Assembly (NCBI RefSeq): GCF_030053835.1
Contig: NZ_CP125655.1
Coordinates: 310,001 to 374,000 of the forward strand
Reading direction: 5' to 3'
DNA from: Cellulomonas sp. ES6
GTDB lineage: Bacteria; Actinomycetota; Actinomycetes; Actinomycetales; Cellulomonadaceae
Length of the DNA stretch: 64,000 nucleotides
Shown here piece by piece: positions 1-64,000 of the stretch; position 1 is the first letter of the stretch; each line of letters begins with the position of its first letter. Below the pieces are notes generated by a model. The model did no database searches. It had not been told where the DNA came from and was given only the letters and a program-made list of their open reading frames with translations. Made by a program: the position numbers and the translations under genes.

Positions 1-1
1 C

Positions 2-394
2 GACACCCTGGCGGTCGGCCTGCTCGACTCCCCCGCCGGCCTGCTCGCCTGGATCGCCGAGAAGGTGGCCGCGTGGAGCGACGGAGGCACTGCGACCGGG
101 CTGGACGGCATCGCGGTGGACGAGCTGCTGACGCTCACGTCGCTCTACTGGTTCACCCGGTCGATCGGCACGAGCTTCCGGTCCTACGCCGAGCCCGCCG
201 ACTTCGACCTCCACCCGGTCGTGACGGTGCCCGCCGCCCTGCTCGTCAACACGCACGAGCGCGGCTACCCCCGGTCGCTCGGCGACAAGAGCTACACGGA
301 CATCCGCTCCTTCGAGCGCCTGGGGCGGGGCGGGCACTTCACCGCCTGGGAGAACCCGGGCGCGGTCGCCGACGCGATCAGGAGCCTGGCCTGA
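2..394 (+). CDS. Epoxide hydrolase / alpha-beta hydrolase, C-terminal part (5' end outside window)
   Basis: The frame is open from the first bases of the window to a TGA at 392-394, giving the last 130 residues of a protein that starts upstream. The motif GRGGHFTAWENP near the end carries the general-base histidine of alpha/beta hydrolases (about residue 112 of the visible part). The segment around SPAGLLAWIAEK followed by a helix-rich lid and ELLTLTSLYWFT is typical of bacterial epoxide hydrolases related to juvenile-hormone and microsomal types. Nucleophile and oxyanion-hole residues lie outside the window. The protein probably opens epoxides to diols in the cytosol; the substrate cannot be told. 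The GTG at 65 is internal, not the start. Confidence 0.8.
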   Translation, partial: DTLAVGLLDSPAGLLAWIAEKVAAWSDGGTATGLDGIAVDELLTLTSLYWFTRSIGTSFRSYAEPADFDLHPVVTVPAALLVNTHERGYPRSLGDKSYTDIRSFERLGRGGHFTAWENPGAVADAIRSLA

Positions 395-524
395 CGCGTG
401 CCCCGCGCTCGCGGTTGCCGTCGCGGCGCCCGCCCGGGGACTATGCTCCTGCCGAAGGAAAAACGCCGGCCGCACCGCGGACGGCGCGCGCACGCGGACT
501 CGGGTGAGCCGCCACTTCTTCCTC

Positions 525-531
525 GAAGGAG
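525..531 (+). promoter_or_regulatory. Ribosome binding site that sets the start of the MFS exporter
   Basis: GAAGGAG stands 5 bases before the GTG at 537. A longer reading from GTG 504 is possible, but that codon has no purine-rich tract before it, so 537 is preferred. Confidence 0.65.
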
Positions 532-536
532 TGCCC

Positions 537-2000
537 GTGCGTGCGCAGCCCCGCGTCCCCGTCGTCCCGCTGCCCGCCCCGCGCCGACCGCCGCGCAGCC
601 TGCGTGAGGCCCGGGTCGCGCTACTCGGCCTCTCCGCCGTGTTCCTCGTCGAGATGCTCGACAACGCGGTCCTCACGGTCGCGCTGCCGACGATCGGCCG
701 CGAGCTCCACGCGTCGGCGGCGACGCTCCAGCTCGTGACCAGCTCCTACGCCGTGGTGTTCGGCGGGCTGATGCTCACCCTGAGCGCCCTCGCCGACCGG
801 GTCGGCCGCCGCCGGGTGATGCTCGCCGGTCTCGTGCTGCTGGCGGCCGCTGCCCTGGCGACGGGGGCGGTCACGACGATCTGGCAGCTCGTGGCGGTGC
901 GGGCCGTCATGGGGGTGGCCGCGGCGATGACGACGCCCGGGTCGCTGGCGCTCGCGTTCCGCCTGTTCGACGCCGACGAGCTGCGCGTCCGCGCGACCAC
1001 GGTGATCTCGACCGTCGGTCTGGTCGGGCTCGCCCTGGGTCCGACCGTCGGCGGCCTCCTCCTCGCCGTCGCGCCCTGGCAGGCGCTGCTGATCGTGAAC
1101 GCGCCCGTCGCCGCGCTGGCGTTCGTGTGCATCCGGCGCGGCGTCGCCGCGGACGCGCTCGCCGACCTCCACCGGTCCCCCGCCGACGCTCCCGCCGGCG
1201 TGCTCGGTACCGCGGCGGTCGTGCTGGCACTCGTGGCGCCGGTGCTGTTCACCGAGGCCGGTGCGCCGGCCTGGCTGCCGTGGGCGGTCACCGGAGGGGC
1301 ACTCGCGGCGGCAGCGGCCTTCGTCGTGCGCGAGCGGTCGACACCGCACCCGCTGCTCGACCTGCGCCTCGTGGCCCACCCCCTGGTGTCGTCCGGCCTC
1401 GCGTTCAAGGCCGCGACGGGTCTGGCGACGGCGGGACTGGGCTTCCTCGTGACCCTGCAGCTGCAGCTGGCCTGGGGCTGGAGCCCCGCCCGGGCCGCCG
1501 TCGGCACCCTGCCGCAGGTGGTCGTGCTGATCGGTGGCGGGTTCCTGATCCGGCCGGTGATGCGACGGCTCGGCCTCGAGCGCGCCGCCTCGCTCAGCGC
1601 GCTGACCGTGGTGCTCGGGCTCCTCACCTACGTCGTGCTCGGCGGGCGCGGGTACGCCTGGGTCGCCCTCGCGCTCGTGCTGGTCGCGGCCGGCATGCGC
1701 GTCAACGGTGTGGTCGCGGGCACCAACGTCATGCGCGGCCTGCCGGCCGACCGGACGACGACAGGGGCGGCGCTGGCGGACACCGCGGCCCAGGTCGCCA
1801 CCGCCGCCGGCGTCGCGGTCGGCGGGACGTTCCTCGCGGCCCTGGTCACGGGCGACGTGTCGGCGGGCGCGTGGACCCCGCAGCAGGTCGCGCAGTTCGG
1901 CGGGGTGGTGCACGCGGCGGGGGGCACGCTCACGCTCGTGGCGGGCGTCCTGGTGACCGTCGGCCTCGTCCGGGCGCGACAGGGGTCCGCCGGGGGCTGA
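537..2000 (+). CDS. MFS multidrug efflux transporter, DHA2 (EmrB/QacA-like) family
   Basis: A 487-residue membrane protein with about 14 hydrophobic segments, as expected for proton-driven DHA2 drug exporters. The first membrane helix contains VFLVEMLDNAVLTVALPTIG, the signature opening of the family. A loop reading ALADRVGRRRVMLAG is motif A between helices 2 and 3, and a Gly/Pro-rich helix 5 (VGLALGPTVGGLLL) is motif C of antiporters. The start is GTG 537, chosen for its RBS at 525-531. It probably exports toxic cations or antibiotics across the cytoplasmic membrane. The arr resistance gene lies next to it, convergently. No dedicated regulator is adjacent; the substrate is unknown. Confidence 0.88.
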   Translation: MRAQPRVPVVPLPAPRRPPRSLREARVALLGLSAVFLVEMLDNAVLTVALPTIGRELHASAATLQLVTSSYAVVFGGLMLTLSALADRVGRRRVMLAGLVLLAAAALATGAVTTIWQLVAVRAVMGVAAAMTTPGSLALAFRLFDADELRVRATTVISTVGLVGLALGPTVGGLLLAVAPWQALLIVNAPVAALAFVCIRRGVAADALADLHRSPADAPAGVLGTAAVVLALVAPVLFTEAGAPAWLPWAVTGGALAAAAAFVVRERSTPHPLLDLRLVAHPLVSSGLAFKAATGLATAGLGFLVTLQLQLAWGWSPARAAVGTLPQVVVLIGGGFLIRPVMRRLGLERAASLSALTVVLGLLTYVVLGGRGYAWVALALVLVAAGMRVNGVVAGTNVMRGLPADRTTTGAALADTAAQVATAAGVAVGGTFLAALVTGDVSAGAWTPQQVAQFGGVVHAAGGTLTLVAGVLVTVGLVRARQGSAGG

Positions 2001-2016
2001 CGAGGCCGCCACGTGA

Positions 2017-2032
2017 CCGCCGGACCCGGCGG
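2017..2032. terminator. Possible bidirectional terminator hairpin
   Basis: CCGCCG and CGGCGG form a 6-bp GC stem with a 4-base loop between the convergent MFS exporter and arr genes. An overlapping alternative stem pairs GGCCGCC (2004-2010) with GGCGGCC (2028-2034). There is no T-tract, so this is only a candidate. Confidence 0.35.
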
Positions 2033-2070
2033 CCGGGGCGGCGACCCGGGGCACGGGCCGTCCCGGGCCC

Positions 2071-2493
2071 TCAGTTGACGATCTCGCCGCCCCCGTCGGA
2101 CAGCAGCACCGTCAGCCGCTCGCGCCACGCCGCGAGGTCCTCGGGGCTCAGCCGCGGCCAGTCGTCGACCTCGCGGACCACCCGCAGCGGCTCGCTGGTG
2201 CGGAACGACCGCGTCGGGTTGCCCGGGAACTTCTTGTCGGTCACGTTCGGGTCGTCCTCGAACGGGCCGAGCGGCTCCACCTCGTACACGCGCGGCGTGG
2301 CGTCCCCCGGCGCGAGCTCGGCGGCGATCTCCGCGGCGAGGCCGGCGCCGGCCACCCGCGACGTGAAGTACACGTGGTTCATCGTGATCTCGGGCCGGTA
2401 GTTCGACGGGAACCCCGCCGTCAGGAGGTCGCCGGGGCGCAGGTCGGCCCGCGTGCCGTGGAAGAACGGCCCCTCGTCGGGTCCCGCGCTCAC
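2071..2493 (-). CDS. arr: NAD+--rifampin ADP-ribosyltransferase
   Basis: A 140-residue protein of the exact size of Arr, which inactivates rifamycins by ADP-ribosylating the ansa-chain hydroxyl. The sequence follows the family throughout: FFHGTRADLRPGDLL at residues 10-24, NYRPEITMNHVYFTS at 31-45 and the loop EDDPNVTDKKFPGNP. His12, Tyr42 and Asp80/81 match the H-Y-D residues required in Arr of Mycobacterium smegmatis. The GTG start overlaps the stop of the upstream VanZ-like gene by 4 bases (GTGA), so translation is probably coupled. Intrinsic arr is common in environmental actinobacteria; nothing marks this copy as recently acquired. Confidence 0.95.
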   Translation of the reverse strand: MSAGPDEGPFFHGTRADLRPGDLLTAGFPSNYRPEITMNHVYFTSRVAGAGLAAEIAAELAPGDATPRVYEVEPLGPFEDDPNVTDKKFPGNPTRSFRTSEPLRVVREVDDWPRLSPEDLAAWRERLTVLLSDGGGEIVN

Positions 2494-3089
2494 GCGCCCA
2501 CCGCCACGCCCGAGGGCCGCGCCCCGGTGGTGACCGGCGGCCACCGGAACCGGTCGACCAGCGCGGAGACCGCGGGGACCCGGACCAGCGCCGCGAGCAC
2601 GAGGAAGCCCAGCACCCCGCCCGCCACGTTCGACAGCAGGTCGTTCACGTCGGCCACGTGCCCGCCGCCGAGCAGGCCGGCCGTGACGTACTGCGTGAGC
2701 TCGATGCCCAGGCTGAACACCGCCGACACGACCAGGGCCGTCCACCACCGCGCCCGGGGGACGAGCAGCGCCACCAGCACACCGAGCGGCGCGAACACGA
2801 GCACGTTCATGAGCGCGTCGGCCACCTCGTAGTGCGCGAACGGGACGAGGGCCAGGGCGTCGCCCCACGCCCCCGAGCGGGCCGGCTTGTCCGTGAAGAC
2901 CGGGAACACCGTGTTCGCGACGACGCCGGCCACGTAGACGCACAGCACGAGAGCGACGACGGCCCGCGGCGCGGTGAGCCGTCGGGTCCGGTGCAGCGAC
3001 CACAGCAGCGCCGCGAGCACGACCGCGGCGAGCGGGACGACGACCGGGAGGACGGGGACCTGGTGGAACACGACGACCTGCGCTTTCAT
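2490..3089 (-). CDS. VanZ family membrane protein
   Basis: A 199-residue protein with about five membrane segments. The motif ADVNDLLSNVAGGVLG near residue 150 and SLGIELTQYV just before it are hallmarks of the VanZ family, whose founding member gives low-level teicoplanin resistance by an unknown mechanism. The start is ATG 3089; an upstream in-frame extension of basic, proline-rich residues looks non-coding. The first segment has the shape of a signal anchor. It overlaps arr by 4 bases and is probably in one transcript with it. The role in this organism is unknown; a cell-envelope function is likely from the family. Confidence 0.85.
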   Translation of the reverse strand: MKAQVVVFHQVPVLPVVVPLAAVVLAALLWSLHRTRRLTAPRAVVALVLCVYVAGVVANTVFPVFTDKPARSGAWGDALALVPFAHYEVADALMNVLVFAPLGVLVALLVPRARWWTALVVSAVFSLGIELTQYVTAGLLGGGHVADVNDLLSNVAGGVLGFLVLAALVRVPAVSALVDRFRWPPVTTGARPSGVAVGA

Positions 3090-3242
3090 CGAGGACCGGC
3101 GGCGCCGCGGCTGGACGCCCGCCACGCGCCAGGCTGCCAGGCGACTGCCCCGCCGGGCATCCACCCGTGGTCGGACCGGTGCGTCAGCCGGGGCCGTCGC
3201 CCGTGCCGGCGAGCACGGGGCACCAGCACGGACGGAGGCGCG

Positions 3243-3788
3243 CTACTGGTGCGCCAGGACGCCGAGCGCCAGCACCAGCACCGCCAGCAGGGCCTCCGCG
3301 GCGAGGATCACGAGGCGCTGCAGCGGCGGCAGGTCGAGGTTGCGGACGGCCAGCACCCCGACCGCCGTCAGCGTGGCCACCGTGACGACCATCGCGGCGA
3401 GCAGCCCGGCCGACGTCGGGTACAGGCCCGTGCCGGACAGGGCGATGCACACGAGGGGTGGCAGCGCGACGGACGCGGCGCCGAGCGTCCCCGTGACGAT
3501 GCGCCGGTGCTCGGTGCGGTCCGGCAGGTGCGAGTGGACGACCATGTGGCTGAGCAGGTCGGCGACGTAGACCGCGCAGACCGTGGCCGCGACGGCGACC
3601 GCCAGCGTCCCGGCGGCCGTGCCGGCGCTCGCGTGGGTGTCGTGCGCCCGCAGGGTGATGATCACCGCCAGCGCCGTGAACGACACGTACACCCGCTCCT
3701 TGAGGGCGGCGGCCCGGCCGGCCCGGGTGGCGGCGTCGTCCGCCGTGTGCGCGTCGCCCGGCGCGGACCCGTCGTGCGGTGCCGTCAT
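3243..3788 (-). CDS. Hypothetical four-helix membrane protein
   Basis: A 181-residue protein with a charged N-terminal tail of about 30 residues and four or five hydrophobic helices. I do not recognise the family with certainty. The segment VADLLSHMVVHSHLPDRTEHRR contains a His cluster (HMVVHSHLP) at the cytoplasmic edge of helix 2, which could bind a metal or form part of a catalytic site. Start is ATG 3788. A 19-bp imperfect palindrome (3838-3856) stands about 50 bases upstream and may be its operator. It appears to be a single-gene unit. Confidence 0.65.
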   Translation of the reverse strand: MTAPHDGSAPGDAHTADDAATRAGRAAALKERVYVSFTALAVIITLRAHDTHASAGTAAGTLAVAVAATVCAVYVADLLSHMVVHSHLPDRTEHRRIVTGTLGAASVALPPLVCIALSGTGLYPTSAGLLAAMVVTVATLTAVGVLAVRNLDLPPLQRLVILAAEALLAVLVLALGVLAHQ

Positions 3789-3837
3789 CGCTCCCCCTGT
3801 CGTCGGCGTCCGACCCTACGCCGCCGAGTCTACGTCT

Positions 3838-3856
3838 GCACCACACGGTGTAGTGC
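3838..3856. promoter_or_regulatory. Operator-like imperfect palindrome upstream of the 3243-3788 gene
   Basis: GCACCACACGGTGTAGTGC has 8 of 9 base pairs matching around a central G. It lies about 50 bp before the start of the membrane-protein gene, where a repressor would act. Its arms resemble TetR- or GntR-type half-sites, but no regulator gene is adjacent. Confidence 0.4.
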
Positions 3857-3884
3857 GGGCGGGCGACAGGCTCGCTCCAGCGGC

Positions 3885-4055
3885 TCATCCGCTGTGCGGG
3901 TCCGCCGGCTGCTCACCCACACCTGCCCACGCCTGGATCCGGCTGACGAGGACCGGGACGCCGACGTCGAAGCCGCCCAACCGCAGCGGACCGGCGTCGG
4001 TCTCCACGACGACGTACTCGGACCAGGCCGGACGGCCAGTGACGTCGCCGCGCAC
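3885..4055 (-). CDS. Small hypothetical protein (56 residues)
   Basis: A short frame with strong G/C third positions. GTG 4055 is preceded by the purine-rich tract GGAGGGGG at a usable distance. The product has a compact beta-rich sequence (EYVVVETDAGPLRLGGFDVG), ends in a helix (VSRIQAWAG) and has no membrane segment. It follows the sigma-factor operon on the same strand by 17 bases and could be its last gene. No family recognised. The same strand carries a longer open frame through the upstream gene, which I regard as a shadow. Confidence 0.45.
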   Translation of the reverse strand: MRGDVTGRPAWSEYVVVETDAGPLRLGGFDVGVPVLVSRIQAWAGVGEQPADPHSG

Positions 4056-4072
4056 CGCCTGGCCCCCTCCGG

Positions 4073-5203
4073 TCAGGACTCCCCGGGCGTCTGCGGCAGA
4101 CCCGCGAGCCGCGCGTCGTCCACGGCGACCGGCGTCGCAGCGCGGGCCAGGGCGGCGAGCTGCTCGACAGGCAGCGCCCCGGAGAGCCGGTACTCGATCC
4201 CGTGGTCGACCCAGGTCAGCCACCCGCCGACGTCGACGCCCGGCTGCCCCCAGGGGGTGAACACGCCGCGGTGGCCGTCGACGTCGACCAGCACCGTCTC
4301 CGCCGCCCAGTAGCTGACGGCCAGCTCGGGCGGGGCGGTCGCCACGCGCGACTCCAGCTCGACGCCGGCTCCCAGCGGGGCCTTCGCGACGCCGTCCTGC
4401 GCCTCGACGGGCTGCGTGTCCCCGTACGTGACCCACCACCGGCGCGTGACCGGGCTCGCGGGGGCATCGGGCACCGGCACCGGCTCGTAGCCCGCCGGCA
4501 ACCGTCCGGTGTCGACCCGGGAGCCGTCGAGCTGCAGGCCGTCCACCAGGGACACGAGGTCCTCGGGCGTCATGCCGCTGCCGTTCACGATCCACCGGGT
4601 GCCGTCGGCGTCCACCCAGCTCAGCAGGAGGCCGCCGCCGAAGTCACGCAGCCGGCCGTCGACGCCGCGCACCCGGACGTCGGTGACGCCCTCGGTGCCC
4701 GCCGGGAACGGGTCGGCGACCTGCGACCACACCGACACCCCGCGCTGCGGCCCGGTGGCGAGCAGGACCGCGACCGGCACGGCGTCGGGGCAGTCCATCG
4801 TGGTCTCGTGGACGCCGGCGCTGGCGAGCGGCCACGGCGCGGCGTCGATCAGGGTCGCTGCGCGGGTGATGCGGGGGTCGGCGGCCCACCCGGCGGGGTC
4901 GACCCAGTCGGCGCGCCCGGTGCCGCACCCGGCCGCGACGTCCGCCGCCCGGGCCGGGGCCACCCCGAGGCCGAGCGCGACGGCGGCGGGACCGGGATGG
5001 ACGCCCGTGCCGTCACCGCCGAGCTGGGGCAGGACGACCCCGCCGACGGTGAGCGCCGCGGCGAGGGCGACGGTGCCGCCGACCAGGCGGGTGCGCCGGT
5101 GGGCGCGCCGCAGGGCGCGGGCGCGCCGCTGCACGCCGAGAAGGTCGGGGACGGGGGTCACGGGGTCGACGAGGGCCAGGCGGTCCAGCGGGTCGGTGGT
5201 CAT
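4073..5203 (-). CDS. Membrane-anchored protein, putative anti-sigma factor or sigma-operon partner
   Basis: A 376-residue protein with a cytoplasmic N-terminus (about 40 residues, with the Arg-rich stretch RRARALRRAHRR), one membrane helix (about 42-60) and a large extracytoplasmic domain rich in Trp and Asp. This topology and the 4-base ATGA overlap with the upstream ECF sigma gene suggest a partner that holds or senses for the sigma factor. The N-terminus lacks a recognisable zinc anti-sigma HxxxCxxC motif, so the anti-sigma role is inferred from context only. Start ATG 5203 has GAGGAG upstream inside the sigma gene. Confidence 0.65.
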   Translation of the reverse strand: MTTDPLDRLALVDPVTPVPDLLGVQRRARALRRAHRRTRLVGGTVALAAALTVGGVVLPQLGGDGTGVHPGPAAVALGLGVAPARAADVAAGCGTGRADWVDPAGWAADPRITRAATLIDAAPWPLASAGVHETTMDCPDAVPVAVLLATGPQRGVSVWSQVADPFPAGTEGVTDVRVRGVDGRLRDFGGGLLLSWVDADGTRWIVNGSGMTPEDLVSLVDGLQLDGSRVDTGRLPAGYEPVPVPDAPASPVTRRWWVTYGDTQPVEAQDGVAKAPLGAGVELESRVATAPPELAVSYWAAETVLVDVDGHRGVFTPWGQPGVDVGGWLTWVDHGIEYRLSGALPVEQLAALARAATPVAVDDARLAGLPQTPGES

Positions 5204-5709
5204 CGGACGAGCTCCTCACGGGTGGGTTCCAGGACGGCGGCGAGCCGCCGGCGGGCGGCGGAGAGCGTCGACGCGACGGTGCCGCGCGAGACGTTCATGA
5301 CCTCGGCGACCTGCGGCTCGGTCAGATCGGCGACGTAGCGGAGCGCGACGGCGGTGCGCGCGCGGTGCGGCAGGTCGGCGACCGCCCGCCACAGGGCGTC
5401 GTCCGGGGCGGCCGGCGGCGGCACGCCCTCGTCCCGGAGGCGCTGCAGGTAGCGGCGCTCCAGCTGGGCGCGGCGCCAGGTCCGGCGCACCTCGTTCAGG
5501 GCGACGGTGTAGACCCAGGCGCCCGGCCGCTCCATCCGGCTGACGGTGCCCCAGGCGTTGAGCGCCCGGGCGAACGCCTCGGCGGCGGCCTCCTCGGCGA
5601 GGCCCGGGTCGCCGACGGCGAGCGCGAGCGCGCGGCAGGTGCGCGGCAGCTCCGCGGCGTACCACGTCGCGAAGTCGGGGGGTGGGTCGGCGTCCCGCGG
5701 AGGTCTCAT
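5200..5709 (-). CDS. RNA polymerase ECF-type sigma factor
   Basis: A 169-residue sigma-70 family protein with only regions 2 and 4. Region 2 spans about residues 12-80 (DFATWYAAELPR to NEVRRTWRR). Region 4 (about 115-160) contains LPHRARTAVALRYVADLTE and the helix-turn-helix VAEVMNVSRGTVASTLSAAR. It resembles the actinobacterial SigE/SigM-like group that directs envelope- or stress-response genes. The start ATG 5709 has GGAGGGGC directly upstream. It is first in an operon with the overlapping membrane protein, a usual sigma/regulator pair. The target promoter sequence cannot be deduced here. Confidence 0.88.
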   Translation of the reverse strand: MRPPRDADPPPDFATWYAAELPRTCRALALAVGDPGLAEEAAAEAFARALNAWGTVSRMERPGAWVYTVALNEVRRTWRRAQLERRYLQRLRDEGVPPPAAPDDALWRAVADLPHRARTAVALRYVADLTEPQVAEVMNVSRGTVASTLSAARRRLAAVLEPTREELVR

Positions 5710-5761
5710 GCCCCTCCAAGTCCTGGGGGCCGCGGAACGTTGGGTCGGCACGGCGGACCCG

Positions 5762-6247
5762 TCAGCCGGCCCCCGTCCCCTGCGCCCCGGGGGCCCGCGT
5801 GCCGGCGAGCTGCGCCAGCGCCTCCTCGACGCGGTCGGCGGTCCCGGGCGACAGGGTCGCGGCCCACCGCGCCCGCAGCTCGCCGAAGGTCGCGGCACCG
5901 ATCCGTGTCATCTCGTGCCCGCGCGCGGTGACGCGCAGCCGCTTGAGCCGCGCGTCGGCGGGGTCGTCGACGCGCTCCACGTAGCCGAGCTGCTCGAGGG
6001 TGGCGACGGTTTTGGCCGCGGCCTGGCGGCTGGTCCCGAGCCGGCGCCCGAGGGCGGAGGCGCTGTCGGCGCCGTCGGCGACAGCGGCGAGCGCGAACTC
6101 GAGGTTCGCGGTCACGCCGGGATGACCCTGCCGGTCGAGCTCGGCGACGACCTCGTCGACCAGCTGCTCGAAGGCCCCCAGCAGCAGGAGCGCGAGGCGC
6201 ACGCCCGCGGCGGGGTCGGTCGGGGGTGTCTCGGTCGGGACGGGCAC
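5762..6247 (-). CDS. MarR family transcriptional regulator
   Basis: A 161-residue winged-helix protein. The DNA-binding domain runs from about residue 40 to 115: SASALGRRLGTSRQAAAKTV is the helix-turn-helix and VERVDDPADARLKRLRVTARG the wing with its conserved Asp-Arg core. The flanking helices would make the dimer. It is divergent from an alpha/beta hydrolase at 6339, and the 91-base space between them holds two copies of a GACAAC-N3-GTTG palindrome, so it very probably represses that hydrolase and itself. Start GTG 6247 is the best of several; the ligand is unknown. Confidence 0.88.
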   Translation of the reverse strand: MPVPTETPPTDPAAGVRLALLLLGAFEQLVDEVVAELDRQGHPGVTANLEFALAAVADGADSASALGRRLGTSRQAAAKTVATLEQLGYVERVDDPADARLKRLRVTARGHEMTRIGAATFGELRARWAATLSPGTADRVEEALAQLAGTRAPGAQGTGAG

Positions 6248-6277
6248 GGCGTCGAGCCTAGAGGCGGGCCGGGGGTA

Positions 6278-6322
6278 TTGACAACCACGTTGCGCACACC
6301 GCAGGCTGACAACCCGGTTGTC
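6278..6322. promoter_or_regulatory. Two MarR operators and -35 box in the divergent marR/hydrolase promoter
   Basis: GACAACCCGGTTGTC (6308-6322) is a perfect 6+3+6 palindrome. A second copy, GACAACCACGTTGCG (6280-6294), matches 10 of the 12 arm bases. The two start 28 bp apart, close to three helical turns. TTGACA at 6278-6283 is a perfect -35 box for the rightward gene and overlaps the first site. The second site ends 4 bases before the hydrolase RBS. Occupancy by the adjacent MarR would block the rightward promoter. Confidence 0.7.
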
Positions 6323-6326
6323 CATC

Positions 6327-6333
6327 AAGGAGG
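6327..6333 (+). promoter_or_regulatory. Ribosome binding site that sets the start of the alpha/beta hydrolase
   Basis: AAGGAGG stands 5 bases before GTG 6339. The in-frame TTG at 6318 lies inside the MarR operator and before this site, so it is not the start. Confidence 0.75.
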
Positions 6334-6338
6334 TCCCC

Positions 6339-7223
6339 GTGCCCGTCCCCCACCCCGGAGCCACGATCCCCGGCGTCGTCCACCACCTCACCGACGTCGG
6401 CGGCACGAGGCTGCACCACGTCACCGCCGGCGCGGAGGGCTCGCCCGTCCTCCTCGTCCACGGCTTCCCCGAGACCTGGTGGGCGTTCCACCGGCTCCTC
6501 CCCCTGCTCGCCGCGCGGCACCGCGTGGTGGCCGTCGACCTGCGGGGGTTCGGTGACTCCGCGGTCGCCGACGACGCGTTCGGCAGCGCCGTGGCGGCCG
6601 ACGACCTGCACGCGCTGGTGCAGACGCTGGGCCTCGGACCCGTGCACGTGCTGGCGCAGGACGTCGCGGGCGGCGCCGTCCTGCGGCTCGCGACGCAGCA
6701 CCCGGAGGACGTCGCGAGCCTCGTCGCCGTCGAGATGGGCCTCGCGGGGTACGGCCTCGAGGCGTTCGCCGACGTGACGCACGGCGGTTCCTGGCACATC
6801 GGCGTCCTGGCGGCGCCCGGGATCCCCGACCTGCTGCTGGCGGGTCGCGAGCGGGAGGTGCTCGGCGCCTGGGCCTTCCCGACGATGACCGCCGTCCCCG
6901 GCGCCGTCACCGACGCCGACGTCGCGGAGCTCGCCCGGACGTACGGCCGGCCGGGCGGCTGGAACGGGGCCGCAGGCCTGTACCGCTCGCTGCTCACCGA
7001 GGGGGACGATCTGCGCTCGCTCGTGGCCGCGCATCCGGTGACCGTGCCGGCGCTCGCCGTCGGCGGCTCCGGCGGTCCGTTCACGGCCGCGACCCTCGGG
7101 CAGGTCGTCCGGGGCCCGGTCGGGTCGGTGCTCCTCGACGGGGTCGGGCACCACGTGGCGCTGGAGGCCCCCGACGCGCTGGCGTCCGCGGTCCTGGCGT
7201 TCCTGGAGCGCGTCGACGGCTGA
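6339..7223 (+). CDS. Alpha/beta hydrolase, epoxide hydrolase / haloalkane dehalogenase-like
   Basis: A 294-residue hydrolase. LLVHGFPETWW (about residues 37-47) is the HGxPxxW oxyanion-hole motif of epoxide hydrolases. HVLAQDVAGGAVLR places an Asp as nucleophile, which argues for an epoxide hydrolase or dehalogenase rather than a serine esterase. VGHHVALEAP near the C-terminus supplies the catalytic His. It is cytosolic, with no signal peptide. It stands alone, divergent from marR, and is probably induced when a xenobiotic or phenolic compound releases MarR. The exact substrate is not predictable. A second member of this superfamily ends at position 394. Confidence 0.85.
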   Translation: MPVPHPGATIPGVVHHLTDVGGTRLHHVTAGAEGSPVLLVHGFPETWWAFHRLLPLLAARHRVVAVDLRGFGDSAVADDAFGSAVAADDLHALVQTLGLGPVHVLAQDVAGGAVLRLATQHPEDVASLVAVEMGLAGYGLEAFADVTHGGSWHIGVLAAPGIPDLLLAGREREVLGAWAFPTMTAVPGAVTDADVAELARTYGRPGGWNGAAGLYRSLLTEGDDLRSLVAAHPVTVPALAVGGSGGPFTAATLGQVVRGPVGSVLLDGVGHHVALEAPDALASAVLAFLERVDG

Positions 7224-7234
7224 CCCTGCCGCCG

Positions 7235-7528
7235 CTACGGGGTCCGCGGCCCGGCACCGGCCGCGGACCCGCGGCGCGTGGACGCCACCAGCCGCACCGT
7301 CCCCGCGGCCGTCTCCACCAGCGACCCGAGGGCGACGGCCTGCACCGCCTGCGCGGGCGACCCGGTGACGCCACCCGTGAGCAGGACGACGGCGTACGCG
7401 ACCCACACCGGCGTCAGGAGCGCCCACGCGCGCGGGTCCCGCAGGCCCGGACGCCGTCCGACCGCCGTCGCGTACCCGATGCCCAGCGCGACACCGGCGA
7501 CCGTCACCAGCAGGAACACGCGCACCAC
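7235..7528 (-). CDS. Small hypothetical membrane protein
   Basis: A 97-residue protein with three hydrophobic segments (about residues 3-20, 34-52 and 58-75) and a short Arg/Ser-rich tail. No family recognised. Start is GTG 7528. It ends 11 bases from the convergent hydrolase, leaving no room for a separate terminator. Codon positions are strongly G/C-biased as expected of a real gene here. Confidence 0.55.
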   Translation of the reverse strand: MVRVFLLVTVAGVALGIGYATAVGRRPGLRDPRAWALLTPVWVAYAVVLLTGGVTGSPAQAVQAVALGSLVETAAGTVRLVASTRRGSAAGAGPRTP

Positions 7529-7591
7529 CGCCTCTCCCCGCCGACCGTAGCGCCGCGTGGGCCGGCGGCGGGGGCGATTCCCGGTGCGGGG

Positions 7592-8038
7592 TCAGCCCGC
7601 GGCGGTGCGGACCAGCTCCCGCAGCCGGGCCTCGACGTCGTCGGTGACGTCCAGCACGGCGAACGCGGTCGGCCAGAAGACGCCGTCGTCGAGCAGGGCG
7701 TCCTCGTTGAACCCGACCGTGCCGTACCGCGTCCCGAACTTCGCGCGCGGCTGGTAGAACACGACGACCTTCCCGTCACGGGCGTACGACGGGAAGCCGT
7801 ACCAGGTCTTCGGGTCCAGGTGCGGGGCCTCCTGCGTGACGACGGCGTGCAGCAGCTCGGCGATCCGGCGGTCGCTGTCCGTCAACGCGGCGATCGCGTC
7901 GAGGCACGCCTGCGCCTCGCGCTGCTTCTTGGCGGAGCCGGTCCCGCCGGCCTGGGCGCGCAGCTCGGCGGCCCGCTGCTTCATCGCGGCGCGCTCGGCG
8001 TCGCTGAACGTGCCCTCGTCCTCGTCGTGACCGGCCAT
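7592..8038 (-). CDS. DUF1801-type (YdhG-like) protein
   Basis: A 148-residue cytosolic protein. The core WYGFPSYARDGKVVVFYQPRAKFGTRYGTVGF is the conserved beta-rich segment of the DUF1801/YdhG fold, a small family related to frataxin-like iron-binding proteins but of unproven function. The N-terminal 45 residues are charged and helical (DEDEGTFSDAERAAMKQRAA), an actinobacterial addition. Start ATG 8038. It is probably monocistronic. Confidence 0.7.
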   Translation of the reverse strand: MAGHDEDEGTFSDAERAAMKQRAAELRAQAGGTGSAKKQREAQACLDAIAALTDSDRRIAELLHAVVTQEAPHLDPKTWYGFPSYARDGKVVVFYQPRAKFGTRYGTVGFNEDALLDDGVFWPTAFAVLDVTDDVEARLRELVRTAAG

Positions 8039-8157
8039 CGGTGTCGTCCCCTTCGTCGGCAGGCGTCCAGCATGACGTGCCGGGACGCCGCGGTGCCAGC
8101 GCGGTGCCGGCGCGATGCCGGCGCGGTCCCGCCGGTCCGGGGGTGGGCGGGGGCAGG

Positions 8158-8493
8158 TCAGCCGTGCGACGGCTCGCCGGTGCCCGTCACCGTCGTCAGC
8201 AGGATCGCCGCGTCGCTCAGGGCCTCGACGGCGTGCCGGTCGTGGGTGAGCGTGACCAGGTACCCGGCGGGCAGCGTGTCGACGCGCTCCCCGGTGCTCA
8301 CGCCGACGGTGCCGCGCAGCACGAGGATGCTCCCCGCCGGCGGCGAGTTGTGCTCCGCCAGGCGGGTGCCGCGGGTCAGCGCGATGACGGTCTGCCGCAG
8401 CGGGCCGTCGTGCACCATGATCTGCGCGGAGCGACCGTGCGGGTCCTCGTGGGCGGCGGCGAGCTGGTCCTGGGCGAGCTGCTGGGTGTCCAT
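8158..8493 (-). CDS. Cupin-like small protein
   Basis: A 111-residue protein with the repeating beta pattern of a single cupin barrel: GPLRQTVIALTRGTRLAEHNSPPAGSILVLRG, then the turn LPAGYLVTLTHDRHAVEAL. The His at AEHNSPP and the His residues at THDRHAVEA are in the places of cupin metal ligands, although the usual Gln/Glu ligand is not obvious. Such small cupins bind metal or act as stress-linked sensors; the role is unknown. Start ATG 8493. Confidence 0.65.
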   Translation of the reverse strand: MDTQQLAQDQLAAAHEDPHGRSAQIMVHDGPLRQTVIALTRGTRLAEHNSPPAGSILVLRGTVGVSTGERVDTLPAGYLVTLTHDRHAVEALSDAAILLTTVTGTGEPSHG

Positions 8494-8572
8494 GCGGCGT
8501 CCTTCCGTCGTCGTCGGCGGGCGGGGTCCACTCTGGCACGTGCGGACCGGCCGCGCGGGGCGATCCGGCGGG

Positions 8573-9754
8573 TCAGCGGCCCGCGACGGTCTCGGGGCGT
8601 TTCTGCCGGGCCGGTCGTGCGGGTTCGTGCTCGCCGTTCCACACCTGGACGGCGCCCCAGATCGAGGCCGCCACCGGGACCGCGAGCACGGCGCCCGTGA
8701 TGCCGGCGACCACGGTGCCGATCGTCAGCGCGACGAGGATCACCAGGGGGTGCAGCCGCAGCGAGCGGCCCATCACCACCGGCTGGAGCAGGTCGCCCTC
8801 GAGCTGGTTCACGACGACCACGATCGCCACCACGATCAGCGCGTCGACCCAGCCGTTGGCCACGAGGGTGACGAGCGCCGCCAGGACGCCGGCGAGCGTG
8901 GCGCCGACCAGCGGGATGAACGCGAGCAGGAACACGAGGACCGCGAGCGGGATCGCCAGCGGCACCCCGACGACGAGCAGGCCGATCCCGATGCCGACCG
9001 CGTCGACCGCCGCCACGATGGCCGTTCCCCGCACGTAGCCGCCGAGCGTGCTCACCGTGCGCGTCCCGACACGCCGCGCGCGGGCGTAGTGCTCTCCCTC
9101 GAACGGCCGGAGCAGGAACTCCCAGATGCGCGGGCCGTCCTTGAGGAAGAAGAACAGCACGACGAGCATCAGCACGAACCCGGTGAGGAAGTTCGCGGTC
9201 GCGGAGACCCCGGCCGCGGCGCTCGCGCCGAACGACGAGGACGTGAGGAAGTCCGTGACCGCGGTGCGGGCGTCCTCGATCTGCTCCTGCGAGATCTGGA
9301 CCGGCAGGGCGGTGAGCGAGTCCTGCAGCTCGGCGAACCCGTCGACGGCCTGGTCGGCGAGCTCGTCCCACTGGTCGACGACGGCCCGCACGACCGCCCA
9401 CAGCACTCCCGCGAGCACGGCGACGACCAGCAGCAGCGCCACCCAGGTGGCCAGCATCGACGGGAACCGGTGGCGCCGGAGCCACGACACGAGCGGGTGG
9501 ATGGCCGAGGCCAGGACGAGGGCGATCAGCACCGGGATGACGACGAGCGTGAGACGGGTCAGCACGTAGCCCACGACGACCGCGACGGCCGTCACGGCCA
9601 GCACCTGGAGCGAGCGGGTGGCCACGCGCCCGAGGCCGTCGGACCACAGCGACGCCACCCCCCGGGCGTGCCCGGTGGCAGGGGGCACGGCGGTCGACGC
9701 GGGCGGGGCGCCCTGCGGGTCCCGCCCCTGACGTCCCCGTCCCCACCAGCCCAC
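8573..9754 (-). CDS. AI-2E family transporter (UPF0118/PerM-like permease)
   Basis: A 393-residue membrane protein with eight predicted helices, two pairs near the N-terminus and a C-terminal block. Family landmarks are VIPVLIALVLASAIHPLVSWL, the cytoplasmic segment ending in FFFLKDGPRIWEFL, and near the end LEGDLLQPVVMGRSLRLHPLVI, the most conserved stretch of the family. Members include the E. coli AI-2 exporter TqsA and sodium-proton antiporters of halophiles, so the transported species cannot be inferred. GTG 9754 is preceded by GAGGAGG 4 bases away, which decides the start over a longer upstream frame. Confidence 0.88.
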   Translation of the reverse strand: MGWWGRGRQGRDPQGAPPASTAVPPATGHARGVASLWSDGLGRVATRSLQVLAVTAVAVVVGYVLTRLTLVVIPVLIALVLASAIHPLVSWLRRHRFPSMLATWVALLLVVAVLAGVLWAVVRAVVDQWDELADQAVDGFAELQDSLTALPVQISQEQIEDARTAVTDFLTSSSFGASAAAGVSATANFLTGFVLMLVVLFFFLKDGPRIWEFLLRPFEGEHYARARRVGTRTVSTLGGYVRGTAIVAAVDAVGIGIGLLVVGVPLAIPLAVLVFLLAFIPLVGATLAGVLAALVTLVANGWVDALIVVAIVVVVNQLEGDLLQPVVMGRSLRLHPLVILVALTIGTVVAGITGAVLAVPVAASIWGAVQVWNGEHEPARPARQKRPETVAGR

Positions 9755-10038
9755 GCGTCCTCCTCGGCTCGTCCCGGGCACGGCGCGGCCCGGACCTCGG
9801 ACGCTACGGGCAGGGGCGCGAGGCCGCGACCGGGGCGGCGGCGCGGCCCGCGGTTCCGCGCCGTCCCGTGCGACCCCGCGGTCCCCCGCCGTGACGTGCG
9901 CCTGCGCGCCCCGCGGTCGTGAGCCGTGCCGTGCAGCCGCGGGCGGAGTGACCTCCACCCTGCGGTGGACCCCCGTCGTGCCGCGGATCCGACCCGGGGG
10001 CGACGACGCGGGCGGCCCTGCGGCGGCAGGCTGGTCGC

Positions 10039-10194
10039 ATGACGAGAGACGGCTGGTCCGGCGACACCCGCGCCCGGCGGCGCGCCGAGCTGCTGGCCCG
10101 GCGCAGCAGGCGCCGCACGCGGCTGCCGCTGGAGGTCGCGCTGCGGCTCGCGGTGGACCCGGCGATGCGCCCGCGGCCCGGCACCGGGGCCTGA
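10039..10194 (+). CDS. Short basic hypothetical protein (51 residues)
   Basis: ATG 10039 opens a frame of 51 codons in which almost every third position is G or C, apart from one AGA codon. The product is strongly basic (RARRRAELLARRSRRRTR), hydrophilic and without a membrane segment, so it could bind nucleic acid. The ribosome site is weak. It lies alone in a 560-base space between the AI-2E permease and the LacI gene. Calling it a gene is a guess from codon bias. Confidence 0.35.
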   Translation: MTRDGWSGDTRARRRAELLARRSRRRTRLPLEVALRLAVDPAMRPRPGTGA

Positions 10195-10274
10195 CCCGGC
10201 GGGGTTCGGCAGGACGGGTCCGAGCGCACCGTGGCCCCGGATCGCGACGGGCGTGCGCGACGACCCGGGACCTA

Positions 10275-10309
10275 AATCGATATCGATAACGTTGTCAGGG
10301 CGCTACGAT
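10275..10309 (+). promoter_or_regulatory. LacI-type operators and -10 box of the regulator gene
   Basis: ATCGATATCGAT (10276-10287) is a perfect 12-bp palindrome. GATAACGTTGTC (10285-10296), centred on CG like other LacI-family sites, has 5 of 6 arm bases matching. The -10 box TACGAT (10304-10309) is followed by only 6 bases before the ATG at 10316, suggesting a leaderless mRNA. The operators cover the -35 region, so autorepression is likely. Confidence 0.6.
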
Positions 10310-10315
10310 CACCGC

Positions 10316-11311
10316 ATGGGGCAGCGTGTGACCATCACCGACGTCGCGCGGACCGCGGGCGTCTCCGTGGCGACGGTGTCGAAGGTCATCAACGGACGGT
10401 ACGGCGTCGCGCAGGCGACCACCACCCGCGTCATGGAGGTCATTGACGCGCTCGGCTACGAGTCCAGCCTCGTCGCCCGCTCCTTGCGGTCGCACCGCAC
10501 GCACGTGATCGGCATCCTCGTCGCCGAGTTCGAGCCGTTCTCGGCCGAGATCCTCAAGGGCGCGGCCGGCGCGCTGGCCGACTCGGGGTACGAGCTGCTC
10601 GCCTACACCGGCGGTCTGCACGGCCGCGGCGAGGGGTGGGAGCGCCGCTACCTCTCCCGGCTGAGCGGGACGCTCATCGACGGCGCCGTCCTCGTGACGC
10701 CGACGGTCGTCGAGGCCGGCAACGGCGTCCCCGTCGTCGCGATCGACCCCCACACGGGCCCCACCGGGCTGCCGACCGTCGACTCGGACAACCACGGCGG
10801 CGCCGTGATCGGCACCCAGCACCTGCTCGAGCTCGGCCACCGCCGCATCGCGTTCGTCGGCGGGCGCGCCGACCTGGAGTCGTCGCGCCTGCGCGAGCAG
10901 GGCTTCCGTGCCGCGATGGCGGACGCGGGCGTCCCGGTGGACGACGACCTGGTCCGCGCGGGCGACTACCGCAAGGAGTCCTCCCGGGAGCCGGTGCGCG
11001 AGCTGCTGTCGCTGCCGGACCGCCCCACCGCGGTGTTCGCGGCCAACGACCTCTCCGCGATGGCCGCCCTCGAGGTCGCGCGCGAGCTGGGCCTGCGGGT
11101 CCCGCAGGACCTCTCGGTCATCGGCTTCGACGACATCCCGGAGTCCGCGCAGACCGAGCCCCCGCTGACCACCGTCCACCAGCCCATCCAGCAGCTCGGT
11201 GCCGCGGCGATCACCCTGCTCACGGCGCTGCTCGACGGCGACGAGGTCCGCGAGCCGCACGTGCGGCTGCCGACCTCGCTGGTCCGCCGCGGGTCGACGG
11301 CGCCGCTCTGA
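10316..11311 (+). CDS. LacI family transcriptional regulator, probably of xylan/xylooligosaccharide use
   Basis: A 331-residue protein. The N-terminal helix-turn-helix (TITDVARTAGVSVATVSKVIN, residues 6-26) and hinge helix (YESSLVARSLRS) are complete. The rest is a periplasmic-binding-protein-like sugar domain (HVIGILVAEFEPF, FAANDLSAMAALEVARELGLRVP, VIGFDDIPES). It lies 125 bases before a cytosolic GH10 xylanase on the same strand, so a xylose or xylooligosaccharide effector is likely. An ATG 6 bases after a -10 box and no RBS point to a leaderless transcript. Confidence 0.9.
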   Translation: MGQRVTITDVARTAGVSVATVSKVINGRYGVAQATTTRVMEVIDALGYESSLVARSLRSHRTHVIGILVAEFEPFSAEILKGAAGALADSGYELLAYTGGLHGRGEGWERRYLSRLSGTLIDGAVLVTPTVVEAGNGVPVVAIDPHTGPTGLPTVDSDNHGGAVIGTQHLLELGHRRIAFVGGRADLESSRLREQGFRAAMADAGVPVDDDLVRAGDYRKESSREPVRELLSLPDRPTAVFAANDLSAMAALEVARELGLRVPQDLSVIGFDDIPESAQTEPPLTTVHQPIQQLGAAAITLLTALLDGDEVREPHVRLPTSLVRRGSTAPL

Positions 11312-11370
11312 CGCGTCGCCGGCCCGCTCCCGGCCGCGCCGTCCGCACGACGTCGGCCGCAGTTCCTCGT

Positions 11371-11423
11371 CCGCACGACCCCGGCCCGCACGACCCCCGC
11401 CCGCACGACCCCGCCCCGCACGA
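11371..11423 (+). repeat. 15-bp tandem repeat in the leader of the xylanase gene
   Basis: Three and a half copies of CCGCACGACCCCGSC with an exact 15-base period run up to the RBS (GAAGGAG, 11422-11428). A further partial CCGCACGA occurs at 11343-11350. The array is outside both genes. Confidence 0.85.
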
Positions 11424-11436
11424 AGGAGTGCACCGC

Positions 11437-12714
11437 ATGACCGACGCAGCCGTCGCCCCCCGGTCCCCCGAGCTCGCCCACCGCGGCGCGCGCGCGGTCG
11501 TCACCGTGCGCGGCGCCGACGGGCTCCCGCTCGCGGACGCCACGGTCACCGTCGCGCAGACGCGGCACGCCTTCGGGTTCGGCTGCACCGCGTTCGAGGT
11601 GATCCCGCTCGCCGCCGGCGAGCAGCCCGGGCCCGAGGACCCGCCGGCCGACGTCCTGCCGGGACTCGTGGAGCTCTGGCTCGACGTGTTCAACACCGCG
11701 ACCCTGCCGTTCTACTGGGCGCGGTTCGAGCCCGAGCGCGGCCGGCCCGACACGGAGCGCCTGCTCCGCGCGGCCCGGTGGCTGGCCGAGCGCGGCGTGG
11801 CCGTCAAGGGCCACCCGCTCGCCTGGCACACGCTGGCCCCCGCGTGGCTGCGCGACCTGCCGGAGGACGACGTCGCGACCGCCGTCCGGGAGCGGATCAC
11901 GCGGGACGTCACGGCGTTCCGCGGCCTGGTCGACACGTGGGACGCGATCAACGAGGTCGTCATCATGCCGGTGTTCGACAAGGAGCCGAACGGGCTGACG
12001 CGCCTGGCAGCCCGGGACGGCCGGGTCGCGACGGCGCGGCTCGCCTTCGACACGGCGCGGGCGGCGAACCCCGGCGCGACGCTGCTGCTCAACGACTTCA
12101 ACCTGTCCGCCGACTACGAGCGGCTCGTCGAGGACTGCCTCGCGGCCGGCATCCGCATCGACGCGCTCGGGCTGCAGACGCACATGCACCAGGGCTACCG
12201 CGGCGAGGAGTGGACCCTCGGCGTCCTCGACCGGTTCGCCCGCTTCGGTCTCCCGCTGCACCTCACCGAGACCACGCTGGTGTCCGGCGACCTCATGCCG
12301 CCGGAGATCGAGGACCTCAACGACTGGCAGGTGCCGTCGTGGCCGTCGACGCCGGAGGGCGAGGCCCGGCAGGCGGACGAGGTCGCGCGGCACTACCGCA
12401 CGCTGTTCGGGCACCCGGCCGTGGAGGTCGTCACGTACTGGGGGCTCGGCGACGCGGGGGCGTGGCTCGGGGCGCCCGCCGGGCTCGTCCGGACCGACGG
12501 GACCCCGAAACCCGCGTACGACGCGCTGCACGGCCTGGTCAAGGGCGCGTGGTGGCTCGGGCCGACCCCGGTGCGCACCGACGCCGACGGGCGGTTCGTG
12601 CTCGACGGGTACCTCGGCGACTACCGGGTGACGGCGGACGGCCGCGGCGAGGCGTCCGTGACGCTGGCCGCCGGGGGTGCGGACGTCGACGCCCGGCTCA
12701 CCGCGCCGGCGTGA
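11437..12714 (+). CDS. Intracellular endo-1,4-beta-xylanase, glycoside hydrolase family 10
   Basis: A 425-residue GH10 enzyme that hydrolyses beta-1,4-xylosidic bonds with retention. VKGHPLAWHT (residues 123-132) is the substrate-binding motif. Glu173 in WDAINEV is the acid/base and Glu278 in HLTETT is the nucleophile. Before the barrel, residues 15-60 form a beta-strand module (VVTVRGADGLPLADATVTV), and the C-terminal 60 residues form another. No signal peptide is present, so it should act on imported xylooligosaccharides in the cytosol. The RBS GAAGGAG precedes ATG 11437. The LacI gene upstream probably controls it. No transporter gene adjoins. Confidence 0.9.
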   Translation: MTDAAVAPRSPELAHRGARAVVTVRGADGLPLADATVTVAQTRHAFGFGCTAFEVIPLAAGEQPGPEDPPADVLPGLVELWLDVFNTATLPFYWARFEPERGRPDTERLLRAARWLAERGVAVKGHPLAWHTLAPAWLRDLPEDDVATAVRERITRDVTAFRGLVDTWDAINEVVIMPVFDKEPNGLTRLAARDGRVATARLAFDTARAANPGATLLLNDFNLSADYERLVEDCLAAGIRIDALGLQTHMHQGYRGEEWTLGVLDRFARFGLPLHLTETTLVSGDLMPPEIEDLNDWQVPSWPSTPEGEARQADEVARHYRTLFGHPAVEVVTYWGLGDAGAWLGAPAGLVRTDGTPKPAYDALHGLVKGAWWLGPTPVRTDADGRFVLDGYLGDYRVTADGRGEASVTLAAGGADVDARLTAPA

Positions 12715-12760
12715 GGCCGCGGGCGACGTCGGCGGCCCGGCAGCCCCGGCGGCCCGGGCG

Positions 12761-13435
12761 TCATCGCACCGGCGGCTCGTACACGAGCGGCTCGGCGGCG
12801 GTGACGCGGCGGTACTCCTGCGCGCCGCCCAGCCCGCCCACCAGCCGGTCCACCAGCGCCCGCCCGGCGTCCGCCAGGATCGCGTCGTGCACCGGGACGG
12901 CGAGCCGCGGTCGCACGGCACGGACGTAGTCCACCGCCTCCGCGACCTTCATCCAGGGGCCGGCCACCGGCACCAGCAGCAGGTCCACCTCCACGTCGTC
13001 GGGCGGCGGGGTGAACGAGTCCCCGGGGTGGAGCACCGCGCCGTCGACCACGTAGGCGACGTTCGCGATCCGCGGCACGTCGGGGTGGATCACGGCGTGC
13101 CACTCCCCCGTGACCCGGACGTCGAAGCCCGCGGCGGTGAACCGGTCGCCGTCGGCGGCGACGTGCAGGCGGTCGCGGGGCGCGCCCTCCTCGGCCAGGC
13201 GGTCGAGGACCGTGCCGGGCGCCCACACCTCCAGCCCGGGCCGCGCACGCACCGCCGCGACCAGCTCGGGCGGCGCGACGTGGTCCGGGTGGTCGTGCGT
13301 GACGAGCACGGCGTCGGCGTCCCCCAGCACGGACAGGTCGCTGAACGCGCCGGGGTCGAGGACCAGGCGCCGGTCGTCGCGCTCGAGGCGGACGCAGGCG
13401 TGGCCCCAGTGGGTCAGGGTGAGGGCTCCGGGCAT
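12761..13435 (-). CDS. Metallo-beta-lactamase-fold hydrolase (UlaG-like)
   Basis: A 224-residue cytosolic protein. HWGHACVRL at residues 9-17 and THDHPDH at 46-52 (His47, His49, Asp51, His52) are the metal ligands of this fold. A later His in GEWHAVIHPD, Asp in LHPGDSF and His in PVHDAIL complete the two-metal site. The sequence type is that of the UlaG/Zn-dependent hydrolase group, which includes L-ascorbate-6-phosphate lactonase and many uncharacterised enzymes. The substrate is unknown. It is convergent with the xylanase gene and divergent from parA. Confidence 0.85.
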   Translation of the reverse strand: MPGALTLTHWGHACVRLERDDRRLVLDPGAFSDLSVLGDADAVLVTHDHPDHVAPPELVAAVRARPGLEVWAPGTVLDRLAEEGAPRDRLHVAADGDRFTAAGFDVRVTGEWHAVIHPDVPRIANVAYVVDGAVLHPGDSFTPPPDDVEVDLLLVPVAGPWMKVAEAVDYVRAVRPRLAVPVHDAILADAGRALVDRLVGGLGGAQEYRRVTAAEPLVYEPPVR

Positions 13436-13536
13436 GCAGCCAGCATCACCCCGCAGCGTCCCCGCGTCGAGCCGTGCGGGACCGCGGCGACCGGACGCCG
13501 GGGCCGGTCGATTCCGCGACGACGCTGGTCGGCGGC

Positions 13537-13542
13537 TACGGT
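13537..13542 (+). promoter_or_regulatory. -10 box of a probable leaderless promoter for the ParA-like gene
   Basis: TACGGT ends 6 bases before GTG 13549, the spacing at which transcription would begin on the start codon. No clear -35 box is seen. Confidence 0.35.
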
Positions 13543-13548
13543 GTGCCT

Positions 13549-14313
13549 GTGCTGGTGCTGGGTGTGTGCTCGCTCAAGGGCGGCGTGGGCAAGACGTCGG
13601 TGACGCTCGGCCTGGCGTCCGCGGCGCTGGAGCGCGGGCTGCGCACGCTGGTCGTCGACCTCGACCCCCAGGGCGACAGCACCCTGGCGCTGGCCACCGC
13701 TCCCGCGGGCGGGGACGTGGCGGATGTGCTCGACGCGCCCTCGGCCGAGGCGCTCGCCGCCGCCACCTCGCCGAGCGCGTGGGCGGAGGCGGGCCTGGAC
13801 GTGCTGGTCGGTTCCGCGGCCTCCGCCCGTCACGACAGCCGTGACGGGGACGACCTGGACCGCCTCCGGTTCGCGCTCGCGTGGGTGCACGACTACGACC
13901 TCGTGCTGGTGGACTGCCCGCCGTCGCTCGGTGGCCTGACCCGCACGGGGCTGACCGCCTGCGACCGCGCGGTGGTCGTCACGGAGCCCGGGCTGTTCTC
14001 GGTGACCGCCGTGGGTCGGGCCATGCGGACCATCGACGACCTGCGGCGTGGCCCGGCGGCGCAGCTGCAGCCGCTCGGCGTCGTGGTGAACCGCGTCCGT
14101 GCCCGCTCCGTGGAGCAGGCGTTCCGGCTCGAGGAGCTCCGGGGTCTCTACGGGCCGCTGGTGCTCACGCCGTTCGTGCCCGAGCGCGCCGCCCTGCAGC
14201 AGGCCCAGGGAGCGGCGCAGCCCGTCCACGCCTGGCCCGGAGCAGGGGCACGCGAGCTGGCAAGCGCCTTCGACGACCTGCTGGACCGGGCCCTGCGCGC
14301 ACCGCGCACCTGA
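13549..14313 (+). CDS. ParA/MinD-like ATPase, orphan
   Basis: A 254-residue P-loop ATPase. The deviant Walker A box LKGGVGKTS is at residues 9-17 with its signature lysine in KGG, followed by LVVDLDPQGDSTL (A') and DLVLVDCPPSLGGLT (Walker B). These features define ParA-type partition ATPases that cycle on DNA or membranes. No parB lies next to it, so it is not the chromosomal partition pair and may position another cargo. GTG 13543 is an alternative start; 13549 fits the -10 box better. The protein ends at the repeat-rich region 14314-14701. Confidence 0.82.
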   Translation: MLVLGVCSLKGGVGKTSVTLGLASAALERGLRTLVVDLDPQGDSTLALATAPAGGDVADVLDAPSAEALAAATSPSAWAEAGLDVLVGSAASARHDSRDGDDLDRLRFALAWVHDYDLVLVDCPPSLGGLTRTGLTACDRAVVVTEPGLFSVTAVGRAMRTIDDLRRGPAAQLQPLGVVVNRVRARSVEQAFRLEELRGLYGPLVLTPFVPERAALQQAQGAAQPVHAWPGAGARELASAFDDLLDRALRAPRT

Positions 14314-14347
14314 CCCACCGCGCCCCGAGACCTCCCGCGCCCCGAGA

Positions 14348-14401
14348 CCACCCGCACCCTGGGGGCCACCCGCACCCTGGGGGCCACCCGCACCCTGGGG
14401 G
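14348..14401. repeat. 18-bp tandem repeat, three copies
   Basis: CCACCCGCACCCTGGGGG is repeated three times without change directly after the ParA gene. Degenerate CCGAGACC units precede it (14322-14350). Together with the next two entries it fills the gap 14314-14701, in which no gene is seen. Confidence 0.9.
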
Positions 14402-14447
14402 CCACCGACCCCGGGTGCCCCCTCGGCCCCTGTGCCCGACGGCATCC

Positions 14448-14557
14448 CCGTCGGAGGCTCCGAACGGCGTGGGAGGGGTCCACGCGGAGTTGGAGGTGTC
14501 CGCGGAGACCTCCGATGACACGCGGCACCCTCCGAGCACGTTCGGAGCCTCCGACGG
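14448..14557. repeat. 19-bp perfect inverted repeat enclosing two smaller hairpins
   Basis: CCGTCGGAGGCTCCGAACG (14448-14466) and its exact reverse complement (14539-14557) flank 72 bases. Inside, GCGTGG/CCACGC (14467-14472 and 14480-14485, 7-base loop) and GGAGGT/ACCTCC (14492-14497 and 14508-14513, 10-base loop) form two more stems, so a single strand could fold into a multibranched structure. It sits between the convergent parA and merR genes and may be a terminator, a structured RNA or a mobile palindrome. Confidence 0.8.
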
Positions 14558-14647
14558 TGCGGACGCGCCTAGGTGCGGAAGCGCCCGAGTGCGGATGTGC
14601 GCAGCTGCGGATGCGCCCGGGTGCAGGTGCGGACGCGCTGGTGCGGG
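14557..14647. repeat. Imperfect 16-bp GTGCGGANGCGC repeats
   Basis: Five or six diverged copies of GTGCGGANGCGCCCGA run from the second arm of the inverted repeat towards the end of the merR gene. The first three are spaced exactly 16 bases apart (14557, 14573, 14589). No reading frame is convincing. Confidence 0.65.
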
Positions 14648-14701
14648 CGGGCGGGGGCGGATGCGGAGCGGTGCCCGCGCGAAAGGCGGGGGTGGGTGGG
14701 G

Positions 14702-15286
14702 TCAGCCGGCGGTGCGGGCGGCGCGGCGGGCGGCGAGCTCGTCGTGGGCGTGCGCCACGGGGTGGTCGTCCTCCGCCCGCTCGGTCGGCATCTCGGCGAG
14801 CGTGCCCTCGACCTCGCGCCAGACCCGGCCGACCGCGATCCCGAAGACGCCCTGGCCGCCCTGCACGAGGTCGATGACCTCGTCCGCGGAGGTGCACTCG
14901 TAGACGCTCGCGCCGTCGGACATGAGCGTGATCTGCGCGAGGTCCTCGACGCCGCGCTCGCGCAGGTGGCCGACCGCGGTGCGGATCTGCTGGAGGGACA
15001 CCCCGGTGTCGAGCAGCCGCTTGACGACCTTGAGCACGAGGATGTCGCGGAACGAGTACAGGCGCTGCGTGCCCGACCCGGTCGCGGGACGCACGGACGG
15101 CTCGACGAGGCCGGTGCGGGCCCAGTAGTCGAGCTGGCGGTAGGTGATCCCCGCGGCCCGGCAGGCGGTGGGCCCGCGGTAGCCGGTGGTCACGTCGAGG
15201 TCCGGGAGGTCGTCCCCGAACAGCAGACCCTGTGCGCGCTGGGGGACCCCTCCGGCCGCCTCTGCGGTCTGCTCGGTGCCGGTCAC
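14702..15286 (-). CDS. MerR family regulator, Rv1830-like
   Basis: A 194-residue MerR-type protein. The winged helix spans about residues 35-105: ACRAAGITYRQLDYWARTGL with the wing PATGSGTQRLYSFRDIL. GTG 15286 has GGAGGA 4 bases upstream, which sets the start. The family-typical C-terminal helices follow, without a Cys-based metal site, so the signal is not a thiol-bound metal. In Mycobacterium the orthologous gene stands next to a DUF151 nuclease, garA and another MerR, exactly as here. It probably controls growth- or division-related genes; its targets are unknown. Confidence 0.85.
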   Translation of the reverse strand: MTGTEQTAEAAGGVPQRAQGLLFGDDLPDLDVTTGYRGPTACRAAGITYRQLDYWARTGLVEPSVRPATGSGTQRLYSFRDILVLKVVKRLLDTGVSLQQIRTAVGHLRERGVEDLAQITLMSDGASVYECTSADEVIDLVQGGQGVFGIAVGRVWREVEGTLAEMPTERAEDDHPVAHAHDELAARRAARTAG

Positions 15287-15427
15287 GGGGTCCTCCGCTC
15301 GTCGCGCCCGCAGCCGCCGGTGCGGCGCCACGGATCTGTGCTGTCCTGGTGCAACGCTAGGGCCGGGTCAGGGGGCGGTCAACGACCGCGCCACCCGCGG
15401 TTCCCGGCGTGTCGCGCACGGTGTGTC

Positions 15428-15991
15428 TCACCCTCCACCTGAGGTTGAACCCCGGCCCTGGTCCCCCTGCTCTCCGGGCTCTCCGCGCTCGAAGTCCTCG
15501 GCCGAGACCTGGTCCAGGAACTCGCGGAACTGGGCGACCTGCTCCTCGGGGCTGCCCGCCTCCTGGTCCTCGTCGTCGGCCGGTGCCGCCTCGACGCCGA
15601 CCTCCGCGAGCACGTCGGTGGCGCACAGCACCGGGCAGCCGACCCGTACGGCCAGCGCGATCGCGTCCGAGGCCCGGGCGTCGACCCGCGTGGACCCGTC
15701 CCCCAGCACGAGCGCCGCGTGGAACACGCCGCCGACGAGCTCCGTGATCTCCACCTGGCGGACCCGCACCCCGAGCGTGGCCAGCACGTCGCGCAGCAGG
15801 TCGTGCGTCATCGGCCGCGGCGGCACGACACCGGCCTGGGCGGTCGCGATCGCCCCGGCCTCCGCCGGCCCGATGGCGATGGGGACGATCAGCTCGCCCA
15901 CCGGCTCCAGGAGCAGCACGACGAGCTCGTCGTCGCCGGGGTGCCGGCGCACGCCGAGGACCTCCAGCTCGACCAGGTCGTCCTCGTGCAT
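15428..15991 (-). CDS. Bifunctional nuclease family protein (DUF151), Rv1829-like
   Basis: A 187-residue protein. The conserved core ELEVLGVRRHPGDDELVVLLLE, LIVPIAIGPAEAGAI and the segment RASDAIALAVRVGCPVL are diagnostic of DUF151, a family with proposed DNase/RNase activity in plants and unknown function in actinobacteria. The last 40 residues are acidic and low in complexity. Start ATG 15991. It lies between two merR genes, a conserved actinobacterial order. An ACCTGAGGT palindrome overlaps its final codons and could be a MerR site. Confidence 0.88.
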   Translation of the reverse strand: MHEDDLVELEVLGVRRHPGDDELVVLLLEPVGELIVPIAIGPAEAGAIATAQAGVVPPRPMTHDLLRDVLATLGVRVRQVEITELVGGVFHAALVLGDGSTRVDARASDAIALAVRVGCPVLCATDVLAEVGVEAAPADDEDQEAGSPEEQVAQFREFLDQVSAEDFERGEPGEQGDQGRGSTSGGG

Positions 15992-16070
15992 GCACCCCAC
16001 GCTACGACCGTCCGACCCTCGGCGCACCGGTCGAGCCCCGGCCGAGCCCGGACGGCGCGGGCGCACGCGG

Positions 16071-16877
16071 TCAGGGCGTGAGGTCCGCGACCCCCGCGCG
16101 CACCAGCGCGGTGTGCAGCCGCGTGCACAGCTCCCCGACCTCCGCCGCGACGGTGCTCGCCCGGCCGCGCGCCGACGGCGACGACTGCCCCCGCCACGGC
16201 GCCACCACGGCCTCGACCATGTCGACCTGCCGGTCGGCGGCGCTGCGGAACGCCCGCAGGTGCCGCGCCTCGATCCCGTGCTCCGCCAGCGCCGCCGCCG
16301 CGACCACGACGTCCTTGGCCCAGGCGTCGAGGTGGCCCGACGGCGACGGCCGCAGCACGCCCGCCTGCACCAGGTCGGTGACGAGGCTCTCGTCCACCGC
16401 CGCGTCCCGGGCCAGGGCCGCCGTGGTGTACCGGGCGTCGACGGCGCCGGTGCGCGGGACGCCGTCCTCGGTGACGATCAGCGACGGCGCCAGCGGCTCG
16501 GTCTCCGTGCCGGCGTCGAGCGCGGCGAGGCGCTCCCCGATCACCTTGAGAGGCACGTACCGGTCGCGCTGCTCGCGCAGCACGAAGCGCAGCCGCTCCA
16601 GGTCCGCCGGGCTGTACTGCCGGTAGCCCGAGGGCGTCCGCACCGGCTCGACGAGACCCTGCTCCTCGAGGAAGCGCAGCTTGGAGTTGGTGACGGCCGG
16701 GAACTCGATCCGCAGCGCGGCCAGCACGTCGGAGATCCGCATCGTCGCGTGCCGGGACAGCCCGCGCGGCCACGGACCGGTCGACTCGCGAAGACCGTCG
16801 GCGGGCTGCTCGTGCGCGCCCGTGCCGGGCTGCTGCTGGTCGGGCTCCGGGCGCCGGGCGGGACGCGCCGGGCTCAC
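16071..16877 (-). CDS. ftsR: MerR family regulator, FtsR (Rv1828)-like
   Basis: A 268-residue protein with a 45-residue disordered N-terminus and a MerR winged helix (MRISDVLAALRIEFPAVTNS, then FLEEQGLVEPVRTPSGYRQY). A second domain of about 100 residues is as in Rv1828. The Corynebacterium orthologue FtsR activates ftsZ and so links this gene to cell division; that role is inferred here from family and position. GTG 16877 overlaps the garA stop by 4 bases, giving translational coupling. An alternative start is the internal ATG before RISDV. Confidence 0.8.
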   Translation of the reverse strand: MSPARPARRPEPDQQQPGTGAHEQPADGLRESTGPWPRGLSRHATMRISDVLAALRIEFPAVTNSKLRFLEEQGLVEPVRTPSGYRQYSPADLERLRFVLREQRDRYVPLKVIGERLAALDAGTETEPLAPSLIVTEDGVPRTGAVDARYTTAALARDAAVDESLVTDLVQAGVLRPSPSGHLDAWAKDVVVAAAALAEHGIEARHLRAFRSAADRQVDMVEAVVAPWRGQSSPSARGRASTVAAEVGELCTRLHTALVRAGVADLTP

Positions 16878-17386
16878 TGCGCGGGACCGGCCGGCTGCGC
16901 TCCGGGGCGCGCCGCGGGGCTCGGGTGGAACGTCATGCGGAACTTGCCGATCTGCACCTCGTCGCCGGCACGCAGCACCGCCGAGTCGATCCGCTCGCGG
17001 TTCACGTACGTGCCGTTGAGCGAACCGACGTCGCGGACCACGAAGTCGTCGAGCTCCCGGACGAACTCGGCGTGCTTGCGCGACACCGTGACGTCGTCCA
17101 GGAAGATGTCCGCGCTCGGGCTGCGGCCCGCCAGCGTGCGATCGGCGTCGAGCAGGAACCGCGCGCCGCTGCTCGGCCCCCGCTGCATCACCAGGAGCGC
17201 GGACGTCGGGGGCAGCGCCTGCACGGCAGCCGCCTGCTCGGCGGTCAGCCCGACGGGGCCGCCGGCCTCGTGGTCCAGCGCCCCGAGGGAGCCGAAGCTG
17301 ATCGTGGTGTCAGGGGCCGCGGGCGCCGTCGCCCCGTCGGGCGCCGCCGGGGGCGTGACGCCCCGCGCCTGCTGCTCGTCGCTCAT
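16874..17386 (-). CDS. garA: FHA-domain regulator GarA/OdhI
   Basis: A 170-residue protein. The FHA domain covers about residues 62-153 with GRS at 88-90, SRKH at 102-105 and SLNGTYVN at 122-129, the phosphothreonine-binding loops. Thr27-Thr28 in DTTISFGSLG match the paired threonines that serine/threonine kinases phosphorylate in GarA. In that family the unphosphorylated protein inhibits 2-oxoglutarate dehydrogenase and adjusts glutamate metabolism. ATG 17386 has GGAG upstream. It precedes the ftsR-like gene with a 4-base overlap. gcvH, usually just upstream in Mycobacterium, is missing. Confidence 0.9.
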   Translation of the reverse strand: MSDEQQARGVTPPAAPDGATAPAAPDTTISFGSLGALDHEAGGPVGLTAEQAAAVQALPPTSALLVMQRGPSSGARFLLDADRTLAGRSPSADIFLDDVTVSRKHAEFVRELDDFVVRDVGSLNGTYVNRERIDSAVLRAGDEVQIGKFRMTFHPSPAARPGAQPAGPAQ

Positions 17387-17505
17387 GCCAGTCTCCAGAC
17401 CTGCTGCTGCACCGGCCCCGACCTGCACCGGGGTCCCCGACAGCCTAGATGCCGCAGGGCCGCCCGGCACAGCCCGCGGTCGGGTGGCGTGCGTCCCTGC
17501 GGGTG

Positions 17506-18273
17506 TCACCCCTGCTCGGGCGACCGCGGGGTGGCGTGCTGGGGCTCCGGCACGGTGCGGGTGGCGGTGACCTGGACGAGGTCCTGCGTCTGCACCGACG
17601 CCTGGCCGCCGTCGATCTGGACCTTCGCCAGCGCACCGCCGGGGATCGCCAGGGCCGTCGCGATCGTGTCCGGGTCCCCGATGGCGACCCAGCGGTACGG
17701 CGGCGAGAGCAGCGTCCCGTCCACCTCGATCCCGGCGTCCGTGCCCAGCACGTACGAGGACGCGGTCAGGCGCTGGTCGTTGAGCTGCACGGCCTCGGCC
17801 CCGGCGTTCCGGAGCTCCTCCAGCAGGTTCAGCAGCGTCAGGGCGGACACCTGGGCCTCGGGGTCCCGGACGGTCACCGTCACGCCCGGGCCCTCCGCCG
17901 GCAGCCGGCCGGACAGGATGCCCTGCGCGGCGGCGCTGCGGGTCGCGGCGTCGAGCGCCGCCTCACGGCTCGTCGAGCCGGACCGGAGCTCCTGCTGCGT
18001 CCGCTCGAGCTCGGACACCTGGTCCTGCAGCTCGTCCGCCTGCCGCGTCGTCTGGTCGAGCAGCGACACCAGCTCGGTCTCGCGCATCGTGGACAGGCTG
18101 GCGGTGTTCGTCTGGCGGACCTGCACCGCGATCGCGAAGCCCAGCATGACGCAGAGCACACCGGTCAGCGCCTGGGCCGGTGTCGCGCGCGGGCGCAGGG
18201 CGCGGGCCAGCGCGCGCCAGCCGACGACCGGCGTGGCGGGGCGGGCGGCCGGCGTGGCGTCGGGCGTCGACAC
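17506..18273 (-). CDS. DUF881 membrane-anchored protein (Rv1825-like)
   Basis: A 255-residue protein with a cytoplasmic N-terminus, one membrane helix (about residues 36-53), a coiled coil (LVSLLDQTTRQADELQDQVSE region) and an extracytoplasmic DUF881 domain (GPGVTVTVRD, EAVQLNDQRLT, YRWVAIGDPDTI). DUF881 proteins sit beside sbp and pgsA across actinobacteria and firmicutes and are thought to act at the envelope or divisome; no biochemical activity is known. The start is GTG 18273, 3 bases after the sbp stop. A second DUF881 gene lies two genes upstream. Confidence 0.88.
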   Translation of the reverse strand: MSTPDATPAARPATPVVGWRALARALRPRATPAQALTGVLCVMLGFAIAVQVRQTNTASLSTMRETELVSLLDQTTRQADELQDQVSELERTQQELRSGSTSREAALDAATRSAAAQGILSGRLPAEGPGVTVTVRDPEAQVSALTLLNLLEELRNAGAEAVQLNDQRLTASSYVLGTDAGIEVDGTLLSPPYRWVAIGDPDTIATALAIPGGALAKVQIDGGQASVQTQDLVQVTATRTVPEPQHATPRSPEQG

Positions 18274-18276
18274 CGC

Positions 18277-18609
18277 TCAGGCCTTGAACAGGTGGCGGCG
18301 GATCGCCGCGACGTTGGAGAAGATCCGGATGCCGAGGACGACGACCACGGCGGTCGAGAGCTGCGAGCCCACGCCCAGCTGGTCGCCGAGGAAGACGATC
18401 AGCGCCGCCACCACGACGTTCGACAGGAACGACACCAGGAACACCCGGTCGTCGAACAGCCCGTCGAGCACCGCACGCAGGCCGCCGAACAGCGCGTCGA
18501 GCGCCGCGACCACCGCGATCGGCAGGTAAGGCTGCAGGGCCGCGGGCACGGTGGGCTCGAGCACGAGGCCCGCCACCACGCCGATGAGCAGTCCGATGAC
18601 CGCGATCAC
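18277..18609 (-). CDS. sbp: Small basic protein Sbp (DUF1290)
   Basis: A 110-residue protein with two or three membrane segments: MIAVIGLLIGVVAGLVLEPT at the start, the glycine-rich FGGLRAVLDGLFDDRVF loop, and a final basic tail (RIFSNVAAIRRHLFKA). This matches Sbp/DUF1290, described near ftsZ in Bacillus and as Rv1824 in Mycobacterium. Function unknown, probably envelope-related. It starts with GTG 18609, overlapping the preceding DUF881 stop by 4 bases. Confidence 0.9.
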   Translation of the reverse strand: MIAVIGLLIGVVAGLVLEPTVPAALQPYLPIAVVAALDALFGGLRAVLDGLFDDRVFLVSFLSNVVVAALIVFLGDQLGVGSQLSTAVVVVLGIRIFSNVAAIRRHLFKA

Positions 18610-19583
18610 AGGTCCCCCTCGCTGTCGTGCGCGTCGTCCGGTGCCAGTGTGCCCGACCCGAGCGCCACCCCGGAGGGTCCCGGGTCCTGGGTGCCGGGCA
18701 CGATCTCCACGCCCTCGGGCAGCCGCGCGGAGCGCAGCGTCGTCGTCGCGGCGGACGGCAGGTCGAGCTCGCGCTGCGACGACACCTGCGTGCGGATGCC
18801 GTACGTCGACTGCAGCACGGCGAGCAGCTGGCCGCCCGACGTCCGCGCCAGCCGTGTCTGCAGGTCCTGCGGGTCGCCGATCGCCTCGATCGTGTAGGGG
18901 CCGACCAGCGGCACGACGTCGACCAGGATGGCGTCACCGGCGGTGCGGATGGCCGTCGTCGTGGCGAGGCGCTGGCCGTTGACCGCGATCGCCTCGGCGC
19001 CCGACGCCCACAGGCCGTTCACCACGATCTGCAGGTCGGAGTCCCGCACCCGGGAGTCCGGGTCCTCGTCGCCGGCCACCTGCGCGGCGTCCTCGAGCGT
19101 GATGCGCAGCCCCTCGCCGCGGACCGCGGCCGCTCCGGAGACGACGGAGTCCGCGGCGAGCCGGTCGAGCAGCGGGGACTCGGCCGCCGACAGCGCCTGC
19201 TCCTGGAGCGTCGCGACCTCCGCGGAGAGCTCGGCGCTGCGCTCCCGCAGCCGCTCGACCTCGGCGCTGCGCTCGTCGATCTGGCCGGCGAGCACCTCGC
19301 GCGCGGCGAGGGCGGACGGCTGCGGGGCCCGCAGCGCGAGCACCGACCAGGTGGTCGCGACGCCCAGCAGCACCGCGATCGCCACCACCGCCACCGTGCC
19401 CGGGCCCCACCGGCGGCGCGGGTGGCCGGCCAGCGCGCGGCGCTCGGCGGCCTCGCGGTACTCGGGGTCGAGCGGGTTGCGCGTGACCTCCGTCAGCAGC
19501 GACATCGAGGCGTCCGGGCGCCGGGGCCACGGCGTCGCGGCCCCCGACGGCGGGGTGCCCCCGTCGCCGCCCGTGGACGTCAC
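18606..19583 (-). CDS. DUF881 membrane-anchored protein (Rv1823-like)
   Basis: A 325-residue paralogue of the 17506-18273 protein. It has a 65-residue cytoplasmic N-terminus rich in Pro and Arg, a membrane helix (about 66-84), a long heptad-like segment (ERLRERSAELSAEVATLQEQ) and the extracytoplasmic DUF881 domain (GEGLRITLED, AIAVNGQRLATTT, YTIEAIGDPQDLQ). GTG 19583 overlaps the pgsA stop by 4 bases; sbp follows with the same overlap. The chain of overlaps from pgsA through sbp shows one tightly coupled operon. Confidence 0.88.
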   Translation of the reverse strand: MTSTGGDGGTPPSGAATPWPRRPDASMSLLTEVTRNPLDPEYREAAERRALAGHPRRRWGPGTVAVVAIAVLLGVATTWSVLALRAPQPSALAAREVLAGQIDERSAEVERLRERSAELSAEVATLQEQALSAAESPLLDRLAADSVVSGAAAVRGEGLRITLEDAAQVAGDEDPDSRVRDSDLQIVVNGLWASGAEAIAVNGQRLATTTAIRTAGDAILVDVVPLVGPYTIEAIGDPQDLQTRLARTSGGQLLAVLQSTYGIRTQVSSQRELDLPSAATTTLRSARLPEGVEIVPGTQDPGPSGVALGSGTLAPDDAHDSEGDL

Positions 19584-20191
19584 ACGGCCACCGTGCGGGG
19601 CTCCCCCGCGTCCGCACCGCCCCGGCGCCCGACGAGCAGCCACGCCTGCCGGACGTACAGCATCCCGGCGAACCAGTAGAGCGCGATGCCCCACCACGCG
19701 CAGGCCCAGCCGAGCACGGACGCGAGGTCGCCCACGATGCCGCCCCAATGCGCGAGCAGCAGCAGCGGGAAGGCGTACAGGAGCGCGAACGTGCCGGCCT
19801 TGCCGGCCAGGTGCACCTGCAGCGGGCCGTAGCCGTGCCGCGCGAGCACGACGAGCATCACGAGGAGCATGGCCTCGCGCGCGAGCAGGACGACGACGAG
19901 CCACCACGGCACGACGCCGCGGGCCGCGAGGCCGAGCAGCGTGACGAGGATGAAGAGACGGTCGGCGGCCGGGTCGAGCACCTGCCCGAGCCGCGACACC
20001 TGACCGAGCCGGCGCGCGAGCACGCCGTCGAGCCAGTCGCTGGCGCCCGACACGGCCAGGACGACCAGCGCCCAGCCGTCGTGCCCGGCGGCGATGAGGA
20101 CCGCGAACACCGGCACCATCAGCAGCCGGACCAGGCTGATCAGGTTCGGCACGGTGAGCACGCGGTCGCTCACCACGTCGCGCTCGGCCAC
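19580..20191 (-). CDS. pgsA: CDP-alcohol phosphatidyltransferase (PgsA family)
   Basis: A 203-residue membrane enzyme. The signature DxxDGxxARx8GxxxDxxxD is perfect: Asp52, Asp55, Gly56, Ala59, Arg60, Gly69, Asp73 and Asp77. Six membrane helices follow the usual pattern. The family joins a CDP-diacylglycerol phosphatidyl group to an alcohol. By position it is the orthologue of mycobacterial pgsA2 (Rv1822), whose exact acceptor is not settled, so cardiolipin or phosphatidylglycerol-phosphate synthesis are both possible. GTG 20191 has AGGAG at good spacing. It is first in the operon leading to the two DUF881 genes and sbp. Confidence 0.88.
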   Translation of the reverse strand: MAERDVVSDRVLTVPNLISLVRLLMVPVFAVLIAAGHDGWALVVLAVSGASDWLDGVLARRLGQVSRLGQVLDPAADRLFILVTLLGLAARGVVPWWLVVVLLAREAMLLVMLVVLARHGYGPLQVHLAGKAGTFALLYAFPLLLLAHWGGIVGDLASVLGWACAWWGIALYWFAGMLYVRQAWLLVGRRGGADAGEPRTVAV

Positions 20192-20399
20192 GCCCGCTCC
20201 TGCCTGTCGCTGCTGATCAACGCCCCATCCTACGCACCGGCCCGGACCGCCCGGGGCCACCGCGCCACGCCGGCGGCAGGCGCGGAGCAGGCGGGCGCCC
20301 GACACGCCGCCGCGCCGCAGGCCGCCGCGTCGCCGCGCCGCCCCCGGCCCGGACGACCGTCCCGCGCGCCGCCCCGCACCGTGTGGTTCCCTGACGGGC

Positions 20400-20825
20400 A
20401 TGGCCCACGTCCACGACCCCGCGGTGGTGCGCCGCCTGCTGACGACGCCCGGCACCTGGGCCGTGGTCGGGCTCTCCGGCAACCGGGCACGCGCCGCGTA
20501 CGGCGTCGCCGCCTACCTGCAGGACCTCGGGCACCGGATCGTGCCCGTCCACCCCCGCGCCGAGACGGTGCACGGGGCGCCGGGTGCCCGGACCGTCGCC
20601 GAGGCGGTCGCCGCCGCGGGACCGGTCGACGTCGTGGACGTGTTCGTGAACTCCTCGCTCGCGGGCGAGGTGGTGGACCAGGCCGTCGCCGCCGGTGCCC
20701 GCGCCGTGTGGCTGCAGCTCGGGGTGGTCGACGAGGCCGCGGCGGCCCGGGCGGCCGCGGCCGGGCTGGACGTCGTCATGGACGCGTGCCCGGCCATCGA
20801 GGGGCGCCGGCTCGGGCTCGGCTGA
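20400..20825 (+). CDS. CoA-binding domain protein (YccU-like)
   Basis: A 141-residue single-domain Rossmann protein. TWAVVGLSGNRARAAYGVA is the nucleotide-binding start and IVPVHPRAETVHGAP, VDVVDVFVNSSLAGEVVDQA and ARAVWLQLGVVDE follow the CoA-binding (YccU/YneT) family exactly. The usual final segment VMDACPAIE is present, with a Cys typical of the group. The protein probably binds CoA or an acyl-CoA; its physiological role is unknown. ATG 20400, single gene, divergent from the pgsA operon. Confidence 0.88.
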   Translation: MAHVHDPAVVRRLLTTPGTWAVVGLSGNRARAAYGVAAYLQDLGHRIVPVHPRAETVHGAPGARTVAEAVAAAGPVDVVDVFVNSSLAGEVVDQAVAAGARAVWLQLGVVDEAAAARAAAAGLDVVMDACPAIEGRRLGLG

Positions 20826-20892
20826 CGTGCGCGGGCGGGCGCTGTGCCCGAGGTCACCACGCCCGCTCCCCGGCCCCGGCGCCCCGCGGCGG

Positions 20893-20898
20893 TACCAT
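20893..20898 (+). promoter_or_regulatory. Possible -10 box for the DEAD-box helicase gene
   Basis: TACCAT is the best -10 match in the 244-base gap before the helicase. Transcription starting near 20905 would give a leader of about 165 bases, long as is common for cold-induced helicases. No convincing -35 box. Confidence 0.3.
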
Positions 20899-20931
20899 GG
20901 GAGGACTCGGAGTTCGTCGCAGGTTCCCGTG

Positions 20932-21065
20932 ATGTGCGTGCCGAGGTCCCGCCCGACCGTTCCCGGTCCCCGCGCGGCCTCGTGATGTGTGGGTGTGGGA
21001 GTGCGACCGCGACCGGCCGTCCGGGCCGGACCAGCAGCTCCCCCAGCGACACGAAACGGTGCTGA
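20932..21065 (+). other. Two overlapping upstream ORFs in the helicase leader
   Basis: ATG 20932 opens a 17-codon frame beginning Met-Cys-Val; its TGA (20983-20985) overlaps the ATG (20985) of a second, 26-codon frame beginning Met-Cys-Gly-Cys-Gly. The second ends 4 bases before the helicase ATG. Both starts lie in a repeated CGTGATGTG (20928-20936 and 20981-20989). They could be leader peptides, but the ribosome sites are weak. Confidence 0.3.
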
Positions 21066-21069
21066 CCCG

Positions 21070-22920
21070 ATGACGTCCGTGCTCGACCCTGCCCTGCCCT
21101 CCTCCGCCGACGCGACCCCCGCGGACGGCCCCTCGGTCACCTTCGCCGACCTCGAGCTGCCCGCCGCCCTGCGCGCCGCCGTGGACGAGCTCGGCTTCAC
21201 GACCCCGACCGCCATCCAGGCCGAGGCGATCCCCGCGCTGCTCGCCGGCCGCGACATCACCGGCGTCGCCCAGACCGGCACCGGCAAGACCGCCGCGTTC
21301 GGCCTGCCGCTGCTCGCGGCCGTCGACCCGGAGCGCCGCGAGGTGCAGGCGATCGTCCTGGCCCCGACCCGCGAGCTCGCCATGCAGGTGGCGGAGGCTC
21401 TCGAGTCGTTCGCGGCCCGCATCCCCGGGCTCGAGGTCGTCCCGGTGTACGGCGGCGCGCCCTATCTGCCGCAGCAGCGCGCGCTGCGCGGCGGCGCGCA
21501 GGTGGTCGTCGGGACGCCCGGGCGCGTCATCGACCACCTGGACCGCGGCTCCCTGACGCTCGACGCGGTGCGGTTCCTCGTGCTGGACGAGGCCGACGAG
21601 ATGCTGCGCATGGGCTTCGCGGAGGACGTGGACCGCATCGCGTCCGCCACGCCCGCCCAGAAGCAGGTGGCGCTGTTCTCGGCGACCATGCCGCAGGCCA
21701 TCCGCCGCGTCGCCGCGCAGCACCTGACCGACCCGGTCGAGATCAGCGTGGCCCGGCAGTCGTCCACCGTCTCGAGCGTCCACCAGACGTACGCGGTGGT
21801 GCCGTTCCGTCACAAGGCCGGCGCGCTCGCCCGCGTGCTCGCCGTCTCGTCCGCCGAGGCGGCCATCGTGTTCGTGCGGACGCGCAGCGCCGCCGAGGAC
21901 GTGGCGGTGTCGCTGGTGGAGCGCGGCGTGGCCGCCGCCTACATCTCCGGTGACGTCGCGCAGTCCGACCGCGAGAAGATCGTCGAGCGAGTGCGCAGCG
22001 GAGCCATCACGGTGCTGGTCGCCACCGACGTGGCCGCGCGCGGCCTCGACATCGACCGCATCGGCCTGGTCGTGAACTTCGACGTGCCCGGCGAGCCCGA
22101 GGCGTACGTGCACCGCATCGGGCGCACCGGCCGCGCGGGTCGCACGGGCGAGGCGCTGACGTTCGTGACGCCGAACGAGCAGGGCCGCCTGCGGGCGATC
22201 GAGCGGACCACCCGGCAGCGCCTCGCGCAGATCGAGATCCCCTCCCCCGCCGACGTCTCCGCGCACCGCGTCGCGGCGCTGCTGGGCCGCGTGCCCGCGC
22301 GCGCCGAGGCCGGCCGGCTGGACCTGTACCGCACGGCCGTCGCGGACTTCCTCGCGGCGAACCCGGGTGTCGACACCGCCGAGCTCGTGGCCGTGCTCGC
22401 GGCGCTGGCCGTCGGCGACGAGGGCCCCGCGCCCCGGCCTGCGGACGGCGACGACCTCGACGACGCGCTGTCGCGGGCGCGCCTGGCCCCCGAGCGCGGC
22501 GAGCGGGGTCCGCGCTCCGACCGCGGTGCCGGCCCCGACGGCGACCGCCGCCGCAACCCGGCGCGGCCGACCGGCGCGCTGCGCTACCGGCTGGCCGTCG
22601 GGCAGCAGCACGGCGCGCAGCCCGGCGCCATCGTCGGCGCCCTGACCAACGAGGGCGGCCTGCAGGGCAAGGACCTCGGGAAGATCGACATCTTCTCGAC
22701 GTTCTCGCTGGTGGAGATCCCCGCGGGCCTGACGCCCGAGGCGTTCGACCGCATCGGCCGGGCCCGCGTCGCCGGCCGCCCGCTGCGCATCCGCGTGGAC
22801 GAGGGCCCGCGCGCGGCGCGCCCGGAGCGCGGGGCGTCCCGCGGACCGGTGCACCACGCCCGCGACCCGCGTGCCGGTGCCCGGGACGCGCGGCCGCGCC
22901 GCACCGCCACGCCGCGCTGA
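21070..22920 (+). CDS. deaD: DEAD-box RNA helicase (CsdA/DeaD type)
   Basis: A 616-residue helicase. Q motif near residues 44-50, AQTGTGKT at 67-74 (motif I), PTREL at 99-103 (Ia), DEAD at 173-176 (II), SAT at 204-206 (III), and HRIGRTGRAGRTG in the second RecA-like domain (VI). Residues about 500-590 form a DbpA/CsdA-type RNA-binding domain (YRLAVGQQHGAQPGAIVGAL, GKIDIFSTFSLVEIP). A basic Arg/Gly tail follows. It should unwind structured RNA in ribosome assembly and cold adaptation. ATG 21070 is chosen because an in-frame extension from 20989 would not resemble the family. A strong terminator follows. Confidence 0.92.
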   Translation: MTSVLDPALPSSADATPADGPSVTFADLELPAALRAAVDELGFTTPTAIQAEAIPALLAGRDITGVAQTGTGKTAAFGLPLLAAVDPERREVQAIVLAPTRELAMQVAEALESFAARIPGLEVVPVYGGAPYLPQQRALRGGAQVVVGTPGRVIDHLDRGSLTLDAVRFLVLDEADEMLRMGFAEDVDRIASATPAQKQVALFSATMPQAIRRVAAQHLTDPVEISVARQSSTVSSVHQTYAVVPFRHKAGALARVLAVSSAEAAIVFVRTRSAAEDVAVSLVERGVAAAYISGDVAQSDREKIVERVRSGAITVLVATDVAARGLDIDRIGLVVNFDVPGEPEAYVHRIGRTGRAGRTGEALTFVTPNEQGRLRAIERTTRQRLAQIEIPSPADVSAHRVAALLGRVPARAEAGRLDLYRTAVADFLAANPGVDTAELVAVLAALAVGDEGPAPRPADGDDLDDALSRARLAPERGERGPRSDRGAGPDGDRRRNPARPTGALRYRLAVGQQHGAQPGAIVGALTNEGGLQGKDLGKIDIFSTFSLVEIPAGLTPEAFDRIGRARVAGRPLRIRVDEGPRAARPERGASRGPVHHARDPRAGARDARPRRTATPR

Positions 22921-22938
22921 ACGGCCACCGCCCGACCG

Positions 22939-22976
22939 GGACGCCGGGTCGCACCGCACGGTGCGGCCCGGCGTCC
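22939..22976. terminator. Strong bidirectional terminator hairpin (deaD / threonine aldolase)
   Basis: A 17-bp stem (22939-22955 with 22960-22976) has only one T-G wobble and a 4-base loop GCAC. It lies in the 61-base gap between the two convergent genes. There is no T-tract, as is usual for terminators in such GC-rich genomes. Confidence 0.8.
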
Positions 22977-22981
22977 GCGCG

Positions 22982-24040
22982 TCAGGCGGCGGACCGGCCG
23001 ACGACCTCGCGCACGGCGTCGACGAACGCGTCGACGTCCTCCTCGCGGGTGTCGAACGCGCACATCCAGCGCACCACGCCCGTCGCGGCGTCCCAGTCGT
23101 AGAACCGCCGGACCTCGCGCAGGGCGTCGGCGCAGCCGGGCGGCAGGGCAGCGAACACCGCGTTCGCCTGCCGCGGCTGCACGACCCGCACACCGGGGAC
23201 GTCGGCGACCCCGGCGGCGAGCCGGGCGGCCATCGCGTTCGCGTGCCGCGCCGAGCGCAGCCACAGGTCCCCCTCGAACAGGGCGATCAGCTGCGCCGAC
23301 ACGAAGCGCATCTTCGACGCGAGCTGCATGTCGACCTTGCGCTGGAACCCGATGCCCGGCGTGGCGTCCGGGGTGAGCACGACGACCGCCTCGCCGAACA
23401 GCGCGCCGTTCTTGGTCCCGCCGAGCGAGACGACGTCGACGCCCACGTCCGTGGTGAGGGCCCGCAGCGGGACGTCGAGAGCGGCGGCGGCGTTCACGAG
23501 CCGCGAGCCGTCGAGGTGGACCCGCATCCCCAGGGAGTGGGCGTGGTCGGCGAGCTCGCGGATCTCGTCGGGCGTGTAGACGGTGCCGAGCTCGGTGGCC
23601 TGAGTGATCGACACGACGCCCGGCTGGGCGCGGTGCTCGTCGCCCCAGCCGTGCGCCCGCGTGGCCACCAGCTCGGGCGTGAGCTTGCCGTCCGGCGTCG
23701 GCACCGTGAGGAGCTTGAGCCCGCCGACGCGCTCCGGGGCCGCGTTCTCGTCCGTGTTGATGTGCGCCGTCTCCGCGCAGATCACGGCGCCCCAGCGCGG
23801 CAGCATCGTCTGGAGGGCGAGGACGTTCGCGCCGGTCCCGTTGAACACCGGGTAGGCGGCGGCGTCCGGCCCGAAGTGCCCGCGCAGCACGTCCTGCAGG
23901 TGCGCGGTGTACGGGTCCGCGCCGTAGCCGGGCACGTGGCCCTCGTTGGCGACGGCCAGCGCCGCCAGGATCTCGGGGTGCACCCCGGCGTAGTTGTCGG
24001 AGCCCAGCTCGCGTCGGTCGGCGTCGTGCAGTCTGTCCAC
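22982..24040 (-). CDS. ltaA: Low-specificity L-threonine aldolase
   Basis: A 352-residue fold-type I PLP enzyme that cleaves threonine or allo-threonine to glycine and acetaldehyde. LGSDNYAGVHPEIL at the N-terminus, GADPYTAHL, NGTGANVLAL, RVHLDGSRLVNAA (Asp contacting the PLP nitrogen) and SLGGTKNGALFGEAVV with the PLP-binding Lys are in family order. GTG 24040 follows AGGA at 8 bases, deciding against a longer upstream frame. It is cytosolic, apparently monocistronic, and convergent with deaD. Confidence 0.9.
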   Translation of the reverse strand: MDRLHDADRRELGSDNYAGVHPEILAALAVANEGHVPGYGADPYTAHLQDVLRGHFGPDAAAYPVFNGTGANVLALQTMLPRWGAVICAETAHINTDENAAPERVGGLKLLTVPTPDGKLTPELVATRAHGWGDEHRAQPGVVSITQATELGTVYTPDEIRELADHAHSLGMRVHLDGSRLVNAAAALDVPLRALTTDVGVDVVSLGGTKNGALFGEAVVVLTPDATPGIGFQRKVDMQLASKMRFVSAQLIALFEGDLWLRSARHANAMAARLAAGVADVPGVRVVQPRQANAVFAALPPGCADALREVRRFYDWDAATGVVRWMCAFDTREEDVDAFVDAVREVVGRSAA

Positions 24041-24088
24041 GCGCCCATCCTGCCGCAGCCCGGGATCGGGCCCGCCCGCGGCACGCAC

Positions 24089-24322
24089 CGCCGAGATGCC
24101 ACGACACGCCGACGGACGGACGCGGAACCCGCGCGTGTCCTGGAGTCTCGAGGAAGCTCGAGGGAGGCAGGCGCGCGGACGTGCGCGCGGGGGCCACGCG
24201 GCCTGAGCGTGCGGGGGTGGTCCGCGCGGCCCGTCCGCGGTGCGGATCGCCGAGATGCCAGGACACGCCGACGCGCGGACGCGGAACCCGCGCGTGTCCT
24301 GTCATCTCGAGGGAGGCAGGCG
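24089..24322. repeat. Two copies of a REP-like palindromic element
   Basis: Copy 1 (24089-24172) and copy 2 (24249-24322) share nearly all their bases. Each contains an inverted repeat: in copy 2 CGAGATGCCAGGACACGC (24251-24268) pairs with GCGTGTCCTGTCATCTCG (24292-24309) at 17 of 18 positions; in copy 1 the arms (24092-24109, 24133-24150) pair at 15 of 18. The loop holds CGGACGCGGAACCCGCG in both. Copy 1 has an extra 13-base segment before CTCGAGGGAGGCAGG. No gene is seen in 24041-24504. Confidence 0.85.
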
Positions 24323-24350
24323 GGCGGGTGCGCGCGGGCGGGCCGGGGGG

Positions 24351-24520
24351 GTGCGCGCGGGGCGGGGCGTGCGAGTACGGGGGCGCGGGTTACGCGGTGC
24401 GCGCGGGGCGGGGCGTGCGGGTGCCCGGGGCGCGGGCTGCACGGTGCGCGCGGGGTGGGGCGTGCGGGCTACACAGGGTGTGCGCGCTACACAGGGCGTG
24501 CGGGTTACGCGGTGCGCGCG
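24351..24520. repeat. 46-47 bp tandem repeats derived from the 3' end of zur
   Basis: The block starting GTGCGCGCGGGG occurs at 24351, 24397 and 24444, and a shortened copy at 24512 lies inside the last codons of zur. The string GGGTTACGCGGTGCGCGCGG, which includes the zur stop codon, appears both at the gene end and near 24387-24406. The array therefore seems to have grown out of the end of the gene. Confidence 0.7.
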
Positions 24521-24909
24521 GCGCGGCAGTCCGCGCAGGTGCCGAGCAGCTCGATGGTGTGCTCGACGTCCGAGAAGTCGTGGGCGGCCCCGACCTGCTC
24601 GGCCCAGGCCTCGGCGCCCGGGCCGTCGATCTCGACGGCCTTGCCGCACCAGCGGCACACGAGGTGGTGGTGGTGGCTGCGGCGGACGCAGCGCCGGTAG
24701 ACGGCCTCGCCCTCCGGGGAGCGCAGCACGTCGACCTCGCCGGCGTCGGCGAGCGTCTGGACCGCGCGGTAGACGGTCGCCAGCCCGGTGGTGGACCCGC
24801 GGCCCTTGAGCAGGTCGTGGAGCTGCTGGGCGCTGCGGAACTCGTCGAGGTCGTCCAGGAGCGTCAGGATCTCGGCGCGCTGCCTGGTGTTGCGCTGCAT
24901 GACCGCCAT
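24505..24909 (-). CDS. zur: Zinc uptake regulator Zur (FurB), Fur family
   Basis: A 134-residue Fur-family protein, closest in layout to mycobacterial FurB/Zur. The DNA-binding half contains FRSAQQLHDLLKGRG and GLATVYRAVQTLADAGEVDV. The metal-binding half has the run of four His in RRSHHHHLVCRWCGK and the second Cys pair in LLGTCADCRA, giving the structural CxxC...CxxC zinc site. With zinc bound it should repress zinc-uptake and alternative ribosomal-protein genes. A Zur box lies 41 bases upstream of ATG 24909. Its 3' end has been duplicated into the adjacent repeat array. Confidence 0.88.
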   Translation of the reverse strand: MAVMQRNTRQRAEILTLLDDLDEFRSAQQLHDLLKGRGSTTGLATVYRAVQTLADAGEVDVLRSPEGEAVYRRCVRRSHHHHLVCRWCGKAVEIDGPGAEAWAEQVGAAHDFSDVEHTIELLGTCADCRAARTA

Positions 24910-24949
24910 CGTGGCTGCTCTCCCTCCGGCACCGCCCCGAACGGGCGAC

Positions 24950-24964
24950 TGACCATGATACTCA
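24950..24964 (-). promoter_or_regulatory. Zur box overlapping the -10 of zur
   Basis: TGACCATGATACTCA matches the actinobacterial Zur consensus TGAAAATGATTTTCA at 11 of 15 positions, including both TGA/TCA ends and the ATGAT core. On the minus strand its centre reads TATCAT, a good -10 box (24955-24960), so binding would shut off zur itself. Confidence 0.65.
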
Positions 24965-24998
24965 ACATCGCGCGACCCGGTGGCAGTCCCCGGGGACG

Positions 24999-25036
24999 CC
25001 GCGAGCCGGGACCCCCGTGGGGACCCCGGCTCGCGG
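24999..25036. terminator. Terminator hairpin downstream of the HU gene
   Basis: CCGCGAGCCGGG (24999-25010) pairs perfectly with CCCGGCTCGCGG (25025-25036), and CCCC/GGGG inside the loop adds 4 bp. It lies 16 bases past the stop of the minus-strand HU gene and would also separate it from zur. Confidence 0.8.
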
Positions 25037-25052
25037 TGCGGGTGCGGGTCGC

Positions 25053-25334
25053 TCAGCTGGCGACGGCGCGCTTGAGGGCGCTGCCGGCGGTGAGCTTGAC
25101 GCGGTAGCCGGCGGGGATCTCGAGCTTCTCGCCCGTCTGCGGGTTGATGCCCGTGCGGGCGGCGCGGTCGGCGCGGGACACCGCGAGCAGACCCGGGATG
25201 GTCACGCTCTCGCCGGCGCTGAGCTGCTCGACCAGGACCTCCTGGAAGGCCTTGAGGGCCGCGTCGGCAGCGGTGTTGGTGAGCCCGGCCTTGGCAGCGA
25301 TGGCCTGGACGAGCTCGGTGCGGTTCACGCTCAC
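25053..25334 (-). CDS. hup: HU family DNA-binding protein
   Basis: A 93-residue nucleoid protein. It starts MSVNRTELVQAIAAKAGLTN and ends with the DNA-binding arm and final helix (RTGINPQTGEKLEIPAGYRVKLTAG). It is of the short type, without the Lys/Ala-rich tail of mycobacterial HupB. It should bend and compact DNA as a dimer. GTG 25334 is preceded by AGGAG at 8 bases; a GTG two codons later is the alternative. It is a single gene with its own terminator. Confidence 0.93.
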   Translation of the reverse strand: MSVNRTELVQAIAAKAGLTNTAADAALKAFQEVLVEQLSAGESVTIPGLLAVSRADRAARTGINPQTGEKLEIPAGYRVKLTAGSALKRAVAS

Positions 25335-25473
25335 GGATGTGCTCCTATGTGTTCGAACGGGGTGCGCGGGCCGCTCGGCGCCTGCGTGGGGCGTCAGCAT
25401 CCGGCGGACCGACGCGGACGACCATAACGGCAGGCAGGGCGCTTCCCCCAACGCCACGCGGTCGGAGTGTCGC

Positions 25474-26517
25474 TCAGGGAGCGACGTCGCGGCCCCGCAG
25501 GTGCCCCAGGAGGTGGTCCAGCGGCCACGCGTCGAGGACCCGCTCGGGCCCGATGCCGTGGGCCGCCGCCCGGGCGCACCCCGCCGCCTGCCACGCGAGC
25601 TGACCGGGTGCGTGGGCGTCGGTGTCGACCGTGAACAGGCAGCCGGCGTCCACCGCGACCTCGAGCAGCGCGTGCGGCGGGTCGAGGCGGTCGGGGCGGC
25701 AGTTCACCTCCACGGCGACCCCGTGCTCCGCGCAGTCGGCGAACACGGCCGCGGCGTCGAACTCGCTCGGGGGCCGCTGCCGCCGGCCGGTGAGCTGCCG
25801 TCCCGTGCAGTGACCGAGCACGTCCACGCGCGGGTTCGCCACGGCGGCACGCATCCGGCGTGTCATCGCCTCGCCGTCCATGCGGAGCTTGGAGTGCACG
25901 GACGCCACCACGACGTCGAGCCGGTCGAGCAGCTCCGGCTCCTGGTCGAGCGAGCCGTCGTCGAGCACGTCGACCTCGATGCCGCTGAGCACCCGGAACG
26001 GGGCGATCGCGCGGTTGAGCGCCTCCAGCTGGTCGAGCTGCGCCCGCAGCCGGGCGGCGGACAGCCCGTTCGCCACCGTCAGCCGCGGCGAGTGGTCCGT
26101 GACCGCGAGGTACTCGTGCCCGAGGTCCAGGGCCGCGAGCACCATCTCCTGCACGGACGTCGAGCCGTCGCTGGCCTCGGTGTGCGCGTGCAGGTCCCCG
26201 CGGAGCGCCGCCAGCAGCGCCGCGCCCTCGCCCGGGTCCGCCTCCGGGTACCGCTCCTCGAGGTCGGCCAGGTACGGCACCGGGCCGCCCGCCGCGGCGG
26301 CCTGCGCGACCTCGGCGGTGCGGGCGCCGACGCCGGGCAGGTCGGTGAGGGTGCCGGACGCCAGCCGCGCCCGGACCTCGTCCTCCCCCGCCCGCTCGAG
26401 CGACCGCACAGCCGCGCGGAACGCGTCCGCGCGGTACGACGTCGCACCGCCCCGCTCCAGCAGGTAGGCCGCCCGGCGCAGTGCGGCGACGACGGTCTCC
26501 AGCGTGCCGTCGGCCAC
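25474..26517 (-). CDS. PHP-domain phosphoesterase with PolX-type N-terminal HhH domain
   Basis: A 347-residue protein. Residues 1-90 resemble the N-terminal helix-hairpin-helix domain of family X polymerases (AAYLLERGGATSYRADAFR, LTDLPGVGARTAEVA). From residue 105 a PHP phosphoesterase domain follows, with GDLHAHTEASDGS, VTDHSPR, IEVDVL, VVASVHSKL, LGHCTGR and DTDAHAP supplying the trinuclear metal ligands. The polymerase palm normally present between them in PolX is absent. It is 3 bases from the Ku gene in the same operon, which suggests DNA end processing. Start GTG 26517. Confidence 0.85.
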   Translation of the reverse strand: MADGTLETVVAALRRAAYLLERGGATSYRADAFRAAVRSLERAGEDEVRARLASGTLTDLPGVGARTAEVAQAAAAGGPVPYLADLEERYPEADPGEGAALLAALRGDLHAHTEASDGSTSVQEMVLAALDLGHEYLAVTDHSPRLTVANGLSAARLRAQLDQLEALNRAIAPFRVLSGIEVDVLDDGSLDQEPELLDRLDVVVASVHSKLRMDGEAMTRRMRAAVANPRVDVLGHCTGRQLTGRRQRPPSEFDAAAVFADCAEHGVAVEVNCRPDRLDPPHALLEVAVDAGCLFTVDTDAHAPGQLAWQAAGCARAAAHGIGPERVLDAWPLDHLLGHLRGRDVAP

Positions 26518-26520
26518 GGG

Positions 26521-27630
26521 TCAGGACGCCCGCTTGCGGCGCGTGCGGGTGGGCTTCTCCTCGGCCGGGGCCTCCTCCTGCGCCCGGGAGCGCGACCTGC
26601 CGCGCCCGCTCGGCGCCGCCTCGCCGTCCTGGGTCGCGGGCTTCTTCGCGGCCGGCTTCTTCGCCGCGGAGGCCGTCCTCCCGGAGGAGCGGCCCGACGA
26701 CGAGGCCTTGCCGCCGGACGCGGCGGGCTTGCGGGACCGCGACCGGCCCGTGGTGCCGGTCGCCTCCTCGGCGTCCGTGCCGGTGTCTGCCGCCGCGCCG
26801 TCCGTGCCGGCGTCCGCCGCCGCCCCCGCGCCCTCGCCGCGTCCCGCGCGCGCCTTCTCGACGCTGCGCTGCAGCGCGGCCAGCAGGTCGACGACCTCGC
26901 CGCTGCCGCCCTCCTCCGCGGGCTCCTCCGGCTGCGGCACGGACTGCGTGCGGCCGGCGGACACCTTCTGCTCGATGACCTCCTCGAGCGCCGCCCGGTA
27001 CCGGTCCTCGAAGCCCGACGGGTCGAAGTCCCCCGCCAGCGACTCGACGAGCGAGGACGCCATCGCCAGCTCCTGCGGCCGCACCGTCACGTCCTGGTCG
27101 AGGATCGGGAAGTCCGCCTCGCGCACCTCGTCGGGCCACAGCAGCGTCTGGAGGCAGATGACGTCGTCGCGCACCCGCAGCACCGCCATCGACTCCCGCT
27201 GCCGCAGCGCGACCTTCACCACGGCCATGCGGTCCGTGCTGGTGAGCGCCTCGCGCAGCAGCGCGTACGGCTTGGCGGCCGTGCGGTCGGGCTCCAGGTA
27301 GTACGTCTTGGCGAGCAGGATCGGGTCGACCTGCTCGGACGGCACGAACTCGAGCACCTCGATCTCGCGCTCGGTCGCGAGCGGCAGCCGGTCCAGGTCC
27401 TCGTCGGTGAGGACCACGAGCTGCCCGTCGTCGGTCTCGTACCCCTTCGCGATCTCGGAGTACTCGACCTGCTCGTCCTCGATGGAGCAGAACTTCTTGT
27501 ACCGGATGCGGCCGCCGTCCTTCTTGTGGACCTGGTGCAGCGGCACCTCGTGCTCGCCCGTCGCGGCGTAGAGCTTCACGGGCACGTTGACCAGCCCGAA
27601 CGCGACGGCGCCCTTCCAGATCGCGCGCAC
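26521..27630 (-). CDS. ku: Non-homologous end-joining protein Ku
   Basis: A 369-residue protein. It begins MRAIWKGAVAFGLVNVPVKL, the strict bacterial Ku opening, followed by VPLHQVHKKDGGRIRYKKFC and EVLEFVPSEQVDPI. The Ku core ends near residue 260. Residues 270-369 are a low-complexity tail rich in Ala, Lys, Arg and Ser (KKPAAKKPA, RSRSRKPAAS), like the DNA-binding extension of mycobacterial and Streptomyces Ku. It forms a ring dimer on DNA ends and recruits LigD. It is divergent from the ligase gene with 67 bases between. Confidence 0.95.
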   Translation of the reverse strand: MRAIWKGAVAFGLVNVPVKLYAATGEHEVPLHQVHKKDGGRIRYKKFCSIEDEQVEYSEIAKGYETDDGQLVVLTDEDLDRLPLATEREIEVLEFVPSEQVDPILLAKTYYLEPDRTAAKPYALLREALTSTDRMAVVKVALRQRESMAVLRVRDDVICLQTLLWPDEVREADFPILDQDVTVRPQELAMASSLVESLAGDFDPSGFEDRYRAALEEVIEQKVSAGRTQSVPQPEEPAEEGGSGEVVDLLAALQRSVEKARAGRGEGAGAAADAGTDGAAADTGTDAEEATGTTGRSRSRKPAASGGKASSSGRSSGRTASAAKKPAAKKPATQDGEAAPSGRGRSRSRAQEEAPAEEKPTRTRRKRAS

Positions 27631-27697
27631 GGTCGCCTCCCTCCCCGGCGCGGCGCCTCCCCGCGACGGAACGTCGTGTCCTGGGCAGGATGGACCC

Positions 27698-28639
27698 GTG
27701 CAGCCCATGCTCGCCACCCCGACGGCGGTTCCCGGCCTGCTCCCGGACGGTCCCGGGTGGCGGTTCGAGGTGAAGTGGGACGGCGTGCGCGTCCTCGCCG
27801 ACACCACCGGGGACCGCCTGCGGCTGCTCGGCCGCAACGGCCGCGACGCCACCGACGCGTACCCGGAGCTCGGGGTGCTGGCCGGCGCGCTGCCCCCGGG
27901 CACGGTGCTCGACGGGGAGGTCGTGGCCCTGCGCGACGGGGTGCCGTCGTTCCCGGCGCTGGCCGAGCGGATGCACGTGCGCGACCGCGAGCGGGCCGCC
28001 GCGCTCGCCCGCCGCGTGCCGGTGTCGTACCTGGTGTTCGACGTCCCGGTGCTGGCCGGCACGGACCTGACGGGCCGGCCCTTCACCGAGCGCCGCGCCG
28101 CCCTGGAGTCGCTCGACCTGCCCGAGCCCGCGCGCCTGTCCCCCGTCTACGAGGACGGATCCCTGCTCTGGCAGGCGACCTCGGCGCAGGGGCTCGAGGG
28201 CGTGGTCGCCAAGCGGGCGACCTCCCGCTACCAGCCCGGGCGGCGCTCGGGCGACTGGCTGAAGGCCGTGCACCACCGTACCCGCGCCGCGCTGGTCGGC
28301 GGGTGGCGACCGGAGAGCACCGGCAGCGGCCGCCTGGGGGCCCTGCTGCTCGGGGCGCCCGACGCGGACGGCGGGCTGCGGTTCCTCTGCCGGGCCGGCA
28401 GCGGCCTGAGCGGCGGGCTGGCACGCGACCTGACGGCCGCGACGGCCCTGCTCGAGCGGGACACCTCCCCCTTCGCCGAGCGGCTGGAGCCCGTCGACGC
28501 GCGCGGCAGCACCTGGGTCGAGCCGCGCGTCGTGGTCGACGTCCGCTACCTCACCCGCACACCGTCCGGCCGGTTGCGCCAGCCCGTCGTCCGCGGCCGG
28601 CGCACTGACGTCGACCCCGATCCCTGGGAGGCCCCGTGA
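27698..28639 (+). CDS. ATP-dependent DNA ligase, LigD ligase-domain type
   Basis: A 313-residue ligase. Lys26 in EVKWDGVRV is the adenylated lysine (motif I), DGEVVAL is motif III, LEGVVAKR motif IV and SGDWLKAVH motif V. The C-terminal oligonucleotide-binding domain ends in VVVDVRYLTRT. It corresponds to the ligase domain of LigD as a separate protein; no phosphoesterase domain is fused. GTG 27698 has CAGGA upstream. The next gene overlaps it by 4 bases and encodes the polymerase domain, so the two probably act together with Ku in end joining. Confidence 0.9.
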   Translation: MQPMLATPTAVPGLLPDGPGWRFEVKWDGVRVLADTTGDRLRLLGRNGRDATDAYPELGVLAGALPPGTVLDGEVVALRDGVPSFPALAERMHVRDRERAAALARRVPVSYLVFDVPVLAGTDLTGRPFTERRAALESLDLPEPARLSPVYEDGSLLWQATSAQGLEGVVAKRATSRYQPGRRSGDWLKAVHHRTRAALVGGWRPESTGSGRLGALLLGAPDADGGLRFLCRAGSGLSGGLARDLTAATALLERDTSPFAERLEPVDARGSTWVEPRVVVDVRYLTRTPSGRLRQPVVRGRRTDVDPDPWEAP

Positions 28640-29526
28640 GCCCCGCCGACCCGCCGCAGACCGTCCGCGTGGGCGACCACGACGTCCGCCTCACGCACCT
28701 CGACCGGGTGCTGTACCCGAGCACCGGGACGACCAAGGCCGAGGCCGTCGACTACGTGGTCCGCGCCGCGCCCGCGCTCCTGCGCCAGCTCGCGGACCGG
28801 CCGGTGACGCGCATCCGGTTCACGGAGGGGGTGGGCGGGGAGCGGTTCTTCGAGAAGAACACGCCCCGCGGCGCGCCGGCGTGGCTGCGTCACCAGCGGC
28901 TGCGGGCGGCCCCCGGCGCGGACGACGAGGGGACGGAGCTCGACCTGCCGTTCCTCGACGACGTCGCCGGGCTGGTGTGGGTCACGAACGGTGGCGCGCT
29001 GGAGCTGCACACCCCGCAGTGGCGGGTCGGCCCGCGCGGCGGCGTGCGCCCGCCGGACCGCCTGGTCGTCGACCTGGACCCCGGCGCTCCCGCGGGGCTC
29101 GCCGAGTGCGCGCGCGTCGCGCACCTGGTGGCGGACCGGCTGCGCGAGGACGGCCTCGGCACGACGGTCCCCGTCACGTCCGGCAGCAAGGGGATGCAGC
29201 TCTACGCCCCGCTGCCCCGCCGGCGCAGCGCGATGGAGGTCCGGCAGTACGCCCGGGACCTGGCCCACGAGCTCGCCGCCGCGCACCCGGACCTGGTGGT
29301 CGCCGTCATGCGCAAGGAGGTCCGCGGCGGTCGCGTGCTGCTGGACTGGAGCCAGAACCACCCCGCGAAGACCACCATCACCCCGTACTCGCTGCGCGGC
29401 CGGGAGCGTCCGGCGGTCGCGGCGCCCCGGTGGTGGGACGAGATCGGGCCGGACCTCACCCAGCTGACGCCGGACGAGGTGCTGCGGCGGCTGGAGGCCG
29501 ACGGGGACCCGTTCGGGACCGGCTGA
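28636..29526 (+). CDS. ligD: LigD-type DNA polymerase/primase (PolDom)
   Basis: A 296-residue archaeo-eukaryotic-type primase-polymerase. LTHLDRVLYPSTGTTKAE is the family opening. VVDLDPG holds two of the catalytic aspartates, SGSKGMQLYAPL the nucleotide-binding His/Lys region, and VLLDWSQNHPAKTTITPYS the third acidic residue and the most conserved stretch. It fills gaps and adds nucleotides at broken ends. The GTG start overlaps the ligase stop by 4 bases. In many bacteria both domains are fused; here they are split with ligase first. Confidence 0.92.
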   Translation: MSPADPPQTVRVGDHDVRLTHLDRVLYPSTGTTKAEAVDYVVRAAPALLRQLADRPVTRIRFTEGVGGERFFEKNTPRGAPAWLRHQRLRAAPGADDEGTELDLPFLDDVAGLVWVTNGGALELHTPQWRVGPRGGVRPPDRLVVDLDPGAPAGLAECARVAHLVADRLREDGLGTTVPVTSGSKGMQLYAPLPRRRSAMEVRQYARDLAHELAAAHPDLVVAVMRKEVRGGRVLLDWSQNHPAKTTITPYSLRGRERPAVAAPRWWDEIGPDLTQLTPDEVLRRLEADGDPFGTG

Positions 29527-29656
29527 CCGGGGCCCGGCGCCGCGGCGGCGGGTGGTGCGGGCACCGCTCCCACCAGCGATTGCGGAGCCGCGCGGGTTGG
29601 GGCAGCGTGGGCCGGGAGGGCGCCGCCGGGCGCCGGACGTCACGAGGAGGACACCC

Positions 29657-30232
29657 ATGGCCCGCACCGAGCTGCCGAAGTACACGGTCCCGTCGCTGAC
29701 CGTCGAGGACGGTGCGAAGGTCGCCGAGGTCCTGCAGCAGCGGCTCAACGCGCTGAACGACCTGGCGCTCACCCTGAAGCACATCCACTGGAACGTCACG
29801 GGCCCGCACTTCATCGCGGTGCACGAGATGCTCGACCCGCAGGTCGACGCCGTCCGCGCGATGGTCGACGCGATCGCCGAGCGCATCGCGACCCTCGGCG
29901 TCGCCCCCGTCGGGACCCCGGGGGCCCTGGTCGCCGCGCGGACCTGGGACGACTACTCGATCGGCCGCGCGAGCGCGATCGAGCACCTGGGGGCGCTCGA
30001 CGAGGTCTACGTCGGCGTCATCGGCGACCACCGCGCGGCCGCCGAGGCGACCGAGGAGCTCGACACGGTGACGAACGACCTGCTGATCGGGCACCTGCAC
30101 GAGCTGGAGCTGTTCCACTGGTTCGTCCGGGCTCACCTCGAGTCGGCCGGCGGCGAGCTCAGCACGCAGGGCGCGCACACCGAGCAGGACGCGGCCCGCA
30201 GCGCCGGCGCCGTGGACCCGGCGGCGCGCTGA
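29657..30232 (+). CDS. dps: Dps-family DNA starvation/ferritin-like protein
   Basis: A 191-residue four-helix protein that assembles into a 12-mer storing iron and shielding DNA. The ferroxidase ligands match E. coli Dps in spacing: His44 (IHWNVTG), His56 and Asp60 (VHEMLD), Asp71 and Glu75 (DAIAER). The C-terminal tail (STQGAHTEQDAARSAG) is hydrophilic but not Lys-rich. ATG 29657 has GAGGAGG 6 bases upstream. It follows the NHEJ genes and ends at a strong terminator. Stress or stationary-phase control is likely from the family. Confidence 0.92.
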   Translation: MARTELPKYTVPSLTVEDGAKVAEVLQQRLNALNDLALTLKHIHWNVTGPHFIAVHEMLDPQVDAVRAMVDAIAERIATLGVAPVGTPGALVAARTWDDYSIGRASAIEHLGALDEVYVGVIGDHRAAAEATEELDTVTNDLLIGHLHELELFHWFVRAHLESAGGELSTQGAHTEQDAARSAGAVDPAAR

Positions 30233-30275
30233 CCCGGTCGCCGCACCCGGCGCCCCACGGGCGCCCACCGACGCC

Positions 30276-30310
30276 GAGGCCCCGGCCACCCTCGAGGTGA
30301 CCGGGGCCTC
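30276..30310. terminator. Bidirectional terminator after dps
   Basis: GAGGCCCCGG (30276-30285) pairs perfectly with CCGGGGCCTC (30301-30310); a further CACC/GGTG pairing closes a 5-base loop after one mismatch. It separates dps from the convergent small gene at 30333. Confidence 0.8.
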
Positions 30311-30332
30311 GTGCCGCCCGGCGTGCGACGCC

Positions 30333-30542
30333 TCAGAGGCGCTCGGGCTCGTCCCAGTCGTCGGAGGCGGCGATGGGCTCGTCGTCGGGCACGAGCTCGC
30401 TCTCCCGCAGCGAGCGGGGCGCGCGGCGCGGGTCGCCGCCCGAGCGGGCGTCGGCGGCGCGGAGCTCCGCCTCGGAGGTCCGGGGCTCGGCCAGGTGCTC
30501 GGCGGCGGGGTCGGAGGTGAGGTTGCGGGGGCGGGTGGTCAT
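30333..30542 (-). CDS. Small hydrophilic hypothetical protein
   Basis: A 69-residue highly charged protein (MTTRPRNLTSDPAAEHLAEP at the start, acidic DDEPIAASDDWDEPERL at the end) with no hydrophobic core, likely disordered. Codon bias supports a real gene. No family is recognised. It lies between a terminator and a conserved membrane-protein gene. Confidence 0.5.
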   Translation of the reverse strand: MTTRPRNLTSDPAAEHLAEPRTSEAELRAADARSGGDPRRAPRSLRESELVPDDEPIAASDDWDEPERL

Positions 30543-30600
30543 GACCCGGTTCTACCGCGATCCGCTGCCCGCGACCACCCCGGGAGCACGGCGCCGCGCC

Positions 30601-31770
30601 TCACCCGCCCGACGCGAGGGCCGACACCCAGTCCGCGAGGGTGGTCCCGGTCGTGAGCACCACGAGCCAGGCGATCGCGATCTGGAGCAGCGCCGCGCCC
30701 ACGACGAGCAGGCGCCGCCGGGCCGACGGGTTCCGCGGCGCGAGCAGCAGGACCCACAGCGCCGTCAGCACGACGTACGTCTGGCCGGCCGGGGACCGCA
30801 GCCCGAGCCACAGCGACAGGTACAGGCCCACGAGCGCGATGCCCGGGGCGATCAGGGACCACGGGTCACGCAGCCCGCGGACCGTGCCGGCGACCAGCAC
30901 GAGCGGTGCCGCCAGCAGCGACAGCGCCATCTGGCGGGCGGCGGAGACCGCGGACGCGCCGACGCCGCCGGGGAACCAGCCGTCGGCGGTCGCCCGGGCG
31001 AAGCCGCCCAGCGGGTCGTCCGAGAACCACCAGGACAGGTAGAGCCAGAACAGCACCGCCGCGACGGCCGGGAACAGCAGCACCGCGACCGTCGCCGACG
31101 TGGCGCCCTGCCCCGCGCGGCCCGCGTGCCGTGCGAAGAACGGGGCCGTCGCCGCCAGCCCGAGCGCGTACAGCCAGCCGCCCGGCTCGAGCACGACGAG
31201 CACGCCCATCGCCAGGCCCGCCCGGAACCCCGCCTCCGTCGACCGCCGCTCGACGAACGACGCGATGCCGTCCAGCGCGAGGACCACCAGCGCGAGGCCC
31301 AGCAGCGACTCCAGGTCGTTCACCGCCAGGTACGCGAGCGGCGGCGTGAGGACCAGGGCCGCGACCACCGCGGCCGTCGCCCACGGACCGTGGCCCTCGC
31401 GCACCAGCACCCCGGCGAGCCGCTGCAGCGTGAAGCCGAGCACCGCGGCCGCGAACAGGCTCATCAGCAGCAGGTCGCCGCCGAGCACCGAGGCCGCCGC
31501 CGCCGACAGGGGCGGGAAGACCTCGGCCGTCCACGTCAGGGCGGCGTCGCCCCAGCGGATGAGCGCGCCCCGGGCGGCGAGCTCCTCGTTCGCGACGGCC
31601 TGCCACGGGGACGCGCCCGAGACGAGCGCGACCACGACGAACGGCGCCGCGAACGCGAGCCGCAGCAGCCAGCGCGCACCCGGGCGCGCGGGCCAGGTGT
31701 CAGGCGCCGGGAGCCGGGACGCCGTCGCCCGCGGGGTGGGCTGCGGTGCCGGTGAGACCAGTGAGGCCAT
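30601..31770 (-). CDS. Polytopic membrane protein of the glycan-synthase locus
   Basis: A 389-residue protein with about ten membrane helices and the arrangement of integral membrane glycosyltransferase-like or flippase-like proteins (Trp/Pro-rich loops such as SWWFSDDPLGGFARAT). I cannot assign a family. The ATG at 31770 lies 71 bases before the stop of the upstream glycosyltransferase, an unusually long overlap, with GGGAG 13 bases before it. The overlap indicates coupled expression, so it may help assemble or export the same polymer. Confidence 0.7.
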   Translation of the reverse strand: MASLVSPAPQPTPRATASRLPAPDTWPARPGARWLLRLAFAAPFVVVALVSGASPWQAVANEELAARGALIRWGDAALTWTAEVFPPLSAAAASVLGGDLLLMSLFAAAVLGFTLQRLAGVLVREGHGPWATAAVVAALVLTPPLAYLAVNDLESLLGLALVVLALDGIASFVERRSTEAGFRAGLAMGVLVVLEPGGWLYALGLAATAPFFARHAGRAGQGATSATVAVLLFPAVAAVLFWLYLSWWFSDDPLGGFARATADGWFPGGVGASAVSAARQMALSLLAAPLVLVAGTVRGLRDPWSLIAPGIALVGLYLSLWLGLRSPAGQTYVVLTALWVLLLAPRNPSARRRLLVVGAALLQIAIAWLVVLTTGTTLADWVSALASGG

Positions 31771-33589
31771 GTGCGGTCTTCTCCCAGTAGTGCGGTCTCG
31801 TGACGAGCTGCCACAGCGCCTTGTACGCGGCGACCGCGTGGAGCAGCCAGTAGACGGGGTTCGCCAGGCCCCAGAGCACCAGCCGGTACCGGCGGCGCTT
31901 GAACGCGCCCATCATCGACACGTAGATCATCAGGGCGCTGCCGACACCGAGGTTGGCGAGCGAGAGCCACAGCACCCACCCCGGGAACAGGGCGGCGAGG
32001 GCCGCCGGGTCGACCAGCAGGGACGCCACGAACACGGCGTACAGCGGCGGGACCGCCAGGAACGTCGCCGGCGTGCCGCCCACGAGGAACAGGAACGACA
32101 GCGCCTGCCGCGGCCCCGCGACCCGCAGCAGCCGCAGCGGGTCGCGCAGGTGCACGAGGGTCGTCTGCATGTACCCCTTGATCCACCGGGAGCGCTGCCG
32201 CACGAAGTTGGGGTACGAGGTGTTGGCCTCCTCGAACGTGGTCGAGTCGATCACCCCGACGCGCAGCCCCTCGGCCGCGGCGCGGATGCCCAGGTCGGCG
32301 TCCTCCGTGACGTTGAACGGGTCCCAGCCGCCGAGCCGCCGCAGGCCGCCGACCCGGAAGTGGTTCGACGTGCCGCCGAGCGGGATCGCGAACCGGTTGG
32401 CCTCCAGCCCGGGCAGCATGTAGTCGAACCAGAACGAGTACTCGAGCGTGAACATCCGCGTGAGCGCGTTCTCCTCGGCGTTGAAGTAGTTCAGCGCCGC
32501 CTGCACGCACACGAGGTCGTCCCCCGCGTCCCGGAACGCGAGGACGGCCTTCTTGAGCTGGTCCGGCTCGGGGCGGTCCTCGGCGTCGAAGATCACCAGG
32601 TACTCCCCCGTGGCGAACTCGAGGCCGACGTTGCAGGCCTTGGGCTTGGTCTGCGGCTGCCCGGCCGGGACGGTCACGAACCGGAAGTGCGGGGGCGGCG
32701 AGGCGGCCTCGGCCGCGGCGCGGGTCTCCAGGTCGTCCTCCTCGACCAGCACGATCACCTCGAGCAGGTGGGTCGGGTAGTCGAGCGCGCCGAGGTTGCC
32801 GATGAGCTGGGCGACGATGTTCGCCTCGCGGTACACGGGCACGAGCACCGTGTACCGGGGCAGCTCGTGGTCGGTCAGCGCGGCCAGCGCCGCCGGCGGG
32901 GTCCGCAGCACGTGCTCCATGCGGGCGCCGCGCAGCGACGACCAGAACTTGAAGCCGGTGCCGAGCAGGAACGACAGGCCGACGAGCAGCGACAGCCCGA
33001 CCACCAGCGCGGCGGGTGCCAGGACCGCGGCGGTGACGGACGCGAGCGCGAGGACCACCAGCGCCACGCGCTGCCAGGGCACCAGGACCGTGCGCGCGGA
33101 CTGCGCCGGCGACCGGCCCCACAGCCCGAGGCTCGCCCGCTCCCGCAGCTCCGCGCCGTACCGGTCGAGCACCGCCTGCTGGAACTCCCAGCGGTCGGCG
33201 AGCACGAGGAACGGGTCCTGCCCGACGGCGGCGGTGATGCGGGCCCGCAGCTCCGGGGTGGGCTCGTCGGTGACCGCGACCACCGGGACGCCGTCCGCGC
33301 GCTGCTCCAGCGGCAGCCAGCCCTCGGCCAGCACGGTGCCGACGTCGAGGCCCGGCACGTCCAGCGCGGCCGCCGTGCGCGTCGCGGCGACGTACGGCAG
33401 CCCCCACAGGTCGGCGAGGGCACGCGTCAGCGAGACGGAGTCGAGGGCGCCGATCGCCACGAGGACCTCGCCGATGCGCGCGCCGCTGCCCGCCGCGACC
33501 TCCTGCGCCGCGTCCAGCGTCGCCGTGGTCACGAGCCCTCGGTCGACGAGGTGGTCCCCGACCCGCCGGTCCTGCTCGTGCCGCCCCAC
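31700..33589 (-). CDS. Family 2 processive glycosyltransferase with N-terminal MshEN-type domain
   Basis: A 629-residue membrane enzyme. Residues 8-63 contain two copies, 29 residues apart, of the pattern R-hydrophobic-G-xx-LV-xx-G (RRVGDHLVDRG and ARIGEVLVAIG), as in MshEN/T2SSE N-terminal domains that bind cyclic-di-GMP. Helices follow near 170-210. The GT2 domain (about 245-480) has DAED at 335-338, TED at 428-430 and QRSRW at 465-469, the motifs of cellulose-synthase-like enzymes, and four or five helices end the protein. It probably makes and secretes a beta-linked polysaccharide. GTG 33589 has a purine run (GGGGGG) upstream. Confidence 0.88.
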   Translation of the reverse strand: MGRHEQDRRVGDHLVDRGLVTTATLDAAQEVAAGSGARIGEVLVAIGALDSVSLTRALADLWGLPYVAATRTAAALDVPGLDVGTVLAEGWLPLEQRADGVPVVAVTDEPTPELRARITAAVGQDPFLVLADRWEFQQAVLDRYGAELRERASLGLWGRSPAQSARTVLVPWQRVALVVLALASVTAAVLAPAALVVGLSLLVGLSFLLGTGFKFWSSLRGARMEHVLRTPPAALAALTDHELPRYTVLVPVYREANIVAQLIGNLGALDYPTHLLEVIVLVEEDDLETRAAAEAASPPPHFRFVTVPAGQPQTKPKACNVGLEFATGEYLVIFDAEDRPEPDQLKKAVLAFRDAGDDLVCVQAALNYFNAEENALTRMFTLEYSFWFDYMLPGLEANRFAIPLGGTSNHFRVGGLRRLGGWDPFNVTEDADLGIRAAAEGLRVGVIDSTTFEEANTSYPNFVRQRSRWIKGYMQTTLVHLRDPLRLLRVAGPRQALSFLFLVGGTPATFLAVPPLYAVFVASLLVDPAALAALFPGWVLWLSLANLGVGSALMIYVSMMGAFKRRRYRLVLWGLANPVYWLLHAVAAYKALWQLVTRPHYWEKTAHGLTGLTGTAAHPAGDGVPAPGA

Positions 33590-33752
33590 GCGTACCCCCC
33601 GTCCGGATCGGGTCAGGCTACCGACGCCCCCGGCGCGTCGCGCGGCGGGGCGGCGCCACCCGGGACCGGGGCGGGACGGCGCGGGCGAACCAGCGGCGGG
33701 CGGATCGTCGCGGACGGTTCAGGTGGTGCCGGGTCCGGCCGATGAGCAGGAC

Positions 33753-35039
33753 GTGACCCTCCTGTGCCCGTCGGACCTGCGGGGGCGCGTGCCGGTGCCC
33801 GACCTGCTCCGCACCGGGGGCGTGCACTGCGCGTACCAGCCCGTCGTCGAGCTCGCGACCGGCGAGGTGGTCGGCCGTGAGGCCCTGCTGCGCACCCCGG
33901 AGGGCTCCGGCTGGGGCTCGCCGCTGGAGGTCCTCGACGCCGCCCAGGAGGAGGGGCTGCTCGGCGAGCTGGAGCGGGCGTCGATGTCGCGGGCGCTGGC
34001 GGACGCCGCCGAGGCCTCGCGCGGTGCCGGCCACACGCTGTTCCTCAACATCGAGCCGCGCACGCTGTCGCGTCACATCGGCCTCGTGCTCGAGACGCTC
34101 GCCCGGCGGGACCCGCACGTCCGCGTGGTCGTGGAGATCACCGAGCGCGCCCTCGCGCACGACCCGGCCGGCATCCTCGACGCGGCCGCGCGGCTCCGGG
34201 AGGCCGGGTGCGCGATCGCCCTCGACGACGTGGGTGCCGTGCCCGACTCGCTCGCGTTCCTGCCGCTGCTGGCGCCCGAGGTGATCAAGCTCGACCTCCA
34301 GCTGCTCCGCACGCTGGAGGACCCGGCGACCATCACGGTCGCGGGCGCGGTGCGCGCCCGGGCCGAGGCCACCGGGGCGCGGGTCGTCGCCGAGGGCATC
34401 GAGACGCACGACGACCTCACCCGGGCGCTGGTGCTCGGCGCGGACCTGGGTCAGGGCTGGTACCTGGGGCGGCCGCACCGCGTGCTGCCCGCCGGGGAGC
34501 GGCACACCGTCCGGCTGCACCGCGCGCCGGAGCCGCCGGAGGGCGACGCGACGCCCTACGAGCTGGTGGCCTCCCGCCGCGCGGTGCGGCTGGCGCCGAA
34601 GCACCTGCTGCTGCCGCTGTCGCGCACGCTCGAGACGGCGGCGCTGGCGCAGCGGGTCCCGCCGCTGCTGCTCGGGACCTTCCAGGACGAGCGGCACTTC
34701 ACCGGCGGCTCCGCGGTGCGGTACGGGCACCTGGCCGAGCGGCTGCCGTTCGTCGGGGCGCTCGGCACCGGGGCGCCGGCGTCGGTGCCCGGCGGCGTGC
34801 GCTGGGCCCGCGTCGAACCGGACGAGGCGCTCGCCCGCGAGTGGGCGGTCGTCGTGCTCGGCGCGCACGAGTCGGTCGCCCTCGTCGGCCGCGAGGTGGG
34901 GCCGCCCTCCAGCGCGCCCGCCGGCTCGCGCGAGGACAGGTCCCGCCAGTTCGAGTTCGCGGTGACGCACGACCACGCGTTGGTGGCGCAGTCGGCGCAC
35001 GCGCTGCTGCGCCGGTTCGGGGCCGACGGCCGCGACTGA
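33753..35039 (+). CDS. EAL-domain cyclic-di-GMP phosphodiesterase with C-terminal DICT domain
   Basis: A 428-residue cytosolic protein. The EAL domain (about 12-245) is intact: EALLR at 43-47, LNIEP, EITERAL, IALDDVG, VIKLDL, VVAEGIE and GQGWYLGRP, covering the metal ligands and catalytic Glu/Lys. From about 275 a DICT sensory domain follows (LLPLSRTLETAALAQ, LGTFQDERHFTGGSAVRY), as found with diguanylate-cyclase networks. It should degrade cyclic-di-GMP under control of an unknown signal. It is divergent from the MshEN glycosyltransferase. Starts at 33723 or 33726 are possible. Confidence 0.88.
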   Translation: MTLLCPSDLRGRVPVPDLLRTGGVHCAYQPVVELATGEVVGREALLRTPEGSGWGSPLEVLDAAQEEGLLGELERASMSRALADAAEASRGAGHTLFLNIEPRTLSRHIGLVLETLARRDPHVRVVVEITERALAHDPAGILDAAARLREAGCAIALDDVGAVPDSLAFLPLLAPEVIKLDLQLLRTLEDPATITVAGAVRARAEATGARVVAEGIETHDDLTRALVLGADLGQGWYLGRPHRVLPAGERHTVRLHRAPEPPEGDATPYELVASRRAVRLAPKHLLLPLSRTLETAALAQRVPPLLLGTFQDERHFTGGSAVRYGHLAERLPFVGALGTGAPASVPGGVRWARVEPDEALAREWAVVVLGAHESVALVGREVGPPSSAPAGSREDRSRQFEFAVTHDHALVAQSAHALLRRFGADGRD

Positions 35040-35048
35040 CCGCCGCCG

Positions 35049-35939
35049 TCAGGGGTCGACGTGCCGCCGCTGCCCCGCGGCGAAGGCCTCCGCCGCCGCC
35101 CGGGTCACCGGCCCCGGTGCGCCGTCGGCGACCGGTGCGCCGTCCACCGCCACGACCGGCTGGACGTCGCGGCCGGAGGAGGTCAGGAACACCTCGTCGG
35201 CCGTGGTCAGCGCGTCGTAGGGCAGGTCGGCCTCGCGCCCGCCGTACCACTCGAGCACCAGCGCGCGCGTCACGCCCGCGAGGCAGCCGGACGACAGCGG
35301 CGGGGTGAGCAGCTCGCCGTCGCGCACCACGAACACGTTGGTGCCGGTGCCCTCGCAGAGCATCCCCCGCGTGTTGGCGAACACCGCCTCGCTCGCCCCC
35401 GCGGCGTGCGCCTGCGCGAGCGCCAGGACGTTCTCCCCGTAGGACGTCGTCTTGAGGCCGGTCAGCGCGCCGACGTCGTTGCGGCGGTACGGGACCGTGA
35501 CCACGGCCGTCTCGGGGTCCGGGTCGTGCCCGGGCGTGACCCCCAGCACCAGGGTCGGCGGGCTGTCGACCCGCCCGCTGCCCAGCAGCCCCGGGCCTGC
35601 GGTGAACGTGATCCGCAGCAGGTCGTACGCGCCGGTGAGCACCGCGGCGTTCGCCTCGAGCACCTCGTGCGCGGCCCGTCGCACGACCTCCGGGTCGAAC
35701 CCGCGCAGCCCGATGCCCGCCGCCGACCGGCCCATGCGCTCGAGGTGGCGCGTGAGCGCGAACAGCCGGCCGCGGTCCACCTTGACCGCCTCGAACACGC
35801 CGTCGCCCACCACGAAGCCGTGGTCCCGGGCGGACGTGGTCGCCTCGGCGTCGGGCACCAGGCGGCCGTTCACCCAGAACGTCGTGGCCGTCAGGCCGTC
35901 CACCACCGTGCTCACCCCGCGTGCGCCGTCCCGATCCAC
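35049..35939 (-). CDS. Class IV aminotransferase (branched-chain aminotransferase / aminodeoxychorismate lyase-like)
   Basis: A 296-residue PLP enzyme of fold type IV. FWVNGRLVPDAEATTSARDHGFVVGDGVFEAVK is the N-terminal family stretch, GLKTTSYGENVLA carries the PLP Lys, and EAVFANTRGMLCEGTGTNVFVV binds the cofactor phosphate. The sequence cannot separate branched-chain or D-amino-acid aminotransferase from PabC lyase. GTG 35939 lies 7 bases after a -10 box (TACGCT), suggesting a leaderless mRNA; GTG 35915 is the alternative. It is convergent with the EAL gene, 9 bases away. Confidence 0.85.
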   Translation of the reverse strand: MDRDGARGVSTVVDGLTATTFWVNGRLVPDAEATTSARDHGFVVGDGVFEAVKVDRGRLFALTRHLERMGRSAAGIGLRGFDPEVVRRAAHEVLEANAAVLTGAYDLLRITFTAGPGLLGSGRVDSPPTLVLGVTPGHDPDPETAVVTVPYRRNDVGALTGLKTTSYGENVLALAQAHAAGASEAVFANTRGMLCEGTGTNVFVVRDGELLTPPLSSGCLAGVTRALVLEWYGGREADLPYDALTTADEVFLTSSGRDVQPVVAVDGAPVADGAPGPVTRAAAEAFAAGQRRHVDP

Positions 35940-35946
35940 CCGGCGC

Positions 35947-35952
35947 AGCGTA
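35947..35952 (-). promoter_or_regulatory. -10 box of a probable leaderless promoter for the aminotransferase
   Basis: TACGCT on the minus strand is followed by 7 bases and GTG 35939. No RBS precedes that codon. This is the same layout as at 10304 and 61508. Confidence 0.4.
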
Positions 35953-35965
35953 CGCGACCGCCCGG

Positions 35966-36718
35966 TCACGCGCCCCGGTGCACGGGCCGGCTGCCGGTGG
36001 GCCGTCGCGCGTGCTCCAGCACCGACGCGGCGACGGCCTCCAGCGTGCGGCCCTGCTCGCGCGCGAGCACGGTCAGCACGCGGCGCGCCTCGTCCTCGCC
36101 GCAGCCGCGCACCTCCATGAGCGCGCCGACGGCCGTCTGCACGCCGACCCGGGGGTGCCGCGCCGCCGCGGAGACCCGGGTCGCCGGACGGCGCGCCGGG
36201 ATCGTGCTGTGCAGGGCGACGAGCGAGGCGGCCTGCCGGGCGAACCGGGCGACCCGGTGGCCGAGCTCGTCGTCCACCGCACCGGGCGCCGCCAGGTAGA
36301 GCGCCAGCGCCAGCGTGCCGCCGCGCGAGATCTCGGCGCCGACCACGGCGGCTCCGCGGAAGCCCTCCCCGCGCGCGGCCCGCCGCCACGCCGGCCACCC
36401 CGCGCCCGCGGCGACGTCCGGGACGAGCACGTCCGGGCCCCCGGCGAGCACCACGTGGAGCGGGCCGTCCGGCGCGACGCCCCGGGGCGGGAGGTCCAGC
36501 GGGACGACGGGGGCGTCCGCCACGCCCGCGACGTCGGCCCGCCGCGCCGTCTCCGCCGTGGCGGCGACCGCCGCGTCGGCATCGCGGCGTCGCACCCACA
36601 CCGATGCGGCGGCCTGGCCGCCCGTGGCCGCCGCGAGGCGACGCGTCAGCACGTCGAGCAGCCCGCGGATGCTCCGGCCCGGCTCCGTGCCCGGACCCGG
36701 TGCGCGCGGCTCCGCCAT
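35966..36718 (-). CDS. GAF-ANTAR RNA-binding antiterminator
   Basis: A 250-residue soluble protein. Residues about 15-180 look like a GAF sensory domain (VVPLDLPPRG, GFRGAAVVGAEI, LALALYLAAPGAV). The C-terminal 55 residues form an ANTAR domain: a helix leading to VGVQTAVGALMEVRGCGEDE, then ARRVLTVLAREQGRTLEAVA, with the usual Ala-rich core. ANTAR proteins bind paired hexaloop stem-loops in nascent mRNA and prevent termination. No kinase gene adjoins, so the signal is probably sensed by its own GAF domain. ATG 36718. Confidence 0.82.
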   Translation of the reverse strand: MAEPRAPGPGTEPGRSIRGLLDVLTRRLAAATGGQAAASVWVRRRDADAAVAATAETARRADVAGVADAPVVPLDLPPRGVAPDGPLHVVLAGGPDVLVPDVAAGAGWPAWRRAARGEGFRGAAVVGAEISRGGTLALALYLAAPGAVDDELGHRVARFARQAASLVALHSTIPARRPATRVSAAARHPRVGVQTAVGALMEVRGCGEDEARRVLTVLAREQGRTLEAVAASVLEHARRPTGSRPVHRGA

Positions 36719-36864
36719 GCTCTGCCCCCTGAGGCAGCTGCCGGCGCGACCTCGCCGACGGGGCCGCTGGTGGGGGACGCGCGCTGCCGACGCGCCCGGG
36801 TCATGGTGGCACGCGACGGGCGCACGGCCGGGCGGTTCCGGCCGGTGGATCCGGTCCCGAGCGG

Positions 36865-36892
36865 GGCCCGTCACCCGCACGGGTGACGGGCC
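36865..36892. terminator. Terminator hairpin after the kinase-like gene
   Basis: GGCCCGTCACCC (36865-36876) and GGGTGACGGGCC (36881-36892) form a perfect 12-bp stem with loop GCAC, 1 base after the stop of the minus-strand gene at 36894. The loop and its closing pairs resemble the terminator at 22939. Confidence 0.85.
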
Positions 36893-36893
36893 G

Positions 36894-37901
36894 CTACCCT
36901 CCGAGCGCGTCGAGCACGGCCCGCAGCGTCGCCTCGCACGTGGTCCGGTGGGCGTCGGCCCCCGGGCCGGTGTAGCCGCGCGGGGTCATCTCGACGAGGA
37001 GCACCAGCGTCATCGACATCCGGTACAGCAGCAGCCGGGCGTCACCGGCGGGGGTCCCGAGCGCGAGCGGCCCGACGGCGCCCGCGGCGTCGGCGTACCC
37101 GGCCACGAGGTCGTCGGGCACCGGGCCGAGCCCCGTCTGGTCGGCGCCCGCCAGCTCCAGCAGCGGGTCGCCCCACACGGCGCGCTCCGGGTCGATCACC
37201 CCGGTGAGGCGCAGCGTCCCGGGGTCCACGAACAGGTTGCCCGCCCACAGGTCGGTGTGCACCAGCGCGGGCCGGCGCACCTCCGCCAAGGCGGTGCGGT
37301 GCCGGGCCACCGCGGCCCGGATCTCGGACTCCGGGAGCGCGGTCCCCCACCGGCGCGCGTCGGCGAGCAGCGCCCCGACGATGCGGTCGAAGGCCTCCGG
37401 CCACGTCGTCCCGGCCAGGGCGGTCGCCGGGTCCGGGTAGCCGAACCGCTCCCCCGTGACGGCGTGCAGCCGGGCCATGAGCGCCCCGAGCTGCGGGCGG
37501 ACCCGCGCCTCGACGTCGGCCGGCAGCGCGCCGTCGACCGCCAGCTCCAGCAGCGGGACGCCGTCCAGGTGGCTCGCGACGACGACGTCGGAGGGCACCG
37601 CCGCGCGCGTGAAGTCGGTGAGCAGCAGCCGGGGCATCAGCAGCGCCGGGCGCTCCGCGGCGAGCCGGTACACCAGCGCCTCGGTGCGCAGCAGGTCGTG
37701 CTCGTAGGTGAGCAGCCGCTCGGTCGCGGTCGGGGCCGTCTTGACCACCACGCGCGAGCCGTCGGCGAGGGCGGCGCGGAACGTCGTGGCGAACAGGCCG
37801 CCCGTGAGGCGCTCGAGGGCCACCACCTCCCCGAGCGGTGCGAGCACGCCCGGGAGGGCCGCGCGGAGGTGCTGGTCGGGGGCGACGTCGGCGTCGAGCA
37901 T
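36894..37901 (-). CDS. Aminoglycoside-phosphotransferase/fructosamine-kinase-like protein
   Basis: A 335-residue kinase-fold protein. GSRVVVKTAP holds the ATP-binding Lys, LVHTDLWAGNLFVDP is the catalytic loop with its Asp and Asn, and GVIDPERAVWGDPLLELA replaces the DFG region with a metal-binding Asp. The sequence is nearest to fructosamine kinases and small-molecule phosphotransferases. Antibiotic resistance is possible but not supported by context. ATG 37901; divergent from the formate/nitrite-type channel gene. It ends in its own terminator. Confidence 0.8.
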   Translation of the reverse strand: MLDADVAPDQHLRAALPGVLAPLGEVVALERLTGGLFATTFRAALADGSRVVVKTAPTATERLLTYEHDLLRTEALVYRLAAERPALLMPRLLLTDFTRAAVPSDVVVASHLDGVPLLELAVDGALPADVEARVRPQLGALMARLHAVTGERFGYPDPATALAGTTWPEAFDRIVGALLADARRWGTALPESEIRAAVARHRTALAEVRRPALVHTDLWAGNLFVDPGTLRLTGVIDPERAVWGDPLLELAGADQTGLGPVPDDLVAGYADAAGAVGPLALGTPAGDARLLLYRMSMTLVLLVEMTPRGYTGPGADAHRTTCEATLRAVLDALGG

Positions 37902-37992
37902 GCGCCCACGCTAGCGGCGGCGGCGCCCCGGTCCGCAGGACCCGCGGCCCGCCTGCTGCGGGGCGGGTCGCGCGTGTGGCACCGTGTGCGCC

Positions 37993-38865
37993 GTGAGTCC
38001 CGCCGACCCGCAGTCCCTGTTCCCGGGCAAGCAGTTCATCAGCACCGCCCTGGAGGTCCTCGAGACCAAGACCACCATGTCCGGCGGGCTGGCCCGGCGC
38101 TACCTGCAGCGCGCGGCGATGGCGGGCGTGCTGATCGGCCTGCTCTACGCGACGTTCTACGCGCTGGTGGCGGCCTTCGCCGCGATCGAGGTCGGCGACG
38201 GCACCCTGCGCACCGTCGGACGGGTGGTCGGCGCCGTCGTCTTCGGCTGGGCGCTGGTGTTCATCTACTACTCGCGCTCCGAGCTGCTGACGTCCAACAT
38301 GATGATCGTCTCGATCGGCGCCTACCACCGCCGCACGTCGTGGGGGCGGGCGCTGCGGCTGCTGGGGCTGTGCTACCTCGGCAACGTGCTCGGCGGGCTG
38401 TTCGTCGCGGTGCTGCTGCGGTTCTCCACCCTGGTGGAGGGCGCCCCGGCCGCCGAGATGGCCGACTCCGTCGCGCACAAGCTCGCCTACGTCACCGACG
38501 GGCCCGCCGGGTGGGTCGACCTGCTCGTCCGGGCGCTGCTGTGCAACTTCTGCATCAACATCGCGATGCTGCTCGTCTACAACGGGCTCATCAAGGACGA
38601 CCTGACCAAGTGCCTGGTGATGATCACGTCGGTGTTCATCTTCGCGTTCCTCGGGCTCGAGCACTCCGTGGCCAACACGGTGCTGTTCTCCGTCGTGGGG
38701 CTCCGCGACGGCATCGACCTCGCTGCCGCCGCCGGGAACGTCGGGATCGCGCTGCTGGGCAACTTCCTGGGCGGCGGGCTGCTGATCGGCCTGTACTACG
38801 CGTACGTCAACGACGACTCGCAGTGGCTGCGGCAGAGCCGCGGCGAGGGCGCGCCTCAGGAGTAG
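37993..38865 (+). CDS. Formate/nitrite transporter (FNT) family channel
   Basis: A 290-residue membrane protein with six helices and the FNT half-repeats. SELLTSNMMIVSIGAYHRRTSW (a selectivity-loop region) and the second repeat LLCNFCINIAMLLVYN are characteristic, and FAFLGLEHSVANTVLF matches the conserved FxxxGxEHxVANM stretch with the central His. The family passes formate, nitrite, lactate or hydrosulfide; no metabolic partner is adjacent to choose among them. The start is uncertain: GTG 37993 is used, GTG 37984 is also possible, and neither has a good RBS. Its 3' end overlaps the convergent VanY gene by 10 bases. Confidence 0.88.
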   Translation: MSPADPQSLFPGKQFISTALEVLETKTTMSGGLARRYLQRAAMAGVLIGLLYATFYALVAAFAAIEVGDGTLRTVGRVVGAVVFGWALVFIYYSRSELLTSNMMIVSIGAYHRRTSWGRALRLLGLCYLGNVLGGLFVAVLLRFSTLVEGAPAAEMADSVAHKLAYVTDGPAGWVDLLVRALLCNFCINIAMLLVYNGLIKDDLTKCLVMITSVFIFAFLGLEHSVANTVLFSVVGLRDGIDLAAAAGNVGIALLGNFLGGGLLIGLYYAYVNDDSQWLRQSRGEGAPQE

Positions 38866-39974
38866 CCGGGCCCGCCGGGCAGCCGGAACAGCTCCTCCAG
38901 GGTGCCGACGCCGCGGCGCTCCATCTCCGCCAGCAGGTCCTGGCCCACGTAGCGCAGGTGCCACCCCTCGGGGGCGAACCCGGTGACCGGCCGCCCCTGC
39001 GCCGTGTAGCGCAGCAGGAACCCGTGCTCGGCGGCGTGCTCCGCCACCCACCGGCCCTCGGGGGTCTGCGCGAAGCAGTCCTGGAAGTCGCACTCCGGCG
39101 CCGAGCCGCTGCCGACGTCCACCGCGAGGCCCGTCTGGTGCTCGCTGTGCCCGGCGCGCGCGGACACCTCGTCGGCCCGCGCGTCGCCGACCCGGGCCGC
39201 CCAGGCGGCGTGCACCTGCTCCTGGTACGCACGCGACCGGAACCCGCTGCGGAGCTCGAGCGCCACGCCGTCTGCCGCGGCGGCCGCGAGCATCCGGGCG
39301 AGCGGCTCCGCGACGGGGGCCCGCACCTCGTACCCCGCCACCGTCACGAGGTCCGACGGCGCCCAGTCGCCGGGGTCCAGCGGGCGCGCCTTGTTCACCA
39401 CGACCCACAGGCTCGCGGGGTCGCTCGTCGACCGCGTCGTGAGGTCGAGCCCCACCCGGGCGGGGGGCCGCAGCCCGGGGAGCACCAGGGGGGCGGGCGC
39501 CTCGGGCGGCGGACGGAGGCGACCGGGCGCCCCCGGGTCGGGGTCGAGCAGCCGGTCGTCGGGGTCCGACGCGGGCTCGGCGCCTGGCGCGACGGTGCCC
39601 GGGGCGTCGGCGACGTCGGCCGGCGCGGCCGCGACGCCGGCCGCCCGGGGGCTCGCCGCGTCGGTGGCTGCGGGGTCGGCGTCGGCCGCGCGGGTGGCGA
39701 CCGCGTCGGCGGCGGCGGGGTCGGCCGGGCCGTCGAGGCCCGCGCTCCGGCGCGCGTGGTCGGCGGCGGGTCGGTCGGGCGCGGTGCTCGTGCGTCCGGT
39801 CACCGGGCCCGCTGCGCCCGCGTCGTGCAGCGCGAGCCCCACCCCCAGGGCACCGGCGACGACGGCGGCGGTGACCTGGACCGCGCGCACGCCGGGGCGC
39901 GGCCGACCGTGTCGCGCCCCGCGGGAGCCGGGGACGGCAGGGCGGGCGCGCCGGTCGGGGGCGGGGCGTGTCAC
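38856..39974 (-). CDS. VanY-like D-alanyl-D-alanine carboxypeptidase, membrane-anchored
   Basis: A 372-residue protein. After a basic start a membrane helix (about 35-50) leads into a 120-residue Ala/Asp/Pro-rich linker and then the peptidase domain. LRSGFRSRAYQEQVHAAW, SARAGHSEHQTGLAVDVG (zinc His and Asp) and PEGWHLRYVG (catalytic Glu and zinc His) match the peptidase M15B/VanY family, which trims the terminal D-Ala of peptidoglycan stems. GTG 39974 has GGAG at 9 bases. No vanR/vanS or ligase genes are present, so wall remodelling is more likely than vancomycin resistance. Confidence 0.88.
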   Translation of the reverse strand: MTRPAPDRRARPAVPGSRGARHGRPRPGVRAVQVTAAVVAGALGVGLALHDAGAAGPVTGRTSTAPDRPAADHARRSAGLDGPADPAAADAVATRAADADPAATDAASPRAAGVAAAPADVADAPGTVAPGAEPASDPDDRLLDPDPGAPGRLRPPPEAPAPLVLPGLRPPARVGLDLTTRSTSDPASLWVVVNKARPLDPGDWAPSDLVTVAGYEVRAPVAEPLARMLAAAAADGVALELRSGFRSRAYQEQVHAAWAARVGDARADEVSARAGHSEHQTGLAVDVGSGSAPECDFQDCFAQTPEGRWVAEHAAEHGFLLRYTAQGRPVTGFAPEGWHLRYVGQDLLAEMERRGVGTLEELFRLPGGPGYS

Positions 39975-40125
39975 GGACGAGGTCTCCGGAGCAGGGGGCG
40001 GGGGTCGTCCCAGTCTCCGACGGACCGCGCCCGGGGGCCAGCCCCACGGTCGCGGCGGTCGCTCCCCCGGACGCGGCCGACGCCGCCTGCGGGACACGGC
40101 TCCCCCAGGCGGCGTCGGCCGGCGC

Positions 40126-40758
40126 TCAGCCCTGCTGCGGGGCCTCGCGGACGTGCTCCGCGGAGTCCTGCGCCTGGTCGCGCAGCTCCTGCGCGGCCTG
40201 CGTGCCGTGCTCCTGCACCGTGCCGACCGCGTCGGCGGCGCGCTCCTTCACGGCCTCGACGGCCTCCTGCGCCGGTGCCTGCAGGTCCTCCGCCGCCTGC
40301 TGGGCCGCCTGCTTCACCTCGGGGAGAGCGGCCTGCGCCTGGTCCTTGACCGCCTGCGCCGCCTGCTGCTCGCGACGCGAGGCCGGTAGCAGGGACGCGG
40401 CCAGCAGCCCCACGCCGAAGGCCACGAGTCCCGCCGCGAGCGGGCTGCCCTCGGCCTGCCGCGTCACCGCGTGCGGCGCGTCGCGCAGCCCGCCCGCGAC
40501 GCCGCTCGTCAGGTCGCCCGCCGTCCCGCGCACGCTGTCGGCCGCGCCCCGCGCCGCGCTGCCGGCCGATCCCGCGTCGTCCTGGACGGTGCCCATGACG
40601 CGGTCGCGCACCGCCCCGACGCGGCTGCGCACCTTCTCGGCCTGACGGTGCGCGACCTGCCGCGGGTCGATCGCCTCTCCGACCGCGTCCACGTCCGCCG
40701 ACAGCTCCGCCCGCGTCCGCTCGATCCGCTCGCGGATCCGCTCCGGGTCCTCACTCAT
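40126..40758 (-). CDS. DUF3618 protein
   Basis: A 210-residue protein. Residues 3-35 (DPERIRERIERTRAELSADV and following DAVGEAIDPR) are the DUF3618 motif. One hydrophobic segment (LAAGLVAFGVGLLAASLLPA) lies at about 105-125, and the rest is Ala/Gln/Glu-rich helix (QAAQAVKDQAQAALPEVKQA) likely to form a coiled coil. Such proteins accompany holin-like proteins in actinobacteria and are linked to osmotic or envelope stress. ATG 40758 overlaps the holin-like stop by 8 bases, so it is last in the four-gene operon 40126-42983. Confidence 0.82.
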   Translation of the reverse strand: MSEDPERIRERIERTRAELSADVDAVGEAIDPRQVAHRQAEKVRSRVGAVRDRVMGTVQDDAGSAGSAARGAADSVRGTAGDLTSGVAGGLRDAPHAVTRQAEGSPLAAGLVAFGVGLLAASLLPASRREQQAAQAVKDQAQAALPEVKQAAQQAAEDLQAPAQEAVEAVKERAADAVGTVQEHGTQAAQELRDQAQDSAEHVREAPQQG

Positions 40759-41239
40759 GGTTCGCCTCCTCGTCGCCCTTCAGCGCGTTCGGGATCTTCT
40801 TGACGGTCTCGGCGGTGCGCGGCGCGCCCCGCACCCGGCGGAGCTCAGCGCGCCCCCGGAGCGCCAGCACCGCCGCCACCACACCCCAGACCACGGCCAC
40901 GACCACCGCGGACCAGGCCTTGCCGATCGGGAGCCCCCACCACAGGGCGACCGAGAGGAACGCCAGCACGAAGTGGCCGGCCACGCCGGCCCCCGCGAGC
41001 ATCCCGCTGCCGCGCCCCGCCCGCCGGGCCGACTGCCCGAGCTCCGCCTTCGCGAGCTCGACCTCCTGCCGGACGAGCTCGGAGAGGTCCTGGGTGACGG
41101 AGCCGATGAGGTCGCCCAGTGACGGGCGCTCCTGCCCGGCGCCCGGTGCGCCTCCCGCTCCCGGCTCGCCGCCGGGGGCCGGGCCCCGCGGCACGGCCCC
41201 GGGGTCCGCCGCGACCGTCGGGTCGCCCGGCCCGGTCAC
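40751..41239 (-). CDS. Phage-holin-like family (actinobacterial holin-X type) membrane protein
   Basis: A 162-residue protein with a disordered Gly/Pro-rich N-terminus (1-40), an amphipathic segment SVTQDLSELVRQEVELAKAEL, two membrane helices (about 80-100 and 108-126) and a basic end. This layout is the Phage_holin_3_6 family; despite the name these are chromosomal proteins with no shown lytic role. GTG 41239 overlaps the preceding stop by 4 bases. Confidence 0.82.
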   Translation of the reverse strand: MTGPGDPTVAADPGAVPRGPAPGGEPGAGGAPGAGQERPSLGDLIGSVTQDLSELVRQEVELAKAELGQSARRAGRGSGMLAGAGVAGHFVLAFLSVALWWGLPIGKAWSAVVVAVVWGVVAAVLALRGRAELRRVRGAPRTAETVKKIPNALKGDEEANHE

Positions 41240-42090
41240 GGGCGGTCCTCACGCTGCACGCCCGCCAGCGGGTCGCCGCCGGCCGTGCCCGCCCCGTCGG
41301 CCGAGGGCAGGTGGCCGGGAGCCGGCGCCACCGGGGCCTCCCCGCCGCTGGCCGCCCAGGCACGCTCCTCCCCGAGGGCCGGACCCGGCTCGCGGTGCTG
41401 CGGCTCGTCCTCGCCGACCTCGAGCACCTCGGCGTTCCCGCCGGCGACGACACCGGGACCGTCCGGGCCCGCGCCCGCGGCGGACGTCGCGAGACCGCCG
41501 GCCGGCGACCCACCCGCCGACGCCGCGGACGGCGTCGACAGTCCCGTCGTCGAGCCGGGCAGGCCGCTGCCGCCCGGCCGGGACCGGGCGCCCGCGCTGC
41601 TCGGCGGCGCGTCCTTCAGCCCGCGCGCCAGCCGCCCGACGACCACGCCCGCCCCGGCCGCGAGGGCCAGGAACGTCCCGGGCCGACGCCGCGCGAACAC
41701 AGCGACCTCGCCGAGCACGTCGCCCGGCTCGCGGTCGTCCAGCCACGACGCCACGGCACCGGTGCGGCCCGCCACGTCACGCACCAGGTCGCGCGCGAGG
41801 CCCCCGTCGGACGCGTCCGCCATCCGACCGAGCTCGTCGCCGAGGGTGCGCAGTCCCTGCGCGGCCCGCGCCTGCTGGTCGGCCGCCTGGGACCGGAGAC
41901 CGTCACGGGCCTCCCCCAGCAGGTCACGCGCCTGCTGCGCGGCCTCGGCCGCGACGCCACCGGCCCCGTCCTTCACGTCCTGCAGCAGGTCCTGCCCCGA
42001 CTCCGCGGCCTGGTGCGCGAGCCCCTGTGCCTCGTCCTTCGCGGTGCCGACCGCCGCAGCGGCGCCGCCACCCGTGTCCTGAGCGCTCAT
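41236..42090 (-). CDS. Ala/Gly-rich membrane-associated protein of the stress operon
   Basis: A 284-residue protein. Residues 1-120 are Ala/Gln/Asp-rich helices (DLLQDVKDGAGGVAAEAAQQ) resembling late-embryogenesis-abundant-like repeats. A short hydrophobic segment (PGTFLALAAGAGVVVGRLARGL) lies near 140-160, and the C-terminal 120 residues are Gly/Ser/Pro-rich and probably disordered. ATG 42090 has AAGGAG 6 bases upstream. It is the second gene after the Mn catalase. No catalytic motif is seen. Confidence 0.7.
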   Translation of the reverse strand: MSAQDTGGGAAAAVGTAKDEAQGLAHQAAESGQDLLQDVKDGAGGVAAEAAQQARDLLGEARDGLRSQAADQQARAAQGLRTLGDELGRMADASDGGLARDLVRDVAGRTGAVASWLDDREPGDVLGEVAVFARRRPGTFLALAAGAGVVVGRLARGLKDAPPSSAGARSRPGGSGLPGSTTGLSTPSAASAGGSPAGGLATSAAGAGPDGPGVVAGGNAEVLEVGEDEPQHREPGPALGEERAWAASGGEAPVAPAPGHLPSADGAGTAGGDPLAGVQREDRP

Positions 42091-42101
42091 CACGTGCTCC
42101 T

Positions 42102-42983
42102 TCACTCGCTCTTGAGGGTGTCCTTGAGCTTCCCCGTGGCCTTCTCCATGAGGTTGGGCTGCGGGGTCGTGCCGAACAGCCGGGGGTCCGGCTGCGTGGG
42201 CGGCGGCATGGGCACGCCCGCCGGCGGCTCCGGCACGTAGGTGAACTCCCCGAGGCCGTCCGGGGTCGGGCCGGAGGCCCAGGACCCTTCGCCCGCCTGG
42301 GCGCCGTCGGAGAAGTTGATGTACTGGTACGCCACGTCCCGGTTCTCCTGCCCGAGCGGGAAGTTGCTCGGCACGGGAAGCCCCTCGAGACCCTCCTCCT
42401 GGAGCTCGCGCGCCGCGGCGATCCACTGGTTCTGGTGCATGGTGTCCCGTGCCAGCAGGAACGCGAGCAGGTCGCGGACGCCGTGGTCGTCGGTCATGTG
42501 GTAGAGCCGGGCGACCTGCACGCGGCCCTGCATCTCGGCGTTCGCGTTGGCCGTGAAGTCGGCGAGCAGGTTCCCGCTGGCGGTGACGTAGCCCGCGCTC
42601 CAGGGGTTGCCCATGCTGTCCACCGGGCGGGCGCCGGCGCCCGCCACGATGGCGTGCTGCAGGTCGGTGCCGCCGAGGACGGCCGCGACCGTGGGGTCGT
42701 CCTGCACGGCGTCCTCGGTGACGCCGACCGGCGCCTTCTCGAGCAGCTGGGCGATCATCGTGGCGAGCATCTCGACGTGGCCGAACTCCTCGGCGCCGAT
42801 GCCGTAGAGCAGGTCGCGGTACTTGCCGGGCAGGTGGGTGTTCCAGGACTGGAACCCGTACTGCATCGCGACCGTGATCTCGCCGTACTGCCCGCCCAGC
42901 ACCTCCTGGAGCTTGCGGGCGTACACGGCGTCCGGGCGGTCGGGCTTGGCCTGGTGCTGGAGCTCTTGGCGGTGGAAGAACAT
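42102..42983 (-). CDS. Manganese (non-heme) catalase
   Basis: A 293-residue ferritin-like catalase that splits hydrogen peroxide at a dimanganese centre. MFFHRQELQHQAKPDRPDAV is the family start. Glu in QYGEITVAMQYG, the pair in GAEEFGHVEML, Glu in NAEMQGRVQV and His in DTMHQNQW are the metal ligands in order. ATG 42983 has GGAGGT 7 bases upstream, so a short upstream extension is rejected. It is first in the operon with the Ala-rich protein, holin-like protein and DUF3618. The 207 bases upstream (42984-43190) hold no gene I can support. Confidence 0.93.
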   Translation of the reverse strand: MFFHRQELQHQAKPDRPDAVYARKLQEVLGGQYGEITVAMQYGFQSWNTHLPGKYRDLLYGIGAEEFGHVEMLATMIAQLLEKAPVGVTEDAVQDDPTVAAVLGGTDLQHAIVAGAGARPVDSMGNPWSAGYVTASGNLLADFTANANAEMQGRVQVARLYHMTDDHGVRDLLAFLLARDTMHQNQWIAAARELQEEGLEGLPVPSNFPLGQENRDVAYQYINFSDGAQAGEGSWASGPTPDGLGEFTYVPEPPAGVPMPPPTQPDPRLFGTTPQPNLMEKATGKLKDTLKSE

Positions 42984-43190
42984 CGCGACCTCCGCGCCTC
43001 TGCGGGCGCTGGTTCGTGCGGGAGCGGTCACCGCGGTCGCGAGGGCGGGGCCGTCCGGCGTCCGCCCCCGGGGACCGGGGATGGCGCCGACGGGCTTCCT
43101 CCGCCGGTGCTGTCGGCGGACCTGCCGGCCCGCCGTGCCCGACGCTAGGTCAGCGCCCGAGGTCCCGCCACACGGCGGCGTCCCCGCAGG

Positions 43191-45968
43191 TCACGGCTCC
43201 GGGATCCGCAGGGAGGCCCCCACGCGGTGCGCGCGCGAGCCCGCCTGCTCGGCGACGGCGAGCACCACGACCGCCACCACGACGGCCGCGGTGGACAGGC
43301 CCGCCGCGCCGAGCAGCCAGGCCAGGGTCGCGCGCACGGTCTCCCCGCCGACGACGACCGACGCCGCCAGCAGGCCGCCGCCCGCGCCGAGCACGGCCGC
43401 CGTCGCCGCGGCCGGCAGCAGCTCGGCCACCGCCACGGCCCGCGCCCCGCGGTCGCCGAGGCCGAGCGTCCGGAGGGTGTCCAGCGCCCGCCGCCGCGCC
43501 GGGCCTCCCGCGGCGGCGGCCTGCAGCGCGGCCACGACGGTCAGCACGAGCAGCAGCGCCGCCGCGACCGCGGCCACGCCCAGCCGGGCGCGCAGCAGCA
43601 CGCCGGAGGTCACGTCGGCCAGCACGTCGGCCCGCACGACGACGTCCGACCCCGGGGGCGGCGGGGTGTCGCGTACCGCATCCGCGGCGCCGGGGCCCGT
43701 GAGCCAGGCCGCGTCCGGGGACCCCGCGTCCTGCCCGGGGTCCTGCGCGGCGTCCTGCCCTGGGTCCTGCCCGGCGTCCTGTCCCGCGTCCGCCAGCGCG
43801 GCGGGGTCGACCGCCACGGTCGGCCGGCCCGCCCCGCCGGCCGCGCCCGGCGCACCCGCGGACGGCACCGGCACGTCGAGGCCCTCCAGCGTCCGGTCGG
43901 CGCCCCACAGGCCGGCCACGGTGACCGTCCCGACCACGGTGCCACCGCCCGGCCCGGCTCCGTCCGCCCGCGCGGCCGCGGCGAGCCGCTCCAGGTCCGC
44001 GGGCGGGGCGACGAGGACCCGGACGCGCTGCCGGCCCTGCTCCGTGGCGGCCGGCACGTCGTCCTCGACCCGCGCGGCGACCACCGCCGTGACACCCGGG
44101 GCCGTCGCCCAGACGGCTGCCGCCTCCGCCAGGTCCGACCCGGGCGCGGCGCGGACGGCGACGTCACCGCCGACGGAGGTCCACGACGCCACGACGGCGT
44201 CCCGCCGGGTGCCGGCGCCCACGGCGCACGCGACGACGACGAGCGCGGCGCACAGCGTCAGGCAGACCACCGCCGCCGGCGCTGCGCCCGCCTCCCGGGC
44301 GCGGGCCAGCCCGAGGACGGGGACGGCGCCGCGGGACCGCGCGACGAGCGGCCCCGCCGCGCGCAGCAGCAGCGGGACGACCCGCGCCACGACCACGGCC
44401 GCCACACCCGCGACGAGCGTCGCGGCGGTCGCGGCGAGCAGGTCCGTCCCGCCGTCGCGGTGGGCGGCCACCGCGAGCACCGCGGCGACGAGCAGAGCCC
44501 CCTCCGCCGCCAGGCGGCGACCGCCCGCCATGGCACCGCGTGCCGACGTGCCGCCGCCGGGCCCGGACGGCCCGGCCCGGCGGTGGACCAGCCGCCGACC
44601 CGCCGCGCCGGTGGCGTCGCGCGGGGGGTCACCCGCCGAACGGGCGACCAGCAGCCCGGCCACCGGGCTCGCCAGGACCGCCACCGCCGCCGGCACCAGC
44701 GCCGCCGCGCCCAGGTCCCCCGGGACGACGGCCGCGGCGAGCGCGACGCCTGCCGCAGCGCCCGCCGCCGCGACCAGCGCCGCCTCCGTGCCGAGCTCGA
44801 CGAGCGTCGCGGGCAGGGCCGACCCCCGTGCGCGCCGGAGCACGAGGTCCGGCTCCCGCCGCCGCGCGAGCACACGTGCGGCGAGCACCAGCAGCGCGGA
44901 CGTCCCGGCGCCCACGGCGACGCCCAGGGCGAGCGTCTGCGCCCGGGCCGCGTCGACGTCCGCACGCACCCGCCCCAGCACGTCGTCGAGGCCCGTGAAC
45001 AGGCTGCTGCTGGACGCGGCCTGCCCGAGCGCGGCCGGTGCGGCCTGCACGGCCGGCAGCTCGGCGAGCAGCCGGTCCGCGCGCTGCGCCGACAGCGCGC
45101 CCGCGGTCACCGGGAGGCGTACGACGCGCTGCACGTCGCGCGGGCCGACGGCCGCCAGCCCGTCGCGCAGCGACGCGTCCGAGAGGAGGGCGGCGACCTG
45201 GGTGGTGGTGGCCGGCCCCTGCCGGGTCACCCGTGGCCGCAGCACCTCGGGGGCGTCGACCCACCGCGACGACGCGTCGGTGCCGCCCGGCCGGAACACC
45301 CCGGTGACCCGCAGCGTCAGGTCCGCCCCGTCCGCGCCGCTCAGCACCAGCGCCGACCCGGGCGCGGCGCCGAGCACCGCCGCGGTCTCCTGCGACAGGG
45401 CCACCTCGGTGTCGCCCTCCGGCGCGTGCTCCGGGGACCGGCCCGACACCCAGGCGACCTGCGTCCACGCCTGCCAGGCGAGGCGGACCGACGTCTCACC
45501 CGTGGGCCCCGGGGCGTCCCCGGGCCGCTCCCCCGCCACCTCCTGGAGGCGCAGCGCCCGCGACACCTCGGTGGTGAGCGGGTCACCGAGCACGGGACCG
45601 AACGTGGTCAGCGCGGCGGTGCGCACCGTGGCGGCGACGTCCGCGGCGGTCCCGGCGGGCTCGCGGTCCAGGCCGCCGTCGGCCCCCTCGTAGCCGACCG
45701 GACCGCTGAGGACCAGGTCGGCGTCCCGTCCCGCGTCCGCCACCGCGGTGCGGACCGCCTCGTCCTCGACCCGCGCGACCACCCGCGGCGCCGCCGCGGC
45801 CAGGGCGGTGCCCGCCGCGACGAGCAGCGCGAGCAGGACCAGCGGCCCGGCCTGGGCCAGGGACCGTCGCGGGAGGGTGTGCAGGTCCGTGCCCGCCGCC
45901 CGGCGACGCCCGGGGCCGCGGGACCACGTCCGCAGGGCGCCGGTGCGTGCGCGGTGCCGGGCCGTCAC
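43191..45968 (-). CDS. FtsX/MacB-type ABC transporter permease A
   Basis: A 925-residue membrane protein with an N-terminal helix, a large extracytoplasmic domain (about 70-340), a helix block near 365-560 that includes FtsX-like segments, a second extracytoplasmic domain and three C-terminal helices. The final ALDTLRTLGLGDRGARAVAV is the FtsX motif that meets the ATPase. A loop around residues 725-750 is made of Gln-Asp-Pro-Gly repeats (see 43728-43787). GTG 45968 overlaps the stop of permease B by 4 bases. With permease B and two ATPases it forms a large exporter or lipoprotein/peptide-releasing complex; the substrate is unknown. Confidence 0.82.
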   Translation of the reverse strand: MTARHRARTGALRTWSRGPGRRRAAGTDLHTLPRRSLAQAGPLVLLALLVAAGTALAAAAPRVVARVEDEAVRTAVADAGRDADLVLSGPVGYEGADGGLDREPAGTAADVAATVRTAALTTFGPVLGDPLTTEVSRALRLQEVAGERPGDAPGPTGETSVRLAWQAWTQVAWVSGRSPEHAPEGDTEVALSQETAAVLGAAPGSALVLSGADGADLTLRVTGVFRPGGTDASSRWVDAPEVLRPRVTRQGPATTTQVAALLSDASLRDGLAAVGPRDVQRVVRLPVTAGALSAQRADRLLAELPAVQAAPAALGQAASSSSLFTGLDDVLGRVRADVDAARAQTLALGVAVGAGTSALLVLAARVLARRREPDLVLRRARGSALPATLVELGTEAALVAAAGAAAGVALAAAVVPGDLGAAALVPAAVAVLASPVAGLLVARSAGDPPRDATGAAGRRLVHRRAGPSGPGGGTSARGAMAGGRRLAAEGALLVAAVLAVAAHRDGGTDLLAATAATLVAGVAAVVVARVVPLLLRAAGPLVARSRGAVPVLGLARAREAGAAPAAVVCLTLCAALVVVACAVGAGTRRDAVVASWTSVGGDVAVRAAPGSDLAEAAAVWATAPGVTAVVAARVEDDVPAATEQGRQRVRVLVAPPADLERLAAAARADGAGPGGGTVVGTVTVAGLWGADRTLEGLDVPVPSAGAPGAAGGAGRPTVAVDPAALADAGQDAGQDPGQDAAQDPGQDAGSPDAAWLTGPGAADAVRDTPPPPGSDVVVRADVLADVTSGVLLRARLGVAAVAAALLLVLTVVAALQAAAAGGPARRRALDTLRTLGLGDRGARAVAVAELLPAAATAAVLGAGGGLLAASVVVGGETVRATLAWLLGAAGLSTAAVVVAVVVLAVAEQAGSRAHRVGASLRIPEP
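43728..43787 (-). repeat. 12-bp coding repeats in permease A
   Basis: Five tandem 12-base units of the form GTCCTGCCCGGC encode an (Ala/Pro)-Gly-Gln-Asp repeat in an extracytoplasmic loop. The units differ at one or two bases, so the array is old enough to have diverged. Confidence 0.85.
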
Positions 45969-48900
45969 GCCGCGTCCCCGACCCGCAGGTGCGAGGCCGT
46001 GGCCCGCCGGACCAGCGCGCGCACCACGGGCAGCGTCACCACCGTCGCCCCGACGACGAGCGCGGCGAGTACGGGGCCCTGCACCGCCCACGGCCACACC
46101 ACGACCGGGGGCGGCACGGGCGCCCCGCCGGACGCGGTGACGGTCAGGGCGGGAGCGAGCAGCCACGCCGTGGCCGCCCCGACCGCCGCCCCGGCCGCGA
46201 CGCCCAGCACGTCCAGGACGGCGTGCTGGGCGGTGTGCGTGGCGGCGACCGCTCTCGGCGCCGCGCCGAGGGCGAGCAGGCGGGCGACCTCCGGTCCCCG
46301 GTCGTCGGCGGAGCCCGCGGCGTGCAGCACCGCGCCCACGAGGGCGAGCAGCACCGCGGCGCCGACGAGGAGGGCGAGCGCGGCGCCCACCGCAGCCTGC
46401 TGCGGCCCGTCGCGGAGCGCCGCCGCGGCCTCGGCGCGCACCGTCACGTCGGCGCCCTCGTCCCGCAGGGCGGCGGCGGCGCCGGGCGCGGCCCCGTCGA
46501 CCCACCAGCCGTCCACCAGCGTCTCCGTCTCCGCCTGCGCGAGGGCGGCCCGGGACAGCGCGTCGAGGTCCGCCAGCACGGCGGGACCCTCCGGGGCGCC
46601 CGGCAGGTACGGCGCCACGCCGACGACCCGGGCGGGCACCGGCGTCCGGCCGACCAGCACCTCCAGCAGGTCACCCGCCCGCAGCGACGAGCCCGACGCG
46701 AGGTCCTCGCTCACGAGCACCGGCAGCGCACCGGGCCGCGGGAACCCGCTCAGCACCAGGTCGGCGGGGCCCGCCGCGACGAGGTCGAGCGTCGCCCCCG
46801 CCCGCAGGCCCTCCCGGTCGACGGTCACGGACGACGTCGGCAGCGCGAGCGCGGAGGCCGTGGTCGGGGCCGCGCCCCAGGCGGCCCCGACCCCGCCGCC
46901 CGTCGCGGGGGCGTCCCACCCCAGGTGCACCCGGACCTGCGCCGGCGCCGCGCCCAACTCCGGGAGCGGCGCGTCGGCCCGCAGGTGCAGCAGCACGGCG
47001 GCCAGGGCACCAGCACCGGAGGGCAGGGCCGACGACGCGCGCCCCGGTGCCGCCGTGGGGACCAGCTCGTGGGCGCGGCCGTCGAGCGGCACCTCCTCGG
47101 TGGCCACCGCGGTGCGCACGCCCTGCCCGTCCTGCAGCACCAGCGTCACGGCGGCCGTGACCGGCACCACGCCGTCGGCGGTGCCCTCCAGCCGGAGCCC
47201 GACGGTCCCGCCCGCCTCCCCGAGCGCCAGGGTCGGCGCGGGGCTCCCCGGCGGGAGGTCGGCGGTCAGGTCGCGCCAGCGCGCCCCGTCCGGCAACCGG
47301 CCGCGCAGCGGGGCGTCGCGCGCCACGGCCAGCAGGCGGGTGGGCGCCTCGCCCGACCCGGCGCCCACCAGGGTCCCGAGCGCGGTGACGCGGTCCACGG
47401 CCGGCAGGGCCGCCACCCCGCCGGCGGCACGCACGGCCTCCTCCTGCTCCGCCGGCGTCCCGGTGAGGCCGGACGCGACCAGCTCGGCGGGGACCCGGAC
47501 CTCGGCCTGCTCCCCCTGGGAGCGTTCCGCCGTGGCCCACCACGACGTCCCGAAGGTGCCGCCCGCCGCCGCCAGCACCAGCAGCAGCACCGCCGCGGCC
47601 GGGCGCGGCCGGCGGGCCACGTCCAGCGCCGCGAGCGGCAGCACGAACCGGCGCGACCGCCGGGCCGACCGCTCCGCGCCGCGGGCCAGGAGCGGCACCG
47701 CGCGCAGCGCGAGCACCGACAGCGCCACGAGGCACAGGACCGGTGCGAGCGTGCGGAGCGCGTCCGACGTGCCGCCGCGCAGCCGCAGCACGACCACGGC
47801 GGCCAGCGCGACCAGCAGCAGGTCGGCGCCCGTGCGCGCGAACCGGCGCACGCCCTCGGCCGGGTGCGACGCCGCGGCGCCCGCGGCCGGCGCGCACAGC
47901 GCGAGCAGCAGCGCGAGCGCCCCCGCGGCGACGGTGCCGAGGAGGACGCCCGGGGGCGCCCCGACGGGTGGCAGCACCGGCACCACGGCCGCGCCGACCG
48001 CGTACAGGCCGAGCGACGCCGGGACCGCGAGCACGGCCGCGACCAGCACCACCACGCCCGCCTCGGCCGTCGCCGCCCGCAGCAGCCACGCCCGGCCCGC
48101 GCCGCGGTCCGCCAGCAGCGCGCGCTCGCCCGCCCGGCGCGCGGCGAGCAGCCGGCCGGCGAGCAGCAGCGCGGCGACGGCGAGCACACCGCACAGCAGG
48201 CCCGCGACGGCCGCCGCGGCCCCGGTGACGCCGTGCTGCGTGACGGCCGCCCGCAGCACCGCCGGGAGGCTGGTCCGGACCACGACGCGGTTCGCGGTCT
48301 CGCCGAGCCCGTCCGCCAGCTCGGTGCGCACCCCGGCGACCCGCCCGGCGACGCGGCTCAGCGTGCCGGCGCCGGCGCCGGCCGCGTGCGGCTGCACCGC
48401 CACCGCGACCGGTCCGGTGCCGGCCTCCCCGAGGACCCCGGCTGCCGCCCCCGGGGCGACGACCAGCGGCCCGTAGGCGGGCGACGTGCGGCGGTCCTGC
48501 GTCCCGGGGCGCCCGTGGTCCGGGTCGGCGCCCGCACCGGCGAGCAGGTCGCGGGTCCACGGCGTCGCGTCACCGCCGGCACCCCGTGGCGCGTAGACGC
48601 CCGACACCCGGACGGCGAGCGCGGCGTCCGGCGCGGAGTCCGCGGACGGCCCGAGGCGGAGCACGTCGCCGACCGCCAGGCCGAGCGCCCCCGCCGCCGC
48701 GCGGGGCACGGCGACCGGCACCGGGCCGTCCGCGCCGCCCTCCCTGCCGCCCGGCCACGTGCCCTCGACCAGGCGGGCGACGTCCTCGACCCCGGGAGCG
48801 TCCGCGAGGTACGCGAACGCCGGCCCGTCGGGGGGCGGCCCGTCGGACGCCGGCACCCCCTCGAGGGCCAGCAGCGGCGTCTCCGACCACACGGAGGAGT

Positions 48901-49177
48901 CCGCGGCCAGCGGCTCGAGCGCCCCCTCGAGCAGCGCCACCGTCCGGGCGGCCACGGCGGCGGCGTCCTCCCCGGGTGCCGGGTCGACCCGCGCCTGCAC
49001 GGCCGTGGCGCCGGGCGGCGCGCCGGCGAGCGCGGCGTCCAGGGCGCCCGACCGGCCGGGCCCGAGCAGCAGGGCGCACGTGCCGAGCACGGTCAGCGCG
49101 ACGAGGGCCGTCGCGGTCACCGCGAGCAGCAGGCCGGCCTGCGCCCGGGCACGGCGCAGCAGCAGCGCGACCGTCAT
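45965..49177 (-). CDS. FtsX/MacB-type ABC transporter permease B
   Basis: A 1070-residue membrane protein, the largest in the window. MTVALLLRRARAQAGLLLAV opens into a first helix; then come an extracytoplasmic domain to about residue 320, five to seven helices (330-560), a second large extracytoplasmic domain, and three C-terminal helices containing PEVARLLALGAAPRAVAATH, the FtsX-type coupling motif. ATG 49177 overlaps the ATPase stop by 4 bases, and the downstream permease overlaps by 4, so the four genes are translated as one chain. Confidence 0.82.
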   Translation of the reverse strand: MTVALLLRRARAQAGLLLAVTATALVALTVLGTCALLLGPGRSGALDAALAGAPPGATAVQARVDPAPGEDAAAVAARTVALLEGALEPLAADSSVWSETPLLALEGVPASDGPPPDGPAFAYLADAPGVEDVARLVEGTWPGGREGGADGPVPVAVPRAAAGALGLAVGDVLRLGPSADSAPDAALAVRVSGVYAPRGAGGDATPWTRDLLAGAGADPDHGRPGTQDRRTSPAYGPLVVAPGAAAGVLGEAGTGPVAVAVQPHAAGAGAGTLSRVAGRVAGVRTELADGLGETANRVVVRTSLPAVLRAAVTQHGVTGAAAAVAGLLCGVLAVAALLLAGRLLAARRAGERALLADRGAGRAWLLRAATAEAGVVVLVAAVLAVPASLGLYAVGAAVVPVLPPVGAPPGVLLGTVAAGALALLLALCAPAAGAAASHPAEGVRRFARTGADLLLVALAAVVVLRLRGGTSDALRTLAPVLCLVALSVLALRAVPLLARGAERSARRSRRFVLPLAALDVARRPRPAAAVLLLVLAAAGGTFGTSWWATAERSQGEQAEVRVPAELVASGLTGTPAEQEEAVRAAGGVAALPAVDRVTALGTLVGAGSGEAPTRLLAVARDAPLRGRLPDGARWRDLTADLPPGSPAPTLALGEAGGTVGLRLEGTADGVVPVTAAVTLVLQDGQGVRTAVATEEVPLDGRAHELVPTAAPGRASSALPSGAGALAAVLLHLRADAPLPELGAAPAQVRVHLGWDAPATGGGVGAAWGAAPTTASALALPTSSVTVDREGLRAGATLDLVAAGPADLVLSGFPRPGALPVLVSEDLASGSSLRAGDLLEVLVGRTPVPARVVGVAPYLPGAPEGPAVLADLDALSRAALAQAETETLVDGWWVDGAAPGAAAALRDEGADVTVRAEAAAALRDGPQQAAVGAALALLVGAAVLLALVGAVLHAAGSADDRGPEVARLLALGAAPRAVAATHTAQHAVLDVLGVAAGAAVGAATAWLLAPALTVTASGGAPVPPPVVVWPWAVQGPVLAALVVGATVVTLPVVRALVRRATASHLRVGDAA

Positions 49178-49854
49178 GCCGGGGCCAGGCGGCCGTCGAC
49201 CAGCCGCACCGCCCGGTCCGCCAGCCCGATCATCACCGGGTCGTGCGTGGACACCAGCGCCGCCATGCCCTCGGCCTCCACGACGGCACGGATCAGGGCC
49301 ATGACCGCCAGCCCGGTCTCGCTGTCGAGCTGCCCGGTCGGCTCGTCGGCGATGAGCAGCCGCGGCGACCCGGCGAGCGCCCGGGCCAGCGCGACCCGCT
49401 GCTGCTGGCCGCCCGAGAGCTCGTCGGGGCGCAGGGCGGCGTGGCCCTCGAGCCCGACCAGCCGCAGCAGCAGCTCCACCCGGCGCTCGCGGTCCGCCAC
49501 GGGCAGCGCCCGCAGGCGCAGGGGCACGGCGACGTTCTCCGCGGCGCTGAGCACCGGGACCAGCCCGAAGGTCTGGAACACGAACGCCACGACGTCCCGC
49601 CGCAGCCGCACCTGGCCCGCGCGGTCCAGCGTGGACAGGTCGGTGCCGTCCACGTGGACGGAGCCGGCGTCCGGCCGGTCGAGGCCGCCGACGAGGTTCA
49701 GCAGCGTCGTCTTGCCGGACCCCGACCGCCCGACCAGGGCCACGAGCTCCCCGGGGGCCATGTCCAGGTCGACGCCGCGCAGGGCGTGGACCGCGGCGTG
49801 GCCGGTGCCGTACGTGCGCCGGACGTCGCGCACGCGCACGAGCGGTGCCGTCAT
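49174..49854 (-). CDS. ABC transporter ATP-binding protein (LolD/MacB type)
   Basis: A 226-residue ATPase. Walker A GRSGSGKTT near residues 42-50, Q-loop VFQTFGL, signature LSGGQQQRVALARALA, Walker B LLIADEPTGQLD and H-loop STHD are all standard, and the sequence is that of the MacB/LolD group that drives FtsX-type permeases by a mechanotransmission mechanism. ATG 49854 overlaps the upstream ATPase stop by 4 bases. It should form the motor of permeases A and B, either as a dimer or paired with the 309-residue ATPase. Confidence 0.92.
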   Translation of the reverse strand: MTAPLVRVRDVRRTYGTGHAAVHALRGVDLDMAPGELVALVGRSGSGKTTLLNLVGGLDRPDAGSVHVDGTDLSTLDRAGQVRLRRDVVAFVFQTFGLVPVLSAAENVAVPLRLRALPVADRERRVELLLRLVGLEGHAALRPDELSGGQQQRVALARALAGSPRLLIADEPTGQLDSETGLAVMALIRAVVEAEGMAALVSTHDPVMIGLADRAVRLVDGRLAPA

Positions 49855-50780
49855 GCGCCACCCTGCCGGGGGCGGTCGGGGCGGACCGACACGTGGTCGG
49901 CCTCGAGCGCCAGCCGGACCCGTCGGGTCAGGTCCAGCGCCTCCCGGTACTCCCGGGGCACCTGCACGCGGCCGGCCCGGTCCATCACCGCGTACTCCTC
50001 GGCGACGTCGCCCTGCTCCGCGTCGCGTCGGCGCAGCACCTCGCTGCTGGTGCGGCCGTCGCGGATGGCGACGGTGCGCTCGACCTGGCCGCTGACCCCG
50101 GGGTCGTGCGTGACGACGACGACCGCCGCGCCGGCGTCGGACCGCGCGGCGCGCAGCACCTCCAGCACCTCCTGGCCGGTCGCGGTGTCGAGCTCGCCCG
50201 TCGGCTCGTCGGCGAGCAGCAGGCGCGGGCCGTTCGCCAGCGCGACCGCGATCGCCACGCGCTGCTGCTCGCCGCCCGACAGCTCGGCCGGACGCCGGTC
50301 GGCCGCGGACCGCAGCCCGACCAGGCCGAGCAGCTCGTCCGCGCGCCCGCGCGCCACGGGCCGCCGCCTGCCGGCGAGCGTGAGCGGCAGCATGACGTTC
50401 TGCCGCGCGGTCAGGTACGGGACGAGGTTCCGTGACGTCTGCTGCCGCACCGACCCGACGACGGTGCGGCGGTACGCGACGCGGTCCGCCCGCGACAGCG
50501 CTCCCAGGTCCCACCGCCCGACGCGCACCCGCCCGGCGGTGGGCACGTCGGCGGCCGACAGGATGCGCAGCAGCGTCGACTTGCCGGAGCCCGACGCGCC
50601 CACGACGGCGACCATCTCCCCCGCGTGGACCAGCAGGTCCAGGCCCTGCAGCGCCTGCACCTCGACGCCCCCGGTGCGGAACACGCGCACCACCGCGTCG
50701 CAGACCACGAGCGCGTCGCGCCCGAACTCCGCGGGCGCGCTCAGACGCGCACCGAGCTCCTCCACGACGCTGCGCTGCAC
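49851..50780 (-). CDS. ABC transporter ATP-binding protein with C-terminal AbrB-like extension
   Basis: A 309-residue ATPase. Walker A GASGSGKST near residues 59-67, signature LSGGEQQRVAIAVALA, Walker B LLLADEPTGELD and H-loop VTHD are intact, so it should hydrolyse ATP. After the ATPase core, about 45 extra residues read AVMDRAGRVQVPREYREALD and continue with RVRLALEADHVSVRP, the swapped-hairpin pattern of SpoVT/AbrB domains. GTG 50780 has GGAGG at 7 bases. It is first in the four-gene ABC operon. The extension may mediate dimerisation or regulation; DNA binding is only a possibility. Confidence 0.88.
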   Translation of the reverse strand: MQRSVVEELGARLSAPAEFGRDALVVCDAVVRVFRTGGVEVQALQGLDLLVHAGEMVAVVGASGSGKSTLLRILSAADVPTAGRVRVGRWDLGALSRADRVAYRRTVVGSVRQQTSRNLVPYLTARQNVMLPLTLAGRRRPVARGRADELLGLVGLRSAADRRPAELSGGEQQRVAIAVALANGPRLLLADEPTGELDTATGQEVLEVLRAARSDAGAAVVVVTHDPGVSGQVERTVAIRDGRTSSEVLRRRDAEQGDVAEEYAVMDRAGRVQVPREYREALDLTRRVRLALEADHVSVRPDRPRQGGA

Positions 50781-50845
50781 GGGTGCCCCTCCTCGGACGC
50801 GACCCTGGATGCTAGCGCCGCCCGCGCCGTGTCGCGCAGGTGCCG

Positions 50846-51307
50846 TCACCCGGTCGGACCGGGCCGGGACTCGTGCCCCGGGCGGCCGTGCGTGCGGTTG
50901 CGCTCCTTGAGCTGGGACTCGTGGACGTGCCGGCGGCCCGCGACGAGCTCGTCCCGGACGCGGCGCTCGGCGTCGGCGAACGCCCGGTGGTAGCCGTCGT
51001 CGAAGTCCTCCACCACCTGGAACGTCCAACGCCCCGCGAGCACGTTGCGACCGACCACCTCGGCGCGCACCTCCTCGGCGAGGTCGGCGTGACCCGCCGC
51101 CTCGAGCCGGTCCAGCGCCTCGGCCAGCTCCGCGTCCGCGCGCCCGATCAGCCGGTGGAACGCGTAGAGCATCCCGCGGGCGTGCTCGACGACCTCGAAC
51201 GCGGCGGTCACTCCCCCGACCGCCTCGACCACCGCCTCGGGGACGCCGTCGGGCGGCAGGTGCGCGGCGTCGGGGCGGTCGGCGGCGGGGGCGTCGGGCT
51301 CGGCCAT
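50846..51307 (-). CDS. Hypothetical helical protein
   Basis: A 153-residue protein of amphipathic helices (HARGMLYAFHRLIGRADAEL, LAEALDRLEAAGHADLAEEV) with FQVVEDFDDGYHRAFADAER in the middle and a charged C-terminus. It has no membrane segment. The pattern recurs in actinobacterial genomes but carries no function that I know. ATG 51307; it is divergent from dinB with 78 bases between, and ends 66 bases upstream of the ABC operon start on the same strand. Confidence 0.65.
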   Translation of the reverse strand: MAEPDAPAADRPDAAHLPPDGVPEAVVEAVGGVTAAFEVVEHARGMLYAFHRLIGRADAELAEALDRLEAAGHADLAEEVRAEVVGRNVLAGRWTFQVVEDFDDGYHRAFADAERRVRDELVAGRRHVHESQLKERNRTHGRPGHESRPGPTG

Positions 51308-51385
51308 GCGCCCATCGTCGGCCGGGGCGCCGGGCCGTGCGACCCGGACCGCGCTCGTGTCGGTGGTCGGGTCGAGCATGGGCCC

Positions 51386-52660
51386 GTGTCCAGCCGTCCG
51401 GCCCGCCCCGCGCCCGGCGGAGCGCCGGGGCCACCCGTCGCGCCGCCGGCGGAGCCCGCGCCGCCGCGACGCGCCACGATCCTGCACGCCGACCTCGACG
51501 CGTTCTACGCCTCGGTGGAGCAGCGCGACGACCCGCGGCTGCGGGGACGGCCCGTCGCGGTGGGCGGCGGCGTGGTGCTGGCCGCCTCCTACGAGGCGAA
51601 GCGTCGCGGGGTCCGCACCGCCATGAGCGCGCGGCAGGCGAGGTCCCTGTGCCCGGGGCTCGTCGTCGTCCGGCCGCGGTTCGACGCCTACTCCGCCGCG
51701 AGCCGCGCGGTGTTCGCGATCTTCGAGGACACGACGCCCGCCGTGCAGGGCGTCTCGATCGACGAGGCGTTCCTCGACGTGCACGGCCTGCACCGGATCG
51801 ACGCCCCGCCCCTCGCGCTCGCCGCGCGGGTCCGCGCCCGGGTGGCCCACGAGGTCGGCCTGCCGATCACCGTGGGGGTCGCGCGCACGCCGTTCCTCGC
51901 GAAGGTCGCGAGCCGCGTCGCCAAGCCGGACGGCCTGCTGCTGGTCGACCCGGCCGCCGAGGCGGCGTTCCTGCACCCGCTGCCGGTCGAGCTGCTGTGG
52001 GGCGTCGGCGAGGTGACGGCCGACCGGCTGCGGGCGTACGGGCTGCGGACCGCCGGCGACGTCGCCGCGCTCCCGCGGGAGGTGCTCGTGGCCGCGCTCG
52101 GCCCGGCGCGCGGGCGCCACCTGCACGCCGTCGTGCACGGCGGCACGCCCGAGCGGCTCGAGACCGGCCGGCGCCGCGGCTCCGTCGGGGCGCAGCGGGC
52201 GCTCGGTCCCGGCCCGCACGCCCCCGACGACGTGCGCGCGGCGCTGCTCGGGCTGGTCGACCGGGTGTGCCGTCGCCTGCGCGCGGGGCACCGCCTCGCG
52301 CGGACCGTCGTGCTGCGGCTGCGGTTCGCGGACTACGGCACCGCGACCCGGTCGCGCTCGTTCGCCCACGCGACGTCCTCGGGCGCCGACCTCGCGGCCG
52401 CGGCCACCGCGCTGCTCGCGGACGCGGCCGGGCTGGTGCGGGAGCGGGGGCTCACCCTGGTCGGGGTGGCGCTCACGGGCCTCGAGCCGGACGACCACTG
52501 GCAGCCGACGCTCGACCTGGACGGCAGCGACCCGCGCGGGCTGGACGCCGCGGTGGACGCGGTGGCGCGCCGGTTCGGGGCGTCGGCGGTGGTGCGCGGC
52601 GCGCTCGTGCACCGCGGCACCGGGCTCGAGGTGCCGACGCTGCCCGACACCGGGGACTGA
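51386..52660 (+). CDS. dinB: DNA polymerase IV (Y-family, DinB)
   Basis: A 424-residue translesion polymerase. ILHADLDAFYASVEQRDDP and GVSIDEAFLDVHGL carry the catalytic carboxylates; SYEAKRRGVRTAMSARQA is the fingers motif and ITVGVARTPFLAKVASRVAK the thumb region. The little-finger domain follows. No clear beta-clamp pentapeptide is seen in the short C-terminus (VPTLPDTGD), which is unusual. The first 30 residues are Pro/Ala-rich and dispensable-looking; GTG 51386 has only a weak RBS. No LexA box was recognised upstream. Confidence 0.93.
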   Translation: MSSRPARPAPGGAPGPPVAPPAEPAPPRRATILHADLDAFYASVEQRDDPRLRGRPVAVGGGVVLAASYEAKRRGVRTAMSARQARSLCPGLVVVRPRFDAYSAASRAVFAIFEDTTPAVQGVSIDEAFLDVHGLHRIDAPPLALAARVRARVAHEVGLPITVGVARTPFLAKVASRVAKPDGLLLVDPAAEAAFLHPLPVELLWGVGEVTADRLRAYGLRTAGDVAALPREVLVAALGPARGRHLHAVVHGGTPERLETGRRRGSVGAQRALGPGPHAPDDVRAALLGLVDRVCRRLRAGHRLARTVVLRLRFADYGTATRSRSFAHATSSGADLAAAATALLADAAGLVRERGLTLVGVALTGLEPDDHWQPTLDLDGSDPRGLDAAVDAVARRFGASAVVRGALVHRGTGLEVPTLPDTGD

Positions 52661-52664
52661 GCCC

Positions 52665-52687
52665 GGGGCCGGGTCGACGTCGGCCCC
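52665..52687 (+). terminator. Terminator hairpin after dinB
   Basis: GGGGCCG (52665-52671) and CGGCCCC (52681-52687) form a 7-bp stem with a 9-base loop, 4 bases after the stop codon. Confidence 0.5.
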
Positions 52688-52790
52688 CCGGTGTCGCCGG
52701 AGGGCCGTCCCGCGTACCGTCGAGCGAGACCGCTCTCCCGGGTCGGGGACGTGCCCGGGGAGAACCGTGCCAGGGCAGGAGCGCGGAACC

Positions 52791-53441
52791 ATGACCCACC
52801 CGACCGCCGTCGAGCACGCCCTCGCCGTGGGGACACCCGTCCGCTGCGGCGCCTACCGTCTGGACCTGACCACCGGCGCGTGGTGGTGGTCGGACCAGGT
52901 CTACGCCATCCACGGGTTCGCCCCGCACGAGGTCGTGCCGACGACCGAGCTGCTGCTCGCCCACAAGCACCCGGGCGACCGGGACCGCGTGGCCTGCACC
53001 CTCGACCCGGGGACCGGCCCCGGCGAGCCGTTCTCGTGCGTCCACCGCATCTGCGACGCGTCCGGGCACGAACGGCTGGTCGGCGTCGTCGGGGAGACCC
53101 AGGGCGGGCCGGACGGGGCCGCGGTCGCCGTGGGCGGCTACGTGACCGAGCTGACGGGCGTCGTCGACGACCACGCCCAGGCCGCCGCCACGGCGTCGAT
53201 CGCCGCGGCGGCGCAGAGCAGGGCGGTCATCGACCAGGCGTGCGGCGCGGTCGCACTCGCCGGGCGCACAGACCCGCGGACCGCGTTCGACCGGCTGCGG
53301 GTGGCGTCGAACGACGCGAACGTGCCCGTGCGGACGCTCGCCACCGCCATCGTCACCTCGCTGCCCGAGCTCGGCGGCGAGCCCGGGCGGCTCGTGGGGT
53401 TCCTCGACGCCCTGCTCGCGCCCACGCACCGCGCCGCCTGA
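52791..53441 (+). CDS. PAS-ANTAR regulator
   Basis: A 216-residue soluble protein. Residues 20-125 form a PAS-like fold (LTTGAWWWSDQVYAIHGFAP, LLLAHKHPGDRDRVACTL, CVHRICDASGHERLVGVVGE). The C-terminal part is an ANTAR domain (SRAVIDQACGAVALAGRTDP, AFDRLRVASNDANVPVRTLA). It should bind stem-loop RNA and control transcription elongation in response to a signal at the PAS pocket. This is the second ANTAR protein in the window. ATG 52791 has AGGAG at 9 bases; GTG 52767 is the alternative. Confidence 0.82.
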   Translation: MTHPTAVEHALAVGTPVRCGAYRLDLTTGAWWWSDQVYAIHGFAPHEVVPTTELLLAHKHPGDRDRVACTLDPGTGPGEPFSCVHRICDASGHERLVGVVGETQGGPDGAAVAVGGYVTELTGVVDDHAQAAATASIAAAAQSRAVIDQACGAVALAGRTDPRTAFDRLRVASNDANVPVRTLATAIVTSLPELGGEPGRLVGFLDALLAPTHRAA

Positions 53442-53508
53442 CGCCCCGGGGAGCGGGCGCCGCCCCGCCGGGGGACGATGGGCACCCGCCGCCGCGACGA
53501 GGAGCCCC

Positions 53509-54438
53509 ATGCGCCAGCACGACGTGCCCCCGCGGGCCGGGCGCGCCGACGGGCGGCCGCCGGAGCCCGTCCCGCCCTCCAGCACGCCGTCCGTCCCGCC
53601 CTCCGCCGCGCCGTCCGCCACACGGCGCGCGACCGCGCTGCTCCGGGCGTGCCACCCCGCGCCGGCGGCGGCGGTCACGCTCTTCGCCGGGGCGTTCGCC
53701 GCCGGGGCCGCCGACGCGGGCCCGGGCCGGGCGCTGCTCGTCGCCGCCGCCGTGCTCGCGGGCCAGCTCTCCGTCGGGTGGTCGAACGACTGGATCGACG
53801 CGGCGCGGGACCGCGCGGTCGGGCGGGTGGGCAAGCCGGTGGTGTCCGGCGACGTCTCCCCCGCCGGGCTGCGCACCGCCGCGCTCGCGGCCGCCGCCGC
53901 GTGCGTGCTCCTGTCGGCCGCCCTCGGTGCCGTGCCGGGCGCGCTGCACGTCGGGCTCGTCGCCGTCGCCTGGGGGTACAACGCCGGTCTGAAGTCGACC
54001 GCGTGGTCGTGGGTGCCGTACGCCGTCGCGTTCGGCGGGCTGCCGTCGGTCGCGACGCTGGCCGTGGCGGACCCCGCACCGGCGCCGTGGTGGGTGACCG
54101 CGGGAGCGGCGGGGCTCGGCGTCGGCGCCCACCTCGCCAACGTGCTGCCCGACCTCGAGGACGACGCGGCGACCGGCGTGCACGGGCTGCCGCACCGGCT
54201 CGGGCGCCGCCGGACCGCGACCGGCGCCGCCGCGGTGCTGCTGGCGGCTGCGGCCGTGGTCGTCCTGGCCTCCCCCGGCGCGCCCGGGGCAGGCGGGCTC
54301 CTGGCGCTCGCCGCCACCGCCGCGCTCGCGACGTCCGCCGCGGTGGTCGCGCTGCGCAGCCCGGCCAGCCGGTGGCCGTTCCGCGCGGCGATGCTCACCG
54401 CGGCAGTCGTCGTCGTGCTCCTGGTCGCGACCGGCTGA
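53509..54438 (+). CDS. UbiA-family prenyltransferase
   Basis: A 309-residue integral membrane enzyme with about eight helices. NDWIDAARD at residues 93-101 is the first Asp-rich NDxxDxxxD motif that binds the prenyl diphosphate through Mg2+, and DLEDD at 215-219 is the second. The first 40 residues are Pro/Ser-rich. ATG 53509 has GAGGAG 6 bases upstream. Its position before a type III polyketide synthase suggests that it prenylates a phenolic lipid, as the UbiA enzyme of the Actinoplanes alkyl-O-dihydrogeranyl-methoxyhydroquinone cluster is reported to do. That analogy is from memory. Confidence 0.85.
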   Translation: MRQHDVPPRAGRADGRPPEPVPPSSTPSVPPSAAPSATRRATALLRACHPAPAAAVTLFAGAFAAGAADAGPGRALLVAAAVLAGQLSVGWSNDWIDAARDRAVGRVGKPVVSGDVSPAGLRTAALAAAAACVLLSAALGAVPGALHVGLVAVAWGYNAGLKSTAWSWVPYAVAFGGLPSVATLAVADPAPAPWWVTAGAAGLGVGAHLANVLPDLEDDAATGVHGLPHRLGRRRTATGAAAVLLAAAAVVVLASPGAPGAGGLLALAATAALATSAAVVALRSPASRWPFRAAMLTAAVVVVLLVATG

Positions 54439-54511
54439 CCGGCGCCGGGGCCGCCGGCGCCCCGCCCCGCCACCGGTCGCGAGCGCCCCTGCACGGGGGG
54501 AGGATCGCGCC

Positions 54512-55579
54512 ATGTCCCGGATCCTCGCCGTCAGCCCGGCCCTCCCGCCGCACGCGTACCGCCAGGCCGAGATCACGGCGGAGATCGGCGGCCTGCTCAC
54601 CCGGGACCCCGGGCGCCGGGCGCTGCTCGACCGGGTCCAGGGATCGGCGGGGGTCGACACCCGGCACCTCGTGCTGCCGCTCGAGAAGTACGCCGGGCTC
54701 GGGTCGTTCGGGGAGGCGAACGACCTGTTCCTGCGCGAGGGGGCCGAACTGGCCGCCGGCGCCGTGCTCGACGCCCTGCGGACGGCCGGGCTGCGGCCCG
54801 CGGACGTCGACCACCTGCTGTTCACGACCGTCACCGGCGTCTCCGCGCCGTCGCTCGACGCGCTGCTGGTGGAGCGGCTCGGGCTGCGACCGGACGTGCG
54901 GCGCTCGCCGTCCTTCGGGCTCGGCTGCGCGGGCGGAGCCGCGGGGCTCGCGCTCGCCCACGACCGGCTGACGGCCCACCCCGGCGACGTCGCCGTGCTG
55001 CTGTCCGTCGAGCTCTGCTCGCTGACGTTCCAGCAGGACGACGACTCGACGGCGAACCTCGTGGCCACCGGGCTGTTCGGCGACGGTGCCGCGGCCGCGG
55101 TCCTGGTGGGCGAGGAGCGTGCGGCGCTCGACGGCGTGGACGGTCCCCAGGTGGTCGGGCCGCGGAGCGTGCTGTACCCCGGCACCGCCGGGGACCTCGG
55201 CTGGCGCGTCGGCGAGCAGGGCCTGCGCATCGTGCTGTCGGGGGGCATGGCCGACACCGTCTCCGCGCACGTCTCGCAGGACGTCGACGCCCTGCTCGCG
55301 CCGCTCGGGGCGACCACCGCGGACGTCGCCCGCTGGGTCGTCCACCCGGGCGGCCCGCGCATCCTCGACGCCGTCGAGGACGCGCTCGGGCTGCCGCCCG
55401 AGGCGCTCGCCGTCAGCCGCGCGACGATGGCCCGCACGGGCAACCTGTCCTCCGCGGCCGTGCTGCACGTCCTGGCGGCGACTCCCCCGCCGGACGACGG
55501 CGGCCTCGGCGTGGTGCTGGCCTTCGGGCCGGGCGTCGGGGCGGAGCTGGTCGCGCTGCGCTGGGGGGCCGCGGCATGA
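54512..55579 (+). CDS. Type III polyketide synthase (alkylresorcinol synthase-like)
   Basis: A 355-residue thiolase-fold enzyme. The catalytic triad is Cys139 in GLGCAGGAAGL, His278 in VVHPGGP and Asn311 in RTGNLSSA. SAPSLDALLVERL and LFGDGAAAAVLVG are standard family stretches. Bacterial members of this type extend long-chain acyl starters with malonyl-CoA to make alkylresorcinols or alkylpyrones. With the next genes it resembles the srsABC order of Streptomyces griseus. ATG 54512; the ICMT-like gene overlaps its stop by 4 bases. Confidence 0.92.
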   Translation: MSRILAVSPALPPHAYRQAEITAEIGGLLTRDPGRRALLDRVQGSAGVDTRHLVLPLEKYAGLGSFGEANDLFLREGAELAAGAVLDALRTAGLRPADVDHLLFTTVTGVSAPSLDALLVERLGLRPDVRRSPSFGLGCAGGAAGLALAHDRLTAHPGDVAVLLSVELCSLTFQQDDDSTANLVATGLFGDGAAAAVLVGEERAALDGVDGPQVVGPRSVLYPGTAGDLGWRVGEQGLRIVLSGGMADTVSAHVSQDVDALLAPLGATTADVARWVVHPGGPRILDAVEDALGLPPEALAVSRATMARTGNLSSAAVLHVLAATPPPDDGGLGVVLAFGPGVGAELVALRWGAAA

Positions 55580-56106
55580 GCTCGCTGGTGTGGTTCGACG
55601 TCCTCGTGGCGCTCACCGCGCTCGAGCGGCTCGCCGAGCTCGTCGTCTCGGCGCGCAACGCCCGCTGGTCCGTCGCCCGCGGGGGCGTCGAGTCGGGCCT
55701 CGGCCACTTCCCGGCGATGGTGGCGCTGCACACCGGGCTCCTCCTCGCGTGCGTGCTCGAGGCGCACCTCGCGGACCGCCCGTTCCTGCCGTGGCTCGGC
55801 TGGCCGGCGTTCGCGCTGGTCGTCGCCAGCCAGGCGCTGCGGTGGTGGTGCATCGCGACCCTCGGGCCGCGCTGGAACACGCGCGTGATCGTCGTGCCGG
55901 GGCTGCCGCTCGTCGCCGGCGGGCCGTACCGCTGGCTGCGCCACCCCAACTACGTCGCGGTGGTCGTGGAGGGCGTCGCGCTGCCGCTCGTCCACACGGC
56001 CTGGGTGACGGCGGTGGCGTTCACCGTGCTCAACGCGGTCCTGCTGCTGGGGTTCCGCATCCCCGCCGAGGAGCGGGCGCTCCGCCTGGCCGGCGAGCGC
56101 ACGTGA
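55576..56106 (+). CDS. Isoprenylcysteine carboxyl methyltransferase-like membrane methyltransferase
   Basis: A 176-residue membrane protein with four or five helices. GGPYRWLRHPNYVAVVVEG is the signature of the ICMT/PEMT superfamily that binds S-adenosylmethionine in the membrane, and FRIPAEERAL with its Glu-Glu is the C-terminal hallmark. In srs-type clusters such an enzyme O-methylates the alkylresorcinol; the same is inferred here. ATG 55576 overlaps the polyketide synthase stop, and the next gene overlaps by GTGA. Confidence 0.88.
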   Translation: MSSLVWFDVLVALTALERLAELVVSARNARWSVARGGVESGLGHFPAMVALHTGLLLACVLEAHLADRPFLPWLGWPAFALVVASQALRWWCIATLGPRWNTRVIVVPGLPLVAGGPYRWLRHPNYVAVVVEGVALPLVHTAWVTAVAFTVLNAVLLLGFRIPAEERALRLAGERT

Positions 56107-57143
56107 CCCCCGACGCCGACGTCCTCGTCGTGGGCGGCGGGCCGGTCGGGCTCGCCGCCGCGGTCGAGGCGCGGCTCGCCGGCCTGACCGCGCTGGTCGT
56201 CGAGCCGCGCCGCCCGCCCGTCGACAAGGCGTGCGGCGAGGGCCTCATGCCGCAGGCGGTCGGCGCCCTCGACCGGCTGGGGGTGCGGCCGCCGGGGCAC
56301 CCGCTCGCGGGCATCGCGTACGTGCGGGACGCGCTGCGGGCCGAGCACCGGTTCGCGGGCGACCCGGGGCGCGGCGTGCGGCGGACGGTGCTGCACGGCG
56401 AGCTCGACCGGCGCGCGACCGAGCTCGCCGTGGCGCGGCACCCCGCGAAGGTGGTCGACGTGGAGCAGGACCGTGCGGGCGTCACGGCGCGCTGCACCGA
56501 CGGGCGCGAGGTCCGGGGCCGCTGGCTGCTGGGCTGCGACGGCCTGCACTCCGCGGTGCGCCGGCTCACCGGCCTCGAGGCCCCGCCGCCCCGGCGCCGG
56601 GTGCGGCGGTTCGGCGTCCGGCGCCACTACCGCGTGACGCCCTGGACCGATCTCGTCGAGGTCCACTGGGGCCGCCGGACCGAGGCGTACGTCACGCCCG
56701 TCGGGCCGGACCTGGTCGGGGTCGCGCTGCTCGGACCGTCCCCCATCGACGTCGACGACGAGCTCGCGGCGATGCCCCGGCTCGCCGAGCACCTCGAGGG
56801 GGCCCCGGTGGAGGCCGCGGACCGGGGGGCGGGGCCGCTGCGCCAGCGCACCCGGGCGCGCGCGTGCGACCGGGTGCTGCTGGTCGGCGACGCATCGGGC
56901 TACGTCGACGCGCTCACCGGCGAGGGCCTGCGCCTGGGGTTCGCCCAGGCCCGCGCCGCGATCACGCACCTCGACGACCCGGACGGCTACGAGCGGGCGT
57001 GGTCGGCCGCGACGCGCGACTACCGCCTGCTCACGTCCGCGCTCGTGGCCGCGGCGACGTCCCCGCTGCGCGGGGCGCTCGTGCCCGCTGCGGTCCGGCT
57101 GCCCCCGGTGTTCGCCGCCGCGGTCGAGCGGCTCGCGCGCTGA
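56103..57143 (+). CDS. FAD-dependent monooxygenase of the phenolic-lipid cluster
   Basis: A 346-residue flavoprotein. VVGGGPVGLAAAVEA (residues 9-23) is the dinucleotide-binding fold, GEGLMPQAVGALDRLGV is the second FAD-contact segment of the group containing geranylgeranyl reductases and aromatic hydroxylases, and LLVGDASGYVDALTGEGL is the third, with GD. By analogy with SrsC it may hydroxylate the resorcinol ring to a hydroquinone; alternatively it could reduce the prenyl chain. GTG 56103 overlaps the methyltransferase stop by 4 bases. A terminator follows. Confidence 0.85.
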   Translation: MTPDADVLVVGGGPVGLAAAVEARLAGLTALVVEPRRPPVDKACGEGLMPQAVGALDRLGVRPPGHPLAGIAYVRDALRAEHRFAGDPGRGVRRTVLHGELDRRATELAVARHPAKVVDVEQDRAGVTARCTDGREVRGRWLLGCDGLHSAVRRLTGLEAPPPRRRVRRFGVRRHYRVTPWTDLVEVHWGRRTEAYVTPVGPDLVGVALLGPSPIDVDDELAAMPRLAEHLEGAPVEAADRGAGPLRQRTRARACDRVLLVGDASGYVDALTGEGLRLGFAQARAAITHLDDPDGYERAWSAATRDYRLLTSALVAAATSPLRGALVPAAVRLPPVFAAAVERLAR

Positions 57144-57169
57144 GGGACCGCGCCGGGCGGGCGCGGGCA

Positions 57170-57191
57170 GGGGCGGGCACACCCCCGCCCC
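57170..57191. terminator. Terminator hairpin after the phenolic-lipid cluster
   Basis: GGGGCGGG (57170-57177) and CCCGCCCC (57184-57191) form an 8-bp stem with a 6-base loop, between the convergent monooxygenase and permease genes. Confidence 0.6.
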
Positions 57192-57209
57192 GCCGCGCGG
57201 TGCGACGGA

Positions 57210-57253
57210 GGCGCAGTGGCGCAGCGGCGCAGCGGCGCACTGGCACAGCGGCG
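57210..57253. repeat. 8-bp tandem repeat
   Basis: Five units of GGCGCAGC (three exact or one base off, two diverged) plus a half unit lie directly beside the stop codon of the FecCD permease, in the convergent gap. Confidence 0.85.
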
Positions 57254-57256
57254 TGG

Positions 57257-59404
57257 TCAGCGCCGTGCGGTCGCCCGCATCCGCCACAGGAGCCACAGGA
57301 AGTACGGCGTGCCGACGACGGCCGTGACCAGGCCCGCCGGGAGCTGCGCCGGGGCGATCGCCGTCCGGCCCACCGTGTCGGCGACGCACACCAGCGTGGC
57401 GCCGAGGACGACCGTCATCGGCACCAGCCACCGGTGCCTGCGGCCGATCACCATCCGCGCCGCGTGCGGGGCGACCAGGCCCACGAACGCCACCGGGCCC
57501 ATCGCCGCCGTGGCCGCGGCCGTCAGCAGCACGGCCACCGCGACGTGCAGACGGCGCGACCGCGGCAGGTCCACGCCCAGCACCCGCGGGGTGACCTCGT
57601 CCACCTGCACGAGGTCCAGGTCGCGGTGCGTGCGGGCCACGACCAGCCCCGCGGCGGCGAGAGCCACGACGAGCGGCACGATCTGCGGCAGGCCCGCGCC
57701 GAACGTGGACCCCCCGAGCCACGTGATCGCGCGGTTCTGGTTCCACGGGTCGGTACGGACCAGCAGCAGGGTCGTCACCGCGCTGGCGGCCGCACCGGTC
57801 CCGAGGCCGACGAGCACCAGGCGACCCGACGCCATGCCGCTGCCCGCGGTCGCGCCGAACACCAGCAGGCCGGCCAGCACCGCGCCGAGCACCGCCCCCG
57901 CGAACACCGCGGCGAAGGCGGGGCCGGGCACGGCGACGATCACGGCCACGGCACCGAGCCCGGCGGCGTGCGCGATGCCGAGCACGCCGGGGTCGGCGAG
58001 CGGGTTGCGGGTGACGGCCTGCACGAGCAGACCGGCCAGCGCCAGGCACGCACCGGCGAGCAGCGCGACCGCCACCCGGGGCACCCGCGAGTCCAGGACG
58101 ATGTCGAGCCGCACCGACGCCCGGCCCGCGAGCCAGTTCTGCACGTCGCCCAGCAGCACCGTGGAGTCACCCAGCAGGACGCCCGCCACCACGGCGGCGA
58201 CCGCCAGCAGGACGGCGGCGCCGAGCAGGAGCGCGGGCGCCCGCCGCGCCAGCGCGCTGCCCGAGCGCAGGGTGACGAGCGTGTCCGGCTCGAGGGCGGC
58301 GCGCGCCCGGCGGGCGAGGAGCACCAGCGCGACCGCGCCGATGAGGCTCGTGACCACACCGGTCGGCACCGTCACGCCGCTGACCGGCCCGAAGAGCTGC
58401 CGCAGCGCCACGTCCGCCGTCAGCACCAGGGCCGTGCCGGCGACCGCGGCGGCCGGGATCAGCACCCGGTGGCGCGTCAGCGGGCGCACCCACGTGGCCA
58501 GCAGGCGCACGAGCAGCGGCGCGCACAGGCCGACGAACCCGATGGGTCCGGTCACGGCCACCGCGCAGGTCGCGAGCAGCACCGCGAGCACGACACCGAC
58601 CAGCCGCGTCCGCGCGACGTCGACCCCGAGCGACCGCGCCGCGTCGTCGCCGAGCTGCAGCAGGTCCAGGCGCCGCCCCAGGACGAGCAGGCCGACCAGG
58701 GCCGCGGCCGCGACCGGCGCGATGCTGCGGACGGTGCCCATGCCGTTCTGCCCGAGCGAGCCCGCTCCCCAGGCGAACAGCCCCTGCGTCTCCCACGGGA
58801 ACAGCACCAGCAGGGCCTGCGTCACCGACGCGAGCCCCAGCGTGATGGCCGACCCCGCGAGCACCAGGCGCACCGGCGAGGCCGCCGGGCCGCCGGAGAG
58901 CCCGATCACGACCCCGGCCGCGGCCAGACCGCCCGCGAACGCCACCGCGACACCCGGCAGGGCGCCCAGCGAGGCGCCCGCCACCGCCGCGACCGTCACC
59001 GCGAGGTGCGCTCCGGCGTTCACCGCGAGCGTGTCCGGTGCCGCGAGCGGGTTGCGCGCGATGCCCTGCAGCGCGGCGCCGGAGGCCCCCAGCGCGCAGC
59101 CGACCAGCACACCGGCCGCGAGCCGGGGCAGCCGCGACGCCGTGACCACCGCCGCGGCCTGGTCCAGGTCGCCCTGGCCCGTCAGCGCGCGCCACAGCTC
59201 GCCCACGGTGACGTCGGCCGTCCCCTGGGTCAGGTGCCACGCGGCGGCCACGACGAGCCAGGCCACGAGCAGGCCGAGAGCGACGCCGGTGCGGACCGGC
59301 TGACGCGGCGCGGCACCGCCGGGCCGGGCGGCGCCGTCCCCGCCCGGCAGCGGAGAGGGGACGGCGCCGCGCCGGGTGCCGGCGCGAGGTGGCGAGGTGG
59401 TCAC
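57257..59404 (-). CDS. Fused FecCD-type iron-siderophore ABC permease (FhuB-like double permease)
   Basis: A 715-residue protein made of two complete FecCD permeases in tandem (about 35-355 and 365-715), each with about ten helices. Each half has the family landmarks: RLPRLAAGVLVGCALGASGAALQGIARNPLA and RVPRVAVALLAG... with LLVQAVTRNPLADPGVLG, plus GPIGFVGLCAPLLVR and GPVAFVGLVAPHAAR, the loops that dock the ATPase. The same fusion is known in FhuB. GTG 59404 lies 10 bases after the lipoprotein stop, in one operon. Confidence 0.92.
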   Translation of the reverse strand: MTTSPPRAGTRRGAVPSPLPGGDGAARPGGAAPRQPVRTGVALGLLVAWLVVAAAWHLTQGTADVTVGELWRALTGQGDLDQAAAVVTASRLPRLAAGVLVGCALGASGAALQGIARNPLAAPDTLAVNAGAHLAVTVAAVAGASLGALPGVAVAFAGGLAAAGVVIGLSGGPAASPVRLVLAGSAITLGLASVTQALLVLFPWETQGLFAWGAGSLGQNGMGTVRSIAPVAAAALVGLLVLGRRLDLLQLGDDAARSLGVDVARTRLVGVVLAVLLATCAVAVTGPIGFVGLCAPLLVRLLATWVRPLTRHRVLIPAAAVAGTALVLTADVALRQLFGPVSGVTVPTGVVTSLIGAVALVLLARRARAALEPDTLVTLRSGSALARRAPALLLGAAVLLAVAAVVAGVLLGDSTVLLGDVQNWLAGRASVRLDIVLDSRVPRVAVALLAGACLALAGLLVQAVTRNPLADPGVLGIAHAAGLGAVAVIVAVPGPAFAAVFAGAVLGAVLAGLLVFGATAGSGMASGRLVLVGLGTGAAASAVTTLLLVRTDPWNQNRAITWLGGSTFGAGLPQIVPLVVALAAAGLVVARTHRDLDLVQVDEVTPRVLGVDLPRSRRLHVAVAVLLTAAATAAMGPVAFVGLVAPHAARMVIGRRHRWLVPMTVVLGATLVCVADTVGRTAIAPAQLPAGLVTAVVGTPYFLWLLWRMRATARR

Positions 59405-59414
59405 GGCGCGGGCG

Positions 59415-60410
59415 TCACTCGGCGGTGAGCTGCGCGACGAGGTCGTCCGACCAGCCGGCCAGCGACTCGGGACCGCCGTAGGCCCAGATCCCGACGCCCG
59501 CGCGGTGCACGTGGTCCTGCTGGACGAACGGCAGCGACTGCCACACGGGGTTGTCGGCGAGCGTGGTCGCGACCACGTCGTCCTCGTCGTCGTTGCCCCA
59601 GTACAGGAAGCGGGTGTCCTCCGGCAGCGCCGTCAGCCCCTCGACGTCCACGTACGACAGGCCGTACGCGTCGTCGCCCGGGTCCTCCCAGGCGGCCGCC
59701 AGGCCCATCTCGTCCGCCACGGCCTGGAACGCCGTGCGCGGGCCGTGCATGCGGATGGTCACGTTCGCGCCCTCGGCGTACGGCGAGGCGAACACCACGG
59801 GCGTGCCCTCCAGGCCGGCGTCCGCGATCGCGGACGCGTTCTCGTCGATGGTCGCCTGCGAGGCCGCCATGACGTCGTCCGCGGCGTCGTCCTGGCCGAC
59901 GAGCGTCGCGATGCTCCGGAACGTCTGCTCGACGTAGCCGAGCGGGTCGGAGGCGTCGGCCCCGTCGAACAGGGCCACCGGGGCGATGCGCTCCATCTGC
60001 TCCATGGCCCCCTCGGGGATCGAGGAGGTCACGCCGACGATGAGGTCGGGCTCGAGCCCGGCGATCGCCTCGACCGACGGCTCGCCGCGGGTGCCGACGT
60101 CCTCGGGCTCGCCCTGCAGCGGCACGACGGTGCCGACCCAGGAGGTGTACCCGGCGACGTCTGCCGCGCCGACCGGCGTGACGCCGAGCGACGTCAGCAT
60201 CTCGGTCTGCATCCACTCCAGGGACACGACGCGGGTCGCGGGGGCGTCGAGCTCGACGGTCTCACCGCGGTCGTCGGTGATGGACACCGGGCCGGAGGCG
60301 GCCGAGGTGCTCGGTGCGTCGGAGGCGGGCTCGTCGGTGGTGCCGCAGGCCGCCAGCAGGGCCAGCGCCCCCACGGCGACCAGCGCCGTGAGCGTGCGTC
60401 GGGTGGTCAT
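59415..60410 (-). CDS. Iron-siderophore ABC transporter substrate-binding lipoprotein
   Basis: A 331-residue lipoprotein. The signal peptide has a basic start (MTTRRT), a hydrophobic core and the lipobox LAAC with Cys22. After a Ser/Ala/Asp linker comes a FecB/FepB-type two-lobed domain: ATRVVSLEWMQTEMLTSLGV, ERIAPVALF and GGPESLAGWSDDLVAQL. Members bind ferric siderophores at the outer face of the membrane. ATG 60410 has GAGGAACG just before it. It is followed by the permease; the ATPase gene lies 241 bases upstream on the same strand. Confidence 0.92.
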   Translation of the reverse strand: MTTRRTLTALVAVGALALLAACGTTDEPASDAPSTSAASGPVSITDDRGETVELDAPATRVVSLEWMQTEMLTSLGVTPVGAADVAGYTSWVGTVVPLQGEPEDVGTRGEPSVEAIAGLEPDLIVGVTSSIPEGAMEQMERIAPVALFDGADASDPLGYVEQTFRSIATLVGQDDAADDVMAASQATIDENASAIADAGLEGTPVVFASPYAEGANVTIRMHGPRTAFQAVADEMGLAAAWEDPGDDAYGLSYVDVEGLTALPEDTRFLYWGNDDEDDVVATTLADNPVWQSLPFVQQDHVHRAGVGIWAYGGPESLAGWSDDLVAQLTAE

Positions 60411-60484
60411 CGTTCCTCGTGTCTGCGCGGGTGGGATGGGCGCCCGCGCGTCGCGCCCCGGTGAGGCCGCGCCGGTGGCGCGGC

Positions 60485-60511
60485 GGTGGTCGTGGTGGTC
60501 GTGGTGGTCGA
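60485..60511. repeat. 9-bp tandem repeat between the ATPase and lipoprotein genes
   Basis: Three units of GGTGGTCGT lie in the 241-base gap 60411-60651. The gap shows no gene and no clear iron box. Confidence 0.8.
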
Positions 60512-60651
60512 GGCCCCGGCGAGGCGTGGCCGTCGTGGGCCGGCCGCGGCTCCCGCCGGCCGTGGCCGCCCGGGAGGAGCGGCGCTGCCCCGGACCGGCC
60601 GCGGGGCCTGCGCCGCGTCGCGCGGTCGGTCGCGCGCGCGGCGGCGGCCCG

Positions 60652-61500
60652 TCAGGCCGGGACCGCGGTGGGCGCCCGGTCGGTGGCCGCGGGCGCCAGG
60701 CGCCGGAGCTGCAGCCGTGGGGTGTGGACGGCGACGTGGCCCGTGCCGGGGTCGGTGCGGACCTCCACGTCGATCTCGTACACGTCGCTGAGCAGGCGCG
60801 ACGTCAGCGCCCGGTCCGGTGCCCCGTCCGCGACGACCCGGCCGGCGTGCAGCACGAGCACGCGGTCCGCGACCGCCGCGGCCTGCTCCAGGTCGTGCAG
60901 CACCACCCCGACGGCGACGTCGTGCACGTCGGCGAGCGAGCGCACCAGCTCCAGCACCTCCACCTGGTAGCGCAGGTCGAGGTGGTTCGTCGGCTCGTCC
61001 AGCAGCAGCACGCCGGTGTCCTGCGCGAGCGCGGACGCGAACCAGACCCGCTGCACCTGGCCCCCGGAGAGCGCGTCGACGTCGGCGTCCGCGAGGTCGG
61101 CGATCCCCGCGAGCACCAGCGCCCGGTCCACGGCCTCCCGGCCCGCGGGGTCGGTCCCCCGCCAGCCGCTGCGGTGCGGGTGCCGGCCGAACTCGACCGC
61201 GTCGCGCACGGTGATGCCGGCCGGCGTCGGCCGGGACTGCGCCAGCAGCGTGACCCGCCGGGCGAAGTCGCGCGCCGAGAGCGCACCGGCGTCGGCGTCG
61301 TCCAGGGTGACGCGCCCCGCGGACAGCCGCTGCAGCCGCGCCATGCCCCGCAGGAGCGTCGACTTGCCGGAGCCGTTCGGCCCCACGAGCGCGGTGACCT
61401 GCCCCCGGGAGAGCGTCACGCTCGCCCCGGTGACGACGGGGTCGCCGCCGTAGCCGATGCTGACGTCGGCGGCGGACATCGCGGTGGCGGTCTCGAGCAC
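60652..61500 (-). CDS. Iron-siderophore ABC transporter ATPase (FecE/FepC-like)
   Basis: A 282-residue ATPase. GPNGSGKSTLLRGMARL (Walker A), LAQSRPTPAGITVRDAVEFG (Q-loop region of siderophore importers), LSGGQVQRVWFASALA (signature), LLLDEPTNHLD (Walker B) and VLHD (H-loop) are all standard. GTG 61500 stands 7 bases after a -10 box, supporting a leaderless start; an upstream TTG at 61518 lies inside the iron box and ATG 61479 is a third option. The protein should energise the fused permease encoded downstream. Confidence 0.88.
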   Translation of the reverse strand: MLETATAMSAADVSIGYGGDPVVTGASVTLSRGQVTALVGPNGSGKSTLLRGMARLQRLSAGRVTLDDADAGALSARDFARRVTLLAQSRPTPAGITVRDAVEFGRHPHRSGWRGTDPAGREAVDRALVLAGIADLADADVDALSGGQVQRVWFASALAQDTGVLLLDEPTNHLDLRYQVEVLELVRSLADVHDVAVGVVLHDLEQAAAVADRVLVLHAGRVVADGAPDRALTSRLLSDVYEIDVEVRTDPGTGHVAVHTPRLQLRRLAPAATDRAPTAVPA

Positions 61501-61504
61501 GCTG

Positions 61505-61537
61505 CCGACCTTAGCCAAGCCTTACCTCATCAGGCAA
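61505..61537 (-). promoter_or_regulatory. Iron-regulated promoter with DtxR/IdeR-like box
   Basis: On the plus strand TTAGCCAAGCCTTACCTCA (61511-61529) matches the IdeR/DtxR consensus at 14 of 19 positions. On the minus strand -35 TTGCCT (61532-61537) and -10 TAAGGT (61508-61513) are 18 bases apart, with the box between and over them. Iron-loaded repressor would block the importer operon. Confidence 0.65.
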
Positions 61538-61547
61538 TCACCGGCGC

Positions 61548-64000
61548 TCAGCCCGCGAGATGGCCCCAGCGTCCCGCGAGCTCCTGCCACGGCCCGACGG
61601 CGGCCACCGCTCCCTCCTCCAGGACCACGACCCGGTCGGCCCGCGCGAGCGCGGACCTCTTGGCCGAGGCGCCCACCACGGTGGTCCCCCGGGCGCGGAG
61701 CGACTGCCAGAGCTCGATCTCGGTCGCGGCGTCGAGCGCGCTCGACACGTCGTCCGCGAGCAGCAGCTCGGACCGGGTCGCCAGCGCCCGCGCGAGTGCG
61801 AGCCGCTGCACCTGGCCGCCCGACAGGCGCACCCCGCGGTGACCCACGAGGGCGTCCGGTCCGCCGGCGTCCGCGACGTCGTCGCCGAGGCGGGCGTCCT
61901 CGACGGGCCCCGCCACGTCCCGGTCCGCGTGGTCGAGCCGCACGTTGTCCGCGAACGTGCCGGACAGCACGCGGGGCACCTGCGCCACGTGGGCGACCCG
62001 ACCGGGCCGGAGGAACTCCTCCGGGTCGTCCACCTCCGTGCCGTTCCACGCCATGCGGCCGGTGTGCGTCATGAGCCCGGCGAGCGCCGACAGCAGGCTC
62101 GACTTGCCCGACCCGACGCGACCGAGCAGGAGCACCAGCTCGCCGCGCCGCACGGTCAGGTCCACCCCCGCGACGCCGACGGTCCCGTCGTCGTGCACCG
62201 CGGACAGCCCGCGCAGCTCCAGGTGCTCGAGGCGGTCGCGCCCGTCGGCCCGCGGCGCCGGCGCCGCACCCTCGGGCAGGTGGACGCCCGGGGGGACGGC
62301 GCACAGGTCGGCGCCGCCGGCGAACTCGGCGGTGGCCCGCTGCCAGGCGCGGGTGCCGGGCGCCTCGGTGACGACCGCTCCGGCGACGACGCCGAACCAG
62401 TTGAAGCCGGCGACCGCACCGGCGACCAGCAGGGTCGACGCGAGGTCCCACACGCCCCCGAGCAGCGCGGCCCAGGCCACGACCACGCCGGCCTGCACGG
62501 CGACGATCGGCACGCCGTCCAGCACCGCCTGCACCCGGTGCTCGCGCACCGCCGCCTCCACCCGGCCCGAGTCCACCCGCCGCAGGTGGGCGTGGACGTC
62601 CGGCGTCCGCGCCGCGAGCTTCACCGTGCGCGCGGCGTCCAGCGCCGAGACCAGCGCCCGCCCGAACGTGGCGCGGGCCGCCGCCGAGCGGGTGGCGGAC
62701 CGGCCCGCCGCCCGGCGTCCCGCGAGGGCGCAGGCGGCGCCGACGACGAGCACGCCCAGCAGGACCGCTCCCGCCAGCAGGGACCACGACAGCACGGCGG
62801 TGACGGCGACCAGCACCAGGCCGTTGGCGAGGTCGACCCACCGGTCCGCGTACCGCGCGAACCGGTCGGCGTCGAGCGCCCGCGCGACGACCTCCCCGGG
62901 TGGCGTGCGACGCAGCCGGTGCTGCTGCGTCTGGCCGACCAGGACGGCCATGCGGACGCGCAGCAGCACCTCCACCCACCAGCGCGGGTAGAGCCGGAAC
63001 GCCAGCGCACCGCACGGCGCGACCAGCAGCAGGAGGACGACGAGCACCGCGACGAGCGCCACCGGCGCCTCGCCCGCGCGCAGCCCCTCGACCGTGCGGC
63101 CCCACAGGAACCCCGTGACGGCGCCCTGGGCCGCCACCAGGCTCGCGGCCAGGAACAGCAGGCCGCCGCCGATGCCCCAGCGCGGCGTGACGCGCAGCGC
63201 GTGGGCGATGCCGCGGGCCAGGCTCAGGCCGGGACCGGGCTCGCGCAGCTCCGGGGGCGGGCCGGAGCGGCGGCGGACGCCGACCGACCCCGTACCGTCC
63301 GCCTCGCCGTCCGGGACGACCTCGCCCGTCACCTCGGCGTCCGTCACCTCGTCGCCGGTCACCTCGACACCCGGCACCTCGACACCCAGTGCCTGCTCGT
63401 GCTCGGTCCCGTCGCTGCACGACGCGGTCAGCAGCGTCCGGAACGGCCCCTCCGCCGCCGCGAGCACGGCGCGCGGTCCCTGCTGGACGACCCGGCCGTG
63501 GTCCAGCACGACCACCTGGTCGGCCCGGTCCACCGTGCCCAGGCGGTGCGCGACGAGCACGCCCGTGCGCCCCCCGAGCAGCCGGTCCGCGGCCGCCACG
63601 ACCCGGGCCTCGGTGAGCGGGTCCATCCGCGCGGTCGCCTCGTCGAGCACGACCACCTGCACGTCGCGGACGAGCAGGCGCGCGAACACGACCAGCTGCT
63701 CCTCGCCGGCCGACAGGGTGGTGCCGCCGGGTCCGAGCAGCGTGTCCAGCCCGTCGGGGAGGCCGGCCACCCACTCCTCGAGGCGCAGCTCGCGGACGGC
63801 CGCCTCGACCTGGGCCCGCGGCACGTCGGCGAACAGCGCGACGTTCTCGGCCAGCGTGCCGGCGAGGATCTCGGTGCGCTGCGTGACGACGCCGACCGCC
63901 GCCCGCAGCTGCTGCAGGTCCAGGTCGCGCACGTCGACACCGCCGAGCAGGACGGTGCCGCGCGGCGGCTCGACCGCGCGGGACAGCAGGGCGGCGAGCG
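61548..64000 (-). CDS. Fused ABC exporter with two NBDs, N-terminal part outside window
   Basis: The frame runs off the right end; 817 codons including the stop are visible. The first nucleotide-binding domain (from the edge to about 63420) has LSAGEEQLVVFARLL, LDEATARMD and VAHRLGTV. An acidic linker (VEVTGDEVTDAEVTGEV) leads to a full exporter-type membrane domain (about 63260-62330) and a second NBD with LLGRVGSGKSSLL, LSGGQVQRLALARALA and LLLADDVSSALD. In the second NBD the catalytic Glu is Asp and the H-loop His is missing. It may export a siderophore, lipid or drug; nearness to the iron operon is the only hint. Confidence 0.85.
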   Translation of the reverse strand, partial: LAALLSRAVEPPRGTVLLGGVDVRDLDLQQLRAAVGVVTQRTEILAGTLAENVALFADVPRAQVEAAVRELRLEEWVAGLPDGLDTLLGPGGTTLSAGEEQLVVFARLLVRDVQVVVLDEATARMDPLTEARVVAAADRLLGGRTGVLVAHRLGTVDRADQVVVLDHGRVVQQGPRAVLAAAEGPFRTLLTASCSDGTEHEQALGVEVPGVEVTGDEVTDAEVTGEVVPDGEADGTGSVGVRRRSGPPPELREPGPGLSLARGIAHALRVTPRWGIGGGLLFLAASLVAAQGAVTGFLWGRTVEGLRAGEAPVALVAVLVVLLLLVAPCGALAFRLYPRWWVEVLLRVRMAVLVGQTQQHRLRRTPPGEVVARALDADRFARYADRWVDLANGLVLVAVTAVLSWSLLAGAVLLGVLVVGAACALAGRRAAGRSATRSAAARATFGRALVSALDAARTVKLAARTPDVHAHLRRVDSGRVEAAVREHRVQAVLDGVPIVAVQAGVVVAWAALLGGVWDLASTLLVAGAVAGFNWFGVVAGAVVTEAPGTRAWQRATAEFAGGADLCAVPPGVHLPEGAAPAPRADGRDRLEHLELRGLSAVHDDGTVGVAGVDLTVRRGELVLLLGRVGSGKSSLLSALAGLMTHTGRMAWNGTEVDDPEEFLRPGRVAHVAQVPRVLSGTFADNVRLDHADRDVAGPVEDARLGDDVADAGGPDALVGHRGVRLSGGQVQRLALARALATRSELLLADDVSSALDAATEIELWQSLRARGTTVVGASAKRSALARADRVVVLEEGAVAAVGPWQELAGRWGHLAG

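Follow-up and report, generated by a model that had tools for sequence, protein, structure and literature searches.

A GT2 synthase of Cellulomonas sp. ES6 with an altered MshEN-type N-terminal domain, its GT-C-fold partner and a neighbouring EAL-DICT gene

Is a BcsA-like GT2 glycosyltransferase of Cellulomonas sp. ES6, with an N-terminal domain resembling the cyclic di-GMP (c-di-GMP) receptor MshEN, directly controlled by c-di-GMP, and is the EAL-DICT protein encoded beside it its own phosphodiesterase? A sequence-only reading had proposed as much for three genes, the third encoding a polytopic membrane protein, in the window analysed here, a stretch of 64,000 nucleotides (positions 310001–374000 of the 4.12-Mb genome). 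The closest matches with a name, both proteins and contigs, come mostly from Cellulomonas. The GT2 gene (minus strand) and the EAL-DICT gene (plus strand) lie back to back, with 163 bases between them (Table 1). Named by eye, the neighbours are Ku, LigD, Dps-like, aminotransferase-like and phosphotransferase-like genes, the Dps-like one being ferritin-like by Pfam; several are syntenic among Cellulomonas-type loci, and the surroundings suggest no polysaccharide operon. Scanning the window for Rfam families and for tRNAs gave no match. At window positions 26521–29526, LigD-like functions (also named by eye) are split between a ligase-like ORF and the polymerase-like one next to it, with the Ku-like gene alongside on the opposite strand.

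Table 1. Features of the GT2/EAL-DICT locus, in window positions.
Feature	Position	Strand	Remarks
GT2 synthase, 629 aa, GTG start	31700..33589	-	MshEN-type N domain, membrane helices, BcsA-like GT2 core
MshEN-type N domain, residues 1–145	33155..33589	-	Sequence homology
Tandem 24+5+24-residue c-di-GMP motif region, residues 9–61, with L29Q, Q32A, Q61L	33407..33565	-	
GT2 catalytic region, residues 244–472	32174..32860	-	Pfam Glyco_tranf_2_3
GT-C-fold polytopic membrane protein, 389 aa	30601..31770	-	71-base overlap with GT2
EAL-DICT protein, 428 aa, likely GTG start at 33753	33753..35039	+	
EAL domain, EAL-DICT residues 17–241	33801..34475	+	Pfam EAL, E 4.2e-43
DICT domain, EAL-DICT residues 282–381	34596..34895	+	Pfam DICT, E 3.3e-9
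TTCA-N16-GCCGAT, candidate FliA/WhiG-like promoter element	33718..33743	+	9 nt before EAL-DICT GTG
TAGCCT, weak candidate housekeeping −10 of GT2	33615..33620	-	Sole TAnnnT in 75 nt before start

The synthase, its N-terminal domain and the GT-C-fold partner

The GT2 has the acidic DxD-like motif, TED, QxxRW and synthase fold of BcsA/HAS-like processive enzymes, its motifs (D335-A-E-D338, T428-E-D430 and Q465-R-S-R-W469) being invariant in alignment A2. The whole-protein model reached a pLDDT of 91.4, with residues 1–145 modelled confidently, and among the matches listed by Foldseek and VIA-align for this model the synthase part alone was represented. BcsA cellulose synthase has a PilZ sensor, whereas a Pfam scan up to E 1 found no PilZ domain in the window GT2, which rules out a PilZ-controlled synthase. 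A single TAnnnT occurs 25–37 nt upstream of the GT2 start in all nine EAL-linked loci, and none in locus L031.

The two R-x-G-xx-LV-xx-G motifs reported 29 residues apart are indeed present, R9-V-G-D-H-L-V-D-R-G18 and R38-I-G-E-V-L-V-A-I-G47, and the MshEN-derived nature of the domain carrying them is borne out by sequence homology. NCBIfam NF053729 (MshE-related c-di-GMP motif) matched the protein with E 1.9e-8 and 33.9 bits (cut-off 38) and, in a six-frame search of the genome, scored 38.6 bits at the GT2, just above the cut-off. As a single sequence the GT2 matched PilF (6f8l, E 1.7e-8) and MshE (5htl, E 2.6e-6), and a profile of 91 homologues matched PilF (3.8e-32), PilB (1.1e-15) and MshE (6.7e-12) over residues ~6–150; Pfam PF05157 gave no report up to E 1. 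Judged by these comparisons, the motif resemblance exceeds chance. Homologues numbered at least 7959, out of 7997 candidates chosen for having the most words in common and then scored, and Pfam MshEN occurred in 86 among the 120 matches listed.

The overlap described between the membrane-protein and GT2 genes is real, the 71 bases 31700–31770 being shared. The membrane protein has a GT-C fold and no Pfam or NCBIfam family above cut-off. In GT-C glycosyltransferases the first external loop holds a conserved acidic residue, Asp or Glu, which we did not find: across residues 52–91, D/E never exceeds 26 of 55 rows in any column, Asn occupies position 61 in 50 of these rows, and the one acid-rich column elsewhere is 259 (44/55). 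In an uncultured Schumannella MAG (L039, 8001–14137), two GT2 plus GT-C-fold pairs stand in tandem.

The c-di-GMP site and its fate among relatives

Residue numbering of the window GT2 coincides with that of Vibrio cholerae MshE. Relative to the published MshEN motif (PMC5013675), it keeps R9, G11, G18, L25, R38, G40, G47, L54 and L58, carries V at position 10 and I at position 39, and has lost L29 (now Q), Q32 (A) and Q61 (L), that is, two conserved glutamines and one pocket leucine. The complete tandem RLGxx(L/V/I)(L/V/I)xxG...LxxxLxxQ pocket is consequently not present, and an intact c-di-GMP pocket is not supported. Nonetheless, 11 of the 13 scored positions are canonical, Arg9 included, the exceptions being 29 and 32 (Q61 was not scored).

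In MshE, changing any single conserved hydrophobic residue is reported to lower affinity more than tenfold and changes at R9 or Q32 to cost at most about fivefold; XpsE, which carries eight changes, L29R and Q61V among them, is named there as a protein that naturally does not bind (PMC5013675). For Escherichia coli NfrB, the accessible parts of two papers report that most single changes tested were without effect on phage infection (PMC8669472), and that L490A had a moderate effect and a glycine change was the most harmful (PMC8669469); those site glycines are kept in 13/13 Cellulomonas-like rows. Setting the residues kept and lost against the published MshE mutant and XpsE effects, we consider the window site damaged, not obliterated. 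With L29, Q32 and Q61 lost, c-di-GMP probably controls the enzyme directly only to a small degree or no longer; since the glycines, Arg9 and most hydrophobic contacts are kept, a functional, perhaps weaker, switch may persist.

The 13 Cellulomonas-like rows of alignment A2 include none with Q32 or Q61, two with a hydrophobic residue at 29 and seven with R38; position 38 is Tyr or Gln in Cellulomonas-type loci from other species (L025–L032 and L106). Seven rows at 60–72% identity have Q32 in 0/7 and Q61 in 6/7, and rows below 60% have Q32 in 49/68, a hydrophobic residue at 29 in 59/68, R9 in 27/68 and Q61 in 10/68. Q61 is thus uncommon among relatives, occurring in only five of the 15 rows in which the other 13 positions are canonical. 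At the Gly and Leu positions that contact guanine, conservation is much higher in Cellulomonas-like rows than in Microbacteriaceae.

A tree of the GT2 catalytic region was built from 79 rows, taken from the best 80 of 359 genome matches and a family search, with 10 loci excluded as copies or fragments. The window falls inside a clade of 54 rows that has branch support and whose titles name Micrococcales in almost every case, the exceptions being L069 and L056; Phycicoccus L049, also Micrococcales, falls outside it. We classed a site as kept when it had Q32, a hydrophobic residue at 29 and at least 11 of 13 positions canonical, with Q61 not scored, a lenient class in which R9 is missing from 10 of 20 rows and all 13 positions are present in seven. 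Sites in the clade were kept in 0, partial in 11 and lost in 20 rows, and the motif-bearing N-terminal part was absent from 23, so that site or motif part is gone in 43/54 rows in which the GT2 core persists; outside the clade, 20/25 were kept, 3/25 partial and 2/25 lost. Absence of the N-terminal part takes seven changes on the tree, of which supported branches force at least four. Two contigs are placed at odds with their labels, an ‘Acidobacteria’ MAG contig (L056) inside Microbacteriaceae and a ‘Cellulosimicrobium cellulans’ contig (L027) inside Cellulomonas, through mis-binning, mislabelling or transfer.

Over 50 genomes, several of them MAGs and with kinship ignored, GGDEF genes were present in 13/14 with a kept site, 9/9 with a partial one, 6/13 with a lost one and 4/14 without the N-terminal part. 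Eight Cellulomonas-type genomes have 7–16 cyclases each, and that of strain ES6 has 13 GGDEF and 10 EAL matches; these genomes stand out in having many cyclases yet an eroded site.

The EAL-DICT gene and its upstream element

The catalytic residues of EAL domains are EAL, N, E, DD, K, E and Q, and in active phosphodiesterases the loop that follows the Asp pair, DDFG(T/A)G, is counted important. The EAL-DICT protein carries all of these residues, as had been noted; its loop, in contrast, reads DDVGAVPDSL (DDFG in 8 among 12 further EALs of the genus that were listed) and is DDVG(A/V)VP(D/E/A)SL, not the canonical form, in 13/13 orthologues. Because of this divergence its phosphodiesterase activity is not certain.

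Among 81 genomes of the genus, a full-length GT2 was found in 14 and an EAL-DICT orthologue in 13, the two being adjacent in 12 (Fisher P 1.6e-11, kinship uncorrected). Genomes G071 and G252 have the full-length GT2 without EAL-DICT, and in G102 and G115 the GT2 is short of about its first 80 residues and EAL-DICT is not beside it. Conversely, G109 has EAL-DICT, still between the Dps-like and aminotransferase-like genes, with neither GT2 nor membrane protein found in the 12-kb stretch around it. Across 88 loci (flanks of up to 8 kb, shorter at contig ends), EAL-DICT was seen beside GT2 in Cellulomonas-type loci only; in L065, a 30%-identical EAL lies about 4 kb away. Of the proposed three-gene co-occurrence, the GT2 and membrane protein stand as a lasting pair, and the EAL adjoins the GT2 in 12/81 genus genomes; over the loci compared, two of the three genes form a conserved unit, and a unit of all three is rejected.

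In a nine-locus alignment of the intergenic segment, TTCA and GCCGATG, always 16 bases apart, are the longest invariant blocks beyond the coding ends. In 12 of 13 EAL-DICT genomes, the end of TTCA-N16-GCCGAT and the GTG are separated by exactly 9 nt, G109 having CTCA, and we infer a leaderless start at this GTG. The arrangement would be like that in the WhiG regulon of Rubrobacter radiotolerans, with FliA/WhiG-type promoters before c-di-GMP turnover genes; 5/12 mapped WhiG-type promoters there are reported to precede such genes, a promoter being defined by a mapped start together with at most two mismatches to TAAA-N15-GCCGATAA (PMC8325347). Against this consensus the window element has three mismatches, and relatives with TTCAA and GCCGATGA have two. 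An FliA_WhiG sigma factor is encoded at genome position 3917646 (269.9 bits, cut-off 189.6).

TCA-N16-GCCGATG has 26 matches in the ES6 genome (G000). Besides the one before EAL-DICT, from which the pattern was taken, four are located at the starts of other c-di-GMP genes or no more than 150 nt upstream of them (a GGDEF, two GGDEF-EAL and a PAS-GGDEF, of 16 examined; 0.007 expected, P 9e-11, with the 150-nt limit picked after the matches were seen), and the other 12 of the 16 have no such element upstream. These four sites are at 16102, 1163852, 2393536 and 3802734 (L157, L160, L169 and L180), with GCCGATGACAC in 3/4. The matches that can be named are at five c-di-GMP genes, fliM (one match) and a VanY peptidase gene, besides a site at 1642783; the other 18, unannotated, may be chance. 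A reversed pattern gave 5 matches against 26, with variable results over the 81 genomes, and we set this control aside as unfair because GCCGATGA is likely frequent in coding DNA here; the promoter reading relies on match position and on conservation at EAL-DICT. The site at 1642783 (L162, minus strand) is a GCCGATGACAC element before a 626-aa ORF, possibly another regulon member, for which Pfam gave no family.

The EAL-DICT gene, being limited among the 88 loci to Cellulomonas-type ones, separable from the GT2 and equipped with its own FliA/WhiG-like upstream element, is not supported as the synthase's own phosphodiesterase, and looks like a separable neighbour, part of a separate motility-type regulon.

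Known fusions and possible explanations

Proteins joining MshEN to a glycosyltransferase were pointed out in 2016 (PMC5013675), one such fusion was shown for E. coli NfrB in 2021 (PMC8669469, PMC8669472), and Sfz2 is predicted to have an N-terminal EpsE-like domain followed by a GT2 (PMC8250860); given these precedents, the fusion is not the undescribed control scheme it had been taken for. NfrB, the synthase of the phage N4 glycan receptor, resembles the window protein in combining a GT2 with DxD/TED/QxxRW and an MshEN domain, and its binding of and control by c-di-GMP have been demonstrated (PMC8669469, PMC8669472). It differs in having this domain at the C-terminus instead of the N-terminus, with a motif described as fully conserved and not, as in the window, with replaced residues, in its partners NfrA and YbcH (an outer-membrane system), and in a local diguanylate cyclase, DgcJ, in place of a neighbouring EAL-DICT; moreover, the NfrB model NF008411 scored only 15.7 on the window GT2 against a cut-off of 1170. 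Also comparable are Sfz2 of Zetaproteobacteria stalk clusters, likened by its description, which gives the order found in the window GT2 (N-terminal EpsE/MshEN domain, then GT2), and Xanthomonas XagB, likened by name (‘glycosyltransferase XagB’ is the JGI name of 8 among the 120 homologues listed). These belong to Gram-negative clusters, in which xagACD or sfz1 and sfz3–6 are the expected neighbours and to which Zetaproteobacteria add a BcsB-like protein and further genes, unlike the window GT2, whose only constant neighbour is the GT-C-fold partner. In the available parts of the literature searched, with subscription journals mostly outside, we found no description of the actinobacterial MshEN-GT2, its GT-C-fold partner or the Cellulomonas FliA/WhiG set.

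Building on the computed domain homology, pocket residues and their tree pattern, GT-C-fold pairing and upstream-element conservation, our joint reading is of an XagB/Sfz2-like synthase with a GT-C-fold partner, a weakened c-di-GMP input and a separately regulated EAL-DICT, to which we give about an even chance of being right. The GT2 and GT-C-fold protein would be two subunits of a surface-polysaccharide synthase, the GT2 polymerising sugar from an activated donor and passing the polymer through its own membrane helices, and the other assisting as partner or second transferase. The N domain would descend from an MshEN receptor that gates, or once gated, the GT2; through loss of L29, Q32 and Q61 in the Cellulomonas lineage, c-di-GMP binding, and with it direct control, would probably be weak or gone. 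EAL-DICT would be transcribed from a FliA/WhiG-type promoter along with some other c-di-GMP turnover genes, and presumably act as a phosphodiesterase on the general c-di-GMP pool. Several points count against this reading. Arg9, present in the window along with ten more canonical positions, is missing from half of the rows classed as kept (10/20), of which only seven have all 13; changes at R9 or Q32 in MshE cost little (PMC5013675), and most single changes tested in NfrB had no effect on phage infection (PMC8669472); Q61 is rare among relatives anyway (10/68). Moreover, 12 of 16 other turnover genes lack an upstream site, and three bases separate the window element from TAAA-N15-GCCGATAA.

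Less probable, though with appreciable standing, is that the N domain remains a c-di-GMP-binding switch of the synthase, with the divergent EAL-DICT as a local phosphodiesterase, much as NfrB has its cyclase DgcJ. The kept glycines, Arg9, Arg38 and most leucines (11/13 positions) argue for it, as do the many GGDEF and EAL matches of the genome and the adjacency of EAL-DICT in 12 of the 14 genus genomes with a full-length GT2. What weighs against it is the replacement of L29, Q32 and Q61, the Tyr or Gln at position 38 in L025–L032 and L106, the diverged loop after the EAL Asp pair, and an EAL-DICT gene not found beside GT2 outside the Cellulomonas group, separable within it and sharing its upstream element with other c-di-GMP genes. 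It is quite improbable that the N domain is a structural or protein-docking module, or binds another ligand, with the synthase constitutive or controlled by transcription only: persistence of the GT2 core in the 43/54 clade rows without site or motif part and the single candidate −10 in 9/9 EAL-linked loci are consistent with this, whereas the guanine-contacting Gly and Leu positions, far better kept in Cellulomonas-like rows than in Microbacteriaceae, argue against it.

A broader and unlikely extension of the joint reading is that most Micrococcales are part-way through uncoupling the synthase from direct c-di-GMP gating, with control re-attached through a sigma regulon in Cellulomonas, and with a new type of GT-C-fold subunit. 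The site would be largely kept outside, half-eroded in Cellulomonas and lost or deleted in Microbacteriaceae and kin; in Cellulomonas, EAL-DICT beside the synthase gene and further turnover genes would be driven by a flagellar-clade sigma regulon; and the synthase would have, as an obligatory subunit of an undescribed kind, a GT-C-fold protein that lacks the usual catalytic acid.

If the joint reading is right, nature provides within one enzyme family a series of c-di-GMP sensors, some kept, some eroded and some absent, and the gating role of MshEN could be tested through orthologues instead of mutants. The reading would also draw attention to a GT2/GT-C-fold pair of Actinobacteria and Chloroflexota that has been little studied, and predict for Cellulomonas a FliA/WhiG-type group of c-di-GMP turnover genes, which would extend the Rubrobacter mapping.

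The sole other MshEN domain found in the ES6 genome (213163–213582, motif score 60.1 bits) sits in a 596-aa open frame resembling a putative PilB-type ATPase, and TCA-N17-GCCGAT starts 84 nt before the domain.
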